Shown here: piece by piece, positions 1-64,000 of the stretch
How the letters are laid out: each line of letters begins with the position of its first letter
Numbering within the stretch: the first letter of the stretch is position 1
Origin: Methylomonas sp. 11b
GTDB lineage: Bacteria; Pseudomonadota; Gammaproteobacteria; Methylococcales; Methylomonadaceae
Assembly (NCBI RefSeq): GCF_000515215.1
Contig: NZ_KI911557.1
Coordinates: 5,017,741 to 5,081,740, forward strand
Direction of reading: 5' to 3'
Length of the DNA: 64,000 nucleotides
Program-made: the position numbers and the translations under genes
The notes under the pieces: generated by a model
What the model was told of the DNA's origin: nothing
Database searches by the model: none
The model's input: only the letters and a program-made list of their open reading frames with translations

Positions 1-2
1 CG

Positions 3-665
3 GTGGCTCAATATGCCTACCAAATGAAGCGTTCCGGTCAAGGACAGGGCACATCGGCCTTGGTAGCGATCAACGACCATGAGTTCTTCGTACTAGAGCG
101 TAACAACCGTGGTGTCGGTGTTGGTGCTACTTTTGCCGGTGCAGACAAAGAAGTTTATAAAATTGATTTGAACGGCGCGACCGATGTTAGTGGCATCGAT
201 TTGGACGCAGTTGGTGCTGTTTACAGCAAAGTTAGCAAATCCGCGCAATTTCTGGATCTTGATGCCAACACCTTGGCAGCTCTTGGCAACAAATCTCCTG
301 AGAAGTGGGAAGGCTTGGCAATTGGCCCGAAACTGGCTGACGGCAGTTATTTGATGCTGGCCGGCACCGATAACGACTACAGCGTTACCCAAAACGGCAC
401 CGGCACGCAGTTCGATGTGTACTTCCGTTTCAGCGACGCCGATCCATATGCAACATCGATTCAATGTCCGCTTGGTCAAACCAGTGGCTGTTCGGCAACG
501 TTGACCAGTGAGTATCAGTTGCTGCCTGGTGTATTGCATGCTTATAAAGTCTCCGCAGCCGATTTGTCCGGTTATGTAGCCCCGGTGCCAGTGCCCGCTG
601 CTGCGTGGTTGTTCGGTACCGGTCTGATTGGCGCGTTGGGTTTGGGTAGAAAACGCAAAGCCTAA
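3..665 (+). CDS. Esterase-like phytase-family protein with PEP-CTERM (VPxPA) tail, 5' partial
   Basis: This is the C-terminal part of an exported protein; the reading frame is open to the window edge, so the GTG at its start is probably an internal valine. The body (FVLERNNRG near residue 29, EGLAIGPKLADGSYLMLAGTDND around residues 104-126, FDVYFRF) resembles the 'esterase-like activity of phytase' family. The last ~26 residues are a sorting signal: VPVPAAA, a hydrophobic span, then GRKRKA. In PEP-CTERM systems an exosortase/archaeosortase-type enzyme cuts at this motif and the protein goes to the envelope or exopolymer. A strong hairpin follows the stop. Substrate unknown; family call moderately sure, tail call sure. 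Confidence 0.8.
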   Translation: MAQYAYQMKRSGQGQGTSALVAINDHEFFVLERNNRGVGVGATFAGADKEVYKIDLNGATDVSGIDLDAVGAVYSKVSKSAQFLDLDANTLAALGNKSPEKWEGLAIGPKLADGSYLMLAGTDNDYSVTQNGTGTQFDVYFRFSDADPYATSIQCPLGQTSGCSATLTSEYQLLPGVLHAYKVSAADLSGYVAPVPVPAAAWLFGTGLIGALGLGRKRKA

Positions 666-674
666 GTAGCCGTC

Positions 675-706
675 ATCCTCCTTGCCGGTTTGGCAAGGAG
701 GATTTT
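675..706 (+). terminator. Rho-independent terminator after the PEP-CTERM gene
   Basis: A perfect 12-bp stem (675-686 paired with 692-703) with a 5-nt GGTTT loop, ending in four Ts, ten bases after the stop codon at 665. Confidence 0.85.
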
Positions 707-733
707 GCCTGCCCGCGACGATGCCGCTATAAT
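705..733 (+). promoter_or_regulatory. Candidate sigma-70 promoter upstream of the EamA gene
   Basis: TTGCCT at 705-710 and a perfect TATAAT at 728-733 are separated by 17 bp. It lies directly after the terminator of the previous gene and about 170 bp before the EamA transporter start. Seen by eye only; the -35 matches 4 of 6 consensus bases. Confidence 0.5.
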
Positions 734-742
734 CCAGCCATC

Positions 743-826
743 ATGCATTATTCAAACCGCAATCATTTCTTTAAGCACCTATGGCAATGGGCTTTGTCTA
801 TCGCCGTGGTGTTTGCGTTTTTCTAA
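743..826 (+). CDS. Possible 27-residue leader peptide ORF
   Basis: ATG at 743 opens 27 codons (MHYSNRNHFF... ending AVVFAFF) with a hydrophobic C-terminal half and a TAA stop at 824-826. The ATG lies only ~10 nt after the candidate -10 box, so translation would be nearly leaderless. An imperfect 10-bp hairpin (835-860, one C-A mismatch, no T run) follows, then the SD of the EamA gene. It may be a chance ORF or a leader controlling the transporter. Confidence 0.2.
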   Translation: MHYSNRNHFFKHLWQWALSIAVVFAFF

Positions 827-900
827 ACAATCAAGCAACCGCGGGTCTTGCCGCAGTTGCTTCGACATTTGCCTAAGGCCCGCATCACTCAGGAGGCCTA

Positions 901-1812
901 ATGGCAACGACTACATCTACTGCATTATCCAACCGCAACCGCTTGTTGGGCTTTGGCCTGGCGACTTTGGCGGCCATCGGGTTTTCCGGCAAAGCCATCT
1001 TGGTAAAACTGGCGTATTACGAACCGGTGGATGCTGTAACTTTATTGGCTTTGCGTATGTTGTTTTCCGCGCCGTTTTTTCTAATCGTCGCTTGGCGGCA
1101 TGCCGGCCGGAAGGATCTGACGCCGTTAACGGGTAGAGACTATCTGGTGCTGCTGATCTTGGGCTTGCTGGGGTATTACCTGTCCAGCTTGTTCGATTTT
1201 ATCGGTCTGCAATACATCTCCGCAGGGCTGGAGCGGCTGATTCTGTTCCTGTATCCGACCATGGTCGTGGTGCTGTCGGCGTTGATATTGGGTAAACCTT
1301 TCGGTAGGAAAGAGATCATCGCGCTAACGCTTAGTTATGCCGGCATTGGTGTGGTGTTTTTGGATGAAATCAATATTCAGTCGGAACATTTGTTGTTGGG
1401 AGCCGGTTTTGTGTTTGCCAGCACCTTGACCTACGCTGCTTACCTGATCGGCACCGGCGAAACGGTGGTTCGCATCGGTGCCTCACGCTTTACCGCTTAC
1501 GCGATGCTGGTGGCTTGCGCGGCGACGCTGATGCAATTTTTACTCACGCATCCGCCGCAGGCCTTGCTGTTACCGATGCGGGTGTATCAATTGAGCTTGC
1601 TGATGGCGATCTTCTCGACGGTGCTGCCGGTGTTCATGCTCTCGGCAGCGATCAAGATGATAGGCTCCAGTCATACCTCGCTGATCGGCTCGCTGGGGCC
1701 GGTAGCGACCTTGTTCATGGCCAATTATGTGTTGGGTGAAGAATTGACGCTCGCTCAGATTGGCGGGGCGGTGTTGGTGATGGTCGGAGTATTGAGTCTG
1801 TCGTTAAAATGA
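901..1812 (+). CDS. EamA-family (drug/metabolite superfamily) transporter
   Basis: 303 residues with about ten hydrophobic spans, the size and two-repeat plan of EamA transporters (repeat 1 about 10-140, repeat 2 about 155-300). A strong Shine-Dalgarno (AGGAGG at 891-896) sits 4 nt before the ATG, which fixes the start. Members move small metabolites or amino acids across the inner membrane; the substrate cannot be read from sequence. It ends 7 bp from recN, which converges from the other strand. An overlapping frame over its 5' region is a shadow. Confidence 0.85.
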   Translation: MATTTSTALSNRNRLLGFGLATLAAIGFSGKAILVKLAYYEPVDAVTLLALRMLFSAPFFLIVAWRHAGRKDLTPLTGRDYLVLLILGLLGYYLSSLFDFIGLQYISAGLERLILFLYPTMVVVLSALILGKPFGRKEIIALTLSYAGIGVVFLDEINIQSEHLLLGAGFVFASTLTYAAYLIGTGETVVRIGASRFTAYAMLVACAATLMQFLLTHPPQALLLPMRVYQLSLLMAIFSTVLPVFMLSAAIKMIGSSHTSLIGSLGPVATLFMANYVLGEELTLAQIGGAVLVMVGVLSLSLK

Positions 1813-1819
1813 GGGACTG

Positions 1820-3502
1820 TTAATCGCGCGCCAAGCCACCCGATACCAACATCTCCCGCGCATGCGCCAAAGTGTTTTCGGTAATGGTGACGCCGCCCAG
1901 CATGCGCGCGACTTCATTCACGCGTTCGTCGTCACTCAAACGGCGAACCGTGGACGATGTCACCGCTGCTTTCTGATTCTTGGCGACAAATAAATGCTGA
2001 TGCGCTTGCGACGCGACTTGCGGCAAATGGGTGACGCACAATACCTGGCGGTTGAGGCTCAAACGCCGGAGCTTCTGGCCGACGATTTCGGCAATACCGC
2101 CGCCGATGCCGGAATCGACCTCGTCGAAAATCATCGTTGGCGTGGTTTTGTCGGTACTGGTGGTGACTTGAATCGCCAAGCTGATCCGCGATAACTCGCC
2201 GCCTGATGCCACTTTGGCTAGCGGCTTGGCCGGCAAGCCGGGGTTGGTGCTGACCAGAAATTCGATACTGTCTACACCGTTGCGTTGCGGTTCGGCATCC
2301 TCCGGGGTGCGGAGGTTGACGAGGAACTCGCCGTGCGGCATGCCCAATTCTTTGATCGCGTCGGAAATGCGTTGCTGTAACTCCGTGCCAGCTTGGCGGC
2401 GGCTGGCGGACAAGTCGCCGGCTAGCTTGCGGTACTGGCTTAATAGCAGCCCGCAATCCGCATTCAGGCTTTCGATACGCTCGCTGCTGTGGCTCAGGTT
2501 ATCCAATTCGGTAGCCAAGCGCGCGGCCAGTTCAGGCAGTTCTTCCGGTTGGATTTTATGCTTGCGGCTTAGCGACTGAATCACGCCTATCTGGTTTTCC
2601 AGCCAGGTCAATTGTTGCGGATCGGCTTCCTGATTTTCCAGAAAACGGCGTAATTGCTGGGTGGCTTCGCCGATCTGAATTTCCGCATCGCTCAATAATT
2701 CGGAAACGCCGTTCAACTCGCCGGCATACTGCGCCAATTCGTTGATGGCGTGAATCACATGCCCCAGCATGTCGGCGACCGACTGCTGATCGTTGTCGTA
2801 CAAAATATCCAGTTGCTGCTGACCGACGCTGAGAATCTTACCCAAGTTGGCTAGCTTGTGATGCTCGTCTGCCAAGGCCTGATAATCGAAGTTTTCCAAG
2901 TCTAGCTGCTGCAACTCGTCGAGTTGATAACGCAGCAATTCCTCGCGTTCGACCTGATCGCTACCGGCTTTTAATAGTTGCTGCAGTTGTTTATGCGCTT
3001 GTTTCCAGTCTTGGTAACAGCTGTTCAGCTTATCCAGCAAGGCCTGGTTGCCGGCGAAACCGTCCAGTAGTCGGCGCTGTTCCTCACTGTCCAGCAAGGT
3101 TAAATGTGCGTGTTGACCGTGGATTTCCACCAATTGCCGGCTTAAACCTTGCAGTGTTTGCAGGTTGACAGGGCGGTTGTTGATATAAGCCTTGGAACGG
3201 CCGTCGTCACTGATGGTGCGGCGGATCATGCACTGGCCGTCGTCGTCCAGTTCGTTATCGATCAGCCATTGCTTGACCAGCGGCGCTTTGGCTAAATCGA
3301 ACTCGATATTCACTTCGGCACGCTTGCTGCCGGGGCGGACATAGCCGGAATCGGCGCGGTCGCCCAAAGCTAGGCCCAACGCGGTCAGTAAAATCGATTT
3401 GCCGGCGCCGGTTTCGCCGGTCAGCACCGACATGCCGGGGTCCAAGTCCAGGTCCAGCGCGTCGACGACGGCTAGGTCGATAATGTTCAGGTTTAACAGC
3501 AT
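1820..3502 (-). CDS. recN: DNA repair protein RecN
   Basis: 560 residues, normal RecN length. An SMC-like ATPase in double-strand-break repair: Walker A GETGAGKS at residues 29-36, a long coiled-coil-rich middle, then a C-terminal ABC-type signature (SGGELSRISLAIQV) and Walker B followed by the D-loop (TMIFDEVDSGIGG). It starts 4 bp after the nadK stop, so the two are one minus-strand operon, an arrangement common in Gammaproteobacteria. No LexA-type box (CTG-N10-CAG) was seen in front of nadK. Confidence 0.97.
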   Translation of the reverse strand: MLLNLNIIDLAVVDALDLDLDPGMSVLTGETGAGKSILLTALGLALGDRADSGYVRPGSKRAEVNIEFDLAKAPLVKQWLIDNELDDDGQCMIRRTISDDGRSKAYINNRPVNLQTLQGLSRQLVEIHGQHAHLTLLDSEEQRRLLDGFAGNQALLDKLNSCYQDWKQAHKQLQQLLKAGSDQVEREELLRYQLDELQQLDLENFDYQALADEHHKLANLGKILSVGQQQLDILYDNDQQSVADMLGHVIHAINELAQYAGELNGVSELLSDAEIQIGEATQQLRRFLENQEADPQQLTWLENQIGVIQSLSRKHKIQPEELPELAARLATELDNLSHSSERIESLNADCGLLLSQYRKLAGDLSASRRQAGTELQQRISDAIKELGMPHGEFLVNLRTPEDAEPQRNGVDSIEFLVSTNPGLPAKPLAKVASGGELSRISLAIQVTTSTDKTTPTMIFDEVDSGIGGGIAEIVGQKLRRLSLNRQVLCVTHLPQVASQAHQHLFVAKNQKAAVTSSTVRRLSDDERVNEVARMLGGVTITENTLAHAREMLVSGGLARD

Positions 3503-3506
3503 GGCC

Positions 3507-4388
3507 TTAGGCGGGGTAGCCGCTCCAGTTGAGTTTGCTTCTTAAAGTATGGAAAAAATCGTGATCAGCGGGGTGCAAAATTTTAATCGGTTTGGCGGAT
3601 TTTTTAATGACGATTTTGTCGTTGATGCGCACGTCCGGAATCTCCATGTGGTCGCAAGTCACCAATGCGTTGATCTGTTTGGTCTGGCTGAAACGGATTT
3701 CGATGACCACGTTGTCGTCGATGACGATGGGCCGATTCGACAACGTATGCGGGTTCAGCGGCACCAACACCAGCGCGTTCAAGGCCGGATGCAGGATCGG
3801 GCCGCCGGCCGACAAGGAATAAGCGGTAGAGCCGGTCGGGGTGGCGACGATTAAACCATCCGAACGTTGAGTATTCAGATACACGCCGTCGATGCTGGTG
3901 ACGATTTCTATCATGCTCGGCGTCACCCAACGGTGTACCACTACCTCGTTGACGGCGGTTTGCTGATGAATAATTTCGTGGTCGCGGATGATATGAGTGC
4001 TGAGCAGTTGGCGCTGCTCGCTCTTAAACTCGCCTGCCAAAATTTTATCCAGGCGGCTGGACAACTGCTCCGGCGAAATATCCACCAAAAAGCCTAACCT
4101 GCCGAGGTTTACGCCCAGCAGCGGCGTTTCGAAATCCGCCGCGGCGCGGGCCGCCGCCAGAAAGGTGCCGTCGCCGCCTACGGCGATAATCAAGTCGCAC
4201 AATTCCGGCAGTCGCTCGATATGTACGCCCTTTATGTCGGTGCTGTCGAGCAATTCCGCGCTTTGGCTATCTACGACGATGTCGTGACCACGGGCTTTTA
4301 GGTAACGGAACAGTTCGTTCAGCGTCGCGGCAATACCCGGATCGCCGCACTTGCCGATGATACCGATACGCTGGAAGGGGGTTGGCAT
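3507..4388 (-). CDS. nadK: NAD kinase
   Basis: 293 residues. Phosphorylates NAD to NADP in the cytoplasm, using ATP or polyphosphate. The diagnostic GGDG motif is at residues 71-74 (AVGGDGTFLAAARAA), and the second conserved stretch (TPTGSTAYSLSAGGPI) binds the nucleotide. First gene of the nadK-recN operon. The ATG at 4388 gives the usual family N-terminus with the dinucleotide-fold strand RIGIIGK. Confidence 0.97.
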   Translation of the reverse strand: MPTPFQRIGIIGKCGDPGIAATLNELFRYLKARGHDIVVDSQSAELLDSTDIKGVHIERLPELCDLIIAVGGDGTFLAAARAAADFETPLLGVNLGRLGFLVDISPEQLSSRLDKILAGEFKSEQRQLLSTHIIRDHEIIHQQTAVNEVVVHRWVTPSMIEIVTSIDGVYLNTQRSDGLIVATPTGSTAYSLSAGGPILHPALNALVLVPLNPHTLSNRPIVIDDNVVIEIRFSQTKQINALVTCDHMEIPDVRINDKIVIKKSAKPIKILHPADHDFFHTLRSKLNWSGYPA

Positions 4389-4418
4389 GGTTGGGGTGGT
4401 GGTTTTTGAGTAAGTTCG

Positions 4419-4424
4419 ATTATA
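4419..4424 (-). promoter_or_regulatory. Candidate -10 box for nadK-recN
   Basis: Reading the minus strand there is a perfect TATAAT about 30 bp upstream of the nadK start. No good -35 is visible at 16-18 bp, so this is only a partial promoter call. Confidence 0.35.
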
Positions 4425-4461
4425 GGGGATTGTGTTTTTATTCGGTAGCTTTGATGTGGTT

Positions 4462-4740
4462 TGTGTCGCTGGCGTGACGGGTTATTTGGATGTCGGGTCT
4501 CGGCCCGACGGCCGAGTAACTTTTCTTTGTTTGGCCAAAGAAAAGTCACCAAAAGAAACGCCACCCGGATGCCGCTTGTATCCTGCGCTCCGAAGCTTTC
4601 GCCGGGGGTTGACGAAAGGGGCTTTCCTGCCCCTTCGTCAACGTGCGGCATTCATGCCGCACCCCTTCGGGCTGATCCCGCCGAAAGCTCCGGTGCTCGG
4701 CGCAGCATGCGGGAGAAAAACTCCACGGGATTTGAAACCG
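4462..4740 (+). repeat. Dispersed structured repeat, copy A (inverted partner of copy B)
   Basis: About 275 bp of nested hairpins in the 499-bp gap between nadK and the lipoprotein gene. Stems seen: 4492-4497/4504-4509; 4519-4529/4536-4546 (11 bp perfect); an outer stem 4595-4606/4677-4688 (one mismatch); 4609-4622/4629-4641 (13 bp, one bulge); 4643-4651/4654-4662. The same order of stems occurs in reverse orientation at 5908-6180. Conserved blocks between copies include the segments around 4565-4594 and 4684-4704. Short open frames across it are structural artefacts, not genes. The remaining gap (4741-4887) shows nothing recognisable. Confidence 0.85.
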
Positions 4741-4887
4741 CCTAATATTCGTAAAGTTTGCAGAAAGATTAAAAGCTAATGTGCTAAGCGTTGGCCCTTA
4801 GCGCCTTGAGCATAAAAAGATGGAATTGCTGCTGGTTTGCTAACCTACGTTAATTTAGGTTTTGCGATTCTTTGTATCTATCCCATC

Positions 4888-5250
4888 CTAGGGTGTTATC
4901 TCAAGCCCCAAGGGATCGGAGTTTGATTCATCAAGAACATAAGATATGGGAATAAACGGCAACCCTGTGACCGCCCCACAACTGCAACTTGGTAGTAACC
5001 AAATGTTGTTAATAAAAGACTTGTAAGTCTTGCTTTTGTCTCCGGTGTACAACTTATCGGTTGTTTCAGCAAGCAGAATGAAAGGTGTTCCGCAGATGAC
5101 ATTACCGACGAACGTTGGAGCAGCAACAATCGCATTCCTGTTATAAAAATTCGAAATTGCTTTAATCGGGTTTTCTTCTTGGATTAGTGATCGAGAAGCG
5201 CACCCATAAACTACAACATTCACCAACAATAAGAATGCTTTGCGTTTCAT
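4888..5250 (-). CDS. Small hypothetical lipoprotein
   Basis: 120 residues, family not recognised. The N-terminus is a short lipoprotein signal (MKRKAFLLLVNVVVYGC) with the lipobox cysteine at about residue 17, so the mature protein is probably anchored in the envelope. The rest has a hydrophobic stretch and two close cysteines (SCSC, about residue 90). AAGGA lies ~12 nt upstream of the ATG. It sits between the two inverted repeat copies together with the gene at 5436-5816, in AT-richer DNA than its surroundings. Confidence 0.55.
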   Translation of the reverse strand: MKRKAFLLLVNVVVYGCASRSLIQEENPIKAISNFYNRNAIVAAPTFVGNVICGTPFILLAETTDKLYTGDKSKTYKSFINNIWLLPSCSCGAVTGLPFIPISYVLDESNSDPLGLEITP

Positions 5251-5342
5251 GATGTCATAATCCTTGTTATATACAACTGAGTGCCAATGGTGATGAGCGA
5301 CGAATATTATATATCTTTCGATCGTGCCGTTATCCTTTTGGT

Positions 5343-5430
5343 ATGCAGCAGGGTGAGCACGGTTTTTGTGCCTACGCGGAATAAAACGGTGGGCAGAAAA
5401 GCATTGTCCACCCTACGCCTATGCGGCGTT
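5343..5430. repeat. Short dispersed palindromic repeat remnant
   Basis: On the minus strand this reads as a GTAGGGTGG...CCACC-type intergenic element of a kind I know from many gammaproteobacterial genomes. The arms GGTGGGCA (5388-5395) and TGTCCACC (5405-5412) pair at 7 of 8 positions. It fills most of the gap between the two small minus-strand genes. Confidence 0.4.
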
Positions 5431-5435
5431 TTGTG

Positions 5436-5816
5436 TTACGCATAAATTAATAAAATACAAAAAATCACAAGTGTGATAATAACTTTATATGATTTTTTGC
5501 TTAAAAATTTTCTTGTAAACACCCCAGTCAATATTCCGAAAATATATGTTAAAACCATAATAGGCCAAAAAAAGGCCACTACTAAACCCAAACCCCCAGC
5601 CAGTGATGGAGAGCCTTCGTCGCCATGAGCACTGAAAAAGATATAACTAAATACTCCCAATAACCCGAAAATTGTTAATACGGCTCCAGATTTTGGCTTA
5701 AATAGTAATCCAACAAAGTAACCCAGAATTAACGAACAAATTGATATTAGTGGTGTAAACATATTCGTAGTGAACTTGCCGTATCTAGATAAATCCGAGG
5801 GAAAAATAGCGTACAT
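5436..5816 (-). CDS. Small hypothetical integral membrane protein
   Basis: 126 residues with four hydrophobic segments (about 19-38, 44-62, 73-96 and 108-126) separated by short charged loops. No family recognised. A shorter start at the internal Met19 (5762) is possible, since the first 18 residues are polar; no convincing SD supports either. It lies between the inverted repeat copies and is AT-rich, which fits recent acquisition, but no transposase or integrase is present. Confidence 0.5.
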   Translation of the reverse strand: MYAIFPSDLSRYGKFTTNMFTPLISICSLILGYFVGLLFKPKSGAVLTIFGLLGVFSYIFFSAHGDEGSPSLAGGLGLVVAFFWPIMVLTYIFGILTGVFTRKFLSKKSYKVIITLVIFCILLIYA

Positions 5817-5907
5817 TCAAGCTTAGCGAAATCCGAAATGTGTGGAGCCTAATTCCCTCGTTTTTGCAATCCGTTGAGGTTACTTCATTTGTGTGCTGAC
5901 AGGCTTT

Positions 5908-6180
5908 AAATTTTGGGATGATTGCCTCCCGTATGCCGCGCCGAGCACCGGAGCTTTTGAACGGATTAGCCCGTAGGGGCGCCGCAAGGAAGCGGCGCGT
6001 TGCATGCAGGGGCTGGGAAGCCCCTTCAGGCAACCCCGTTCAAAAGCTTCGGAGCGCAGGGAATAAGCGGCATCCGGGCCGCCTTTTCTTTGGATACTTT
6101 CTTTTGGCGGAGCAAAAGAAAGTATCGCGGCTGTCGGTCCGCGAACCGACATTAAAATCAGCCGTCGCGTCAGCGACACA
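5908..6180 (-). repeat. Dispersed structured repeat, copy B
   Basis: Reverse-complement homologue of copy A (4462-4740). Stems seen: outer 5953-5964/6036-6047 (12 bp, perfect), 5979-5985/5992-5998 (7 bp), a GGGGC/GCCCC-centred stem around 6000-6034, a long AAAGAAA/TTTCTTT stem around 6095-6125, and a GTCGGT/ACCGAC stem near 6133-6150. Several stems differ in sequence from copy A on both arms, so pairing is kept while bases change. It occupies the 372-bp gap at 5817-6188 and ends about 9 bp before the DUF924 start codon. Nothing else is visible in 5817-5907. Confidence 0.85.
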
Positions 6181-6188
6181 ACAAACCA

Positions 6189-6731
6189 ATGACCAACTAC
6201 CAAGCAATCCTAAAATTCTGGTTCGAAGAAACAGCCCCCAAACTCTGGTGGTCCGCCAACCCAGATTTCGATAAAACCATCGCCCACCGATTCGAAGCCA
6301 CACTCCAACAAGCCGTAAAAGGCGAATTGTTCGCTTGGCGGCAAGAACCCAAAGGCCGACTCGCCGAAGTCATCGTCATCGATCAGTTCTCCAGAAACAT
6401 TTACCGCAACACCCCTTTGGCATTTGCTCACGATGCGCTGGCGCTGGTATTGGCGCAGGAAGCGATAGCGGTGAGTGCAGATCTAAGTTTGTCGCCTATC
6501 GAGCGCAGTTTCCTGTATTTACCGTTCATGCACAGCGAGTCCAAAACCATCCATGTATGGGCGGAAAAGCTCTACCGTGAAAACGGCTTAGCCGATAATT
6601 ACCAATTCGAGTTAAAACACAAGGCCATTGTTGATCGCTTCGGCCGTTACCCGCATCGCAACCCAATTCTCGGTCGTACCTCCACTGCCGAAGAGCTTGA
6701 GTTTCTTAAACAACCGGGTTCCAGTTTTTGA
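6189..6731 (+). CDS. DUF924 family protein
   Basis: 180 residues matching the DUF924 pattern along its whole length: FWFEE near residue 10, the DQFSRNIYR block at 65-73, FLYLPFMHSES around 117-127, and the signature FGRYPHRNPILGR at 151-163. Family members are small helical cytoplasmic proteins with a TPR-like fold and no settled function. The start codon is placed right at the end of repeat copy B, and there is no clear SD. Downstream, 6732-6990 holds no gene. Confidence 0.9.
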   Translation: MTNYQAILKFWFEETAPKLWWSANPDFDKTIAHRFEATLQQAVKGELFAWRQEPKGRLAEVIVIDQFSRNIYRNTPLAFAHDALALVLAQEAIAVSADLSLSPIERSFLYLPFMHSESKTIHVWAEKLYRENGLADNYQFELKHKAIVDRFGRYPHRNPILGRTSTAEELEFLKQPGSSF

Positions 6732-6779
6732 AGGCAATCAGGCAAGGCAAATAAATGGAAGCCTATGGATCCCTGCATT

Positions 6780-6796
6780 ACCACGCGGTGCGTGGA
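6780..6796. repeat. Short palindrome, possible dispersed-repeat fragment
   Basis: CCACGC-GGT-GCGTGG forms a 6-bp perfect stem with a 3-nt loop in the gap between the DUF924 gene and the next PEP-CTERM gene. It resembles the conserved core of intergenic repeats with a CCACGC/GCGTGG stem. Single copy here. Confidence 0.3.
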
Positions 6797-6990
6797 AACG
6801 AGGCAATAGAGCTTCTACTAGTGATACAGGCTAACGAGAGTTCCATGTGGGTGGACGATTATTGGTTGCACAAATAAAGCGATAAGCAAAATTTGTGATG
6901 TTTTGCGGATTAGTTTGAAAGCTAGAGTTAGCGCGCGTATCATCAAAAACTCACCAATCTCGACCACAACCGGCCAAATAGGTAAACATC

Positions 6991-7644
6991 ATGAATACCA
7001 TCGTTCGTTACTTGGCATTAAGCACTGCAATCCTGGCGTCCTCCGGCTTAACTACACCCGCAAATGCTGCATTGGTTCAATACACGTATACCGGCAATAC
7101 CTTTACCGACATATATCCATCCGATTTTGGAGATGTCGGCGTAAACATCAGTTTCAGCGTGGAAGAATCGCTGCTACCCAAAAATGGTCGGGCTATTCTC
7201 GACGTTGACGATTATTCCGGTGCGCGTATCCCGTTTACCTTTAGTTTTGGTTTAGGGCAGTTTTATAGAATGGACACAGCGGCGTTTTACACAACTCCGA
7301 ACAATGCCGGGGTCGATCCGCACTTTCAGACCTATTACGACAGGAGTGCTCGAATAGAGTTCGATACCGACGCCAACGGTCACTTCAGCGGTAATTGGAG
7401 TGCGGTACTCAATAAACATGAATATGGCCGGCCCGGTTTGCTGGGCGGCGTTTCGATAAGTTCGGTTGCAAATGGCTTAGCTGCAATGGATTCGGCAGAA
7501 TTAATTTATAGCGTTTCGGGGTCTGTGACCGGCAATCCGGGGACTTGGACACGTGAGCTTGCACCTGTGCCGTTACCCGCGAGTGGGTTTTTGTTTGGTT
7601 TTGCTATTGCTGGCTTGGGTCTTAGAAAACGTTTTAATCGCTAG
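6991..7644 (+). CDS. PEP-CTERM (VPLPA) sorting-domain protein
   Basis: 217 residues: a Sec signal peptide (about 1-26, ending ANA-A), a mature domain rich in beta-forming, Gly/Asn/Thr residues, and a C-terminal sorting signal from residue 193 (VPLPASG, hydrophobic helix, RKRFNR). It should be exported, then cut and anchored or released by an exosortase-like enzyme encoded elsewhere. The middle domain is not one I recognise. Only a weak SD precedes the ATG. The second such substrate in this window. Confidence 0.85.
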   Translation: MNTIVRYLALSTAILASSGLTTPANAALVQYTYTGNTFTDIYPSDFGDVGVNISFSVEESLLPKNGRAILDVDDYSGARIPFTFSFGLGQFYRMDTAAFYTTPNNAGVDPHFQTYYDRSARIEFDTDANGHFSGNWSAVLNKHEYGRPGLLGGVSISSVANGLAAMDSAELIYSVSGSVTGNPGTWTRELAPVPLPASGFLFGFAIAGLGLRKRFNR

Positions 7645-7721
7645 CCGCTTGCTTGGTCGAAAAAATGTTAACTGGGTTGGGGCGAGTTGTGCGTCCCCCT
7701 CCGATTGGGTAAATAGCAATA

Positions 7722-7745
7722 AAAAGGCCGGTTGCCCGGCCTTTT
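7722..7745. terminator. Bidirectional rho-independent terminator
   Basis: Perfect 10-bp stem AAAAGGCCGG/CCGGCCTTTT around a 4-nt TTGC loop, A-rich on one side and T-rich on the other. It lies between two converging genes (plus-strand stop 7644, htpG stop 7764) and can serve both. Confidence 0.9.
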
Positions 7746-7763
7746 GTTTAGCGCATTTAGGGA

Positions 7764-9710
7764 TTAACCCAGTAGCCCTTGTAACAAACCATTCAGCTTA
7801 TGCACAAACGCTGAAGGATCATCTAACTGGCCGCCTTCGCTAAGGATGGCTTGGTCGAACAAGATGTGGCTGATATCCGCGAAGCGGGCGTCGTCCTGTT
7901 CGTTTTTCAAGGCTTTGACGATGGCATGGTCAGGGTTGATCTCAAAGATTGGCTTGCTGCCACCCATACCCATCATGTTCATGGATTGGCCGGCTTCTTT
8001 CATGATCCGCTCCATGTTCAGGCTCATGTCGTAAGCGCCGGTCACCAAGCAGGCAGGGGAGTCGGTCAGGCGGTGGCTGACTTTCACTTCGCTGACTTTG
8101 TCTTTCAGCACCTCTTTAATTTGATTCAACACCGATTCGAAATCCTTGTTGATTTCTTCCAGGTGCTGTTTCTCCTCTTCGGTGTCGAACTTGTCCAGAT
8201 CCAGTTCGCCCTTGGCAATGGACTGCAGGTGTTTGTCTTCGAAGTCGGTCAGGCTGGATACCAGCCATTCGTCGATGCGGTCGGACAGCAATAACACCTC
8301 GATACCTTTCTTGCGGAAGATTTCCAGATGCGGGCTGTTTTTCGCGGCGGCGAAGCTGTCGGCGGTGACGTAGTAGATTTTCTCCTGGCCTTCCTTCATC
8401 CGGCTGACGTAGTCGGCCAGCGAGACGTTCTGGGTTTTATCGTCGGTATGGGTGGACGAGAAACGCAGCAACTTGGCGACTCTATCCTTGTTTTTATGAT
8501 CTTCTATCGGGCCTTCTTTGATGACGTTGCCGAACTGTTCCCAAAATTTTTGGTACTTCTCGGCATCGTTTTCGGCCAGATCTTCCAGCATGCCCAGTAC
8601 TTTTTTCACCGCGCCGGTTTTAATCGCGCTGATTTGCTTGCTTTGCTGCAAAATCTCGCGAGAGACGTTCAGCGGCAAACTGTCGGCATCGATCACCCCG
8701 CGCACGAAGCGCAGGAAGCGCGGCATCAGTTGCTCGGCGTCGTCGGTAATGAAGACTTTTTTGATGTATAGCTTCACGCCGTGTTTGGTGTCGCGGTCCC
8801 ACATGTCGAACGGAGCGCGGCTGGGTACGTACAACAGCAAGCTGTATTCGTTGGTGCCTTCGACACGGCTATGCACGTGGGTTAGCGGGTCCTGGAAGTC
8901 GTGCGAGACGTGTTTGTAAAACTCGGCATATTCTTCTTCAGAAATCGAGTCTTTGGATTGGGTCCATAAGGCTGATGCGCTGTTCACCGTTTCGTCTTCG
9001 ACGCGGGCCGGTGCGGTTTCGTTGCCTTCCTCGTCTTTCTCGGCCGGAATTTCCTTGCTCATCACGATGGGCAGGGAGATATGGTCGGAGAATTTTTTGA
9101 TGATGGAACGCAGTTTCCAGCTGTTTAAAAATTCCTCTTCGCCGTCTTTCAGATGCAGTACGATTTCGGTACCGCGGGTGGCTTTATCGACCGATTCGAT
9201 GGTGTAATCGCCTTCGCCGGCCGATTCCCAACGCACTGCCTCCGAAACCGGTGCGCCGGCTTTGCGGGTGCTCAGCGTGACTTTGTCGGCGACGATGAAG
9301 GCCGAGTAAAACCCGACGCCGAATTGGCCGATCAGTTCGCTGTCTTTCGCTTGGTCGCCGGTCAGGCGCTCGAAGAATTGCTTGGTGCCGGATTTGGCGA
9401 TAGTGCCGATATGATCCTGCACTTCTTCGCGAGTCATGCCGATGCCGTTATCGGTAATGGTGATGGTCTTTTTGGCTTCGTCGAAATCGACGCGGATTTT
9501 TAATTCGCTGTCGCCTTCGTACAGGCTGTCGTTGGCCAAGGCTTCGAAACGCAGCTTGTCGGCGGCATCCGAGCTGTTGGAGATCAACTCGCGCAAAAAG
9601 ATTTCCTTGTTGCTGTACAAGGAATGAATCATCAAATGCAGTAAATGCTTTACTTCGGTTTGAAAACCTAGGGTTTGTTTGTTTGCCTCAACAGTCATGT
9701 CTATACTCAT
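7764..9710 (-). CDS. htpG: Chaperone protein HtpG (bacterial Hsp90)
   Basis: 648 residues, normal for HtpG. ATP-dependent cytoplasmic chaperone working as a dimer. The N-terminal GHKL ATPase carries the classic blocks [19 protein letters not shown] (about 35-53), DNGIGMT (about 87-93) and [11 protein letters not shown] (about 128-138); the middle and C-terminal dimerisation domains follow. A second ATG four codons in is an alternative start. A near-consensus heat-shock promoter lies directly upstream. Confidence 0.98.
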
Positions 9711-9734
9711 TTGGTTGTAAAGTGGACTCGGGCG

Positions 9735-9763
9735 AGTTGGGGATGATAATTTTATTTTTCAAG
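9735..9763 (-). promoter_or_regulatory. Sigma-32 (RpoH) heat-shock promoter of htpG
   Basis: On the minus strand a perfect CTTGAAA (9763-9757) is followed after 14 bp by CCCCAACT (9742-9735), one base off the CCCCATNT consensus. The expected transcription start is about 20 nt before the htpG ATG at 9710. Confidence 0.85.
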
Positions 9764-9824
9764 TCCGCCCGCATTGTGGATTTTATGGAGCCGATTTCTT
9801 GAGCGTTTTATTAGCCTTCCTGCC

Positions 9825-11453
9825 ATGAGTTTTAGTTTAGCCGGCAAAAGTATCCTGATTGTCGAGGACAATCCTGTGTTCCGCAAAGCTATGCGCGACA
9901 TGCTATACAGCTTGCAAGCCGTCACTGTCGTCGAAGCGGATAACGGCATTGCCGCGATCAATGCCATGAGCAAAAGCAGTTTCGACATCGTGTTGTGCGA
10001 TTACAACCTGGGTGTGGGTAAGAATGGGCAACAGGTATTGGAAGAAGCCAGACATCGGAATTTAATCGATTATCGCTGCGTGTTTATTTTGATTAGTGCC
10101 GAGCAGACAACCAGTGCCGTGCTGGGCGTCATGGACAGCAAGCCCGATGAATATCTGACCAAGCCCTTCAATGCTCAGCAGTTGATGAGTCGCCTGACGC
10201 GTAATTTTGCCCGCAAGGAATTTATGGCCAGTATCGATAAGGCGCTGGCAGGCGGCGATTTGTCTAAGGCAATTCAGTTATGCGACGCATTGTTGTTGTC
10301 GGCAGATAAGAAAATGCATTTGCATTTGCTGAAAATGCGCGCCGAGCTGGCGATTTCCGCAGGCGATTTCGACAAGGCCAGACAGATATATCACGAAGTC
10401 CTGGAGTATCGTGAGCTGCCTTGGGCGCGTTTAGGCTTGGGAGTGATCGACTTCCAAAACAATAACATTGAACAAGCGATTGCCGGTTTTCAGAGTCTGG
10501 TGGCTGACAATCCGATGTTGATGGAGTGTTACGACTGGCTGGGCAGGGCCTACGAGGCTTTGGATCAGTACAACGATGTCGAAAGCGTGTTGCAGCAAGC
10601 CCTGCAATTGTCGCCGCAATCGATACTCAGGCAGAAAAAGTTGGCCGAGGCGGCGGATAAGAACGGCAATCTGGAAACCGCCGAAAAAGCTTACAAATCG
10701 GTGGTAAAGCTAGGTAAGTATTCGGTGCATCGCTCCTGTAGCGATTTTGCCGGATTGGCTAAGCTGTACGCCAAAACCAATGCGGCCGACGATGCCTTGA
10801 AAACGCTGGAGGAAATGCGCAAGGAATACGCCAATCATCCCGAGGCGGAGTTGCGTGCCTCGACGGTGGAAGCAGATGTGTATAAAACGCTGGGTAACGA
10901 GGAGTTGTCGCAGAAGGCTTTGCTAAAGGCGGTGGATATATGCAGCCGCTTAGGTAATAAAGCGCCGAGGGACTTGCAGTTGGAGGTGGTGAAAACCTGT
11001 TTCCTGAGCGATGAACACGATAAAGCCGAAGAAATACTTTACGATCTGATTCATGCGCATATCGACGACGAACAGTTTTTGAACGATTTGCGCCGTATGC
11101 AAAGCGGCATCGGCATGGATAATCACTCGGAAATCCTGATTCAAAAAACCAAGCAGGCTTTGATCGCGACCAACAACAAGGGTGTAGCGTTGTATAAGCA
11201 AGGTAAATTCAAGGAGGCCTTGGACCTGTTCGAACAAGCCATTCAGACCATGCCGGATAACAAAACCATCATTGTGAATATGCTGAAGATCATGATTCAT
11301 GATTTGAAGGTTAACGAGTTTTGCGAAGAAAAAAATCAACGTATCAAGGCTTTAATTAACAAGGCCAAGCAAATTGGCGTTGATCAACATAAGCTGGGGA
11401 TATTACAAATGGAGTATGCGAAATTGCGACAGCCTCAAGCGGTCAAGGCTTAA
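9825..11453 (+). CDS. Response regulator with receiver domain and TPR output region
   Basis: 542 residues from the ATG at 9825; the frame is open to a TTG at 9774, but the receiver fold begins right after Met9825 (SILIVEDNPVFRK). The receiver (about 8-125) has acidic E14/D15, phosphoacceptor D59 (DIVLCDYNLG) and conserved K113 (LTKPF). The rest is a chain of tetratricopeptide-like helical hairpins (about 135-525), with no DNA-binding or enzymatic domain. Output is therefore probably protein-protein contact. It is followed after 4 nt by a histidine kinase gene, its likely partner. What it controls is unknown. Confidence 0.85.
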   Translation: MSFSLAGKSILIVEDNPVFRKAMRDMLYSLQAVTVVEADNGIAAINAMSKSSFDIVLCDYNLGVGKNGQQVLEEARHRNLIDYRCVFILISAEQTTSAVLGVMDSKPDEYLTKPFNAQQLMSRLTRNFARKEFMASIDKALAGGDLSKAIQLCDALLLSADKKMHLHLLKMRAELAISAGDFDKARQIYHEVLEYRELPWARLGLGVIDFQNNNIEQAIAGFQSLVADNPMLMECYDWLGRAYEALDQYNDVESVLQQALQLSPQSILRQKKLAEAADKNGNLETAEKAYKSVVKLGKYSVHRSCSDFAGLAKLYAKTNAADDALKTLEEMRKEYANHPEAELRASTVEADVYKTLGNEELSQKALLKAVDICSRLGNKAPRDLQLEVVKTCFLSDEHDKAEEILYDLIHAHIDDEQFLNDLRRMQSGIGMDNHSEILIQKTKQALIATNNKGVALYKQGKFKEALDLFEQAIQTMPDNKTIIVNMLKIMIHDLKVNEFCEEKNQRIKALINKAKQIGVDQHKLGILQMEYAKLRQPQAVKA

Positions 11454-11457
11454 AACC

Positions 11458-12141
11458 ATGCAAACCAATCCTAAAAACAACGGTTTGTTTCCGACTATTC
11501 TCGCGTCCACCGTTCACGATATAAAAAATTCCTTGGGTACCTTGCTGGAGCTAGTTCGGCAAACTGCTGCCAAACAAGACGGCCCGTCTGCCGAATTGAA
11601 TCAGTTGGAGTTCGAGGCCGCCCGGATTAATCATAGCCTGATGCAATTGCTGGTGATGTATAAGGTCGATTCGCAAAAATTTAGTTTGGATATCGAAGAA
11701 TGCCCGGTGATCGACATTGTCGACGAAGCGATTCATCAACAGGCGCGCTTGGCCGGATTGCACAATATCGATCTACAAGTGGATTGCGCTGCCGACGAGA
11801 TGTGCTATTGCGATAATGCCATTATCAGCAACTCGCTGGCAGCCGTCTTGAACAACGCTTTGCGCTATACCCACAAAACCATCTTGATTGCCGTTGCTGA
11901 TGAAGATGGTTACCTAACTATCGCCATCGAAGACGACGGTGAGGGTTATCCGCCCCATTTTTTAGCCGCAGACTTAAACGATACGGCCGAATTGGATTGG
12001 GTATCGGGAAATACCGGCTTGGGTTTGTATTTTGTTTCGGTGATGGCCGGCTTGCACAAAAATGCCGGGAAAAGCGGATTTGTGCAGATCGACAACGAAA
12101 GTCGTTTGGGCGGGGCCAAGTTTAAACTGTTTTTGCCTTAA
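11458..12141 (+). CDS. Soluble histidine kinase (H-box plus HATPase domain)
   Basis: 227 residues from the ATG at 11458. The phosphorylatable histidine is probably H20 (STVHDIKNSLG). The ATPase domain shows the N box (NNALRYTHK), G1 (DDGEGYP) and G2 (NTGLGLYF). There are no membrane spans and no sensory domain, so input must come from a partner protein or another kinase; its neighbour's TPR array is a candidate. Starts 4 nt after the receiver-TPR gene, so the two are surely co-transcribed. Confidence 0.8.
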   Translation: MQTNPKNNGLFPTILASTVHDIKNSLGTLLELVRQTAAKQDGPSAELNQLEFEAARINHSLMQLLVMYKVDSQKFSLDIEECPVIDIVDEAIHQQARLAGLHNIDLQVDCAADEMCYCDNAIISNSLAAVLNNALRYTHKTILIAVADEDGYLTIAIEDDGEGYPPHFLAADLNDTAELDWVSGNTGLGLYFVSVMAGLHKNAGKSGFVQIDNESRLGGAKFKLFLP

Positions 12142-12252
12142 TGTTTACAGAATCACTAGAGACTGAGCGATGGTACTAAGGTACAATGGCCCCGATAAAA
12201 TTAGCGTTTTTCGTCGGGCAGACGGTTAGAAAAATTAAAAAAATCTTTATAT

Positions 12253-13323
12253 ATGAGCATTTTAGTAACCGGTGGGGCCGGGTTTATCGGCAGCAATTTT
12301 GTATTGGATTGGCTGGCGCAAACTGACGAATTGGTCGTCAATCTGGATAAATTGACGTATGCGGGTAATTTACAGAATTTGGCTTCGCTACAAGGCGATA
12401 CCCGCCATGAGTTTGTACAGGGCGATATTGCCGATTACGACTTGGTGCTAAGTTTGTTGGAAAAACATCAAATTCGGGCCGTGGTCAATTTTGCTGCCGA
12501 ATCCCATGTTGATCGCTCAATTCACGGACCGGAAGATTTTATTCAAACCAATATCGTCGGCAGTTTCCGTTTGTTGGAAGCGGTGCGGCAATACTGGAAC
12601 AACTTGGAACATCCGGCCAAGCAGGTTTTCCGTTTACTGCACGTGTCTACCGACGAGGTTTACGGTTCTTTGGAAAAGTCCGATGCGCCGTTTGCCGAAA
12701 CCAATCAGTATCAACCCAATAGTCCTTATTCCGCCAGTAAAGCCGCTAGCGACCATTTGGTGCGTGCTTATCACCACACTTACGGGTTGCCGGTACTGAC
12801 CACTAATTGCTCCAATAATTACGGCCCTTATCATTTCCCGGAAAAACTGATCCCACTGTGCATTCAAAATGCCTTGTCCGGCAAAGCTTTGCCGATTTAT
12901 GGTGACGGTCAACAGATTCGCGATTGGTTGTATGTGAAAGATCATTGCAGTGCGATTCGCCGGGTGCTGGAGTCAGGCACGCTTGGCGAGGTGTATAACG
13001 TCGGCGGCTGGAACGAAAAAGCCAATCTGGATGTGGTCAACACGCTGTGCAGTATTCTTGATGAACTGCAGCCGCGCGCCGATAGCAAATCCTATGCGGA
13101 ACAGATTACCTATGTCACCGACCGGCCGGGGCACGACAGACGTTATGCCATTGATGCCGGCAAGCTGGAGCGAGAGCTGGGTTGGAAACCGGCGGAAACC
13201 TTCGAGACCGGCATACGCAAAACCGTACAATGGTATTTGGATAACCAAGCCTGGGTTGCCAATGTGTTATCCGGCGACTACCAGTCTTGGCTGGACAAAA
13301 ACTATACCGGGCGCAATGCGTGA
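12253..13323 (+). CDS. rfbB: dTDP-glucose 4,6-dehydratase
   Basis: 356 residues. Converts dTDP-glucose to dTDP-4-keto-6-deoxyglucose, the branch point for rhamnose and for 4-amino sugars. NAD-binding GGAGFIG at 7-13, catalytic T133-D134-E135 (STDEVYG) and Y159xxxK163 (YSASK). First gene of the polysaccharide locus and of the rfbBDAC set. It begins 111 bp after the histidine kinase gene; that gap holds no clear promoter. The same product can feed the WecE-like aminotransferase at 34834. Confidence 0.97.
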
Positions 13324-13347
13324 TCAGTGCCTTGCATGGTTGATTGA

Positions 13348-14244
13348 ATGAAAGTTTTACTGTTAGGTAAAAATGGCCAGCTTGGCTGGGAGTTGCAAAG
13401 GAGCTTGGCACCTTTGGGTGAATTGGTTGCGCTTGACCGATTCGATCAGCATTATTGTGGCGATTTAAGTAATCCAAACGGGATTGCCGAAACTGTTCGC
13501 GCACTACGTCCCGATGTCATCGTCAATGCCGCTGCCTACACCGCAGTGGACAAGGCTGAGTCGGAAAGCGAATTGGCGAATACCATCAATGCAGTGGCGC
13601 CGGGTACTTTAGCCGAAGAAGCCAAACGCATCGGTGCTTGGTTGGTGCATTATTCCACCGATTACGTGTTCGACGGCAGCGGGGATAAACCCTGGCGGGA
13701 AGACGATCAAGTGGGTCCGTTGAATGTCTACGGTCAAACCAAACTGGCTGGCGAACGAGCTATTGAAGCCAGCGATTGCCGGCATTTGATTTTTCGGACC
13801 AGTTGGGTCTACGCTGCCAGAGGTAATAATTTTGCCAAGACGATGCTGCGCTTGGCGCAAGAGCGTCAGCAGCTGTCGGTGATTGACGATCAAATCGGTA
13901 CGCCAACCGGAGCCGAGTTACTGGCGGATGTCAGTGCCCATGCCATCCGTCATTCCTTGAAAACACCGGAAGCGGCTGGCGTTTACCATTTAACCGCTAG
14001 TGGCGAAACCAGTTGGTACGACTATGCGCATCTGGTGTTCGACTATGCCCGTCGGGCCGGTATAGAACTGAAAACCGATAAGCAGTCGGTCGCGGCAATT
14101 CCCACCAGCGCTTACCAAACCCCGGCTAAGCGGCCGTTAAACTCACGATTGAATACCGAGAAATTGCAAAACGTGTTTGGTTTACAGCTGCCGGCTTGGC
14201 AGTTGGGAGTCGAGCGTATGTTGTCTGAACTCTACGGAAAATAA
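13348..14244 (+). CDS. rfbD: dTDP-4-dehydrorhamnose reductase
   Basis: 298 residues. Last step of dTDP-L-rhamnose synthesis. Rossmann motif GKNGQLG at 7-13, catalytic Y128GQTK132, and the STDYVFDG block (about 103-110) typical of RmlD. Sits 24 bp after rfbB and 2 bp before rfbA. Confidence 0.96.
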
Positions 14245-14246
14245 AT

Positions 14247-15131
14247 ATGAACCAGCGTAAAGGCATAATCCTGGCCGGAGGCTCCGGTACCCGGCTTTAT
14301 CCGGTGACGAAAGCGGTGTCCAAACAATTGCTGCCGATTTACGATAAGCCCATGATTTATTACCCGCTCAGCACTTTAATGTTGGCCGGGATTCGCGACA
14401 TTCTGATTATTTCCACACCGCAAGATACGCCTTTGTTTCAACATTTGCTGGGTGACGGTAGCGATTGGGGTGTTAATCTACAATATGCCGTGCAAGCCAG
14501 TCCCGACGGATTGGCGCAAGCATTTATCATCGGCAAGGACTTTGTTGGTTCACAACCCAGCGCCCTGGTTTTGGGCGACAACATTTTTTACGGGCACGAT
14601 TTACATGTTCAACTGAAACGCGCGACTGATCAATCCTCAGGTGCGACTGTTTTTGCCTATCATGTCAATGACCCGGAGCGTTACGGAGTCGTCAGTTTTG
14701 ATGCTCAGGGTAGGGCAACTTCGCTAGAGGAAAAACCGACTCAGCCGAAAAGTAATTATGCAGTGACCGGTTTGTATTTTTACGATAATCAAGTCGTCGA
14801 TATCGCCGCCAATTTAAAGCCGTCGTCGCGCGGCGAGCTAGAAATCACCGATGTAAATAGAGTGTATCTGGATAGAGAACAGCTGAGCGTGGAAATTATG
14901 GGCCGTGGTTATGCCTGGTTGGATACCGGCACTCACGCTAGTTTAATAGAGGCAAGTAATTTCATCGAAACCATTGAAACTCGTCAGGGCCTGAAAATCG
15001 CCTGCCCGGAGGAAATCGCCTGGCGTAGTAATTGGATCGGCGACGAGCAAATCGCAAAACTGGCCAAACCGTTGGCGAAAAATGGTTATGGACAATATTT
15101 GCTGAAACTACTGAATAAGCAGGTGTTTTAA
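14247..15131 (+). CDS. rfbA: Glucose-1-phosphate thymidylyltransferase
   Basis: 294 residues, RmlA length. Makes dTDP-glucose from dTTP and glucose-1-phosphate. Nucleotide-binding [11 protein letters not shown] at 11-21, followed by [16 protein letters not shown]. Overlaps the rfbC start by one base (taATG), indicating tight translational coupling. Confidence 0.97.
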
Positions 15132-15670
15132 TGCAGGCAACTAGACTTGCTATACCCGATGTCATTTTATTTACGCCAAAGGTATTTGGTGATGAACGCG
15201 GTTTTTTCTTCGAAAGCTTCAACGAAAGAGTTTTTCAGGAGTTGACAGGTTTAAGCGTCAATTTTGTCCAGGACAACCATTCCAAGTCTCAAAAAGGCGT
15301 GCTGCGCGGCTTACATTACCAATTGCCGCCTAAGGCGCAAGGCAAGTTAGTGAGGGTGGTCCAAGGCGCAGTATTCGATGTGGCGGTGGACATTCGTAAG
15401 GGTTCCCCTACATTTGGAAAGTGGGTCGGCGAGATACTTTCTGCGGAAAATAAACAGCAAATGTGGATACCGGAAGGATTTGCACATGGCTTTCTAACTC
15501 TGTCCGAAACAGCTGAGTTTTTATATAAAACTACTGATTATTATGCGCCCGAATATGAGCGTTGCATTATCTGGAATGATGCAGATTTGAAAATCGCATG
15601 GCCATTCCAGGGCATGCCGCAACTTTCGAGCAAGGATTTGCTGGGCGTAACTTTCAAGGATGCCTGTTAG
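15131..15670 (+). CDS. rfbC: dTDP-4-dehydrorhamnose 3,5-epimerase
   Basis: 179 residues, RmlC length. Double epimerisation of dTDP-4-keto-6-deoxyglucose. The diagnostic RGLHYQ is at 59-64 with catalytic H62; RVVQGAVFDVAVDIRKGSPTFGKW and the IPEGFAHGF blocks are present. Closes rfbBDAC. Confidence 0.96.
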   Translation: MQATRLAIPDVILFTPKVFGDERGFFFESFNERVFQELTGLSVNFVQDNHSKSQKGVLRGLHYQLPPKAQGKLVRVVQGAVFDVAVDIRKGSPTFGKWVGEILSAENKQQMWIPEGFAHGFLTLSETAEFLYKTTDYYAPEYERCIIWNDADLKIAWPFQGMPQLSSKDLLGVTFKDAC

Positions 15671-15765
15671 CCTAACATTTAACATGTTTATTTCCGCCAG
15701 GCTATAACTGCAGCATACAGTTTATCGCTGCCGCTTGGTTTGATTTCAATAAAAGAGGAAGTTAT

Positions 15766-16569
15766 ATGAATAAAAGAGAACGCTCAATGCTCGACCTTTT
15801 AAAGAAAGGAAAGCAGGAGTATGGATATGAAGGCATTAAAGCCGAGTTTGAAGCAGAAGGTACCAGGACAGACGAGTTGTTGAGACTGATCGAGATCGTG
15901 CGCAGAGCCGATCTGAAAGTGGGTTTGAAGATCGGCGGCTGCGAAGCGATGCGCGATTTATTAGAGAGTAAGTTGATTGGTGTGGATCACATTATTGCAC
16001 CTATGATTGAGAGTACCTATGCCTTGTCCAAGTACATTGATGCCAAGAACAAGGTGTTTACCGAAGACGAGCAGCAAGATACTGATTTTTTATTCAATAT
16101 TGAAACCGAACAAGCGTTTCAAGTTGTGCAAAACTTGGCTGATCAAGCCAGACAAGACAACGGCGTCGATGGCATGGTGTTTGGTCGCGTCGATTTTTCT
16201 TTGTCGCGGGGCTATTCGAGAGATGCCATTAACCAACCGCAAGTGACTGAGTGTTGTATTGCCACCGCTAAAGAGTGTAAAGAAAAAGGCTTGGACTTTG
16301 TGGTGGGTGGTGGGGTTTCCATTGATGCGTTGCCGGCATTGAAAGAAATTAATCAGGTTCACCTTACCCGGTTTGAAACTAGAAAAGTCATTTTTTCCGG
16401 GCATTCGCTAGACAAGCCGGATATCGAAAAAGGTTTGTTGAATGCTGTGCACTTTGAATTACTTTGGTTGCAGAATAAACGCGATTATTACGACATTATC
16501 GCCAAGGAAGACTTATCTCGAATAGCCATGCTAGAGGGGCGTTGGAACGTATTAAGAGATAGTAATTAA
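15766..16569 (+). CDS. HpcH/HpaI-type aldolase (citrate-lyase-beta superfamily)
   Basis: 267 residues; strong SD (AGAGGAAG) just before the ATG. The fold is the metal-dependent pyruvate aldolase/citrate-lyase type: candidate metal ligands are E113 (NIETEQ) and D143 (FGRVDFS), with a glycine loop GGGVS at 181-185. Known members cleave or form 4-hydroxy-2-oxo acids from pyruvate and an aldehyde; the substrate here is unknown. It begins a tight run with an SDR, a dehydroquinate-synthase-like cyclase and an epimerase inside the polysaccharide locus. Fold confidence good, reaction a guess. Confidence 0.75.
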
Positions 16570-16582
16570 TGCGGTTGACGTA

Positions 16583-17275
16583 ATGCAAAAAATTTTGGTC
16601 TTCGGCGGTACTGGTACAATAGGTACGCGTATTTGCCAACTATTCGATGCTAAGGGATGGAAGGTAGTTATAGCGTCCAGAAAGCAAAGCACTTTTCCTG
16701 ATCACATTTTATTTGATCCATTCGATGCCAATTTGAATCTATCCGCGCTTAAAGCTGCCGGGCAGTTTAATGCAGTATGTTGGGCGCAAGGAATGAATTG
16801 CAATGACAGTATTTATAATGTCGATATCGATAAAAATATTGAGTTGTATAGAGCCAACTGCTTGTTTATCGTCAAGTCATTAAATATTTTATTAAATGAA
16901 GGCTTATTGGCTGAAAGCGCGCGTTTAGCGGTGATTAGTTCAATATGGCAAAATCTCGCCAGACAGGACAAGTTGTCGTATTGCATGACTAAATCCGCGT
17001 TGCATGGATTAGTGCTTTCGGCGGCAACCGATCTTGCTCGTGACGGCTATTTAATTAACGCTGTTTTGCCTGGCGCATTGGATACACCAATGACACACCA
17101 AAATCTTGCGCCGGAACAGTTAAAAACAATAATTGGCGCTACGAAGTTTAACCGACTGGCTACGTTGGAAGATGTGGCCAATATGGTTTATTTTCTGTGT
17201 TCTCCGGAAAATACCGGTATAACAGGTCAATTTATTAATGCAGACTTAGGGTTTAGTCATGTCCGTGTCGTTTGA
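16583..17275 (+). CDS. Short-chain dehydrogenase/reductase
   Basis: 230 residues. NAD(P)-binding GGTGTIG at 8-14; catalytic S119/S120 (VISSIW), Y133 and K137 (YCMTK); then a PGALDTPM segment typical of SDRs. Substrate unknown. Its 3' end overlaps the next gene by 17 bp, so it is coupled to the cyclase-like gene, which suggests it acts on that enzyme's substrate or product. Confidence 0.85.
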   Translation: MQKILVFGGTGTIGTRICQLFDAKGWKVVIASRKQSTFPDHILFDPFDANLNLSALKAAGQFNAVCWAQGMNCNDSIYNVDIDKNIELYRANCLFIVKSLNILLNEGLLAESARLAVISSIWQNLARQDKLSYCMTKSALHGLVLSAATDLARDGYLINAVLPGALDTPMTHQNLAPEQLKTIIGATKFNRLATLEDVANMVYFLCSPENTGITGQFINADLGFSHVRVV

Positions 17276-18335
17276 TATTCAATCAAGCATTGCAAATTAT
17301 CGCGTGGTAATAGAAAACGGGGCTTTTGCCGAAGTACAACGGCAAAATGAGAATAGCGTCGTGTTATGCGATAACTTTTTTGAAACGGCTTTTTCCGGGA
17401 ATGCCAAGGTTATTGCCGTACCGGCGAATGAAGAAACCAAAAGTTTAAAATCCGTCCCCGAGATAATCATAAAAATGCGAGACTTAGCCTTAACAAGGCA
17501 AGCTAAGTTGACGGCTGTTGGTGGTGGTAGTCTGCAGGATATAGCCACCTTTTGTGCTTCGATTTATATGCGCGGTATCAAATGGGATTATATTCCCACC
17601 ACTCTATTGGGCATGGTGGATTCTTGTATTGGGGGTAAGTCATCTATCAATGTTGGACGTTATAAAAATCTGGTTGGAAACTTTCACCCCCCGGAGACTA
17701 TTATAATTGATCCGAATTTAGTAAAAACCCTCAACGCAGAACAGAAAATCGCCGGATTGTGCGAGGCTGTGAAGATTTGCTATGCCAAAGGCAGTTTATG
17801 TTTCTCTGAGTATATGCAGTTAAATCCGCAAATGGATATGAATGTAGAAGGGTATGCGGATATAATTGAATTAAGTTTAAAAGCAAAAAAATGGTTTATC
17901 GAAATTGATGAATTTGATAAAGCCGAGCGTTTATTGTTGAATTTTGGTCATACCTTCGGGCACGCTTTGGAAGGTGCTTCCAATTTTGAAGTGAGTCATG
18001 GTATAGCGGTTGGATTAGGCATGCTGATTGCCATTAATTATGCCCAAGTGAGCGGTGGCCTGAAGCAAATTCCAGCGGATACTCAACAGTTGAAAGATTA
18101 TGTCGTGGGTTTGTTGGATCAAATTCCAACTCTGAAAGAAATTATCCGGCGCATTGATGTGGAAAAAGTCTTTGAGTGTTTTATATCGGATAAAAAGCAT
18201 TCCGCCAGTCATTTTATTATTATCAGTGTGAATGATTCCGGAGCATTAGAACGATTATTTATCGATAAAACCCAGGCAAATATAGTCAATTTGAAGTCTG
18301 CAATTAGTTCAGTCATTAGTCAGAGCTACAAATAA
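17259..18335 (+). CDS. 3-dehydroquinate-synthase-like sugar phosphate cyclase
   Basis: 358 residues. Clear AroB-family features: GGGSLQD at 88-94, GGKSSIN at 125-131, and the three metal ligands E169 (LCEAVK), H231 (NFGHTFGH) and H247 (SHGIAVGLG). The surroundings (polysaccharide genes, not shikimate genes) argue against housekeeping AroB. The family includes DHQ synthase, 2-deoxy-scyllo-inosose synthase and valiolone/desmethyl-deoxygadusol synthases, all making a carbocycle from a sugar or 3-deoxy-ulosonate phosphate. The exact product cannot be told by eye. Overlaps both neighbours. Confidence 0.8.
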   Translation: MSVSFDIQSSIANYRVVIENGAFAEVQRQNENSVVLCDNFFETAFSGNAKVIAVPANEETKSLKSVPEIIIKMRDLALTRQAKLTAVGGGSLQDIATFCASIYMRGIKWDYIPTTLLGMVDSCIGGKSSINVGRYKNLVGNFHPPETIIIDPNLVKTLNAEQKIAGLCEAVKICYAKGSLCFSEYMQLNPQMDMNVEGYADIIELSLKAKKWFIEIDEFDKAERLLLNFGHTFGHALEGASNFEVSHGIAVGLGMLIAINYAQVSGGLKQIPADTQQLKDYVVGLLDQIPTLKEIIRRIDVEKVFECFISDKKHSASHFIIISVNDSGALERLFIDKTQANIVNLKSAISSVISQSYK

Positions 18336-19336
18336 TGCCTTTTAATTTCGAAAAAGCGTTTGGCGCTGACTATCGATTTATATTAGATTGCCTGTTTAGT
18401 AAGCAGAGTCATATCGCTGTGACCGGCGCTAGTGGCTGGTTAGGTCGTGCAACCTTGGAACTGTTTTCGGCTTTGTACGGCGATGAATTTAACGGTCGAG
18501 TATCGGCATACGGATCTCGTGAGCAGCAGATAATACTCGATGATGGTCGTACAGTATCCGTTAGACCTTTGAAGGAAATCATCCATCGGCATACACAACA
18601 CGATCTCTATTTATTTCACTTTGCGTTTTTAACCAAGGATAAGGTTGGCGGATATACAGACGATGAGTATATTCGTCTGAACAAAGATATTCAAAATTTG
18701 GTTATACAGGTATTGAAGCAATCGCAGGTAAAGGCCGTGCTGTTGTCTTCGTCTGGAGCGGTTTACGATTATTTAAACGATAGCAATAGAGATAAGTCTG
18801 CAAATCTATACGGCAGATTAAAATATGAAGATGAGTTGCTCTTTGAAGAGATATGCAATAAATACGATATAAAACTGCTTATTCCAAGGATATTTAATTT
18901 AAGCGGGCCGTACATTAATAAGCTAAGTGCTTATGCCCTATCCTCGATTGTCACGAATGTCGTCGCCGGGGAAAATGTGGTAATTCGGGCAAATAAGCTC
19001 GTGTTTCGTTCTTACATTTATATTCTGGATTTGTTGCTGCTCTGTATTCGTATGATGTTCTCGGAACGTTTCGAAAAAATCGTCCGTTTCGATACCGTGG
19101 GTGATGAGACGGTGGAAGTTGGCGAGTTAGCTGTAAAGGTTTGCAAGTTACTTGATGTTGCCGATCTAACAATTGAACGTCCGAATATAATAGGTGATGA
19201 AGCTGATAGCTATTTGGGAAACGAGCACCCTATTAAAGATATTATAAATGGATTTGGGTTTCCAGTAACCAGCCAAGATCGGCAGATTCTAGAAACTGCT
19301 GAGTATATTCGTAATTTGAACAAAGATAATGCGTAG
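18335..19336 (+). CDS. NAD-dependent epimerase/dehydratase family protein
   Basis: 333 residues of the extended-SDR type: GASGWLG at 31-37, S139-S140 ([11 protein letters not shown]), Y159GRLK163. Starts on the last base of the cyclase-like gene. It could reduce or epimerise the nucleotide sugar formed downstream (the YerF-type step after the ThDP enzyme) or act with the aldolase/cyclase set. About one third of its length is not close to any subfamily I recognise. Confidence 0.8.
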
Positions 19337-19365
19337 ATTCTCGCATCAGTAATAATGGGGAAATT

Positions 19366-20136
19366 TTGATGAAGTTGGTTATTCTTGCGGGTGGATTGGG
19401 CACTCGTATCAATGAAGAAACCTCGGTAAAGCCTAAGCCGATGATAGAAATAGGCGGCAGGCCTATTTTATGGCACATAATGAAGTTATATTCTCATTAT
19501 GGGATTAACGAATTTATAATATGCTTGGGTTATAAGGGCTATATTATAAAAGAATATTTTGCCAACTATTTTCTGCATATGTCGGATGTGACGTTCGATA
19601 TGGAGCATAACGAGATGCAGGTGCATCAAAAATATGCGGAGCCATGGAAAGTGACCTTGGTAGATACCGGTGAATTAACGATGACCGGAGGCCGGTTAAA
19701 AAGAGTCCGTGATTATGTCGGCGATGAAACATTCTGTTTTACTTACGGGGATGGGGTTGGCGATGTCGATATTAATGCGCTGATCAATTTTCATCGTTCC
19801 CACAATAACGCAGCAACAGTGACCGCCGTGCAACCGCCGGGCCGGTTTGGGGCCTTGGAATTGGAGGGTAGCCGCATCAAGAGTTTTCAGGAAAAGCCGC
19901 AGGGTGACGGCGCCTGGATCAACGGCGGTTTTTTTGTATTGTCGCCGGCTGTGTTCGATTTAATCGACAGCGACGAAACGCTATGGGAGAAAGAACCGAT
20001 GGAGCGTCTGGCGAACAGCAATCAGCTGCACGCTTACTTCCATAAAGGCTTCTGGCAACCCATGGATACATTAAGAGATAAACAGCATTTGGAACAGCTT
20101 TGGCAACAGCAAAAAGCACCGTGGAAGATATGGTAG
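19366..20136 (+). CDS. rfbF: Glucose-1-phosphate cytidylyltransferase
   Basis: 256 residues, RfbF/DdhA length. Makes CDP-glucose from CTP and glucose-1-phosphate. Motif GGLGTR at 8-13, followed by [27 protein letters not shown] and [10 protein letters not shown] are typical of this enzyme. First of three consecutive genes for CDP-3,6-dideoxyhexoses. Its stop overlaps the next start (ATGGTAG). Confidence 0.95.
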
Positions 20137-21212
20137 AACATAGCGATTTTTGGCGAGGCAAACGGGTTTTTATAACAGGGCATACCGGATTTAAAGGCGG
20201 TTGGCTAGCGTTATATCTGCATGGGCTCGGTGCAGAGATTAAAGGGTATGCGTTACCGGCGCCAACTGCGCCAAGTTTATTCCAAGTAGCCGATGTCGCT
20301 TCGGTACTGCAGCACGTTGAAGGTGATATTCGCGATTTAACAAGCGTGATGGCGGAAATGCAAAGTTTTCAGCCAGAATTTGTGTTTCATTTGGCCGCGC
20401 AACCGCTTGTTCGGTATTCCTACCAACAGCCGGTGGAAACCTACGCCACCAATGTGATGGGCACCGTTAATTTATTGGAGGCGGTCAGGCACACTGCCTC
20501 GGTAAAGTCAGTAGTGATAGTCACCAGCGACAAATGCTACGAGAACAAGGAATGGTTATGGGGCTACCGCGAAAACGAGCCGATGGGTGGCTTCGATCCC
20601 TACAGCAACAGCAAAGGCTGTTCGGAACTTGTGACTGCCAGCTATCGCAATTCCTTTTTTTCCAGCGAACGCTACGCTGAACATGGTGTGGCGGTGGCAT
20701 CGGTCCGTGCCGGTAATGTGATTGGCGGCGGAGATTGGGCTCAAGATCGCTTAATTCCCGACATCATGAGAGCGTTCATGGCAGGGGAGGCTGTTACGAT
20801 TCGTAACCCTACGGCCATCAGACCGTGGCAGCATGTACTGGACCCGGTGACCGGCTATGTTCTGCTGGCCGAACAACTGTATAAAAAAGGTTGTCGCTAC
20901 GCGGAGGGTTGGAATTTTGGGCCTAGCGAAGCTGATGCGCAACCCGTGTCGTGGATATTGGAAAAACTGGCGGGCTTATGGGGCAATGGCGCTAGCTGGC
21001 AAATCGATGGTAGCGAGCAGCCGCATGAAGCTCACTATTTGAAGCTTGATTGTTCCAAAGCCAAGACCCTTTTGGGTTGGGTGCCACGTTGGACTTTAGC
21101 CCACGCGTTGGCGATGATTGTCGATTGGAACCTGGCCTATCAACAAGGCAAGGATATGCGGCAAGTCTGCGCGGAACAGTTAGAGCAGTTTTTGACAGCC
21201 GATCAACATTAG
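20130..21212 (+). CDS. rfbG: CDP-glucose 4,6-dehydratase
   Basis: 360 residues from the ATG at 20130, which overlaps the rfbF stop and is preceded by GGAAG; a TTG at 20100 would add ten residues but is less likely, as the family is about 357-360 long. Rossmann GHTGFKG at 17-23, catalytic Y158SNSK162. Product is CDP-4-keto-6-deoxyglucose, the substrate of RfbH. Confidence 0.95.
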
Positions 21213-21228
21213 GAGACCTCTAATACTT

Positions 21229-21275
21229 CGTCATTCCCGCGTAAGCGGGGATCCAGCTTGCTGATTTCACTGGGT
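21229..21275 (+). repeat. Dispersed CGTCATTCCCGC-type repeat inside the operon
   Basis: ATTCCCGC (21233-21240) and GCGGGGAT (21245-21252) pair at 7 of 8 positions across a 4-nt loop, followed by a CCAGC...CTG tail. This is a widespread proteobacterial intergenic element type. It lies between rfbG and rfbH and would be translated as a false N-terminal extension of RfbH if the TTG at 21258 were used. Confidence 0.6.
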
Positions 21276-21350
21276 TCCCCCTTTCTTGGGAGCGACGATT
21301 ATGAGTTATTAGAAGTTCCCATTAATTTTATTGAATATATAGATAAGACA

Positions 21351-22664
21351 GTGACAGAAAATACATTAAGAGCACAGATTTTGGATTTGGTTGAACAATA
21401 CGCCGCCGAACGTTATGCCGAGAAAGCTTTTGTTCCGGAACAGTCCGTGGTGCCGCCGTCGGGTAAGATTCTCGGCGCAAAAGAGCTTAGCTATATGGTT
21501 GAAGCATCGCTGGACGGTTGGCTAACCACAGGACGATTCAATGATCAATTTGAAAAGCAATTGGCTGAGTTTATAGGCGTTAGCAGCGCGTTGACGGTCA
21601 ATTCCGGTTCCTCTGCGAATCTGCTGGCTTTTGCTTGTTTGACTTCCGAAAAACTGGGAGACCGGGCCTTGCAAAAAGGCGACGAAGTCATTTCCGTAGC
21701 GGCTGGTTTTCCCACAACAGTGAATCCCATTCTGCTTTATGACCTGGTCCCGGTATTTGTCGATGTGGAAATACCAACCTACAACATCGATCCCAGTAAG
21801 ATCGAGGCGGCCATTACGCCTAAAACCAAGGCAATCATGATCGCCCACACGCTGGGAAATCCGTTTGACTTGGATCAAGTCGTCGAAATTGCAAAAAGAT
21901 ACAATCTTTGGCTGATAGAAGATTGCTGCGATGCCTTAGGCACAACCTACAAGGGCCGCAATGTCGGTACCTTCGGCGATATTGGTACGCTTAGCTTCTA
22001 CCCGGCTCACCACATTACGATGGGCGAGGGCGGTGCAGTATTTACCAGTAGTCGGCGCCTAAAAACTATCATAGAGTCGTTTCGGGATTGGGGGAGAGAT
22101 TGTTACTGCGCTCCCGGTGTGGATAACACCTGTAAAAAGAGATTTGGTTGGCAGTTAGGCGATTTGCCGGCCGGCTACGACCACAAGTACACCTATTCGC
22201 ACTTGGGTTATAACTTAAAAATTACCGATATGCAGGCTGCCTGCGGCTTGGCGCAGTTAGAGCGCGCACCGGAATTGATTCAAATCAGAAAACGTAATTT
22301 TAAATTCTTGAAGCAACGCTTAGCCACCTGCGAGCAATATTTAATTCTGCCGGAAGCGACGCCCGGATCGGATCCATCATGGTTTGGATTTCCCATCACG
22401 CTGAAGGAAGACTCAGGTCACGAGCGCGTGGAATTGTTGAAATATCTGGATAAATACAAAATCGGCTCTCGCTTGCTGTTTGCCGGAAATTTAACCCGTC
22501 AGCCCTATATGAAAGGCAGGCAATACAGAATTTCCGGCTCGCTGGATGTGACCGATAGAATTATGCGGCAAACCTTCTGGATTGGTATTTATCCGGCCTT
22601 AACCACCGAGATGCTGGAATTTGTTGCCGAGAAAATAGAAATCTTTTTTGGTATCCGTCAATAA
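21351..22664 (+). CDS. rfbH: CDP-4-keto-6-deoxyglucose 3-dehydratase (RfbH, E1)
   Basis: 437 residues from the GTG at 21351; an in-frame TTG at 21258 would run through a repeat. With the GTG start the numbering matches Yersinia E1: the PLP-lysine position is a histidine (H220, in [10 protein letters not shown]), and candidate [2Fe-2S] ligands fall at C193, C251, C253 and C261 ([12 protein letters not shown]). The enzyme uses PMP and an iron-sulfur cluster to remove the C-3 hydroxyl, giving CDP-4-keto-3,6-dideoxyglucose after reduction. No dedicated E3 reductase (ddhD) is seen beside it. Confidence 0.95.
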
Positions 22665-22679
22665 GTTGGCAAACAATCA

Positions 22680-24461
22680 ATGCAAAACAAGACCATAAAA
22701 TATAGCGATCTATTGGCCGATTGGTTAAAAGCAAAAGGATATACCCACTGCTTTTACGTGGCGGGTGGCAATATCATGCACATTCTGGCTAGCGTCAATC
22801 GTCATTTCAAATGCGTTAGCGTGGTGCATGAGGTGGCCGCTGGCATTGCCGCGGAGTATTTCAATGAAATAAGCGCCGATGGCAAAGCCTTTGCGTTGGT
22901 AACTGCCGGTCCGGGATTAACCAATATCGTCACCGCCGTAGCGGGTGCTTATTTGGAGAGCCGGGAATTATTGGTGATTGGCGGGCAAGTAAAGACTGCG
23001 GATCTTTGTCGGCAACAAGTCCGTCAGCGCGGCATTCAAGAGATTGATGGTGTCGATATCGTCAAGCCGATTACCTCAAAATCGGTGCTGATGGATCGCT
23101 TGATATCCTGCGAAGAATTTAACCAGATTCTCGACGCTGGGATTACAGGCCGCAAAGGTCCGGTGTTTCTTGAAATTCCTTTGGACATCCAAGGTGCGCC
23201 AGTCGATACGAGTGATCCATTATGCCAATTCCACTCATCTAACAAGCAGGCCATTCCAGCTATTGGTGCAGCCGAAATTCAACGCCTAATCGATGATGTT
23301 CGCTCGGCAAAACGGCCATTCTTGTTAATCGGTGCGGGTGTTGCTAGACAGACCGTGGAGCAGATTTACGATGCTTTGGAACCCATGGGTATTCCATTGG
23401 CAACCACATGGAACGGTGCGGACAGGGTGGCGGCAGATCATCCTTTATATTTTGGTCGCCCAAATACCTGGGGTCAACGCTACAGCAATCTGTTGATGCA
23501 GCAGGCCGATTTGCTTATCGCACTAGGAACCCGTTTAGGCTTGCAACAAACCGGTTTTAACTGGCAGGAATTCGTACCTAACGGCAGGGTAGTACAAGTG
23601 GAATGCGACCCTACCGAGCTTAACAAAGGCCATCCCCGTGTCGATTGCGGTTTGCAAGGCGATGCCAATCAAGTATTAAAAGCATTGGCCGCCGCCAGCC
23701 TTGGCGATCATTCCGAATGGGTGGGCTATTGCCAAAAAGTGAAAGCCCAATTGCCGTTGATCGAGCCGATCAACAACACGGCCGAGAATTATGTATCGCC
23801 GTACGATTTTGTCAGCCGTTTATCTGTGCACTGCCGAGAAACCGATAACGTCATTCCATGCAGTAGCGGCGGCGCCTTTACCGTGATGATGCAAACCTTT
23901 GCCCAACAGCGCGGCCAACACATTGTTACTAACAAGGGCTTGGCATCCATGGGGTACGGGTTGAGCGGCGCGATGGGCGCGGCTTTTGCCTATCCGCAGC
24001 GTAGGACCATTCTAGTAGAAGGCGATGGCGGGTTTGCCCAGAATTTACAAGAGTTGGGTACGGTTGCGGTTAATAAATTAAATCTGAAGATTTTTATTTT
24101 TAACGATAATGGCTACGCATCCATTCGCATGACGCAAAGAAATTATTTTGATGGTGCCTATATTGGTTGCGACCAGTCCTCTGGCTTGGGCTTGCCGGAT
24201 TGGCTAACCTTATTCAAAGCCTTTAATCTGCCTTGTATCAAACTAGATACTAATTTTGAGCAAAACCCTGAGTTCCAAGCTTTATTCGAAAGCGATCAAC
24301 CGGCTGGCTTTATTGTGCCGATAGATCCGGAACAAACCTATCTTCCCAAAATAACCAGTAGGGTAACGGAAACAGGTTCTATGCAATCAAATCCATTACA
24401 TCAAATGACCCCGGATTTGGACGAACATTTGTATTCTGTAGTAGCGCAATATTTGCAATAA
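22680..24461 (+). CDS. Thiamine-diphosphate enzyme, acetolactate-synthase-like (YerE type)
   Basis: 593 residues in the three-domain ThDP/acetolactate-synthase plan. Catalytic glutamate E51 (VVHEVAAG); ThDP/Mg motif begins G448-D449-G450 and closes with N475-D476-N477-G478. Sixteen bp after rfbH. In Yersinia, YerE is a related flavin-containing ThDP enzyme that adds the two-carbon unit of pyruvate to C-4 of CDP-4-keto-3,6-dideoxyglucose, giving a branched sugar; position and family make the same role likely here. A true acetolactate synthase is unlikely in this setting, and no small regulatory subunit is present. Confidence 0.8.
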   Translation: MQNKTIKYSDLLADWLKAKGYTHCFYVAGGNIMHILASVNRHFKCVSVVHEVAAGIAAEYFNEISADGKAFALVTAGPGLTNIVTAVAGAYLESRELLVIGGQVKTADLCRQQVRQRGIQEIDGVDIVKPITSKSVLMDRLISCEEFNQILDAGITGRKGPVFLEIPLDIQGAPVDTSDPLCQFHSSNKQAIPAIGAAEIQRLIDDVRSAKRPFLLIGAGVARQTVEQIYDALEPMGIPLATTWNGADRVAADHPLYFGRPNTWGQRYSNLLMQQADLLIALGTRLGLQQTGFNWQEFVPNGRVVQVECDPTELNKGHPRVDCGLQGDANQVLKALAAASLGDHSEWVGYCQKVKAQLPLIEPINNTAENYVSPYDFVSRLSVHCRETDNVIPCSSGGAFTVMMQTFAQQRGQHIVTNKGLASMGYGLSGAMGAAFAYPQRRTILVEGDGGFAQNLQELGTVAVNKLNLKIFIFNDNGYASIRMTQRNYFDGAYIGCDQSSGLGLPDWLTLFKAFNLPCIKLDTNFEQNPEFQALFESDQPAGFIVPIDPEQTYLPKITSRVTETGSMQSNPLHQMTPDLDEHLYSVVAQYLQ

Positions 24462-24472
24462 ATATCTCCAAC

Positions 24473-25414
24473 ATGAACAAAAAATTAATCTCCATAGTAA
24501 TCCCTGCCTATAACGAGCAGGACAATGTCGATGAATTAGCTAAACAATTAACGGCAGTATTTGTGGAAAATAGCGCTTACGATTTTGAAGCTATTATCGT
24601 AGAGAACGGTTCTCAAGATAATACCTACGATAAGCTCTGCGCGGTACATCAGAAAGATCCGCGTTTTAAAATCGTGCAACTGGCGCGTAATTTTAGAATG
24701 GATGGCGGCATTACCGCCGGGCTTAATTATGCATCAGGCGATGCAGCTGTGATCATGACTGCGGATTTGCAAGACCCACCGCATTTAATAACCCAATTCA
24801 TCAAGAAATGGGAAGAGGGATATGAAAATGTGTACGGTATTGTTACTAAACGTAATGGCACGGGCCTGATTCGTCGTTTTAACTCGCAATTGTTTTATTG
24901 GGTTGCCAATGGCTTGACCAATGGTATGGTCCCCAGAAATGTTAGCGATTTTAGACTGATCGACAAAAAAGTTTACGAAACCATCAATTCCATACATGAA
25001 CGTAACCGCTTCATCCGTGGACTATTCGCCTGGGTTGGTTACAAATCTATTGGCGTCGAACATGAACGTGCGGAACGCTTTGCGGGGGTGTCTGGGGCGC
25101 ATACATTCAAGGTTATCGAACTGGCGTTAAAAGGCATATTGGCTCACTCTTATGTGCCTTTAAAGCTTATTACTATATTGGGAATAACCATATCCGCGGC
25201 TTCCTTTGTCCTGTTAGTATGGACAATAGTAAAAGCAATATTCTGGGGTGTGCCGTTTGCTGGGTATGGAACCATTATGACAGTTATGTTTTTGATGTTC
25301 GGAATATTATTTACTATGTTGGGTATTGTTGCAGAATATATTGGTTTGATATACGAGGAAGTGAAGAATCGCCCTAATTTTATCGTGAGAAAGGAAGTTG
25401 GGTTCAATAACTAA
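24473..25414 (+). CDS. GtrB/DPM1-like glycosyltransferase with C-terminal membrane anchor
   Basis: 313 residues. GT2 domain (about 5-225): SIVIPAYNEQDN, ENGSQDNT, and the DxD-like block TADLQDPP; then two membrane spans (about 232-258 and 268-295). This architecture loads a sugar onto undecaprenyl phosphate on the cytoplasmic face. The next gene is a GtrA-type protein and then a GT-C-like protein follows, the classic three-part Gtr branch-glycosylation set. Donor sugar unknown. Confidence 0.9.
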   Translation: MNKKLISIVIPAYNEQDNVDELAKQLTAVFVENSAYDFEAIIVENGSQDNTYDKLCAVHQKDPRFKIVQLARNFRMDGGITAGLNYASGDAAVIMTADLQDPPHLITQFIKKWEEGYENVYGIVTKRNGTGLIRRFNSQLFYWVANGLTNGMVPRNVSDFRLIDKKVYETINSIHERNRFIRGLFAWVGYKSIGVEHERAERFAGVSGAHTFKVIELALKGILAHSYVPLKLITILGITISAASFVLLVWTIVKAIFWGVPFAGYGTIMTVMFLMFGILFTMLGIVAEYIGLIYEEVKNRPNFIVRKEVGFNN

Positions 25415-25823
25415 ACGTTTTTGGGGTAACGAAAAAATTCGTTATCTATTTGTAGGTTTGTATAATACCGCTTTTGGGTATGGTTTTTTTGCAGTTATTT
25501 GGTTTTTCCTACACCATGATTTACATTATGTGGGGCTTTTAATCATAAGTCATTTTGTATCGGTGATTAATGCATATTTGGGTTATAGGATTTATGTGTT
25601 TCGCGTGAAAGGACGGTGGTTGAAAGAATTTTTTAGGTTTAACATGGTTTACCTTGGTGCTTTTGGTTTTAATTTAATAGCATTACCTCTTTTGGTCGAG
25701 AGACTTAATCTACATACATTGATTGCCCAGGCAATTATTGTATCTATTACTGTGATAAGCAGTTATATCTTGCATCGCCGATTTTCTTTTAAAAAGAATA
25801 GTGCGCAAAGTAAGTTATCTTAA
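25398..25823 (+). CDS. GtrA-family membrane protein
   Basis: 141 residues with four membrane spans and the GtrA core (YLFVGLYNTAFGYG, VINAYLGYRIYVF, YILHRRFSFK). Proposed flippase for undecaprenyl-phosphate sugars made by GtrB. An in-frame TGA lies just upstream (25386-25388), so the TTG at 25398 is the only reasonable start; it overlaps the GtrB-like gene by 17 bp. Confidence 0.88.
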   Translation: MGSITKRFWGNEKIRYLFVGLYNTAFGYGFFAVIWFFLHHDLHYVGLLIISHFVSVINAYLGYRIYVFRVKGRWLKEFFRFNMVYLGAFGFNLIALPLLVERLNLHTLIAQAIIVSITVISSYILHRRFSFKKNSAQSKLS

Positions 25824-25853
25824 ATTTACTATCTAGTATGGATGGCATATTGA

Positions 25854-27125
25854 ATGACTTCAGCTGATAGTGTGTGTGTAAAAAATAAAGATATTCATTG
25901 GTGGTTCGTATGGATAATCTTTTCAGAGCTAATTTTTCTGATCTTTTTTGTCAAGTATTTTGAATCCAGCGGTTCTGCAATACCACCATTTTTCTTTGCG
26001 CCTTTAGATACATTTATGGACTTCTATAATACAAATTATTGGAGTCTGAATGATGGGCGTTATGATATATGGCAATCAATTTATCCGATAAGTGTATTTG
26101 CATTGGCGCAAATGTTAGTGCCGGATTATTGTGCTTCCGTTGTTTTACCTGCAGAGTTACGAGATTGCGCGCCACATTCTATCGCTTGGCTATTTTTATT
26201 TTATTTTTGTGCAATTTTTTTATGTACAAAATTAATCGTAAAGCGGGTGAGGATAAAATATATTTCGGTTGAGATAATTATATTTCTCGCGTTGCTGATG
26301 CAATTCCCCGGGCTTTATGCGTTAGAAAGAGGGAACTATATTATAGTTGCTTTTATGTTGTTGGCTTTTTCTCAGGCTTTTGGCGTCAATTGGAAAGACG
26401 CGGTATTTCTTGCGTTGGCTATAAATATTAAGCAGTATTTAATAGTGCTATGGTTTGTGCCGTTTTTTAAAAGGGAATATACATACTTTTTGATGAGTCT
26501 TTTTGCATCATTATTGATTAATCAAATAAGTATGCTTGTGTTGGAAGATGGAAACTATAGGCAAATTTTCGAAAATATGTTTTCTTTTTCTGGCGCTGTT
26601 AATTCGGATTTTTTTCAGAAAGTTTGGTATACAACTTCGCTTAGTTCCTGGTCGAAAGCTGTCTTTTACTATCAGGACCGGATTCCGGGAATCCTCTATT
26701 TGGCTGCGCACTTTTTAAGGTGGTTCGTTCTTTTTGTTGCGGCGTATATTTTATTTTTATCAGCGCGAAAAGCTCACTTTTTCACTTGGGAGCAATTAAG
26801 CGTAGTTGTTTTGCTTTGTATGATGGTGGCTACTGATTCTCCAGGGGGGTATGCAGTTATTTTGTTACTGCCATATTTAAGTGCAATTTTAATTGGAAGA
26901 TATGCTAATAAATATAGAAGGATAATCATGTTTGTGCTGTTGATTCCTCTAGATTTTGTGGTTGGTCCGATAATTGAGTTCAATCAATTTAGTTTTCTTT
27001 CTCAGCATTACGTGGATGTATCAACCGGGTTGACATTTGGTGCATATATTCGTCCATTTTGTCTGCTTTTCATGTTGATAATCATGAGTTACCCGGTTTT
27101 AATATCTTTAAGGAAATTTTCATGA
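25854..27125 (+). CDS. Multi-span GT-C-like glycosyltransferase (GT87/DUF2029-like)
   Basis: 423 residues with about ten membrane spans. The block LERGNYIIVAFMLLA (about 157-171) and NIKQYLIVLW resemble the ERGN...K-Y pattern of GT87-type polyprenyl-phosphate-sugar transferases. Third member after GtrB/GtrA-like genes, so it probably moves the lipid-linked sugar onto the polymer in the periplasm. Could instead be a Wzy-like polymerase. Strongly AT-rich. Confidence 0.6.
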   Translation: MTSADSVCVKNKDIHWWFVWIIFSELIFLIFFVKYFESSGSAIPPFFFAPLDTFMDFYNTNYWSLNDGRYDIWQSIYPISVFALAQMLVPDYCASVVLPAELRDCAPHSIAWLFLFYFCAIFLCTKLIVKRVRIKYISVEIIIFLALLMQFPGLYALERGNYIIVAFMLLAFSQAFGVNWKDAVFLALAINIKQYLIVLWFVPFFKREYTYFLMSLFASLLINQISMLVLEDGNYRQIFENMFSFSGAVNSDFFQKVWYTTSLSSWSKAVFYYQDRIPGILYLAAHFLRWFVLFVAAYILFLSARKAHFFTWEQLSVVVLLCMMVATDSPGGYAVILLLPYLSAILIGRYANKYRRIIMFVLLIPLDFVVGPIIEFNQFSFLSQHYVDVSTGLTFGAYIRPFCLLFMLIIMSYPVLISLRKFS

Positions 27126-27775
27126 CATTTAAAAGCCTAGTTGATGCGCTGATAAAAAATAAGAAATATATAGGTTTAAATCTCCTGTTCTGGGTTTTAA
27201 TGGCCTTTATTTTGCTGGAAGTAATGCCTGTTAAATATGAGGCACAAATTATAATTAAGTTAGGTCAATTTGATAACAATACGCCCATTGCTGGTGCGGC
27301 GGAGTCCATCGAATATTTACGTAACTCAGAAACCTTAATTACGGTGGCGACTGCTAATAACGTATCTCCTAATAAGCTCTCAAAAAGAATTAGGACGCAT
27401 CCTATCGATAATAATAAAGCAATAAAGATACTAGTCCATTGGGATTCTGTTGACGATGCTGAGCGCTTAGTTTCCGCTTTAGCTCAGAAAATTGTCGATC
27501 ATCATCAGCAAAAATTGAACAAAGAACTCAATAGTGTCAAAAATGAAATACTTTATTGGGAGAAAATTTTAGATAAGAAGGAATGCAATAGTCAGGCAGT
27601 TGAATCAATTTCCCAGCTAAAATTGATTATTTTGAGTATGAAGCCAACAGAAATCGTGGCTCCCGCATCAAAGTCATTTGATATTGTATCTATCGATTAT
27701 GGGACAGTTTATTTAGTAGCGCTATTCATGTGGATGTTTTCAAGCTTGCTAATCATTGAGTATTATAGGTCGTGA
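27122..27775 (+). CDS. Short Wzz-like chain-length-determinant protein
   Basis: 217 residues from the ATG at 27122, which overlaps the previous stop (ATGA). Plan: N-terminal membrane span (about 16-36), beta-rich segment with KYEAQIIIKLGQ after it, a helical part around 125-170, and a second span at about 195-213. This is the Wzz topology, but clearly shorter than usual Wzz (about 320-380 residues), with most of the periplasmic coiled coil missing. Probably sets O-chain length or assists the adjacent membrane enzymes. Confidence 0.65.
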   Translation: MTFKSLVDALIKNKKYIGLNLLFWVLMAFILLEVMPVKYEAQIIIKLGQFDNNTPIAGAAESIEYLRNSETLITVATANNVSPNKLSKRIRTHPIDNNKAIKILVHWDSVDDAERLVSALAQKIVDHHQQKLNKELNSVKNEILYWEKILDKKECNSQAVESISQLKLIILSMKPTEIVAPASKSFDIVSIDYGTVYLVALFMWMFSSLLIIEYYRS

Positions 27776-27817
27776 GTCTATAAATTGTATTTTAAAGCTG
27801 GACAATATATTCAAATC

Positions 27818-29425
27818 ATGGGTTTTTATCAAAAAAATAACTATTTAGCAATCTTTGTCAGTGGTTTATGTATTCTGTCTTTAATTGTTTGGCGTGATAT
27901 GCCTTATTATCCTGATGAGATCGCTCTGCAGTTTAGTTCAGGGAGGTATATTCAAGACCATGGCATGGGGCACGGGTTATACGTGCTTTGTCCATCGTGG
28001 CAACAAGAAACTCCATTGTTACTTGAGTTTCCGGCATGGGTTTTATCGGTTGTCATGCTTAACATGTCTCCTGTGTATTTTAGATTTATCCCTTTGTTAG
28101 TCACTTTGGCGATAGTTTTAACTGCCATATACAGAGTCGCAAAATTAAGTAATCATTATTCCGCGACAATTATTACAACAGCATTTATAGGTGTTGCGGG
28201 GTCCGGGTTAGTTATGGCTAGGCCAGAGTTTTTACATTTATTTAATCTTTTCTTTTGCTTGTTAGCCTTTATTGTGTGCTCTGAGCGAAATTATCGAGAG
28301 TCATCTATTTGTCTTATAACCTTGATGGGGTTGATAATTAGTGCTTGGCTTTCTATTTTTGTACATATTCAAGGGATTTTGTTTGTCCCGCTTACGTTCG
28401 TATTGTGTTTGTATTTGTTATCTTATTTTCCTAACAAGAAAATAACATGGTCAATTGTTGGTATATACTTTAGTAGTATTACTCTGTCGGCTATATTTTA
28501 CTCCAAGCAGAGGTTGATGTGTCCAAATTATCCTAATATCGAGAATTTTTTTGCCTCATTGACAATCGATTTCGATTTGGTTTTATCAAAAGGAGTGCTT
28601 AAATGGTTGATTGATGGTTTTATAGGATATTCACAACCTTTCTTATATAATGCTAGTTATACTATAGGCTATTTGCCTCCTGTTAGTGAAGGCTCGGTTG
28701 GTATATCGGTTCTAAATTTTCTAATAAGATTTATATTGTTTTTTAATTTGGTGGCTGTTTTTGTTATTTTAATATATAGCTTATCAATATTTTTATGTAA
28801 AATTATTTTTAGTCTGCGGAATGGAAAAGTTAATGCCTTGAGTTTTAATTATTTTTGTAGTTTTCTGCTGATTCTGGCTATTTTCCCTATTGTTTTTTTA
28901 TACTTTTATGATGCGGCTCATAATTTTTATAGAACATTTTTCTTGAATGTAATCACATCAGTTATACTTGGGTTGGTGCTGGCAAATAATGTGAATCAGT
29001 CTTTTTTAAAATTTGTTAAGTTCTATTCATTTTTCTGTATGTTTGTTGTTATTGCATCGTTATTGGTGAACTATAAAATTTTTACAAAGCAATTGATAGA
29101 AGGCTTTGAGGGGCCGTCAATTGCATTGAAAAACTTAAATAATATAAATGCCGATGTGGTTGCCATGGCAAGTCTGTGCGATATAGATTTGGATAAAGGG
29201 CGTATCATTGTTGATGATTTAGTCTACGATAGTTTGAAACGTTTTCCCATATTATTCCCTATTACATATCTTGACTTACAAGGGCAGTTGATCGGAACTG
29301 GAACTTTAAGTGTGCTTGACGTTGCAAAGCCTAACGCAATTATTGCTCGTTGTGGGTATGTTCAGCATGCTAATATTCCTTACACGCATGTTCAAAATGG
29401 CTTATGTTGCGCAAAGCTTATTTAG
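27818..29425 (+). CDS. Multi-span membrane protein, GT39/GT-C-like, unassigned
   Basis: 535 residues from the ATG at 27818 (an upstream TTG at 27785 adds eleven polar residues). About ten to twelve membrane spans. The first periplasmic loop has YYPDEIALQF, an acidic pair at the place where GT-C transferases keep catalytic Asp/Glu. It could be a glycosyltransferase or the missing Wzy polymerase. Extremely AT-rich: only 11 of 60 bases at 28741-28800 are G or C. Confidence 0.55.
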   Translation: MGFYQKNNYLAIFVSGLCILSLIVWRDMPYYPDEIALQFSSGRYIQDHGMGHGLYVLCPSWQQETPLLLEFPAWVLSVVMLNMSPVYFRFIPLLVTLAIVLTAIYRVAKLSNHYSATIITTAFIGVAGSGLVMARPEFLHLFNLFFCLLAFIVCSERNYRESSICLITLMGLIISAWLSIFVHIQGILFVPLTFVLCLYLLSYFPNKKITWSIVGIYFSSITLSAIFYSKQRLMCPNYPNIENFFASLTIDFDLVLSKGVLKWLIDGFIGYSQPFLYNASYTIGYLPPVSEGSVGISVLNFLIRFILFFNLVAVFVILIYSLSIFLCKIIFSLRNGKVNALSFNYFCSFLLILAIFPIVFLYFYDAAHNFYRTFFLNVITSVILGLVLANNVNQSFLKFVKFYSFFCMFVVIASLLVNYKIFTKQLIEGFEGPSIALKNLNNINADVVAMASLCDIDLDKGRIIVDDLVYDSLKRFPILFPITYLDLQGQLIGTGTLSVLDVAKPNAIIARCGYVQHANIPYTHVQNGLCCAKLI

Positions 29426-29543
29426 GGATTCTGTACACCGAATTCTATTTATAAAATTATTTGATAATGTAAAATAGTATGCGGTGCATGACATTGCTCA
29501 ATGTAAACACACATATATTTTATTATTCTACTGTGACTTTAAA

Positions 29544-30233
29544 GTGAAAAAAGTAGCTATTCTTCAATCGAACTATATTCCGTGGAAGGGTTACTTCGAT
29601 ATTATCGCGGCTGTTGATGAGTTTATTCTCTATGATGATATGCAGTTTACTAAGAATGATTGGCGAAATCGCAATAAGATTAAGACACCCAAAGGTGTCG
29701 AGTGGCTTACTGTTCCAGTGGGGCAGGGAATAAGTCGACGAATTCGCGATGTGGAAATGTCGAACAGTTTATGGCAGCACAAGCATTGGAAAACACTAGC
29801 AGCAAATTACAGAAGGGCGCCGTTTTTTTTTGAGATTTCTTCATTGTTGGAGCCAATTTATTTAGGGCAAAATCACCTGAATTTGTCAGTGTTTAATAGA
29901 ACTCTCATCGAGGCTATTTGTGGTTACCTTAATATCGATACGGTTATCAAAAATTCTTGGGACTACACTATAGGAGATGGAAAAACTGAGCGTCTTGTTA
30001 GCTTATGTTTGCAATCAAACGCGTGTGAATATTTCTCTGGGCCCTCTGCAATTGACTACATCAAACAAGAATTTTTCATAAAAGAGGGTATCAATGTTAG
30101 TTGGATTAATTACGATGGTTATCCTGAATATCCGCAGTTGTGGGGGGAGTTTTGTCATGGAGTTTCAATAGTTGATTTATTGTTTAACTGTGGTCAAAAC
30201 TCTTCGCGCTATATGAAATTCGTAGCAAAGTAA
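29544..30233 (+). CDS. WbqC-family protein
   Basis: 229 residues from the GTG at 29544; WbqC proteins begin with this KKVAILQSNYIPWKGYFD pattern, so the longer frame from 29484 (20 extra residues) is not preferred. Other marks: FILYDDMQFTKNDWRNRNKIK and an SGPSA block near residue 179. WbqC genes occur in O-antigen loci, but their reaction is not settled; a role in modifying an amino or acyl sugar is commonly assumed. Confidence 0.85.
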   Translation: MKKVAILQSNYIPWKGYFDIIAAVDEFILYDDMQFTKNDWRNRNKIKTPKGVEWLTVPVGQGISRRIRDVEMSNSLWQHKHWKTLAANYRRAPFFFEISSLLEPIYLGQNHLNLSVFNRTLIEAICGYLNIDTVIKNSWDYTIGDGKTERLVSLCLQSNACEYFSGPSAIDYIKQEFFIKEGINVSWINYDGYPEYPQLWGEFCHGVSIVDLLFNCGQNSSRYMKFVAK

Positions 30234-30272
30234 TAGGCTGTTTTAGTATATGGCGTGGAGTATATTTAAATT

Positions 30273-31091
30273 ATGAAAAATATCGATGTAAGCAATAAGG
30301 AATTACTTGCTAGTGCAGAAGTAGCAGAGCATATATACCAAATTCAAACACGTGGTTATAGTGAACTCCCCGATTTTCTTAGTAAGGAAGAGGTAAATAT
30401 TCTTAGGACTTCCATGGAGTGCGCAATCAGTGAGTTTAAACCGATTGAAGGAGTTGAGAGAAGCTTTCTGGACCGCTACCAAATACATGACTTGATTAAC
30501 CGAGACATCAACTATGGCCGTCTCTTGGAGGACCCACGCCTGCAGCAGTTAATCGCCCCTCATTTAGGTGAACATTGGATCATGTACGCGGCGACGTCAT
30601 CGTCGATTCCACCGCATGGAAGCAATTACTCAAGCCGATTGCATGTTGATTGTCCTCGTTTTCATCCGGGGTATATCTTTAACATGGGGTTGATTTGGGT
30701 GCTTGATGATTACACGTTTGATAACGGTGGGGCGCTCAAGATTTTGCCTGGCTCACAGCATTCGGACATCAATCCTGGGCTAGATTTCTTTGAGAAGCAC
30801 TGTATTCAGGTGGATTGTAAGGCCGGGTCGCTGTTGTTATTCAATGCGAGGATTTATCATCGTACATTTGAAAACACCACCGATCACTGGAATCACTCGA
30901 TGACACTCAATGCATGTAGGTCTTTCATGAAGCCCCGCATGGATTGGGTGCGTTTCATACCGAATGAGATTAGTTGTCAATTAAACGCTCAGGCGAGAAG
31001 GCTGATCGGGTTTGACACCCGGTTGCCGACCAACCTGGAAGAGTTTTTCCTGCCGGAAGAGCAGCGTTTGTACAAGGCGAATCAGGGGTAA
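30273..31091 (+). CDS. Phytanoyl-CoA-dioxygenase (PhyH)-like protein
   Basis: 272 residues, 2-oxoglutarate/Fe(II) oxygenase fold. Candidate iron ligands are H124 and D126 (LHVDCPRF) and H196 (IYHRTFENT); GGALKILPGSQHS at 152-164 is typical of PhyH. Likely hydroxylates a small molecule such as an acyl or sugar group in the surface polymer. Base composition rises within the gene, from AT-rich at the 5' end to GC-richer at the 3' end. Confidence 0.85.
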   Translation: MKNIDVSNKELLASAEVAEHIYQIQTRGYSELPDFLSKEEVNILRTSMECAISEFKPIEGVERSFLDRYQIHDLINRDINYGRLLEDPRLQQLIAPHLGEHWIMYAATSSSIPPHGSNYSSRLHVDCPRFHPGYIFNMGLIWVLDDYTFDNGGALKILPGSQHSDINPGLDFFEKHCIQVDCKAGSLLLFNARIYHRTFENTTDHWNHSMTLNACRSFMKPRMDWVRFIPNEISCQLNAQARRLIGFDTRLPTNLEEFFLPEEQRLYKANQG

Positions 31092-31094
31092 GCG

Positions 31095-32048
31095 ATGCCG
31101 GGTTTAGTGGAAATCAGTGTCGTGATTCCCGTGTACAACAACGTTGCTGCGTTGCGGGAACTGACAGAGCGCCTGCTGGCGACCCTCGGACAATGCTCCC
31201 GTGGCTATGAGATTATCTACATCAACGACGGTAGCCGCGATAACTCGCTTGCCATCCTGAAGGAACTTGCCGCGGAAACGCCTGCGGTCAAGGTCGTCAA
31301 CCTGTCGAGAAACTTCGGCCAGCATCCGGCGATTTGTGCTGGTTTCGAACATGCTTCAGGGGAGATCACCATCCTCATGGATGCCGACCTGCAGGACAGG
31401 CCGGAAGACATTGTCGAGCTGGTGCAAAAGCTGCGTGCGGAAGACGCCGACATTGCTTACACCATCAAGCAGTCCACGGACAGGAAAATGACAAGCCGGT
31501 TGACTTCGACGCTCTACCACTACGTCTTCGCCCGCATTGTAAAAACCAACGTGCCGCTGAACATCGGGACGTTCCGGGCCTTCAACCGCAAGTTCCTGGA
31601 GGCCGTGTTGCAGTTCAGGGAAGTCAACGTTCTCTACGGACCGCTCATGTTCTTCATGGGGTTCAAATCCTGTTTTCTGGAGCTCCCCTATCATGATCGG
31701 CCGCATGGCAAGAGTTCCTACACCTTCAGGAAACGCCTGCAACTGGCGGTTGACTCCCTCATCAGCTACACCGATGTGCCACACAGGCTCTCCATGATGT
31801 TCGGCGTGATCCTGCTGCTTGGCAGCCTGCTGTATGGGCTGGTCGTCACGCTGCAGTATTTGCTGTTCGGGGCCTCGCTGCCCGGCGGCAGCACGCTGAT
31901 TCTGCTGGTGCTTTGCCTGACCCTGGGCAGCGTCATGATGACCCTGGGGGTGATCGGTAGCTACGTGTTCCGCGTGTATCAGGAAGTGCTGCACCGCCCC
32001 AGATATCTGGTGCAGGAAAGAATCAATGTTTCCCGGGTACGGGATTAA
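31095..32048 (+). CDS. DPM/ArnC-like glycosyltransferase with membrane anchor
   Basis: 317 residues. GT2 domain with SVVIPVYNNVAAL near the start, YINDGSRDNS, and the DxD block MDADLQDRPED; two C-terminal spans (about 233-258 and 265-292). Family role: attaches a sugar to undecaprenyl phosphate. First gene of a GC-richer cassette; codon use (CTG, GCC, ATC) differs sharply from the AT-rich genes before it. Probably the partner of the aminotransferase and the ArnE-like protein downstream. Confidence 0.9.
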   Translation: MPGLVEISVVIPVYNNVAALRELTERLLATLGQCSRGYEIIYINDGSRDNSLAILKELAAETPAVKVVNLSRNFGQHPAICAGFEHASGEITILMDADLQDRPEDIVELVQKLRAEDADIAYTIKQSTDRKMTSRLTSTLYHYVFARIVKTNVPLNIGTFRAFNRKFLEAVLQFREVNVLYGPLMFFMGFKSCFLELPYHDRPHGKSSYTFRKRLQLAVDSLISYTDVPHRLSMMFGVILLLGSLLYGLVVTLQYLLFGASLPGGSTLILLVLCLTLGSVMMTLGVIGSYVFRVYQEVLHRPRYLVQERINVSRVRD

Positions 32049-32071
32049 GAATTAACTGAGAGGTTTTAACC

Positions 32072-32926
32072 ATGAGTCAGACCACGGTAAGCAGGGAAGA
32101 GGCGATCAATGCCAACATTTACGTCCATGCGTTTCTCGCCAACGCGGGTGAATACAACAAGAGCCCGCATTTTCGTCCCGAAAACCAGGAAAAGGTGCGC
32201 AATATCCTGCTGCGGCTGACTGCTGCCTGCCGCGAGAAAAACAAGGTGATCGATTTCGGTTGCGGCACCGGCTTCATGATTCACCTGATGCATGACCTGT
32301 TCGGCGAAGTGCATGGCGTGGATATTACCCAAGACATGATGAAGCAGGTAGACCTGAGTTCAGGCAATGTGACCTTGCATGAAAGTATGGCCGAAAGCAC
32401 GCCATTTTCTGCTGATACGTTTGATTTCGCCACGGCGTACTCCTTCATGGATCATTTGGTCGATTACCGCGCATTTCTTCAGGAGGCATATCGCGTGCTG
32501 AAAAAAGGCGGGGTGTTCTACTCCGACCTCAACCCCAATCGCGACTTCATCATGGCGATTGCCGGGGCCGAAAAGCTCGCCGGCGGGGTATTGCCGATCA
32601 CCCCGATCGTTCATCGCGAGATTCAGGGTGCATTGCATAACGGCGAGCACTATGAAGAGCACTACGGCATGAACGCCGAGTTGCTGGAAAAGGCGGAGCC
32701 GATCAAGACCCATGACAAGGGCTTCAGTGCTGTGGAAGTGCTGGAGGCCGCGCGAGCCATCGGTTTTTCGGATTGCCGCGTCGAATTCGAATGGTTCCTC
32801 GGCCAGGCCAAGGTGATGCACGAGCAGTCCCGTGCGGATGCCGATACGGTAGAGCAGTATCTGAACGCCGTCCTGCCGGTGTCGTCACACCTGTTCAAAT
32901 ACCTGCGGTTCGTTTTCGTCAAATAA
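32072..32926 (+). CDS. Class I SAM-dependent methyltransferase
   Basis: 284 residues; GAGAGG SD before the ATG. SAM-binding motif I VIDFGCGTG at 59-67, acidic post-I (GVDITQDMM), then FDFATAYSFMDHL and a VLKKGGVFYSDLNP block. Substrate unknown; most likely a sugar or aminosugar intermediate of this cassette. Overlaps the next gene by one base. Confidence 0.88.
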   Translation: MSQTTVSREEAINANIYVHAFLANAGEYNKSPHFRPENQEKVRNILLRLTAACREKNKVIDFGCGTGFMIHLMHDLFGEVHGVDITQDMMKQVDLSSGNVTLHESMAESTPFSADTFDFATAYSFMDHLVDYRAFLQEAYRVLKKGGVFYSDLNPNRDFIMAIAGAEKLAGGVLPITPIVHREIQGALHNGEHYEEHYGMNAELLEKAEPIKTHDKGFSAVEVLEAARAIGFSDCRVEFEWFLGQAKVMHEQSRADADTVEQYLNAVLPVSSHLFKYLRFVFVK

Positions 32927-33594
32927 TGACCAGGCCACTGGTGATTTTCGGCGCGGGGTCGCTGGCCCGGTTGGCCCATTACTACGCCACCCACGAAATG
33001 GGGTTGCGGGTGCTGGGGTTTGTCGTGGATGCCGACAGAAAAAATATCGATACATGTTGCGGTTTGCCCGTGTTCAGTTGGGAGGCGTGCCCGGCGCAAC
33101 ACCCTCCGGCCTCAACGTCGATGTACGTTGCCGTTGGCTACCGCGAAATGCGCCAGCGCCAACGCTTGTTCGACCGTGCCAAGGCCGCCGGATATGGTTT
33201 GCAGAACATCGTCTCCACCTCGGGATTCTTAGCGGCAACCGTACAAATGGGAGAAAACAATTTCATCATGCCCGGCGCGGTCGTGGAACCCGGGGTGCGA
33301 CTGGGGAACAACAACGTCGTGTGGTCCAACACCACGCTTTGCCATGACACCGTCGTCGGCCACCACAACTTCTTTGCCAGCAACGTGACCGTGGGTGGGG
33401 AAGTCACAGTCGGTGACCGCTGCTTTTTCGGATTCACCTCGACGGTTGTACATCAGCGTCGTGTTGGTGACGACGTGCTGTTGGCGGCCCAGTCACTCCT
33501 GCTTGACGATGGCGAGCCTCTGGGTTGGTACCAGGGCGTGCCGGCGAAGCGGGTAGAAAGTATCTCTGAACAGACGGGAGTTTGCGTGAAATGA
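32926..33594 (+). CDS. NeuD-like sugar O/N-acyltransferase (left-handed beta-helix)
   Basis: 222 residues from the ATG at 32926, which shares a base with the preceding stop; the longer frame from 32773 is an artefact. N-terminal PglD/NeuD-type nucleotide-binding part (VIFGAGSLARL), then hexapeptide repeats (GAVVEPGVRLGNNNVVWSNT...) from about residue 118. Such enzymes acetylate 4-amino sugars or sialic-acid-like sugars with acetyl-CoA; with a WecE-type aminotransferase in the same cassette, N-acylation of the 4-amino group is likely. Confidence 0.85.
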   Translation: MTRPLVIFGAGSLARLAHYYATHEMGLRVLGFVVDADRKNIDTCCGLPVFSWEACPAQHPPASTSMYVAVGYREMRQRQRLFDRAKAAGYGLQNIVSTSGFLAATVQMGENNFIMPGAVVEPGVRLGNNNVVWSNTTLCHDTVVGHHNFFASNVTVGGEVTVGDRCFFGFTSTVVHQRRVGDDVLLAAQSLLLDDGEPLGWYQGVPAKRVESISEQTGVCVK

Positions 33595-33959
33595 GGCTGT
33601 TACTTTACGTGCTCCCCGTCGCTTTCCTTGTTGCTTACAGCCAGTTGGTCGTCAAGTGGCGTGCACAATTAGGCGGGGTGGTTTCGCTCGATAAGGATTT
33701 TATCCATAAGTTGGTAGGTTACTTTTCCGATGGATACATTCTCTCTGCCTATGCTACGGCCCTGCTGGGTTCTTTTCTTTGGCTGGTCGTGGTGTCTCGT
33801 ATTCCTCTCTCCATCGGCTTCCCTGTCTATATCGGGGTGACATTCCTCATGGTGATGGTGGGGAGTTGGTTATTTTTGGGTGAGCCTGTCTCGGTCATAA
33901 GAATGGCTGCGGCCACGCTCATTCTTGCGGGTATCGTGCTTGGGGCTACGGAGTCATGA
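33591..33959 (+). CDS. ArnE/EmrE-like small membrane protein
   Basis: 122 residues from the ATG at 33591 (overlaps the acyltransferase stop as ATGA), four membrane spans, SMR/EamA half-unit type. PVYIGVTFLMVMVGSWLFLGEPVS matches the last two spans of ArnE/ArnF-type proteins, which flip undecaprenyl-phosphate-aminoarabinose. Only one subunit is present. Likely flips the lipid-linked sugar made by the glycosyltransferase at 31095. Confidence 0.75.
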   Translation: MRLLLYVLPVAFLVAYSQLVVKWRAQLGGVVSLDKDFIHKLVGYFSDGYILSAYATALLGSFLWLVVVSRIPLSIGFPVYIGVTFLMVMVGSWLFLGEPVSVIRMAAATLILAGIVLGATES

Positions 33960-34837
33960 ACCCCGAAATGGATGAATGGCTCGACAGGCTTCACACAAAG
34001 GTCGCTCACGACGCGCCAGAGCTTTTGGAATTGTTCAACACCTATGCTGGCGAGGCCCGCTTTGGGAGAACCTATATTGAGCCCAATCTCCAGCAATTAA
34101 CGTCCGGTGCACAGATTCTCGAAGTGGGTGCAGGAGCGTTGATCCTGTCGTCCCAACTGGTGCGTGAAGGTTACCGCGTCACCGCCCTTGAGCCGACAGG
34201 CGAGGGTTTTTCGCATTTTGATCGATTGCGTTCGCTGGTCGTGGCGCAGGCGATTGAAGATAAATGCATGCCTGTTTTATTGGAGATTCCAGCGGAATCG
34301 CTCGAAATCAAAAACAGGTTCGACTTTGCGTTTTCCATCAATGTGATGGAGCACGTGGGTAATGTCGAAGCGGTAATCAATAGCGTCTCCCGGAGTCTTG
34401 CCTGTGGAGGGGCCTATCGCTTCGCATGCCCCAACTATATGTTTCCGTACGAGGCGCATTTCAATGTTCCAACGTTGGGTTCAAAAAAATTGACGGAAAA
34501 AGTGTTTCTAAAGTCCATTCGGAACAGAAAAGATTTGCAAGACCCTGAAGGCTTATGGAATTCCTTGAACTGGATTACGGTACCGAAAATAAGAAATGTT
34601 GTAGTGAAGAACAAAGCGTTAAAAGTTTACTTTGGAAAGAAATTGTTCTATCGGATGCTTGAGCGATTGGCTTCAGACCCGATTTTTTCCGCACGTCGGA
34701 CTCCGTGGATGCGCCAAGTTCTCAAGATGGTGGTTGGAAGCGGGCTGCACAAAATCGCAATTTTGATCCCGCCAATTGTTCAGCCTGTGATTGATTGCAC
34801 ATTGGTGCGATCAGAAACCTTGGAGAGTTTTCAGTGA
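33956..34837 (+). CDS. SAM-dependent methyltransferase, second copy in cassette
   Basis: 293 residues; start overlaps the previous stop by 4 bp. Motif I ILEVGAGA at 54-61 and FDFAFSINVMEHVGNVEAV further on. C-terminal third (about 190-293) is basic and hydrophobic and not recognised. Not closely similar to the methyltransferase at 32072. Substrate unknown. Its 3' third is less GC-rich than the genes around it. Confidence 0.85.
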   Translation: MNPEMDEWLDRLHTKVAHDAPELLELFNTYAGEARFGRTYIEPNLQQLTSGAQILEVGAGALILSSQLVREGYRVTALEPTGEGFSHFDRLRSLVVAQAIEDKCMPVLLEIPAESLEIKNRFDFAFSINVMEHVGNVEAVINSVSRSLACGGAYRFACPNYMFPYEAHFNVPTLGSKKLTEKVFLKSIRNRKDLQDPEGLWNSLNWITVPKIRNVVVKNKALKVYFGKKLFYRMLERLASDPIFSARRTPWMRQVLKMVVGSGLHKIAILIPPIVQPVIDCTLVRSETLESFQ

Positions 34838-35967
34838 AAGTCCCTTTCAACAAGCCCTACATGACGGGCAAGGAGCTGTTCTACATCGCCGAGGCCCACT
34901 TCAACAGCATGCTGGCGGGGGATGGCCCGTTCACCAAAAAGTGCCATCGCTGGCTGGAAGAAGAAACAGGCGCGAAAAAAGCCTTGCTGACGCACTCGTG
35001 CACGGCGGCGCTGGAAATAGCGGCGATGCTGGCTGACATCCAGCCGGGCGATGAGGTGATCATGCCTTCGTATACCTTTGTCTCGACCGCCAACGCCTTT
35101 GTGCTGCGCGGCGGGGTACCGGTGTTCGTGGATATTCGTCCGGATACGCTGAACATCGATGAAACCCTGATCGAGGCCGCGATCACCCCCCGGACCAAGG
35201 CCATCGTGCCGGTGCATTACGCCGGGGTGGCATGCGAGATGGATACCATCATGGACATTGCCCGACGCCACAACCTGCTGGTGATCGAAGATGCAGCGCA
35301 GGGGGTGTTTTCCACCTACAAGGGCAAGACGCTGGGCGCCATCGGCCACATGGGCGCGTATTCCTTCCATGAGACCAAGAACGTGATTTCGGGCGAGGGC
35401 GGGGCGCTGCTGATCAACGACGAGCGGTTTGTCGAGCGGGCCGAGATCATCCGAGAGAAAGGCACCAACCGCAGCCAGTTCTTCCGCGGGCAGGTGGATA
35501 AATACACCTGGGTGGATATAGGCTCGTCCTACCTGCCGGGCGAGGTGATCGCCGCCTTCCTGTGGGCGCAACTGGAGGAGGCTGGCAATATAACTAAGCG
35601 TAGGCTATCTATTTGGGAGTCTTACCATCATTCTCTGGCATTGCTTGAAGAAATTGGGAAATTAAGGCGGCCTGTTGTTATGCCAGATCCTTCCCAACAT
35701 AACGCTCATATGTATTATATTTTGGTAGATTCTTTAGTTATTAGAACACACCTAATTAACGAACTGCAAAAACTAGGTATAAATGCAGTATTTCATTATG
35801 TACCGTTGCATTCATCGCCGGCTGGACGCAATTTCGGAAGAGCTAATGGTAAGCTATCAAATACCGGTCAACTGTCAGAACGCTTACTACGTTTGCCTTT
35901 TTGGCTAGGTATCGAAGAAGAGTTGCCCTATATTATTGAGAGTTTGAATAAATTATTGAATTGCTAA
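34834..35967 (+). CDS. WecE-like dTDP-4-keto-6-deoxyhexose aminotransferase (mosaic gene)
   Basis: 377 residues from the GTG at 34834, overlapping the previous stop (GTGA); E. coli WecE is about the same length and also starts close to a PFNKP motif. DegT/DnrJ/EryC1 fold with PLP lysine K182 (SFHETKNVISGEGG) and EDAAQG around 153-158. It should make a dTDP-4-amino-4,6-dideoxy sugar from the RfbB product. At about 35583 (residue ~250) base composition changes abruptly: 42 of 60 bases are G/C in 35521-35580 but 26, 26 and 16 of 60 in the next three blocks. The frame stays open, so it is probably functional. Confidence 0.9.
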   Translation: MKVPFNKPYMTGKELFYIAEAHFNSMLAGDGPFTKKCHRWLEEETGAKKALLTHSCTAALEIAAMLADIQPGDEVIMPSYTFVSTANAFVLRGGVPVFVDIRPDTLNIDETLIEAAITPRTKAIVPVHYAGVACEMDTIMDIARRHNLLVIEDAAQGVFSTYKGKTLGAIGHMGAYSFHETKNVISGEGGALLINDERFVERAEIIREKGTNRSQFFRGQVDKYTWVDIGSSYLPGEVIAAFLWAQLEEAGNITKRRLSIWESYHHSLALLEEIGKLRRPVVMPDPSQHNAHMYYILVDSLVIRTHLINELQKLGINAVFHYVPLHSSPAGRNFGRANGKLSNTGQLSERLLRLPFWLGIEEELPYIIESLNKLLNC

Positions 35968-36018
35968 TCTAGTTATTCCAGAATAATATGTCATACATAA
36001 CTTGAATATTTAAAATAA

Positions 36019-37032
36019 ATGTCTGATAGCGTTAATTGGAATAATCGCATCTTAGAGCCTGTAATAATTACCTATAATCGGGCCGCATGTTTAAAAGAAA
36101 CTTTGCGAACTTTTCTCGATGCCGGTCTGGCCGAGATGCGTTTGCATGTTTTGGATAATGCATCGACAGATGAAACAGGTGATGTTGTGGCTGAATATCA
36201 GGAACAATGGCCTAATCTGCAATATCATCGCAATAAATATAATATTGGCGGTAACGGTAATATTTTGCGTGCAGTGGAAATAACTGATTCAAAATATTGC
36301 TGGATTATTGGCGATGATGATGACTGGCACCTAGAATATGTTATAGATTTAATTTATGCGCTAGAAAATAGCGATGCCGATATTATTCGTTTGGGTTGGC
36401 TGGTAGAGGATAAGCATAGAGGTCAGCTTATCAGTGCGCTGGATTTGGCTCAAAATGAATCGTTATTCTTTGCTAGTATTAGCATGATTTCCGCAACAAT
36501 AACTCGGCGTTCTATTTTGGCCGCTTATTTACCAAATTCCTACATGAATATTGGTGATGCCTACCCTCAATTAGTACCAGCAATCCTTGCTGTTCAAGCT
36601 CAGCCTCTAGTTGTTTACAGTACGAAAAATAACATAATGACACATACCCCAAATACAGCCCCAGGATATTATTTCGGCGATTTGGAATGGTATGCCGGTT
36701 GGTTCAGGACTAGTCGGTTTTTGCAGGATAGAAAGCTCCGTATAAAATTTATTGGGGAAATCACTCGGTATATGACAAGGGACAGGAATAGCAAGAACGG
36801 CTGCTTATGGTTGGTTAAAGTCGCTTTAAACTATAAAGCCCAAGGTATAAATCAATTCAATTATTTGTTGTCGATGATGGCATATGGTGATGGTTGGCGC
36901 GGCCGTATACTAATCGTATTGCTGGTCTATTGCTTAATGCCCGGCCGTTTGGCTGGAGGGTTGCGCCGATTTTATCGTAAGCTTTTTAACTTACCCGAGA
37001 GAACTTTAACTATTGATCGATCCAGGCTTTGA
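36019..37032 (+). CDS. GT2-family glycosyltransferase
   Basis: 337 residues. GT-A fold: PVIITYNRAACLKETL near residue 14, VLDNASTDET (44-53), and an acidic DxD region D99-D102 (IIGDDDDWH). The C-terminal third is basic with a hydrophobic patch, fitting peripheral membrane association. Builds one linkage of the repeat unit; donor and acceptor unknown. In the AT-rich part after the composition break. Confidence 0.88.
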   Translation: MSDSVNWNNRILEPVIITYNRAACLKETLRTFLDAGLAEMRLHVLDNASTDETGDVVAEYQEQWPNLQYHRNKYNIGGNGNILRAVEITDSKYCWIIGDDDDWHLEYVIDLIYALENSDADIIRLGWLVEDKHRGQLISALDLAQNESLFFASISMISATITRRSILAAYLPNSYMNIGDAYPQLVPAILAVQAQPLVVYSTKNNIMTHTPNTAPGYYFGDLEWYAGWFRTSRFLQDRKLRIKFIGEITRYMTRDRNSKNGCLWLVKVALNYKAQGINQFNYLLSMMAYGDGWRGRILIVLLVYCLMPGRLAGGLRRFYRKLFNLPERTLTIDRSRL

Positions 37033-37103
37033 TTTTTTTGCCGAATTGAATTTATAACTAGCCAATCCATTCATTGGATGCAGGGAACTCGAGGCAAAAC
37101 TAT

Positions 37104-38405
37104 ATGCAGGTCGATAAGAAAACGTTAGCAGTTTTAGCGCAACGGGGTTGGCAGGCTGGCGCCGGCCTAGTTACGCTATTTTGCATCGCACGATATTTAT
37201 CGCCAGCCGAACAAGGCTACTACTACACCTTTGCCAGTCTCGCCGGCTTGCAGGCGTTATTGGATATGGGCCTATCTACCATACTGGTGCAGCAGGCGGC
37301 GCATGAATTTGCCGAATTGACTTGGTTGCCGCATGGGGTGGTCGTTGGTAAAAATGTCGGCCGCTATCTGGCTCTGACTAAAAAAGCGTTGTATTGGTAT
37401 GGTGTTTCAGGGCTGCTGTTTTTGTTGGTTTATCCAGGTGGTTTGTATTTCTTTAATCATCTGCCCCAGGAGTCGGATTTAGCCTGGCAACAACCTTGGT
37501 TGGTTCTGGTTGTTAGTACGGCTGTAGGTTTGGCCTTATTGCCGGTTTTGGCTATAGTGGAAGGCAGCGGGAGGGTTGTAGAGGTCTATTCGCTACGTTT
37601 GGTGCAAGGTATTGTTGGAGCTATAGCCATTTGGTTTACGCTTATCGAGGGGGGCGGCCTTTATGCGGTCGCTATGATGCCCGCATCGGCTGCCTTGATT
37701 GCTTTGGTATGGGCACTATTTCGCTATCCGAAACTATGGGTGTCAGCTTTGTTTGGAATTTCCGGAGACTTCGGTTGGTGGCGAGAGCTTTGGCCGATGC
37801 AATGGCGTTTGGGAATCAGCTGGCTCTGCGGGTATTTTTTAACTCAGATGCACACTCCGCTATTGTTTCAGACTCAGAATGCCGTTGTTGCAGGGCAAAT
37901 GGGTGTGACGATGACTGTTTGCAACATGTTGGGTTTGTTAAGTCTAGCTTGGATGACGAGCAGAATTCCCGTGTTAGCCAAAGCTGCCGGGCAGCAGGAA
38001 TGGGATTTACTGGACAACGAATTCAGCAAAGGTTTTAAGCGTTCGCTTGCGGTATTTGTTATTGGGGCGATGTTTTTTGTTTTGATTCGCTATGCAGCCG
38101 ATTACACGGCGTATGGCGTACGGTTTTTACCGTTTTGGGAAACCGTTGTTTTAATCGGTGCAATTTTGTTTGCCCACATTTCCGGATTATTAGCTATCTA
38201 TCTCAGGGCGCATCGCAAGGAGCCTTTTCTTTGGTTGTCCTTGTCCGGTGCGCTATTGACCGTCGGTGGCTCGGTTTGGCTGGCGCCAATTTGGGGTTCT
38301 GCCGGTATCGTGATGGTTTTACTTGCAGTAAATGTTGGCTTCGGTTTTCCGACATCGCTGTTGATGTGGGTAATGCTTCGTAAAAAATGGCACGCGACAA
38401 TATAA
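37104..38405 (+). CDS. Wzx-type polysaccharide flippase
   Basis: 433 residues from the ATG at 37104 (GAGG 10 nt upstream); the frame open to a TTG at 37074 adds ten residues. About twelve membrane spans in the MVF/PST plan: an amphipathic start, then RGWQAGAGLVTLFCIARYLSPAEQGYYYTF typical of O-antigen flippases. Would move the undecaprenyl-PP-linked repeat unit across the inner membrane. Codon use is closer to the core genome than its neighbours. Confidence 0.88.
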   Translation: MQVDKKTLAVLAQRGWQAGAGLVTLFCIARYLSPAEQGYYYTFASLAGLQALLDMGLSTILVQQAAHEFAELTWLPHGVVVGKNVGRYLALTKKALYWYGVSGLLFLLVYPGGLYFFNHLPQESDLAWQQPWLVLVVSTAVGLALLPVLAIVEGSGRVVEVYSLRLVQGIVGAIAIWFTLIEGGGLYAVAMMPASAALIALVWALFRYPKLWVSALFGISGDFGWWRELWPMQWRLGISWLCGYFLTQMHTPLLFQTQNAVVAGQMGVTMTVCNMLGLLSLAWMTSRIPVLAKAAGQQEWDLLDNEFSKGFKRSLAVFVIGAMFFVLIRYAADYTAYGVRFLPFWETVVLIGAILFAHISGLLAIYLRAHRKEPFLWLSLSGALLTVGGSVWLAPIWGSAGIVMVLLAVNVGFGFPTSLLMWVMLRKKWHATI

Positions 38406-38413
38406 TAAAAAAT

Positions 38414-39445
38414 ATGAATAAACATACTAGGCCGTTGCTAACTGTTGCCATTCCAACTTGGAACAGGGCTGATTATTTAGTTAAGAATATCGAACAAATT
38501 TTATCTCAGCTTGGTGACTTAACTCACCCTATAGAGATTTTAATATCCGACAACTGTTCTACCGATAATACTAAAGATTGCGTTGAGGAGTTCTTAAACA
38601 AAGGCCTTCCAATACGATATATAAGAAACTCCGAGAACATTGGTCCTGATCTAAATATTGCACAATGTTTTAATCAGGCGGCGGGTCAATACGTTTTAAT
38701 TTTTGGCGATGACGACTTACTGATAGATGGCTCATTAAAGCATCTGGAAAGTTTGCTAGCACGCAAAAGTTATGGCGTGGTTTCGGTTCGAGCATATGGA
38801 TATGACTTCGACTTTAGGGCTGAATATCCCGGTGGTGGTGAGAAGTTGTATGAATTTGTAAACTCAAACGAGTTTATCGTTAAGTTAGGTAAGTTTTCAA
38901 CTTTAATTTCCGTAAATATAATATCCAAGGATTATTTGCAAGGTGTCGATGCCAGCGATTATTGCGGAACCAATCTGGTACACATTGATTTAATTTATAG
39001 TGCCGCTTTAAAGGCGCCTGTTAATCTATATGTAGACGGTTATTTGGTGGCTTATAAACGTAATAATAGCGGGGGGTACTCGTTTTCGGACGTGTTCGTT
39101 GATAAGTTTGGCGCTATTGTTGATAAATATATCGATAGTGGGTTATCTGTCGATACTAAGCATAAACTCGAATCGGATATGTTAATAGGATACTATCCAT
39201 ACTATGTGTTAAGGCTACGGTTGCACGGAACCGAAGATTTGAGTATTGCCTATTCACGGTTTAATGCCAGATTTTCTCGGCATTGGGCTTTTTATTGTTT
39301 TGTCGCGCCAATTTTTAAGCTGCCGAAAGGATTCGCAATAACTTACGGCGCCATATCGGTTTTTATCGGGAGAGTATTAACTGGCGACTTTAGGCGCGGT
39401 TGTGCTTTCGTGTGGGTGCGGTTGGGCAAATTTATTCGGCATTAG
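38414..39445 (+). CDS. GT2-family glycosyltransferase
   Basis: 343 residues from the ATG at 38414; an ATG at 38387 inside the flippase gene would add nine residues, and no SD decides between them. GT-A motifs: LTVAIPTWNRADYL, ILISDNCSTDNT, and D99-D101 (LIFGDDDLL). Resembles the glycosyltransferase at 36019 in plan, though not in detail. Acts in repeat-unit assembly. Confidence 0.85.
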   Translation: MNKHTRPLLTVAIPTWNRADYLVKNIEQILSQLGDLTHPIEILISDNCSTDNTKDCVEEFLNKGLPIRYIRNSENIGPDLNIAQCFNQAAGQYVLIFGDDDLLIDGSLKHLESLLARKSYGVVSVRAYGYDFDFRAEYPGGGEKLYEFVNSNEFIVKLGKFSTLISVNIISKDYLQGVDASDYCGTNLVHIDLIYSAALKAPVNLYVDGYLVAYKRNNSGGYSFSDVFVDKFGAIVDKYIDSGLSVDTKHKLESDMLIGYYPYYVLRLRLHGTEDLSIAYSRFNARFSRHWAFYCFVAPIFKLPKGFAITYGAISVFIGRVLTGDFRRGCAFVWVRLGKFIRH

Positions 39446-39584
39446 TGTTCTGGTTATGAGCAATTGTCTTTATTAAAGATTGATAAAGCTCGCCTTATTC
39501 GTGTACGGACGAGTTCTGTTTGTTAGAGGTAGAAACGACTATTAATTATTGCAAGCTTCTTAAGTATTTATTTATCTCAGGTTA

Positions 39585-40355
39585 ATGAAAATATCAATAG
39601 TCACCGTGTCTTATAATGCGGCGGAGTTTATTCGCGATAATTTGCTGTCAGTATCGCGGCAGGATTTTAATATTATAGAGCACATCGTAGTCGATGGCTG
39701 CTCAACCGATGGCACTGTCGATATAGTCCGTAAATATGGTCAGCATCTGGCCAAGTTTATTTCCGAACCTGATCACGGTATTTACGATGCGATGAATAAA
39801 GGTATTTTTCTGGCGTCCGGCGATGTGATAGGTACCTTGAATGCCGATGATGTGTATGCCGATGACACGATATTATCCCAAGTCGCCGACATATTTTCCG
39901 ACCCCACCGTAGACGTCTGCTACGCTGATTTGTTGTATGTCGACAGATATGATGCTTCAAAAATTGTTCGATATTGGACTTCTTGCAACTATCGTAGCGG
40001 TTTATTCGAAAAAGGTTGGATGCCGGCCCATCCAACTTTTTTCGTGCGTCGCCGCATCTATGAGCAGTTAGGCGGGTTCGATTTACAATTTTCCAGGCAA
40101 GCAGACTTTGAGCTGACTATGCGATTTCTAGCCGTGAATAAGGTGAAGGCTGTCTATATTCCCAAAATCTGGATAAAAATGCGGACCGGCGGTATTTCCA
40201 ACAATAGTCTGATCGGCATTATCAAAGGAAACATAGAAGCTTATTACGCTTGCCGAAAGAATAATCTGTCCGTGCGAATGCCGATGTTTATTTTGCGTAA
40301 GGTTCTTTCCCGGATGCCGCAGTTTTTCAATAGACCGACTGTCCCCGCGAAGTAA
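39585..40355 (+). CDS. WcaA-like GT2 glycosyltransferase
   Basis: 256 residues. SIVTVSYNAAEFI at the N-terminus, VVDGCSTDGTVDI (36-48), SEPDHGIYDAMNKG, and the metal site NADD (86-89); all typical of the WcaA/colanic-acid GT2 group. Last gene of the polysaccharide locus. The 139-bp gap before it holds no clear terminator or promoter. Confidence 0.9.
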   Translation: MKISIVTVSYNAAEFIRDNLLSVSRQDFNIIEHIVVDGCSTDGTVDIVRKYGQHLAKFISEPDHGIYDAMNKGIFLASGDVIGTLNADDVYADDTILSQVADIFSDPTVDVCYADLLYVDRYDASKIVRYWTSCNYRSGLFEKGWMPAHPTFFVRRRIYEQLGGFDLQFSRQADFELTMRFLAVNKVKAVYIPKIWIKMRTGGISNNSLIGIIKGNIEAYYACRKNNLSVRMPMFILRKVLSRMPQFFNRPTVPAK

Positions 40356-40468
40356 TTCCGCAGTCGTTCCGGCTTAGGTTTTTACTGGTTCTTTGGCCAA
40401 CGCTTGCGATACCCTGATGCTGGTGATAATTTGCTAGAATGCCTGTCAGCTCATTTTTAAGTACAGAC

Positions 40469-41824
40469 ATGAAACACATCGAACTTCTCTCTCCCGCCGG
40501 CACCATTCGTAATATGCGTTACGCTTTTGCGTTCGGCGCTGACGCCGTTTATGCTGGACAACCGCGTTATAGCCTGCGTGTGCGCAACAACGATTTTATG
40601 GCCGATAACCTAGCCAAAGGTATAGCCGAAGCGCATCAATTGGGCAAAAAGTTCTTTTTGGCTGCCAACGTGATTCCGCATAACGCCAAAGTCAAAACGT
40701 TTATTAAAGATATTGGGCCGATCATTGCTATGGGGCCGGATGCTTTGATCATGGCTGATCCGGGTTTGATTATGATGACACGTGAGCAATGGCCAGATAT
40801 GCCGATTCATTTATCGGTACAAGCCAACACGGTGAATTATGCCAGTGTCAGATTCTGGAAAAGCATGGGCGTAGAGCGGGTAATTCTGTCGCGGGAATTG
40901 TCCTTGGACGAGATTGCCGAAATCCGCCAACAATGTCCGGATATGGAGCTGGAAGTGTTCGTACATGGTGCGTTATGCATTGCCTATTCCGGGCGTTGCT
41001 TGCTGTCCGGGTACTTCAATCATCGCGATCCGAATCAAGGCACCTGCACCAATTCTTGCCGCTGGAAATACGACACTAAACCAGCTGTAGAAAACGCCGA
41101 AGGCGATTATTTATTGGCCGATAGTGCGGTCATCTCGATGAATGATCTAAACCAGGGGCTAAATACCGTCAGTTGCGGCGGCGCTGATCGGCATCCTTTG
41201 GCCGACAATATCTATTTCTTGGAAGAAGAAGGCCGTCCGGGTGAGTTATTGCCGGTCATGGAAGACGAAAACGGCACCTATATTATGAACTCTAAGGACT
41301 TGCGGGCGATTGAGCATGTGCAGCGCTTGGTGGAAATCGGTATCGACAGCCTGAAAATCGAAGGCCGCACCAAATCGCATTTTTATGTGGCGCGCACCGC
41401 GCAAACCTATAGGCAGGCGATAGACGATGCCTTGGCCGGCCGGCCGTTCCAGCCCGAGTTGTTGGGTGTTTTAGATAATTTGGCTAATCGCGGTTACACC
41501 GACGGCTTTTACCAGCGTCACCACACCCACGAACATCAAAATTACCTGTCCGGCTACTCTAAAAGCCATCAGCAGCAATTTTGCGGTGAAATTACCCATT
41601 ACGACGCCGAGACCGGTTGGGCGGACATTAGCGTCAAAAATAAGTTTTCGCTAGGCGATAAACTGGAATTGATCCTGCCGCATGGTAATCGGGATATAAC
41701 GGTGGAGAATATGGTCGATAAATACGGCCAGCCCATGCAGGAAGCGTCCGGCGGTGGGTACGAGGTCAAGATTCCGCTGCCCGACGCCGATTGCCAATAC
41801 GGATTGCTGGCGCGTTATTACTAG
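40469..41824 (+). CDS. trhP: tRNA U34 hydroxylation protein TrhP (U32 peptidase family)
   Basis: 451 residues from the ATG at 40469; an upstream ATG at 40439 adds ten residues. U32-family body: LLSPAGTIRNMRYAFAFGADAVYAG at the start and the cysteine-rich signature EVFVHGALCIAYSGRCLLSGYFNHRDPNQGTC. E. coli YegQ/TrhP takes part in prephenate-dependent 5-hydroxyuridine formation at tRNA position 34. The neighbouring rlhA-type U32 enzyme is longer, so trhP is preferred. Confidence 0.88.
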   Translation: MKHIELLSPAGTIRNMRYAFAFGADAVYAGQPRYSLRVRNNDFMADNLAKGIAEAHQLGKKFFLAANVIPHNAKVKTFIKDIGPIIAMGPDALIMADPGLIMMTREQWPDMPIHLSVQANTVNYASVRFWKSMGVERVILSRELSLDEIAEIRQQCPDMELEVFVHGALCIAYSGRCLLSGYFNHRDPNQGTCTNSCRWKYDTKPAVENAEGDYLLADSAVISMNDLNQGLNTVSCGGADRHPLADNIYFLEEEGRPGELLPVMEDENGTYIMNSKDLRAIEHVQRLVEIGIDSLKIEGRTKSHFYVARTAQTYRQAIDDALAGRPFQPELLGVLDNLANRGYTDGFYQRHHTHEHQNYLSGYSKSHQQQFCGEITHYDAETGWADISVKNKFSLGDKLELILPHGNRDITVENMVDKYGQPMQEASGGGYEVKIPLPDADCQYGLLARYY

Positions 41825-41838
41825 CCTTTGGAGGCTGT

Positions 41839-42324
41839 ATGTCATTTCTTACCGGCGCTTTATGTGACCGTTTTTCCGCCCAAGAAAACTTTCAGATTGC
41901 CGAGCCTTTGTTTCGGTATTTCGGTGGTAAAAGCCAGTTCAGCGGGCAAATCACTACTTTAAAAGTGTTCGAGGACAATACTTTAGTACGGACCGTGCTG
42001 GAAGAAAAAGTCACTGATCGGGTGTTGGTGATCGACGGTGGGGGCTCAAAGCGTTGCGCCTTGTTGGGGGATACCTTGACTGCTTTGGCAGTCGAAAATG
42101 GCTGGCAGGGTATCGTCGTCTACGGCAGTATTCGCGGCTCGGAAGCCATTAGTAAAATGCCGATTGGCGTGGTGGCTTTGAATACGCATCCGCTATGCAG
42201 CAGTAAGCACGGCCATGGGCACCGAGACTCGGTGATTACCTTTGCCGGTGTCAATTTCAAAAAAGACCACTATCTGTACGCCGATAGCGACGGAATTATC
42301 GTCTCGGAAACAAAATTGGATTAA
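41839..42324 (+). CDS. rraA: RraA-family protein
   Basis: 161 residues; clear SD GGAGG at 41829-41833 fixes the ATG. RraA fold with the VIDGGGSKRCALLGD block (about 67-81) and GWQGIVVYGSIRGSEAI. RraA inhibits RNase E in enterics; relatives are 4-hydroxy-4-methyl-2-oxoglutarate aldolases, and the two activities cannot be separated from sequence here. Confidence 0.9.
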   Translation: MSFLTGALCDRFSAQENFQIAEPLFRYFGGKSQFSGQITTLKVFEDNTLVRTVLEEKVTDRVLVIDGGGSKRCALLGDTLTALAVENGWQGIVVYGSIRGSEAISKMPIGVVALNTHPLCSSKHGHGHRDSVITFAGVNFKKDHYLYADSDGIIVSETKLD

Positions 42325-42361
42325 AATCCTTTTGTCTTAACCAAGTAAAATACTCAAGAAT

Positions 42362-43318
42362 ATGCAAATCGTACTCGCAAACCCTCGTGGATTCTGTGCC
42401 GGCGTTGACCGGGCTATTGAAATTGTCGATCAAGCGATCGATACCTTCGGTGCACCGATTTATGTGCGGCACGAAGTGGTACATAACCGTACGGTAGTCG
42501 ACGGCTTGAAGGAAAAAGGCGCAATTTTTATCGAAGAACTGAGTGACGTGCCGGTTGGGTCGTATTTGATTTTTAGTGCCCACGGTGTTTCCAAACAAGT
42601 CCAAAAAGAAGCCGAAGAGCGCAAGTTGACGGTATTCGACGCGACCTGTCCGTTGGTGACCAAGGTGCATATGCAAGTCGCTAAGCACGCCAAGCAGGAT
42701 AGGGAAGTGATTCTGATCGGTCATGCCGGCCATCCCGAAGTGGAAGGCACCATGGGTCAATACGATAAGTGTACCGAGCATGGCGACATTTATCTGGTTG
42801 AAACCCCGGATGATGTCAAAAACCTGAGAGTCAATAATCCGGATAATCTGGCTTATGTGACGCAAACCACGTTGTCGATGACTGACACCAAAATAATGGT
42901 CGACGCATTGCGTGAACAGTTTCCGTCGATAAAGGAACAGAAGAAAGACGATATTTGCTATGCCACCCAAAACCGCCAAGATGCTGTCCACGATCTGGCA
43001 AAGATTTCGGATCTGATTTTGGTGGTAGGTTCGCCGAACAGTTCCAACTCCAACCGCTTGCGGGAAATTGCCGAACAGCTAGGTAAGCAGGCGTTTTTGA
43101 TCGATACCTATAAAGATTTGAAACAAGAGTGGCTGGATGGCATTAACGTGGTGGGCGTTACCGCTGGGGCATCTGCGCCTGAAGTGCTGGTGCAGGAAGT
43201 CATTAATCAGCTGAAGGAGTGGGGCGGCGAAACCACCCAGGTTCGTGAAAACAAAGGTATAGAAGAAAAAGTGGTATTCTCGATTCCGAAAGAATTGAAA
43301 AAACATATGGAAGCTTGA
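42362..43318 (+). CDS. ispH: 4-hydroxy-3-methylbut-2-enyl diphosphate reductase
   Basis: 318 residues. Final step of the non-mevalonate isoprenoid pathway. The three iron-sulfur cysteines are at C12 (GFCAGVDRA), C96 (DATCPLV) and C199 ([11 protein letters not shown]). [11 protein letters not shown] and TAGASAPE are also present. Complete. Confidence 0.98.
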
Positions 43319-43343
43319 TTCCGTTTCCGACTGGAGAGTTTTT

Positions 43344-43700
43344 ATGAGCCTTACTGCCCAAGAACTGGTGGCTGCCGCCAAACGGCAGATTACTGAAATC
43401 GACGTGGCAACTGCGCAAACGCGCTTGAGCAGTTTATTACTGGATGTGCGCGAGCCGGCCGAATACGCCGCCGGACATTTACCGGGGGCCATCAATATTC
43501 CGCGCGGCTTGCTGGAGTTCAAGATCGACAGCCATCCTGATTTTCAAGGCCGGCAACAGGCGGATATAGTGGTTTATTGCCAGACTGGCGGGCGTTCGGC
43601 GCTGGCTACTCAGGTATTGAATCAACTGGGTTATAGCGGTGCAGTCAGCATGGCGGGCGGTTTTAAAGCCTGGACGGAGAGCGGTTTAAGCGTTGAGTGA
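43344..43700 (+). CDS. Rhodanese-domain protein
   Basis: 118 residues, a single rhodanese domain. Active-site C79 in VVYCQTGGRS; LLDVREPAEYAAGHLPGAINIPRG in the N-terminal half. GGAG sits 8 nt before the ATG. Probable sulfur carrier in the cytoplasm. Overlaps hslR by 8 bp. Confidence 0.92.
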   Translation: MSLTAQELVAAAKRQITEIDVATAQTRLSSLLLDVREPAEYAAGHLPGAINIPRGLLEFKIDSHPDFQGRQQADIVVYCQTGGRSALATQVLNQLGYSGAVSMAGGFKAWTESGLSVE

Positions 43701-44091
43701 GTTAAATCAAGTCCGCATCGATAAATGGCTGTGGGCCGCGCGTTTTTTCAAGACGCGCGGTCTGGCCGGCGATGCGGTCAGCGGCGGCAAAGTGCATGTC
43801 AACGGCCAGCGCTGTAAGCCGGGCAAGGAAGTGAAAGTCGGCGATTTGATTAGCGTCACCAAGGACCAATACACTTGGGAGCTTACGGTGACCGATCTGA
43901 ATAATCAACGCCGTCCGGCTAAAGAGGCAGTGGCACTTTACAGCGAAGACCAAGCCAGTATCGATAAACGGCTTAAGCAAATCGAGTTACATAAGCAGCA
44001 GCAATCCTTGCAGCATCCGTCAGAGCGCGAGCATAAACCGAACAAAAAACAACGCCGGCAAATCCATCGCTTCAAACAGGACGCGCTCTAA
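43693..44091 (+). CDS. hslR: Heat-shock protein 15 (ribosome-associated, S4 domain)
   Basis: 132 residues from the TTG at 43693, the only usable start ahead of the S4 domain (VRIDKWLWAARFFKTRGLA, KVHVNGQRCKPGKEVKVGD). Hsp15 binds free 50S subunits carrying nascent chains. The C-terminus is a long basic tail. The overlap with the rhodanese gene implies translational coupling. The 234-bp gap after it (44092-44325) shows nothing recognisable. Confidence 0.92.
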   Translation: MSELNQVRIDKWLWAARFFKTRGLAGDAVSGGKVHVNGQRCKPGKEVKVGDLISVTKDQYTWELTVTDLNNQRRPAKEAVALYSEDQASIDKRLKQIELHKQQQSLQHPSEREHKPNKKQRRQIHRFKQDAL

Positions 44092-44325
44092 GCGCTATCG
44101 TAGCGTCGAACAAAACAATAGCCACAAAACACACTTCAATTTATCATTCCCGGCTAACTTGCATGGAATTAGTGCTTGAATAGCGTCTATCCGCGGCATC
44201 AAGATGCCTTACGATAAATTTTATCGCACCACGATTAAGCGGCGCCTAAGAACTCGATTCTACATTTAAACGATACTGCATCGGGCACATGCCTGCCTGG
44301 GTTTCCCGACACCATAGGATATTTA

Positions 44326-46116
44326 ATGTCGATACGTTGTTTTTCAGTCCTTACTACTGCATTGCTAACCAGCGGTTTGATGGCCGGTTGCGCCACAACC
44401 CGGCAAATTGCCGTCGATTATCCGAAAACCGAGTCTTTACCGATCAAGCCGCTACGCGGTCAAACCACGGTGAGTGGCGATGATTACTATGTGCAATTAG
44501 TGTCGGACTTTGATTTCAAGGGGGATAACGCCTTGAAAGGCGGTTGTAGCGATGTAGGTGGCCACTACGAAAACGGCGACCTATCCGCCGCGCTGGTATT
44601 TAGCGTTCATAACGATCCGCTAAAACTGAAGCGCGAAGCCAGCGGCTTTTTGTACCAAGCCACCACCGGCAAATGCAATTTCAAACTGGAAACCAAAAAA
44701 GCCTCTCTGACGCCTTGGTTAAGGCTCGACTCCAGTAAGGACACCCTGATCGAATACAATTTTTTGACCAGTAACAGCCACGAAGCCAATCTTTCCCAGT
44801 TGATCAGCGACGTTAATGCCGCCAGCAGTTTGTTCGCCTTCACCGGCGTCGGCGCCGGTATGGCAGTAATGGGCAAACTGGCCGGCAACTGGGTGGAGAG
44901 CAATCCGCAAGTGATGGCCAAAACACCGGCTGCCGGCCCTTCCGGTAACGGTAAATACAGTTCCGAGACGCATTCTTTGCCTGCCAGCGTGGTACTTGCG
45001 GGCGACAGCAGTAGTTTCAATCAAATCCGTCTAGGTGTTTACGAAGTGGTTGAAGGTGGATTAAGTGCCTGGTCTTCCGAAAGCAAACTGCTGGGCGAAT
45101 TGCGGGTGTACCCGGAAATTGTCTCCTCATTGCTGTTGAAAACCTCCGGCGATCTGCCGCCCGATGCGCATGATTTGTCACTTGATGAATTGTGGCGGGT
45201 ACCGATCCAAACCGCCAACGGCGAAGTGAGTTTGCGGCAGTTGATCGATCAGGTAGACCCGGCCGCCAAACCCAATCTGCAACCGGATTGGCAGAATTAT
45301 CCGGATGTAGAAAGCCAATGCCGGCGCTTGAAGTTGGCGATGAAGGATTTGGGCTTCAATAAATTTGATCGCAATGCGGTGTTGTATTATTTCCTGAGTA
45401 AAACCTCGCCGGATTGGAAAAACTTTAATATCTCCGCACAGCGGGCCATGACAGACGAAATTCGGCCGAAGTTGCTGGAACAATACCGGGCTAAGGATTT
45501 CGCCGGCTGTCTGGCGAGCGAAGACTATGCCGTGATGAAGAGCATGAAACTGGCGGTTAATACCGAGGAGGATTGGGAGGCGCTGACCAACTCCCGGCAG
45601 AAAAAAGAAGGCGTCATCAACCCGATTCAATCGGCGGCGCGACAATTTTTATCGGCCTTGCAAAATCCCAACAAGGACGAGGCCGCCCGGCAGTTATACC
45701 CTTTGTTAAATACCGAAAAAGGTGGGAACGGGACGGTGTTACTACAAAACCATCTGGGCAACTTTGGTTTGGAAGCGCTTTTGCAAGTACCGACGGTAGC
45801 CGACGAAGGCTTGCTGATCAACGCCGGTCAGCTAGCCGCCGTGTTTAGTGGGTTGAACGTCGAGACCTACAGTTGCGCGCGTCCGGCTCAGGATCAAGGC
45901 CAGCCTTTGGCGAATATTGGCATTATGCTGTTTGTCACCAAGCCCGGCAGTCCGCGCGAAAAAGGTGGGGCTTTGGAGTTTGAGTTAGTGCAAGGCAAGA
46001 TCGCCCGATTGGCTTTTCAACATCCGTCCTTCCGCGATTTCGAACAAAATCTGGCCGATTACCCGGATCTCGGCGGATGTCGAATAGAAGCCGATTTATT
46101 GAATAAGTTGCACTAA
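44326..46116 (+). CDS. Large hypothetical lipoprotein
   Basis: 596 residues. Lipoprotein signal with lipobox LMAGC, cysteine at residue 22, so the protein is membrane anchored in the envelope. No family recognised. An N-terminal beta-rich part (about 50-260) is followed by a helical part (about 300-470), and further cysteines occur at about 55, 114, 330 and 395. It precedes the DUF748 protein by 22 bp, suggesting a joint envelope role. Confidence 0.75.
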   Translation: MSIRCFSVLTTALLTSGLMAGCATTRQIAVDYPKTESLPIKPLRGQTTVSGDDYYVQLVSDFDFKGDNALKGGCSDVGGHYENGDLSAALVFSVHNDPLKLKREASGFLYQATTGKCNFKLETKKASLTPWLRLDSSKDTLIEYNFLTSNSHEANLSQLISDVNAASSLFAFTGVGAGMAVMGKLAGNWVESNPQVMAKTPAAGPSGNGKYSSETHSLPASVVLAGDSSSFNQIRLGVYEVVEGGLSAWSSESKLLGELRVYPEIVSSLLLKTSGDLPPDAHDLSLDELWRVPIQTANGEVSLRQLIDQVDPAAKPNLQPDWQNYPDVESQCRRLKLAMKDLGFNKFDRNAVLYYFLSKTSPDWKNFNISAQRAMTDEIRPKLLEQYRAKDFAGCLASEDYAVMKSMKLAVNTEEDWEALTNSRQKKEGVINPIQSAARQFLSALQNPNKDEAARQLYPLLNTEKGGNGTVLLQNHLGNFGLEALLQVPTVADEGLLINAGQLAAVFSGLNVETYSCARPAQDQGQPLANIGIMLFVTKPGSPREKGGALEFELVQGKIARLAFQHPSFRDFEQNLADYPDLGGCRIEADLLNKLH

Positions 46117-46138
46117 TTTCCAGCGCATGGTGGTGACA

Positions 46139-49084
46139 ATGAAGCGGAAAAAGGGCTTGATCGCGGCACTGGGGCTAATCGCGCTTTTGGCACTCTATGC
46201 CTTTTTGGGGTTTTACCTGGTACCGACACTGGCGTTGAAAAAACTGCCGGCCTTGCTGCAGGAAGAAACCGGACAACAAGCCCGGCTATCAGAGATTCGC
46301 TTCAACCCATTCAAGTTCACGTTGATGGTGGAAGGCTTTGCCTTGGGGCCTAAAGACGGCAAAGAACTGGTGGGCTTCCAGCGTTTATTCGTCGATTTGG
46401 ACGCAGTTGAATCGGCAAAGCTTGGCGGCGTGGTGTTAGATGCTATCGAGTTGAATAATCCGCAATTCAATATCGAACGTCGCGCCGATGGCGCGTTCAA
46501 TTTTGCGGATATAAAAGTCAAACAATCAGAGCCGCAGCCCGACACAAAAGACAGTGGCGGCGATAGCTTGGCGCTGTTGGTCCATCAAATTGCGATTAAA
46601 GAAGGACGCATAAGTTGGCAGGACGCTGTTACCGGTCAAGTGCTATCGGAAAACTTGTTGCCGCTTAATCTGACTCTTAACGAGCTCAGCACCCAAGCGG
46701 CAAGCAGCGCGGTCGGCGATTTGAGCATGGGCTTGGAGTCGGGCGGGAGTATCGAATGGCATGGTGATTTCTCGATTGCGCCACTGGCGTCAAAGGGTCG
46801 TCTGAAGCTGGAAAAGATTGGTTTGGCAAGAAGCTGGCAATTATTTTTGCAACAAATCCTGCCAGTGGAAATCGTCAACGGTCTGCTCGGCTTGCAAGTC
46901 GATTACACGCTTGCCGAAGCGCCGCATGGTTTACTGACAAAAATCAGCAACGGTAACATCGACATCAAGCAGCTGGAAATCACCGAGAACAATCACGGTA
47001 AGCCTTTAGTCAGCCTGCCGGCCTTGGCTGTCAGCGGAATTAATATCGATGTTAATCAACAGCAAGTTGAGATTAGTGCGGTATCCAGCAGCGATGCGGC
47101 GATTAGCGCATGGTTGCAAGCGGACGGCATTGTCAATTACCAGGCCTTGTTTGCCGGAGATACCGCAGCTCCAGCCACCACTCAGCCATCGGCAACACCG
47201 GCGGTTGCAGAGGAGAGCAAGCCGTGGCTGGTTAAAGTGGATGAGTTAGCACTGAACAACTACAACATTCATTTTACCGATTTCAGTCTGCCGAAGCCGC
47301 TGGAGCTGCAACTGAGCGAGTTGAGTTGCAAGTTGCAGAAATTCAGCACGCAGGACGGCGGCAAATTGCCTGTGCAATTGAGCAGCAAGTTTAATAATAC
47401 CGGTGGTTTGAAAGTTGACGGTGAGATGAGTTTGCAGCCCTTTACGGGGTCTTGGACGCTGGATATTCAGGATATCAACCTTAAAGTGTTCCAGCCTTAT
47501 CTGGATCCATTTTTGAAACTGGAATTGGTGGATGGCGACTTTAGCGGGAAGGGCAATCTGCAATTGGCGGTTGCCGAGCAGCTGCAACTCAGCTTTCAAG
47601 GCGATGCCAATTTAGAAGGCTTGGTGACTCGGGATCAGGTCAAGAACGCGGATTTCTTGAAATGGTCCAATTTAGAGGTCTCGGGGATAGACATCGATTT
47701 GGCGAAACAGGACTTCAAGTTCGCCAGGGTGATGTTTGATCGTCCTTACCTGCGGTTTAATATTAAAAAGGACGGTCAAACCAATATAGACGATCTGCTG
47801 GTGTCGCAAACGCCTGCAAAACCAGCGCCCGCAGCCAAACCGCCTGCAAAACAGGCGGCGGCCGAGAAATCCGCCGAGCCGCGAGTCAGTATCGGTAAAA
47901 TCGAATTGAAAGATGGTAAATCCGATTTCTCCGACTACTCCTTGATTTTGCCGTTCGTGGCGGCCATGAATAGTCTCAACGGTGAAGTCAGCGGGTTTTC
48001 CTCGGATAAAGACGCCGAGGCCAAGTTGGCTTTAAAGGGTAAGGTTTACGAGATGGCCTCGGTGGGCATCAAAGGCAAATATCAATTCGATACAGGTGAC
48101 TCGGATATTGCCCTAAATTTCACCAATATGCCTTTGCCGTTGATTACGCCTTATATGGCTGAGTTTGCCGGCTATCGAATTGAAAAAGGCCAAATGGCGC
48201 TGGATTTGCGATACACCATCAAGCAGTCAGAGTTGGCGGTGCAGAACAAATTGCTAATCGATCAGCTGACGTTGGGTGAGCATGTGGAAAATCCCAATGC
48301 AGTGTCCTTGCCCTTGCATTTGGCGATTGCCTTGCTGAAAGATACGGACGGCAAAATCAATCTGGATTTTCCAATCACCGGCAGTTTAGAAGATCCGAAA
48401 TTCAGTATCGGTTCCTTGCTGGCCAACGTGTTGGTCAATCTTATCTCTAAAGTGGCTCTGTCACCGTTCAAGGCGTTGGGTTCGTTATTGGATGACGATA
48501 AAGATTTTAGTGCGGTGGCTTTTGCGCCGGGTAGTGCTGAATTAGCTGTCGAAGAATCCGCTAAATTGGATCAGCTTAACAAAGCCTTGCTCAGCAAACC
48601 CGAGTTGACCCTGGAAATCAAAGGGATAGCCTACGAAAACATGGATTGGCCGGCGATGCGTTTTGAAGCGGTAAAAGATGTACTGAAAAAAATGAAGTCC
48701 GGCGAGTTGCGCGACAAGGGTGAGAAAGTTCGGCACGAATACATTGAATTGTCCGACGATGACTACAAGCGCTTGCTGGCCAAGTTTTTTGGCGAAGTCT
48801 TCCCGCTGGAGATGGATAGATCCTTATTGGGCAAGCCACGGATCAAGAGTAATCCGGACGCTGACTTTTACCCGTTGGCGCAACAGAAGCTGGAAGGCAT
48901 TTTTCCACCCGATCCGCAGCGCCTTAACGATCTGGCGATTGCCAGAGCCAACCATATCGCGCAGTATCTGGCCGAGCCCGGTGGGATCAGCAAAGATAGG
49001 CTGTATCTAATGGCGACCGAGTTGAATCAGGCCGAAACAGCCGATGGGATTAAGTCGGTGCTATCGTTGAGCGCTTCACAGTAA
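46139..49084 (+). CDS. DUF748 family (AsmA-like) envelope protein
   Basis: 981 residues from the ATG at 46139 (GTGG-type SD upstream; a first ATG at 46127 adds four residues). One N-terminal membrane span (about 4-26), then long beta-rich repeats of the AsmA/DUF748 kind and a low-complexity Pro/Ala-Lys linker (about 555-585). The C-terminal region (about 785-870) carries an FAPGSAEL...L-x-L-x-I-x-G pattern resembling an OmpA-like domain. AsmA relatives bridge the inner and outer membrane and carry lipids; that role is inferred here. Confidence 0.85.
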   Translation: MKRKKGLIAALGLIALLALYAFLGFYLVPTLALKKLPALLQEETGQQARLSEIRFNPFKFTLMVEGFALGPKDGKELVGFQRLFVDLDAVESAKLGGVVLDAIELNNPQFNIERRADGAFNFADIKVKQSEPQPDTKDSGGDSLALLVHQIAIKEGRISWQDAVTGQVLSENLLPLNLTLNELSTQAASSAVGDLSMGLESGGSIEWHGDFSIAPLASKGRLKLEKIGLARSWQLFLQQILPVEIVNGLLGLQVDYTLAEAPHGLLTKISNGNIDIKQLEITENNHGKPLVSLPALAVSGINIDVNQQQVEISAVSSSDAAISAWLQADGIVNYQALFAGDTAAPATTQPSATPAVAEESKPWLVKVDELALNNYNIHFTDFSLPKPLELQLSELSCKLQKFSTQDGGKLPVQLSSKFNNTGGLKVDGEMSLQPFTGSWTLDIQDINLKVFQPYLDPFLKLELVDGDFSGKGNLQLAVAEQLQLSFQGDANLEGLVTRDQVKNADFLKWSNLEVSGIDIDLAKQDFKFARVMFDRPYLRFNIKKDGQTNIDDLLVSQTPAKPAPAAKPPAKQAAAEKSAEPRVSIGKIELKDGKSDFSDYSLILPFVAAMNSLNGEVSGFSSDKDAEAKLALKGKVYEMASVGIKGKYQFDTGDSDIALNFTNMPLPLITPYMAEFAGYRIEKGQMALDLRYTIKQSELAVQNKLLIDQLTLGEHVENPNAVSLPLHLAIALLKDTDGKINLDFPITGSLEDPKFSIGSLLANVLVNLISKVALSPFKALGSLLDDDKDFSAVAFAPGSAELAVEESAKLDQLNKALLSKPELTLEIKGIAYENMDWPAMRFEAVKDVLKKMKSGELRDKGEKVRHEYIELSDDDYKRLLAKFFGEVFPLEMDRSLLGKPRIKSNPDADFYPLAQQKLEGIFPPDPQRLNDLAIARANHIAQYLAEPGGISKDRLYLMATELNQAETADGIKSVLSLSASQ

Positions 49085-49177
49085 ACGGAAGCTTACACTG
49101 TTTGTAATATAATGGCGTTTACGCAGCGATAGTGGCGCGTCGATTTGTATTAAAGGTTTTTAAAAATGGAGATTCTA

Positions 49178-49624
49178 ATGTCAACCCAGTTTTTTCGATT
49201 TATTCCGCTGTTGGCGCTAAGCCTAGGCGGACTGTTTTTCGTGTCTCCGGCAGCCGCGCAATCGCTAACATCCTGCACGATGACTTACAAGTTAAGTGGT
49301 TGGTCACTCGTTTATAAGCAATACGATGGCCTTGGTAATATCAGTTGTAGTAACGGACAGCGGGCACAAGTTGCACTGGCTTCCAAGAGCATAGGTTTTA
49401 CCATCGGTAAATCGGAAATCGAGGGCACCGGGGTGTTTTCCGAAGTTAGAAATTTGAATGAAATCTATGGCAGCTTTGTCGCTTTTGAAGGGCATGCCGG
49501 CGCCACCAAGTCGATAGACGGGCAACTGCTAACCCGCGGCGAAATCTCTTTGGCACTCTCCGGCAAGGGTCGCGGTATAGACATTGGTGTCACGCTGGGC
49601 GCTTTGACTATCTCGCCTAGATGA
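49178..49624 (+). CDS. Small secreted hypothetical protein
   Basis: 148 residues from the ATG at 49178, which has GGAG 6 nt upstream; an ATG at 49166 would overlap that SD. Signal peptide ends AAA-QS at about residue 27. The mature part is beta-rich with two cysteines (SCTMTY and ISCSNGQ) that could form a disulfide. Family not recognised. Its position after the DUF748 gene suggests an envelope or periplasmic role. Confidence 0.65.
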   Translation: MSTQFFRFIPLLALSLGGLFFVSPAAAQSLTSCTMTYKLSGWSLVYKQYDGLGNISCSNGQRAQVALASKSIGFTIGKSEIEGTGVFSEVRNLNEIYGSFVAFEGHAGATKSIDGQLLTRGEISLALSGKGRGIDIGVTLGALTISPR

Positions 49625-49696
49625 TCGGTTTTTACGTTGCCAGTGCTTACCGGTAAGGTTAGAGATTTTGCTGATTATGACAATGATAGGTAAGCT

Positions 49697-50020
49697 GTGC
49701 CGTATATAGTCCGAGATCAGGCAGGTGCAATTGTGCAACTGCGCGACAGCGGCGACGAGTGGCTTGATGTCGACCACCCGGAAGTAGCGGTATTCTTGCA
49801 GAAGGTCCCAAGTGATAAGGCAAGGGAAGCCTTGTCAGCCACCGATAACGATATGGTCAGAGTGATAGACGACTTGGTGGATTTACTGGTGGCCAATCAG
49901 GTATTGATTTTTACCGAGCTTCCTGAACGCGTGCAAACTAAGTTATTGGCAAGGAAACAACTCAGAAAGGATGTGAATGCCTTGCAAAATTTGATGATAG
50001 ACGACGAAGGGTTGTTCTAG
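49697..50020 (+). CDS. Conserved small protein of the 'tryptophan synthase beta-like' family
   Basis: 107 residues with a GTG start. The C-terminal half (MVRVIDDLVDLLVANQVLIFTELPERVQTKLLARKQLR) matches the small conserved family that databases often label 'tryptophan synthase subunit beta like'; it has nothing of a tryptophan synthase active site. Function unknown. It is followed by the 530-residue gene at 50131. Confidence 0.75.
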   Translation: MPYIVRDQAGAIVQLRDSGDEWLDVDHPEVAVFLQKVPSDKAREALSATDNDMVRVIDDLVDLLVANQVLIFTELPERVQTKLLARKQLRKDVNALQNLMIDDEGLF

Positions 50021-50076
50021 GCGATGGCTGATGGCTTAGCAACGCAGCGCGCTGTTGGTTTTGTCGCCTATTGGGA

Positions 50077-50106
50077 TGTCATCCTGCATAGTGAGGGATA
50101 CCCAGT
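50077..50106 (+). repeat. Degenerate copy of the CGTCATTCCCGC-type repeat
   Basis: The segment TGTCATCC...GAGGGATACCCAG follows the same order as the element at 21229-21275 with several substitutions. It lies just upstream of the gene at 50131. Weak match by eye. Confidence 0.3.
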
Positions 50107-50130
50107 ACTTTCATCAATAATGGATTCTTT

Positions 50131-51723
50131 GTGAAAAACTCTTTTTTTCTGGTCATACCCCAGCAAAAAAATGATCCCCAATTATCGGCGTCGTTTACCG
50201 ACGATGCGTTACGGCAATGGATTGCGGAACTGCCCACTGCCAATCCCGGTCTGGCTGCCCGTTTGTTTTACGAGTTGTTGGGTGAATTGATTTCGGTGGA
50301 AATGCCAGCGGCAAAACGCTTGCATGCCTTGGAGTTACTCAGAGACAGCTTTTACTTGATCGACGATTATTTGCGCTCGCGACTGATCAAGTTCGGTTTC
50401 CCAAAGGGTGAAAGCGAAAAAAAAATCTTCGGCTTGGCCTGCGCAATCGAAAGACAATTTACCATCGGCTATTGGAGCGTGGTGAAGGATTTGACCCGCC
50501 GCGAAATCGGTTGGTTACAGGGTAAGTCTACCGCGCTGGCGATACAGCGGACTATCCGGGGCTTGAGCCGGATAGTGATAAGTCACTACATGATGAGCTA
50601 TCCGGTGCCGGATTGGATCTGGATCGATTTGCACTCGTTGTATAAACTCGCCGTGAAGCTGGATAAGGCTGGCTCCAAGGTGGCCGACCAGGGCGGTATA
50701 TTCAGCAAACTGTCGTCAGTCGAAGACAGCTATAAACAAATATTGCTGTTAAGTTTGGCCTATCCTTCCGGCTTGATGCAGAAAGAGTTTCAACTGGTTT
50801 ATGAGTTTCTAGAGAAAATCAGCGATTTTTTGCAAATCGAAACCAAACCGGTAGCCGAACAAGCCGTGCAATGCGCGATTTTAATGGACGAAGACCTGCC
50901 GCCGGCGTTTTTGCTTAGTGGCGCGCAAACAGATCGCAGGTCGGACTCGGCCATGCTTTACCTGAATCTGACCAAGTTGGGTAAAGTGATCAAGCAGGCA
51001 GACAAGTTGTGCAGCAAGGACGAAGCGCGCTTTAGTTCGCTGGAGATCGATAAAAATAATCATCAAAAGCTATCGGCGGAACTGTTCGACTATCTGATGC
51101 AGCGCTGGCAAGGGAAGGAGCCGCAAGGGACGGTATATTTTGCTGATCGGCTGGATAGATATGTGGCTATTGGTTTGGAAACGACCTATGATCTATTGGA
51201 AACCGGTAGGCCGGGTTTGGAAACCGGTCTGGAAATACGGGCCGAGACTGACTCCGAGCGCGCCTTGTCTTGTAATTTCCAAAAGGAAGGCGTGCTGTCT
51301 ATCGGCAGCTTGGTGAGTTTCCGCAAGATAGACGCGATGCCGCAACAACGCTCGCTCGGCGTGGTGTGCAAAATACTGCTCCCCAAGCAGGATTCCAAGC
51401 TGATATTCGAGGTGATGGTAATCGCCGCCCAAGCTTTCCCGGTGGCTTATCAGGCGCTCGAGGCGGACACCGACGCGGAGCGCAAGAAAGCCTTAATCTA
51501 TGGCATAAGAGATAACGAAGGCGAAAAAAGCTTTATTATCATGGATTCTTTTCGCTTGAAAGACGGCGATTTATTGCGAATGTTTATGGGACATGAGAAT
51601 TTTCCCATCATTTTGAACGGCCGCAGAAATATCGGCTTGGGCTACTGGCAGTTCGAATGCCGGCGTATTCTGGACGACGTCATTCCCACGCAGAACAAGA
51701 AGAAAGGCTATGATTTTATATAA
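50131..51723 (+). CDS. Conserved hypothetical protein, PilZ-family-associated type
   Basis: 530 residues, no signal or membrane span. The N-terminus (ALRQWIAELPTANPGLAARLFYELLGEL, about 26-53) matches a proteobacterial family with 'LPxANPxxAAR', in which a long helical region leads to a C-terminal PilZ-like or beta domain; here the region about 385-455 (SIGSLVSFRK...) could be that. No intact RxxxR/DxSxxG c-di-GMP motif was seen. Cytoplasmic; function unknown. GTG at 50131 is the start. Confidence 0.6.
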   Translation: MKNSFFLVIPQQKNDPQLSASFTDDALRQWIAELPTANPGLAARLFYELLGELISVEMPAAKRLHALELLRDSFYLIDDYLRSRLIKFGFPKGESEKKIFGLACAIERQFTIGYWSVVKDLTRREIGWLQGKSTALAIQRTIRGLSRIVISHYMMSYPVPDWIWIDLHSLYKLAVKLDKAGSKVADQGGIFSKLSSVEDSYKQILLLSLAYPSGLMQKEFQLVYEFLEKISDFLQIETKPVAEQAVQCAILMDEDLPPAFLLSGAQTDRRSDSAMLYLNLTKLGKVIKQADKLCSKDEARFSSLEIDKNNHQKLSAELFDYLMQRWQGKEPQGTVYFADRLDRYVAIGLETTYDLLETGRPGLETGLEIRAETDSERALSCNFQKEGVLSIGSLVSFRKIDAMPQQRSLGVVCKILLPKQDSKLIFEVMVIAAQAFPVAYQALEADTDAERKKALIYGIRDNEGEKSFIIMDSFRLKDGDLLRMFMGHENFPIILNGRRNIGLGYWQFECRRILDDVIPTQNKKKGYDFI

Positions 51724-51785
51724 CAAAGACGATTGCCGGCCGGTTCCGACAGGGAATAGGCGGCAGAACCCAGCAAGCAGATTCA

Positions 51786-54110
51786 ATGACATCAAATACC
51801 GATCAGACAGCTGATTTTAACGCACTCGTCGATCCGCACGCCCAGCGTGAGGCCGAAAAATACGAGAACCCCATACCCAGTCGCGAGCTGATCCTCCAGC
51901 TTATTCAAGAAGCCGGCAAGCCGTTACGCCGCCAACAAATCGCCCAACAATTTGCCCTGGAAACTCCCGATGCCTTGGAAGCGCTACGCCGCAGGCTGCG
52001 CGCCATGGAGCGTGACGGTCAGTTAAGTTTTAACAGCCGGCAAAAATATAGCCTGGGCTCCGGGGATAACACCATTGCCGGACGGGTGCTCGGCCATCCG
52101 GAAGGCTTCGGTTTCTTGAAACCCGATGACGGTAGCGAAGACTTGTTTTTGTCGCCGCGGGAAATGAAGCCACTGATGCCTAATGACCGCGTAATCGCGC
52201 GCGTGGCCGGCCTTGATAGACGTGGCCGCCGTGAAGCGGCAGTGATTGAAATCAGCGAACGCAATACGCATCAAGTGGTCGGCCGGTTTTTTACCGAGGG
52301 CCGCGTGGCTTATGTGGTGCCGGATAACAAAAAAATCGCTCACGAAGTGTTGATTGCCAAGGAAGATGTTGGTCATGCCAAGCAAGGTCAGATCGTGGTG
52401 GCCGAAATCATTCAGCAACCTAGCCAGCATTGCCAGCCCTTGGGCCGCATCACCGAAGTGCTGGGCGCGCATATGGCACCTGGCATGGAAATTGAAATGG
52501 CGATTCGCTCGCACGATTTGCCCAATCAGTGGCCGGACCAGTTACTGGAAGAAATCAAGGCACTAACTCCACAAGTGCCGGAGTCCGCCAAGCAGGGCCG
52601 AGAGGATATTCGCAAGTTGCCTTTGGTCACGATAGACGGTGAAGATGCCCGCGATTTTGACGATGCAGTGTACGCGCAGAAAACCCCGAAAGGCTGGAAA
52701 CTGCTGGTGGCGATTGCCGACGTCTCACACTATGTAAAAGTCGATACCGCTCTGGATGCCGAAGCCAAAAACCGCAGTACCTCGGTGTATTTCCCGGAAA
52801 AAGTGATACCGATGCTGCCGGAGATACTCTCCAACGGTTTGTGTTCGTTGAACCCGGAAGTGGATCGCTTATGCATGGTCTGCGAACTGCTGATCAACGA
52901 AGAAGGGAATGTCCTGCGTTCGCGGTTTTTTGAAGCTGTGATGCGCTCCCATGCGCGTTTGACCTATACCGAAGTAGCAAAAATACTGGTGGATGGCGAT
53001 CAGAAGCTGGCAAAAAAACACGCCGCTTTGTTGCCGCATCTCCAGACCTTATACGGCTTGTATAAAGTGATGCGCAATCAGCGCGAGTTGCGCGGAGCCA
53101 TGGATTTCGACACTCAGGAGACCAAGATCGTCTTTGGGCCGGAGCGCAAAATCGCGGAAATCGTGCCTTTGCAGCGCAACGATGCCCATAAGCTGATCGA
53201 AGAATTTATGATCACTGCCAACACGGCGGCGGCGAAGTTTCTGAACAAGAAAAAAATGCCGCGCCTACTGCGGATTCATGATGGCCCAGGCCCGGAAAAA
53301 TTACTGGCGCTGAAAACCTTTCTAGGCGAACTGGGTTTATTTCTGGGCGGCAAGGCTCAACCCACGCCATTGGATTACATGCATTTGCTGGAGTCGGTAA
53401 AGGAGCGTCCCGACGCGCATTTGATTCAGACCATTTTACTGCGCTCCATGTCGCAAGCCGTCTACAGCCCGGAAACCAAAGGCCATTTCGGTTTGGCGCT
53501 GGATGCTTATGCGCATTTCACCTCGCCGATCCGACGTTATCCGGATTTGCTGGTGCATAGGGCTATTCGGCATTGTCTGGCCGGCAAATCCGTGGATAGT
53601 TTTTATTACACGCATCCTGACATGGTGTTGTTGGGCGAGCATTGTTCGGCGAACGAGCGCCGCGCCGACGACGCCACCCGCGATGTGGTGAGCTGGCTGA
53701 AATGCGAATACATGATGGACAAGATCGGCGAAGAGTTCGACGGCTTGATTTCCGCTGTGACCGGTTTTGGGTTTTTCGTTGAATTACAATCGATTTACGT
53801 GGAAGGCTTGGTGCACATCGCCTCCTTGGTACAGGATTATTTTGCCTTCGACGCCAGCAAACACCAGTTATACGGCGAGCGCACCGGCGTGCGTTACCGC
53901 TTGGGCGATATGGTCAAAATTCGCGTGGTGCGCGTTAATCTGGACGACAAGAAAATCGATTTCGAGTTGATACAGTCGGGTAAGAAAATCGCCAAAACCA
54001 AGTCATCTTCCAGCCGTAAAAAAGTTGCAGCTAACAGCAAAACTGTTAAATCAGATAACGATAAAAAAGCCCCAAGTAAGCCAAAAGCCAAAAGACGCCG
54101 TCGCTCATGA
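51786..54110 (+). CDS. rnr: Ribonuclease R
   Basis: 774 residues. 3'-to-5' exoribonuclease for structured RNA. Order: N-terminal winged-helix part, cold-shock domains (about 95-230), RNB domain with the catalytic DGEDARDFDDAVY block (about 284-296), S1 domain (about 640-725), and a long Lys/Ser/Arg tail. Four bp overlap with rlmB, the usual gammaproteobacterial rnr-rlmB operon. Confidence 0.97.
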   Translation: MTSNTDQTADFNALVDPHAQREAEKYENPIPSRELILQLIQEAGKPLRRQQIAQQFALETPDALEALRRRLRAMERDGQLSFNSRQKYSLGSGDNTIAGRVLGHPEGFGFLKPDDGSEDLFLSPREMKPLMPNDRVIARVAGLDRRGRREAAVIEISERNTHQVVGRFFTEGRVAYVVPDNKKIAHEVLIAKEDVGHAKQGQIVVAEIIQQPSQHCQPLGRITEVLGAHMAPGMEIEMAIRSHDLPNQWPDQLLEEIKALTPQVPESAKQGREDIRKLPLVTIDGEDARDFDDAVYAQKTPKGWKLLVAIADVSHYVKVDTALDAEAKNRSTSVYFPEKVIPMLPEILSNGLCSLNPEVDRLCMVCELLINEEGNVLRSRFFEAVMRSHARLTYTEVAKILVDGDQKLAKKHAALLPHLQTLYGLYKVMRNQRELRGAMDFDTQETKIVFGPERKIAEIVPLQRNDAHKLIEEFMITANTAAAKFLNKKKMPRLLRIHDGPGPEKLLALKTFLGELGLFLGGKAQPTPLDYMHLLESVKERPDAHLIQTILLRSMSQAVYSPETKGHFGLALDAYAHFTSPIRRYPDLLVHRAIRHCLAGKSVDSFYYTHPDMVLLGEHCSANERRADDATRDVVSWLKCEYMMDKIGEEFDGLISAVTGFGFFVELQSIYVEGLVHIASLVQDYFAFDASKHQLYGERTGVRYRLGDMVKIRVVRVNLDDKKIDFELIQSGKKIAKTKSSSSRKKVAANSKTVKSDNDKKAPSKPKAKRRRRS

Positions 54111-54850
54111 ATTTAACCCAATTGTTTGGCATTCATGCGGTGCAGGCCGCGTTGGATTATTCGCCACAGAAAATTCGCCGTGCCTGGATCGATAGTCAAC
54201 GGCAGGATGTGCGTCTGAAGCAAGTGATTGACGATCTAATCAAGCTTGGCATCAATCCGGAAAAAACCGAGCGCAAAAAACTCGAAAAGATGGCCGATGG
54301 CAAAAATCACCAAGGCATTGTGGTGGCTGTGGAATTGCCGGCGATGCGTAGCGAAGACCAACTTAAGCAGGATGTCGAAGCGCTAACCACTACGCCGTTT
54401 TATCTGGTGCTGGATCAAGTGCAAGATCCGCATAATCTTGGCGCTTGTCTACGCACCGCCGATGCAGTAGGTGCGCATGGCGTGATCGTCACCAAAGACA
54501 ATGCCGCCGGGATTACGCCGACGGTTTGCAAAGTAGCCAGTGGCGCGGCGGAAACGGTGCCGGTTTATCAGGTCACCAATCTGGCCAGGGTACTGCGCTG
54601 GTTGAAAGAGCAGAACATTTGGATCATGGGCGCGGCCGGCGAAGCCGAGCAGACCGTGTTTCAGACGAAGCTGGATATGCCCCTGGCGGTGGTGATGGGT
54701 ACGGAAGGTACCGGCATGCGCCATTTGACCCGTCAGCATTGCGATTTTCTGGTGAAAATCCCGATGGCCGGGCAGGTGGAAAGCCTGAACGTATCGGTGG
54801 CCGCTGGCGTATTGTTGTACGAAGTGTTTCGGCAGAAACTGCTTGCTTAA
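54107..54850 (+). CDS. rlmB: 23S rRNA Gm2251 2'-O-methyltransferase
   Basis: 247 residues, SpoU/TrmH family. Motifs: LDQVQDPHNLGACLRTADA (about 104-122), MGTEGTGMRHL (about 198-208) and IPMAGQVESLNVSVAAGVLLYE (about 219-240). N-terminal substrate-binding domain begins FGIHAVQAAL. Overlaps rnr by ATGA. Confidence 0.97.
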   Translation: MNLTQLFGIHAVQAALDYSPQKIRRAWIDSQRQDVRLKQVIDDLIKLGINPEKTERKKLEKMADGKNHQGIVVAVELPAMRSEDQLKQDVEALTTTPFYLVLDQVQDPHNLGACLRTADAVGAHGVIVTKDNAAGITPTVCKVASGAAETVPVYQVTNLARVLRWLKEQNIWIMGAAGEAEQTVFQTKLDMPLAVVMGTEGTGMRHLTRQHCDFLVKIPMAGQVESLNVSVAAGVLLYEVFRQKLLA

Positions 54851-54855
54851 ACGGC

Positions 54856-55152
54856 ATGAAGCGCATTTGCTATGTCTCGGCGGCTTTGCTTGCTAGTGCG
54901 TTAAACACGATGGCTTATGCCGAAATCGATGCACGAGCAATTGCCTTCAATTGTCGGAATTGTCACGCCGAGTCAAGTTTGGATGCCAAAAGCTCTATCC
55001 CTTCGCTAAAAAGTTTATCCGCTCAGCAGATCCAGCAGGCCTTGCTGGATTTTAAATACGACAAAAAGCCTGCCACATTGATGCCGCGTTTGGCTAAAGC
55101 TTATAGCGATGCTGAACTTGCGGCTGTTGCGAAATTCTTGAGTCGCAATTAG
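54856..55152 (+). CDS. fccA: Monoheme cytochrome c, sulfide dehydrogenase subunit
   Basis: 98 residues from the ATG at 54856, 5 bp after rlmB; a longer frame running back through rlmB is spurious. Signal peptide ending AYA-E (about 22), heme motif C33-R-N-C36-H37, and a C-terminal methionine (LMPRLAKAYSD) as likely sixth ligand. FccA of some sulfur bacteria carries one heme, others two; this one carries one. It would accept electrons from the flavoprotein encoded next, in the periplasm. Confidence 0.88.
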   Translation: MKRICYVSAALLASALNTMAYAEIDARAIAFNCRNCHAESSLDAKSSIPSLKSLSAQQIQQALLDFKYDKKPATLMPRLAKAYSDAELAAVAKFLSRN

Positions 55153-56450
55153 TGGCAGGCTTATCCCGAAGACGTTTTTTGCAAGGCATTGCCGGCTTGG
55201 GAGCGGGCGTTCTTAGCGGTTGTGGCGGGGTGCCGCTCCGTAGTGGCGGTAAAGCGCATGTCGTTGTGGTCGGCGGCGGCTTCGGCGGCGCGACGGCGGC
55301 GAAATATCTGCGTTTGCTGGACGCGAATATTCAAGTCACGCTGATCGAACCCAAAGCCAAATATATCACTTGTCCCGGCAGTAATTGGCTGTTTGCCGGT
55401 TTGGCGAACCTCGACCAATTGACGGTCGATTACCAGGATTTACAAGACAGATATGGCGTCAAGCTGTTAGTTGATCGCATTAGTAGTTTGGACGCTGCAC
55501 AAAGGCAATTGCGCTTGGCCGGGGGACAAAGTGTCACCTATGACAGGTTAATCATGTCGCCCGGCATAGATTTTCGCTGGGATGCGATGGCCGGTTACGA
55601 TCAGGCTGCCGCAGAACAATTTCCGCATGCCTGGCAGGCCGGTCCGCAGACCTTGCTGTTGGCGCGGCAACTGCAAGCGATGCCCGATGGTGGGGTGGTG
55701 TTAATCGCGGTGCCGGCCGATCCTTATCGATGCCCGCCTGGCCCTTACGAGCGGGCAAGTATGATGGCCTATTGGCTGAAACAGCATAAACCGCGTTCGA
55801 AAATTCTCATTCTCGATGCCAAGCGCAGCTTTTCCAAGCAAGCGCTGTTCGAAGCCGGTTGGACGAAACATTACGGTTACGGCACCACCAATAGCCTGAT
55901 CGAGTGGCTTAGCTTGGCCGATAATCCTTTGCTCCAACTAGATAAGCAGAATAGGGTACTGACTAGCGAATTCGGCGACCGCTTCCGAGGCGATGTGTTG
56001 AATATCATTCCGCCGCAAACCGCCGCGCAAATAGCATTGCAGCATGGTTTGGCAGATGCCACGGGGTGGTGTCCGGTTCGGCCGCTGACCGGGCAATCGC
56101 TATTCGACGAGTTTATTCATGTAATCGGCGATGCCGCACACTACGCGCCTATCCCTAAATCCGCTTTTGCCGCGAATTCCGAGGCCAAAGCGTGTGCGTT
56201 GGCGGTGACGAGCTTAATCAATCAGACCGCCATCGCTGAAGCGCATTGGCTGAATACCTGCTATAGCCTGATCGCGCCCGATCACGGTATTTCCGTGGCT
56301 GGGGTTTACAAACTGGATGCGGCCAATGCGATTGCGCCGGTGAAAGGAGCCGGCGGAGTGAGTGCGCGAACCGATGCCCAAGTTGCCGCTACGGAAGCGG
56401 ATTACACGCGTGCCGTTTATCGGAGCTTGATTGCCGATACATTTGGTTAA
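55152..56450 (+). CDS. fccB: Sulfide dehydrogenase flavoprotein subunit (flavocytochrome c)
   Basis: 432 residues, GTG start sharing a base with the fccA stop. Tat signal SRRRFL at 5-10 followed by a hydrophobic stretch. FAD motif GGGFGG at 41-46. Three cysteines match known FCSD positions: C74 (YITCPGSN), aligned with the covalent-flavin cysteine, and C194 (RCPPGPYE) with C370 (NTCYSL), spaced 176 residues as in the redox disulfide of the Allochromatium enzyme. Oxidises sulfide and passes electrons to cytochrome c in the periplasm. Tat export with the folded FAD fits. Confidence 0.92.
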   Translation: MAGLSRRRFLQGIAGLGAGVLSGCGGVPLRSGGKAHVVVVGGGFGGATAAKYLRLLDANIQVTLIEPKAKYITCPGSNWLFAGLANLDQLTVDYQDLQDRYGVKLLVDRISSLDAAQRQLRLAGGQSVTYDRLIMSPGIDFRWDAMAGYDQAAAEQFPHAWQAGPQTLLLARQLQAMPDGGVVLIAVPADPYRCPPGPYERASMMAYWLKQHKPRSKILILDAKRSFSKQALFEAGWTKHYGYGTTNSLIEWLSLADNPLLQLDKQNRVLTSEFGDRFRGDVLNIIPPQTAAQIALQHGLADATGWCPVRPLTGQSLFDEFIHVIGDAAHYAPIPKSAFAANSEAKACALAVTSLINQTAIAEAHWLNTCYSLIAPDHGISVAGVYKLDAANAIAPVKGAGGVSARTDAQVAATEADYTRAVYRSLIADTFG

Positions 56451-56633
56451 TTTGATCATAAATGTTTTATTTCAATAGCTTGTGTTGGTTTTTTGTAATT
56501 TTTTTTGAATTGTTTTTCCTTGCAATTGAAACTGAATAAGAAAGCAATTTTTCGGCCAGAATTTACGAGTATTTACTATTGAAGGCGCGGGAATCCGAAA
56601 ACAGCGTGTTACAATCGCGCCTGTTCCTTTTCC

Positions 56634-58982
56634 ATGGTTGACTGCGTGAAGAAAAAACCGCTATTACAAATACTGTTGCTGAGTATGCTGTCCGGCAAGG
56701 CCGCTCATGCAAGCAGCTTTGTAGTTGAGGATATTCAGGTCAAGGGCTTACAAAGAATTTCCGCCGGTACTGTCTACAACTATTTGCCGGTTAATGTCGG
56801 CGAAACCTTTTCCGAAGACAAGCAAGCCGCGGCCATCAGAGCCTTATTCAACACCGGGTTTTTCAAGGATATATCGCTGGAACGCGATGGCGGTACGCTG
56901 GTGGTGAATGTGGTCGAGCGGCCTTCGGTTGCGAAAGTGGTGATCGAAGGCAACAAAGACATCAAAAAAGAAGACTTGACCGAAGCCTTGAAGAAAATCG
57001 GCTTGGCGGAAGGTAAGGTTTACAACAAACAAATCCTGGATAAGGTTGAGCAAGAACTGCGCCGGCAATATTTTAGCCACGGTAAATACGGCCTGAAAAT
57101 TAAAACCGAAGTCTCGGAATTGACGCGTAACCGGGTCGGCATTCATATCGATATTTCCGAAGGCCGGGTTGCAAAAATCAAGCAAATCAATATCGTCGGC
57201 AGCAAATCCTTTGCCAACGATCTATTGCGGAAAGAATTCGAATTAAGCACGACCAACTTCCTGTCTTTTTATTCCAAAGACGACCAATATTCCAAACAAA
57301 AGCTGTCCGCCGATCTGGAAAAACTGCGTTCGTATTATCTGGACCGTGGTTATATCAATTTCTCCATCGAATCTACTCAGGTCGATATTACGGCTGATAA
57401 AAAGGAAATTTACATCACCATCAACGTCAAGGAAGGCGATGTGTACACCTTGGAAAAGGTCAAACTGTCCGGTGAACTGATCGTGCCGCCGGAAGAGTTG
57501 ATCAAGCTGGTTAAGGTCGGGCCGGGCGAGATTTTTTCCCGGAAAAACGCTACCGAAACGTCCAAGTCCATTTCTGACCGCTTGGGCGACGAGGGCTATA
57601 CCTTTGCCAACGTGAATATGGTGCCGGAGATTAACGAGCAGCAAAAAACCGTGGCGATGACCTTTTTTGTCGATCCCGGTAAACGCGTGTATGTGCGGCG
57701 AATAAACGTTAAAGGCAATACCAAGACCCGTGACGAAGTGATTCGCCGCGAAGCCCGGCAGATGGAGTCCAGTTGGGCGGCCAGCAGCAAGATTGAACGG
57801 ACCAAGACCCGTTTGGATAGATTGGGTTATTTTGAGGAAGTGGGGGTAGAAACCCCGCCGGTAGTGGGTTCGGCCGATCAGATCGATGTCAATTACACCA
57901 TCAAGGAAAAAGCTTCCGGTAACTTGCAGGCCGGTGTCGGTTACTCGCAGGTGCAAGGGATTATTTTTAACGCCAACGTGTCGCAAGACAATATCTTCGG
58001 TACCGGTAAGCGGGTAGATTTTGCCTTTAACAACAGCAGTATTTTGACGCGCTACAATCTGGGTTTTTCCGATCCTTACTACACGTTGGATGGCGTGGCG
58101 ATGGGCTACAACCTCGGTTACACCTCTCGAAATGCTTATGCGGCTAACTTGGCGGCTTACAACACAACGATCACGAATGCCGGTATCAACTTCGGTATCC
58201 CGTTGAATGAGTTCGACCGCATTGGTTTTGATATTGATTTAAAGCGCACCGAGATCGAAAACACGAACTTATCGTCGGACACGATTCTAAAATTCTTAGG
58301 GTTTCAGAAGGGTGATAATATCTCGGCTATCAGATCCAGAAGCTTTGATACCCTGTCAACTTCTGCCGGTTGGACTCACGATACTTTGGATAGAGCGACT
58401 TTTGCCCACAGCGGTGGACAGCAGAGGCTGTCCGGATTGATTACTGTACCCGGTAGTGATCTGGAATATTTCAAAGTCGGATATAAACATCAGCATTATT
58501 TCCCCTTATCCAACGACTTTACCTTCCGTTTGTTAGGTGAGGTGGCGCATGGCGGCAGCTACGGTGGTAGTTCCGGTTTGCCGTTTTTTGAAAACTACTT
58601 TGCCGGTGGTACTGGGGACGTTCGCGGTTTTATGCAAAACACCCTGGGTGTAATCGATACAAACGAAATCAATACTGCCAACACCTACAACCGTCCTATC
58701 GGTGGTTCTACAAAGATGATTGGCAAAGCCGAACTGTTTTTCCCTGTGCCGTTCTTAAGTGATATGAAATCGGTGCGGATTGGCTCTTTTGTTGACGCGG
58801 GTACTTTGGCACCTGGACTCAATACCGGCGATTTGCGCAAGTATTTCCGCTATTCGGTGGGCTTGTCCGGCGAATGGTTATCGCCGTTCGGTGCGTTGGC
58901 AGTTAGTGTTGCCCAACCCCTTAATTCGGAGAGTACCGATAGAACTCAAGCCTTCCAGTTCACCTTCGGCTCGGGATTTTAG
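56634..58982 (+). CDS. bamA: Outer membrane assembly factor BamA
   Basis: 782 residues; ATG at 56634 or GTG at 56646. Signal peptide ending AHA-SS (about 27), five POTRA domains (about 25-345), and a C-terminal 16-strand barrel region (about 430-782) closing with FTFGSGF, a typical terminal aromatic. Inserts outer-membrane proteins. First of the envelope block; upstream 56451-56633 is AT-rich with a TACAAT at 56610-56615 but no clear -35. Confidence 0.97.
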   Translation: MVDCVKKKPLLQILLLSMLSGKAAHASSFVVEDIQVKGLQRISAGTVYNYLPVNVGETFSEDKQAAAIRALFNTGFFKDISLERDGGTLVVNVVERPSVAKVVIEGNKDIKKEDLTEALKKIGLAEGKVYNKQILDKVEQELRRQYFSHGKYGLKIKTEVSELTRNRVGIHIDISEGRVAKIKQINIVGSKSFANDLLRKEFELSTTNFLSFYSKDDQYSKQKLSADLEKLRSYYLDRGYINFSIESTQVDITADKKEIYITINVKEGDVYTLEKVKLSGELIVPPEELIKLVKVGPGEIFSRKNATETSKSISDRLGDEGYTFANVNMVPEINEQQKTVAMTFFVDPGKRVYVRRINVKGNTKTRDEVIRREARQMESSWAASSKIERTKTRLDRLGYFEEVGVETPPVVGSADQIDVNYTIKEKASGNLQAGVGYSQVQGIIFNANVSQDNIFGTGKRVDFAFNNSSILTRYNLGFSDPYYTLDGVAMGYNLGYTSRNAYAANLAAYNTTITNAGINFGIPLNEFDRIGFDIDLKRTEIENTNLSSDTILKFLGFQKGDNISAIRSRSFDTLSTSAGWTHDTLDRATFAHSGGQQRLSGLITVPGSDLEYFKVGYKHQHYFPLSNDFTFRLLGEVAHGGSYGGSSGLPFFENYFAGGTGDVRGFMQNTLGVIDTNEINTANTYNRPIGGSTKMIGKAELFFPVPFLSDMKSVRIGSFVDAGTLAPGLNTGDLRKYFRYSVGLSGEWLSPFGALAVSVAQPLNSESTDRTQAFQFTFGSGF

Positions 58983-59011
58983 TTTAGTTTGAGCCTGTTT
59001 TGCCCTATAAT
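58983..59011 (+). promoter_or_regulatory. Candidate promoter of skp
   Basis: A perfect TATAAT at 59006-59011 with TTTAGT at 58983-58988, spacing 17 bp, in the 82-bp gap between bamA and skp. The -35 is weak (3 of 6). Confidence 0.4.
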
Positions 59012-59064
59012 CGCCTTTGCGTTCTGTCTTAAACTCAAAAAATTAACCGGAGATGGTTTTGACC

Positions 59065-59565
59065 ATGAAAAATAGAATTTCTTTGTTTCTAATGCTGATG
59101 ATTTTTGCTGGCGTGAGTCACGCAGAGCTGAAAATCGGTTTTGTCAATGTGGCCAAGGTTTTGGAAAAAGCGCCACAAGCCGCCAAAGCAAAAACTCGCT
59201 TGGAAACTGAATTTTCACCAAGAGACAAAGCGCTGGTTTCTCAGCAAAAAGAGATTAAATCGCTGGAAGAAAAGTTGGGTCGTGACACTGCGGTAATGGG
59301 CGAAGAAGAGCGTCATAGAATCGAAAAAGACATTCTGGACAAAAAACGCGACGCGGCTCGTGCACAACAAGAGTTCAGCGAAGATTTCAACATGCGTAGA
59401 AACGAAGAGTTGGGCAACCTGCAAAAACGCATCGTAGAAGCAGTAAGAGCGTTAGCCAAAGAAGAGTCTTTTGATTTGTTGCTGACCGACGGTGTTATTT
59501 ACGCCAACGATCAAATTGACGTTACCAGTCGCGTTCAGCAAAAACTGGAAAACTTGTCGCAGTAA
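59065..59565 (+). CDS. skp: OmpH/Skp-family periplasmic chaperone
   Basis: 166 residues from the ATG at 59065 (GGAG 12 nt upstream; a closer ATG at 59053 has no room for an SD). Signal peptide ends VSHA-E (about 22). The mature protein is a long coiled coil (about 45-130), the Skp tentacle plan, followed by the short C-terminal strand region. Carries unfolded outer-membrane proteins to BamA, encoded just upstream. Confidence 0.92.
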   Translation: MKNRISLFLMLMIFAGVSHAELKIGFVNVAKVLEKAPQAAKAKTRLETEFSPRDKALVSQQKEIKSLEEKLGRDTAVMGEEERHRIEKDILDKKRDAARAQQEFSEDFNMRRNEELGNLQKRIVEAVRALAKEESFDLLLTDGVIYANDQIDVTSRVQQKLENLSQ

Positions 59566-59576
59566 GATTTTCCCCG

Positions 59577-59644
59577 ATGCTTCCCTGATTGCGGAAGCAT
59601 GCAGCACCTTAAGTGGGGGAGTTCCTGGTCTAAGCGAACTTCCC
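59577..59644 (+). other. Two hairpins between skp and fabZ
   Basis: Stem 59577-59584/59593-59600 is an 8-bp perfect pair with an 8-nt loop. A second, 59617-59624/59636-59644, pairs with one bulged base. Neither is followed by a T run, so they are not standard terminators; they may stabilise or attenuate the transcript. Confidence 0.4.
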
Positions 59645-59672
59645 GCTTCTCCTCATTTCGCACAGATAACTC

Positions 59673-60122
59673 ATGGCCGGCACACTCGATATTTTACAAA
59701 TTCAGGAACTCTTGCCTCATCGCTATCCTTTCTTGCTGGTAGACAGGGTGCTTGAGTGCGAGCCGGGCGTGCGTTTGCTGGCTGTGAAAAACGTGACATT
59801 TAACGAGCCGTTTTTTCAAGGCCACTTTCCAAGTCAGCCCATCATGCCTGGTGTGTTGATCATGGAAGCCCTGGCGCAAGCCACCGCGCTACTGACGTCG
59901 CAAAGTAACGACCAATTGGGCAAAGGCACGATTTATTACTTGGCGGGCATCGACAATGCCCGTTTCAAAAAACAAGTCGTTCCCGGCGACCAATTGCGTC
60001 TGGAAGTGACTTATATCAAACACAAGCGTCACCTATGGTCGTTCGATTGCCGTGCGGAAGTGGATGGTGAACTGGCCGCCAGTGCGCAAATCATGTGTGC
60101 GGCTGTGGCCGCAGAGGCTTAA
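59673..60122 (+). CDS. fabZ: 3-hydroxyacyl-ACP dehydratase FabZ
   Basis: 149 residues, FabZ length. Motifs [13 protein letters not shown] near the N-terminus and the active-site [20 protein letters not shown] (about 49-68) with catalytic His/Glu. Dehydrates hydroxyacyl-ACP in fatty acid synthesis. Directly followed by lpxA; skp lies upstream with no lpxD between. Confidence 0.96.
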
Positions 60123-60893
60123 ATGATAGATCCCAGAGCGGTTGTGCATATCAATGCCGAATTGGCCGACGATGTTAAAGTGGGGCCATTCTCGGTTATT
60201 GGCCCGGATGTGCAGATAGATTCAGGTACCGAGATCGGGCCGCATGTGGTGATTAAAGGCCCTACCGCCATTGGTAAAGATAATACTATCTACCAATTCA
60301 CCTCGATAGGCGAAGACCCGCAAGATAAAAAGTACGCCGATGAAATCACCCGCCTGGAAATCGGCGACCGCAATGTGATACGCGAATTTTGCACGATGCA
60401 CCGTGGGACGCAGCAAGATCGAGGTTTGACTTTGATCGGCAGCGACAATCTGTTCATGGCTTATACCCATGTCGCGCATGATTGCGAAATCGGCGATCAT
60501 GTCATCATGGCTAACGGCGCCTCGATTGCCGGCCATGTGCATCTCGGCGATCACGCTATTTTGGGCGGTTTTACGTTGGTGCATCAGTTTACCCAAATCG
60601 GCGAATACAGCTTTTCGGCGATGGGTAGTGCGATCACTCAGGATATTCCGCCGTATGTGATGGTAGGTGGCAGACCTACTCGCCCGCACGGCATCAATTC
60701 GGTCGGTATGGAACGTAACGGCGTGCCGCCGGAAGTGATTCGGCAGATTCGTAAAGCCTATAAGATCCTCTATAAGAACAATCTGCGTCTGGAAGACGCC
60801 ATCGAAGAAATGGAAGATATGGCCGGCGAAAGCAACGAACTTTCCAATATGGTCAGCTTTCTACGTAATGTCACGCGCGGTATCCTCCGATAA
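60123..60893 (+). CDS. lpxA: UDP-N-acetylglucosamine acyltransferase LpxA
   Basis: 256 residues. First committed step of lipid A synthesis. Left-handed beta-helix of hexapeptide repeats (about 3-185), with the catalytic histidine region [19 protein letters not shown] and [16 protein letters not shown]-terminal helical part follows. Overlaps rnhB by 26 bp. Confidence 0.96.
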
Positions 60894-61458
60894 CACCCCA
60901 CGCATAGCCGGTATCGACGAAGTTGGCCGCGGCTGCATAGTCGGCCCGGTGGTTGCCGCTGCCGTGATTCTCGATTCTGCCAAACCGATTCCCGGATTGA
61001 CCGACTCTAAAAAGCTCACCGAAAAGAAACGCAAGTTGCTGGCCGAACAGATCAAGGCCAACGCCTTATGCTGGGCCGTTGCCCGCGCCGAAGCCAGTGA
61101 AATCGACGATATCAACATTCTGCAAGCCACAATGGTAGCGATGCAAAGAGCTGTGTCGCAATTGAACTATCGCCCGGATTGGGTCAAGGTGGACGGCAAT
61201 CGTTTGCCAATATTGGATATACCTGGCGAAGCTATCGTGCAAGGCGATTTATTGGTCGAGGAAATTTCCGCCGCTTCGATATTAGCCAAAGTCGCCCGCG
61301 ATGAGGAAATGCAGACGCTGGATAGGCTGTATCCCGGCTATTCTTTTGCTATCCACAAAGGCTATCCTACCCAGCAGCATTTGGCGGCATTAGCGCAGCT
61401 TGGGATCACCCCGCAGCATCGAAAATCGTTTGCCCCTGTTAAAAAGTATCTTGTTTAA
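60868..61458 (+). CDS. rnhB: Ribonuclease HII
   Basis: 196 residues. Removes ribonucleotides from DNA and RNA primers. Acidic active-site start [17 protein letters not shown] (about 13-29), and [19 protein letters not shown] later. It starts inside lpxA and ends 6 bp before dnaE, without lpxB between them. Confidence 0.95.
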
Positions 61459-61464
61459 ACAGCC

Positions 61465-64000
61465 ATGACGCCGAGTTTCGTTCATCTTCGTATTCATACC
61501 GAGTTCTCGCTAGTTGACGGTATCGTCAGAATTAAGCCGTTGGTGAAGAAACTGGCTGAGTATCAAATGCCGGCTGCTGCGATTACCGAACAGAGCAATT
61601 TGTTCTCGCTGGTTAAATTCTATAAAGCAGCGCAAGGTGCCGGCATCAAACCCTTGATCGGCGCCGATGTGCTGATTTTCAACCCCGACGAACCGGCCTC
61701 GCCGTTTCGTTTGACCATGTTGGCGCGCAATAAAAAAGGCTACGTTACACTGACCGAGCTGATTTCCCGAGGCTACCAGGAAGGGCAGCATCAAGGGATT
61801 CCAATGTTGCAGAAAGACTGGATTGCCGAGAATCATGAGGGTTTGATCGTGTTATCGGGAGCGATGGACGGCGATGTCGGTCAGGCCTTGTTGGCGGAGA
61901 ATGCCGAGCAAGCCAAACGTTGTGCCGAATATTGGCGGGATTTGTTCGAAGACAGTTTTTACCTGGAATTGCAGCGGCTCGGTAAAGCGGACGAGGAGCG
62001 TTACATCAAATTAGCGGCGGATTTGGCTTCCGAGTTAGATTTGCCGGTGGTTGCCACCAACGATGTGCGATTTATCAGCAAAAATGATTTCGACGCCCAT
62101 GAAGTGCGGGTTTGCATTCATCAGGGGCGGGTGCTGGACGATAGCCGCCGGCCGAAAAACTATACCGCTCAACAATATTTACGCACTGCCGAGGAAATGG
62201 CGGAATTGTTCGCCGACATTCCGGAGGCCTTAGCCAATAGCGTGGAAATTGCCAAACGCTGCAATGTCGAGCTGACGCTTGGCGAAAACTATTTGCCCGA
62301 TTTTCCGGTCCCCGAAGGCATGACTCTGGACGAGTATTTTAAACAAGCCTCTCGGCAAGGCCTGGAAGAACGCTTGATCCAGTATCCGCCGATAGGCAAG
62401 GCCAGCTTCGCGGAGAACCGCAAAGTCTATGACGAACGCTTGGAAGTCGAGCTGAACGTGATCACCCAAATGGGTTTTCCCGGCTATTTCATGATTGTCG
62501 CCGACTTTATTCAGTGGGCCAAGAACAATGCGATACCGGTGGGGCCGGGGCGGGGCTCCGGTGCCGGTTCCTTGGTGGCGTACGCATTGAAGATTACCGA
62601 TCTGGATCCGATCGAATTCGATTTGCTGTTTGAGCGGTTTTTGAATCCGGAACGGGTATCGATGCCGGATTTTGATATCGACTTTTGCATGGAGCGCCGA
62701 GACGAGGTGATCGACTATGTAGCTCGCCATTATGGCCGCGATCACGTGTCACAGATTATCACCTACGGCTCGATGGCGGCCAAGGCGGTGATTCGCGACG
62801 TGGGGCGGGTGATGGGGCATGCCTACGGCTTCGTGGATAGGTTGGCAAAACTGATCCCATTTGAAATCGGCATGACCCTGGACAAAGCCCTGCAAGACAG
62901 TGCCGAATTGAAGGCATTGTACGATACCGAGGAAGAGGTCAAGTCGCTGATCGATATGGCGCGTTCGCTGGAAGGGATTTCCCGTAACGCCGGTAAACAT
63001 GCCGGTGGCGTGGTGATTTCGCCGACCAAGCTAACCGATTTCAGCCCCTTGTATTGTGAACAGGGCGGCGGCAACCTGGTGACGCAGTTCGATAAGGACG
63101 ATGTCGAAGCGGTTGGCTTGGTCAAATTCGACTTCCTGGGTTTGCGCACGCTGACGATTATCGATTGGGCGCTGCAAACCATCAATCGCCAGCGCGCGCA
63201 ACGTGGCGAAGAGCCGGTCGATATTTCCCAGATTCCGCGCGACGACCTGCCTAGTTACGAATTATTAAAGAACGCCCAGACCACGGCCGTGTTTCAGCTG
63301 GAGTCGCGCGGTATGAAGGAGCTGATCAAAAAACTGAAACCGGATTGCTTTGACGACATCATCGCGCTGGTGGCTTTATTCCGTCCCGGACCGTTGGAAT
63401 CGGGCATGGTCGACGACTATATCAATGTCAAACACGGTGCCAAGGCCGAATACGCTCATCCCTTGCTGGAGCCGATTCTAAAACCTACCAATGGCGTTAT
63501 TCTGTATCAGGAGCAGGTGATGCAGATTGCTCGGGAATTGGCCAGTTACACCTTGGGCGGCGCCGATATGTTGCGGCGGGCGATGGGTAAGAAAAAGCCG
63601 GAGGAAATGGCAAAAGAGCGGGAAAAATTCATGTCGGGCGCGGTGGCAAACCAGATAGACGCAGCCATCGCGACATACGTTTTCGACCTGATGGAGAAAT
63701 TCGCCGGCTACGGTTTCAACAAGTCGCATTCGGCGGCCTACGCTTTGGTTGCTTATCAAACCGCCTGGTTGAAGGCACATTTTCCGGCCGCGTTCATGGC
63801 GGCGGTAATGTCCTCGGATATGGATAACACCGATAAAGTGGTGGTGTTGATCGACGAATGCCGGGAAATGAAGCTGGAGATCTGCCCGCCGGACATTAAT
63901 GTTTCCGACTTTCGTTTTACGGTAAACGACCAGGGGCAGATTGTTTACGGTATCGGTGCGATCAAGGGTGTCGGCGAAAATGCAATTGAAGATCTGTTAA
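61465..64000 (+). CDS. dnaE: DNA polymerase III alpha subunit, 3' partial
   Basis: About 845 codons of a ~1160-residue protein; the frame is open at the window edge, so no stop is seen. Starts [19 protein letters not shown], the PHP domain. Catalytic acidic residues lie in [15 protein letters not shown] (D402, D404). [16 protein letters not shown] and [19 protein letters not shown] are further conserved blocks. Replicative polymerase of the chromosome. Confidence 0.98.

Follow-up and report, generated by a model that had tools for sequence, protein, structure and literature searches.

What does a cyclase of the dehydroquinate synthase (DHQS) family do beside an aldolase and two short-chain-dehydrogenase-type enzymes in a polysaccharide locus of Methylomonas sp. 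11b? We examined a window of 64,000 nucleotides around these genes (contig NZ_KI911557.1, positions 5,017,741 to 5,081,740), and compared its genes with other genomes, curated families and known structures. In this methane-eating bacterium a small enzyme set, one member of which is a distant relative of the ring-closing enzyme of the shikimate pathway, accompanies genes for a rare branched surface sugar and probably introduces a carbon ring into that sugar.

Layout and recurrence of the gene block

Four co-directional open reading frames lie on the + strand. ALD (15766-16569) encodes a pyruvate-superfamily (HpcH/HpaI-like) aldolase of 267 amino acids; SDR (16583-17275) a short-chain dehydrogenase/reductase of 230 amino acids that partners the cyclase (PF13561, adh_short_C2, 85.5 bits); CYC (17259-18335) the DHQS-like cyclase, of 358 amino acids (PF01761 and PF24621); and EPI (18335-19336) an extended SDR (NAD-epimerase/reductase) of 333 amino acids (PF01370, Epimerase, 61.7 bits). 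ALD and SDR are 13 bases apart, SDR and CYC overlap by 17 bases, and CYC and EPI have 1 base in common, so that the tightly spaced four-gene arrangement at 15766-19336 of the original prediction is confirmed in coordinates and strand. Its treatment of the four genes as a stand-alone module was not borne out. The unit extends past 15766-19336, and the genes directly downstream on the + strand belong to the set: rfbF (19366-20136; glucose-1-phosphate cytidylyltransferase, TIGR02623, 480.9 bits, cut-off 300), rfbG (20100-21212; CDP-glucose 4,6-dehydratase, TIGR02622, 503.1 bits, cut-off 278), rfbH (21258-22664; CDP-4-keto-6-deoxyglucose 3-dehydrase type, NF011936, 748.3 bits, cut-off 423) and TPP (22680-24461; a YerE-like carboligase of 593 amino acids that depends on thiamine diphosphate, ThDP, with three TPP_enzyme domains). 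Candidate neighbours on the same strand encode a GT2 glycosyltransferase (24473-25414; PF00535, 90.4 bits) and a GtrA-like membrane protein (25398-25823; PF04138, 65.3 bits). A GT2a-like gene also stands beside the set in loci L007, L064, L068 and L072, and a GtrA-like gene near it in L064, L068 and L072; neither is constant.

The set recurs, reshuffled, in other proteobacteria. The combination of rfbF/rfbG, ALD, SDR, CYC, TPP and either EPI or an RmlB-like protein (c1) occurs in varying gene order in the window, in Thermomonas (L007) and in further genomes (G316, G355, G899, G406, G425, G490, G163 and, more diverged, G679), with RfbH over its cut-off absent from G490 and G163. Outside the near-identical Methylomonas group, identities are 59-69% for ALD, 44-52% for CYC and 38-41% for EPI where it is present. 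The same block is also present in Methylomonas LW13 (locus L003). Because the set is found in several genomes beyond the Methylomonas group, a co-occurrence in favour of the original prediction, it is not a chance neighbourhood. A YerE-like TPP scoring >300 bits was found in 14 of the 17 ALD-bearing genomes chosen for this comparison. At the same score, 13 of 200 genomes of the phylum have one; the genome of the window and five of the 17 are among these 200.

Identity of the cyclase

CYC matches the Pfam families DHQ_synthase (120.8 bits) and DHQS_C (83 bits), and its closest solved structures are DHQ synthases. All 13 DHQS catalytic positions compared (A. nidulans numbering) are kept in CYC and in each of its 120 best homologues out of 7,523. 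Against the AroB equivalog model TIGR01357, however, it scores 243.3 bits, below the cut-off of 305, whereas a second, housekeeping aroB elsewhere in the genome reaches 389.9 bits. In a tree with 24 CYC rows (15 of those 120 homologues and 9 from the loci and the window) and 23 AroB rows, the CYC clade (support 100/100) and the AroB clade (99/93) fall on separate sides, and CYC is also apart from sedoheptulose-7-phosphate cyclases. Residues such as Q93, W109, Y111, M119 and C123 are fixed in all of the best 120 of 7,523 homologues, and AroB has one other residue at these positions in at least 22 of 23 rows. Score, tree and second aroB together rule out an ordinary aroB identity, and the earlier view that this is not the housekeeping enzyme holds.

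At DHQS positions 250, 264, 268, 275 and 356, CYC has K, R, N, H and K, like AroB and an aminoDHQ-synthase-like protein (named from its AHBA-type neighbours and not one of the tree's sequences). AroB and this protein share with CYC the fold family and the 13 catalytic positions, except K197, which is R in the aminoDHQ-synthase-like protein; AroB differs from CYC in clade, in the sub-cut-off score of CYC and in gene neighbours. Three annotated sedoheptulose 7-phosphate cyclases (EEVS/DDGS type) have M, K/S/A, D, P and V/W at the five positions, and one 2-deoxy-scyllo-inosose synthase (DOIS)-like reference (nearest PDB entry 2d2x) has G, E and N at 264, 268 and 356. These residues rule out a sedoheptulose-phosphate cyclase (three references) and a DOIS (one reference). 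Since CYC keeps the positions that are changed in the non-carboxylate cyclases, it probably acts on a 2-ulosonate phosphate with a carboxylate group, and its residues thereby lend support to the 3-deoxy-ulosonate-like substrate suggested earlier.

The nearest named model is TIGR04425 (AroB-related putative sugar phosphate phospholyase, cyclizing), but at 272.7 bits against a cut-off of 400 CYC is not a member; that cut-off is reached in 4 of 398 phylum genomes, and the genome of the window is not among them. Proteins of this type form the branches nearest to CYC in the tree, through a weak fork (92/45). As in the window, an SDR gene adjoins the cyclase in the TIGR04425-type loci L080-L083, and also in L072 and L075. 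An ALD of the window's family and a TPP match are absent from the stretches read in L080-L083. A GmhA-like SIS protein and a MocA oxidoreductase are encoded in L080, and each has relatives in L082 and L083; CTP_transf_3 cytidylyltransferases occur in L080 and L082, and rfbF and rfbG lie nearby in L081.

The aldolase, the ThDP enzyme and their partners

ALD scores 24.3 bits against PF03328 (HpcH_HpaI), 0.7 below the gathering score of 25, and its relative in L085 passes with 29.2 bits. An independent fold check showed a TIM barrel of the pyruvate superfamily, in agreement with the pyruvate-type aldolase originally proposed. The Glu of its NxET motif and the Asp of its GRxD motif align with residues that we take to be the HpcH/HpaI metal ligands. 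The fold is that of HpcH/HpaI class II pyruvate aldolases, at about 14% identity; because pyruvate kinases and HpaI tie in Z, the structure search fixes the superfamily and not the function. Judged by eye from motifs, the invariant Lys55 (KIGG motif) seems to lie near the place of the catalytic Arg70 of HpaI. We rejected a clear-cut division of ALD into clades with and without a cyclase, as the tree requires 4 changes and leaves 11 of its 16 inner forks open.

TPP has as its nearest solved structures 8rph (279 bits) and 5ahk (210 bits), presumably JanthE and PpYerE, and its YerE-like type follows from these relatives and its three ThDP domains. It is a putative carboligase that would add an acyl unit to a CDP-4-ketosugar. 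RfbH has the role of a 3-dehydrase, and rfbF, rfbG and rfbH all exceed their equivalog cut-offs beside the ThDP gene, as in a yersiniose/erwiniose-type pathway. As in the pathways to erwiniose (Pectobacterium, ErwE) and yersiniose (Yersinia, YerE), genes for a CDP-3,6-dideoxy-4-ketohexose accompany a YerE-like carboligase and a putative source of a 2-oxo acid, and the predicted product is a C4-branched sugar of a surface polysaccharide. Unlike those pathways, the window combines an HpcH/HpaI-like aldolase with a DHQS-type cyclase and an SDR; the yersiniose and erwiniose branches are acyclic.

Ten CYC loci contain a ThDP gene; in these, EPI accompanies one ThDP clade and c1 the other. L093 combines an EPI-like gene, ALD and TPP, with no CYC in the stretch read. 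The pairing is not a strict general rule, as L085 joins a window-type ThDP gene (55%) to a c1-like gene (29%). On this pattern the partner of EPI appears to be TPP and not CYC, and EPI is a candidate reductase of the ketone product of the ThDP enzyme.

Makers of 2-oxo acids also occur beside other YerE-like genes. Among 15 such loci, six have a NeuB type by the ThDP gene (L086, L104, L108, L111, L112 and L113) and one, L114, has DmpG/DmpF (4-hydroxy-2-oxovalerate aldolase and acetaldehyde dehydrogenase). According to PMC12247030, YerE uses pyruvate as donor, whereas ErwE does not accept pyruvate and favours longer acids, 4-hydroxy-2-oxopentanoate among them; the ErwE experiments used an analogue of the CDP-ketosugar.

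A proposed route to a branched surface sugar

We hypothesize that the eight genes form one pathway to a CDP-activated C4-branched 3,6-dideoxyhexose of the yersiniose/erwiniose/caryophyllose kind with a carbocycle in the branch, a reading to which we give slightly less than an even chance and which draws on gene identities, fold, active-site residues, clade and co-occurrence. Curated family matches suggest that RfbF, RfbG and RfbH would supply the CDP-3,6-dideoxy-4-ketohexose. ALD would condense pyruvate with a sugar-derived carbonyl compound to a 4-hydroxy-2-oxo acid; following the precedent of ErwE, the ThDP enzyme would decarboxylate this acid and attach the resulting acyl unit at C4 of the ketosugar, and EPI may reduce the new ketone. 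Residues and neighbours suggest that CYC would close a 3-deoxy-2-ulosonate phosphate to a carbocycle with loss of phosphate, and that SDR would reduce the ring ketone. Within this model, closure on the free acid before coupling is slightly favoured. ALD would then have to act after CYC, because the DHQS-type reaction uses up the 2-oxo group that the ThDP donor needs, and we can name no carbonyl for ALD at that point. Closure after coupling, to which we lean somewhat less, is at odds with the conserved carboxylate-pocket residues of CYC, given a CDP-sugar substrate, and leaves no ketone for the reductase that partners the ThDP enzyme (EPI or c1).

Several observations count against a single pathway. 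Of the 15 other YerE-like loci, 8 have no recognised 2-oxo-acid maker. Catabolic genes surround a relative of ALD (34%) in Ilyobacter. G971 and G1176 encode ALD at 46-47% and gave no TPP match at E 0.001; the G971 gene (L073) adjoins lpxK and a gene resembling a Kdo transferase. G010 has its ALD match (32%) and its TPP gene on different contigs. Novosphingobium humi has rfbF-rfbG-ALD (ALD 55%); neither TPP nor CYC lies within the 28.8 kb read, and its plasmid records gave no TPP match at E 1e-60. G459 carries SDR-CYC-ALD with a CMP-ulosonate-type cytidylyltransferase and without a YerE-like TPP.

This last arrangement would suit two separate products entering the same surface polymer, a free quinate-like cyclitol acid from ALD, CYC and SDR and an ordinary yersiniose from the rfb genes, TPP (using pyruvate) and EPI, as would the full carboxylate-type DHQS pocket of CYC and the TIGR04425-type cyclases of L080-L083 with their SDR and no ALD of the window's family. 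We consider such a division unlikely: among the 17, all seven genomes whose CYC is at least 45% identical have a YerE-like TPP on the same contig, ALD relatives pair with TPP where no cyclase is present in the stretch read (L076, L077, L078/L089, L085 and L093), and no ligase or acyltransferase that would join the products was recognised in the recurrent set. The wiring to the rfb and ThDP genes, the pairing of EPI with the ThDP enzyme and these cyclase-less loci also speak against a free cyclitol, one form of the cyclitol-type product first proposed, as the likeliest end product.

It is less probable still that the sugar is C4-branched but acyclic, with ALD giving TPP a 4-hydroxy-2-oxo acid phosphate and CYC carrying out phosphate elimination or another redox step that leaves no lasting ring. 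The cyclase-less loci L076-L078 do have, with ALD, a gene (c5) for a phosphatase-like protein of the HAD-IIA family, an assignment made from the L076 copy only, so that phosphate removal could be a common need. CYC, however, keeps its substrate- and zinc-holding positions throughout the best 120 of 7,523 homologues, and we know of no DHQS-family member that halts before cyclisation. Capture of a second, ordinary dehydroquinate synthase by the locus, which would explain the intact catalytic residues and the closest structures, is very improbable given the sub-cut-off AroB score, the separate clade, the residues fixed in CYC homologues and different in AroB, and the housekeeping aroB already in the genome.

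Returning to the single pathway, we tentatively propose that an enzyme of the sugar-phosphate-cyclase type acts with the pyruvate aldolase and the YerE-like carboligase to make a CDP-deoxyhexose with a polyhydroxylated carbocycle C-C-linked at C4, an apparently undescribed class of surface sugar. Simple identity with the routes to bradyrhizose or caryose was set aside: the rings of both sugars hold oxygen at the position for which a CH2 from pyruvate would be expected. We found no description of the aldolase, cyclase and ThDP combination in open-licence PMC literature; in PMC12013268 the matching terms refer to separate housekeeping genes and not to a combination. Such clusters may already be mentioned by Krug et al. 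(2024) or in the study of ErwE (Steitz et al. 2022). For branched and carbocyclic surface sugars, structures are known and biosynthetic routes can lag; a 2016 paper (PMC4743980) states that the bradyrhizose synthesis genes are unknown, an eleven-gene cluster being only proposed. If the proposal is correct, the cyclase, aldolase and carboligase become candidate tools for carbocyclic compound synthesis, and new sugars would be predictable from genomes by a modular rule: a CDP-ketosugar, a ThDP enzyme, an exchangeable 2-oxo-acid maker (HpcH-, NeuB- or DmpG-type) and optional ring closure.

The four-gene module and its setting

Reading of the open reading frames (ORFs) bears out the claim that four contiguous genes at 15766–19336, encoding an HpcH/HpaI-like aldolase (ALD), a short-chain dehydrogenase/reductase (SDR), a DHQS-like cyclase (CYC) and an extended SDR (EPI), are real and tightly packed; the genome is one contig of 5.41 Mb. 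They are bordered on one side by rmlB, rmlD, rmlA and rmlC (12253–15670; named by reading, without a family-library score) and on the other by rfbF, rfbG and rfbH, each over its own curated cut-off. After rfbH come a three-domain ThDP enzyme (22680–24461), a GT2 glycosyltransferase and a GtrA-like protein. Because glycosyltransferases, a WbqC-like protein, a PhyH-type oxygenase, methyltransferases and a DegT aminotransferase lie farther downstream, we regard the region as a surface polysaccharide locus. The module proved real, non-housekeeping and recurrent, and the original interpretation is partly supported; the module is embedded in a predicted CDP-branched-sugar pathway, a tie that the original prediction overlooked.

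Given a G+C content of 41% in the four genes (15766–19336), versus 48% in rfbFGH and the ThDP gene and 49% in the rml genes, the module region may have been gained piecemeal. The cyclase loci nearest to that of the window are from Methylomonas LW13, WSC-7 and M. fluvii. An eight-gene block is 86–100% identical to the window across three loci (L003–L005). In L004 (18034–21074, versus window 25398–27775) the GtrA-like protein differs (38%) and later ORFs have no match; L003 and L005 still resemble the window for two genes past this point.

Recurrence of the gene set

ALD was searched at a threshold of E 0.001 in overlapping genome samples, four of which contain the genome itself. Matches occurred in 8 of 37 genomes of the genus (six at 98–100% identity, two at 59–64%), 8 of 201 of the order, 7 of 369 and 5 of 289 in two class samples and 8 of 398 of the phylum, some at a mere 27–33% identity. 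We read loci of up to 20 kb around 16 ALD matches, four TIGR04425-type cyclases and the Thermomonas locus L007; several of the genomes are drafts. The set recurs: ten loci (the window, L007, L064, L065, L066, L067, L068, L069/L088, L070/L087 and the more diverged L072) combine rfbF, rfbG, ALD, SDR, CYC, the ThDP gene and an extended SDR, in varying order (for example, rfbF-rfbG-rfbH-SDR-CYC-ThDP-ALD-EPI in L007). The extended SDR is of the EPI type in five, where the ThDP enzyme is 59–65% identical to that of the window or is the window's own; the remaining five carry an RmlB-like one (c1) and a ThDP enzyme at 33–35% identity. L085, outside the ten, violates this pairing. A profile check of 17 ALD-bearing genomes placed RfbH above its cut-off in ten; it was absent from G490 and G163 and under the cut-off in G679. 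In L064 (13620–15962 (+), genome G316), a 780-amino-acid ORF that matches Toxin_15 in Pfam and weakly resembles ankyrin lies between EPI and the ThDP gene.

The ALD family is wider than the branched-sugar pathway, as its other contexts show. The order rfbF-rfbG-ALD occurs in Novosphingobium humi, where neither the stretch read nor, at E 1e-60, any plasmid record showed a ThDP gene; an Ilyobacter relative (34%) lies amid catabolic genes; and G971 and G1176 have ALD at 46–47% and no ThDP match, with ALD adjoining lpxK and a Kdo-transferase-like gene in L073 (G971).

A cyclase distinct from housekeeping AroB

The best named model for CYC is TIGR04425 (272.7 bits, under the cut-off of 400), and the AroB model gives 243.3 bits (under the cut-off of 305); the true aroB lies elsewhere in the genome (389.9 bits). 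A maximum-likelihood tree with 57 rows, including 15 of the 120 listed homologues, places CYC inside a 24-row clade of its own (support 100/100), opposite AroB (23 rows, 99/93) and sedoheptulose-7-phosphate cyclases (3 rows, 100/99), as expected of the non-housekeeping enzyme originally proposed. The closest branches are TIGR04425 proteins and the cyclase of locus L075, at a weak fork (92/45).

CYC retains all 13 DHQS catalytic positions, each of which is also conserved in every one of 120 homologues (the top 120 among 7,523 matches); K197 is His in 1 of 14 cyclases taken from loci. Five of the 13 (DHQS 250, 264, 268, 275 and 356) discriminate substrate types. They read K, R, N, H and K in AroB (23 of 23), in an aminoDHQ-synthase-like protein (a name that rests on AHBA-type neighbours) and in CYC; M, K/S/A, D, P and V/W in three annotated sedoheptulose-phosphate cyclases; and K, G, E, H and N in a DOIS-like protein (nearest PDB entry 2d2x, 266 bits). 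The CYC pattern agrees with K250 and R264 being the binders of the substrate carboxylate. These residues strongly suggest a carboxylated substrate but do not prove one, because TIGR04425 proteins, whose neighbours give no pointer to an aldolase product, have the same set. A further 20 positions split CYC (one residue, at least 90%) from AroB (another, at least 80%), eight of them common to all four TIGR04425 rows. One TIGR04425-type cyclase (L080, 4046–13407 (+)) sits amid an SDR, a GmhA-like SIS protein, two MocA oxidoreductases, a CTP_transf_3 cytidylyltransferase and a 2-hydroxyacid dehydrogenase.

Predicted donor supply and timing of ring closure

The nearest solved structure to both the window ThDP enzyme (279 bits) and its c1-type counterpart in L067 (419 bits) is 8rph, which we take to be JanthE. 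According to one study (PMC12247030), YerE attaches the pyruvate-derived acetyl unit to CDP-3,6-dideoxy-4-ketoglucose; the erwiniose-making ErwE fails to accept pyruvate, its preferred donors being longer, functionalised acids (such as 4-hydroxy-2-oxobutanoate, -pentanoate or -hexanoate, in vitro with a sugar analogue); and MMAR_2332, for caryophyllose, resembles ErwE in donor preference.

A ThDP match above 300 bits occurs in 14 of the 17 ALD-bearing genomes (all except G971, G1176 and G459), versus 13 of 200 phylum genomes, a sample to which the genome itself and five of the 17 also belong. G010 carries its ALD match (32%) and its ThDP gene on separate contigs. Five loci (L076, L077, L078/L089, L085 and L093) pair ALD and the ThDP gene with no cyclase in the stretch read. 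We read 15 other ThDP loci, 14 from a phylum sample (E 1e-60; three weak, 207–217 bits) plus L086. The ThDP gene adjoins a NeuB-family synthase in six (L086, L104, L108, L111, L112 and L113), which suggests ulosonic acids as donors for very long branched sugars; in L086 (9730–13210 (−)) the NeuB-family gene carries a fused cupin. L114 (10913–13916 (−)) looks like an erwiniose-type cluster, being the one locus with a DmpG-type 4-hydroxy-2-oxovalerate aldolase and an acetylating acetaldehyde dehydrogenase near the ThDP gene, alongside rfbF, rfbG and rfbH. In three (L106, 7125–8747 (−), L109 and L110) a protein of 541–548 amino acids directly adjoins the ThDP gene, in the place of the 2-oxo-acid maker of other loci; the L106 copy, the one tried, had no Pfam match. 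Among the ORFs tested in the remaining five (L105, L107, L115, L116 and L117), no such maker was recognised. From these contexts we infer that ALD, NeuB and DmpG are interchangeable producers of the 2-oxo acid donor.

If the product is a CDP-activated deoxyhexose with a carbocycle in its C4 branch, the ring could close before or after ThDP coupling, and three facts conflict. The CYC pocket predicts a substrate with a free carboxylate, suiting the direct ALD product or DAHP; the same molecule cannot become the ThDP donor, because DHQS-type closure consumes the 2-oxo group; and most of the loci read that lack a cyclase likewise have an extended SDR alongside the ThDP enzyme, pointing to reduction of the acyl ketone instead of its use in ring closure. 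Closure after coupling would agree with the limit set by the 2-oxo group, but not with the pocket or the ThDP-linked SDR. Closure before coupling would agree with both of these, provided that ALD takes its turn after CYC, on some carbonyl compound; we slightly favour this order.

Locus L075 (1415–5498 (+), genome G459) carries SDR-CYC-ALD, then a PseF/KdsB-like cytidylyltransferase (57–59 bits, under cut-offs), and a short polyprenyl sugar-phosphate transferase; no YerE-like gene was found in its genome. Because PseF/KdsB-like enzymes activate 2-oxo acids, this arrangement agrees with ALD acting last, although a cytidylyltransferase gene of this sort occurs as well in TIGR04425-type loci that lack this ALD. 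The L075 product is perhaps a CMP-activated carbocyclic ulosonic acid.
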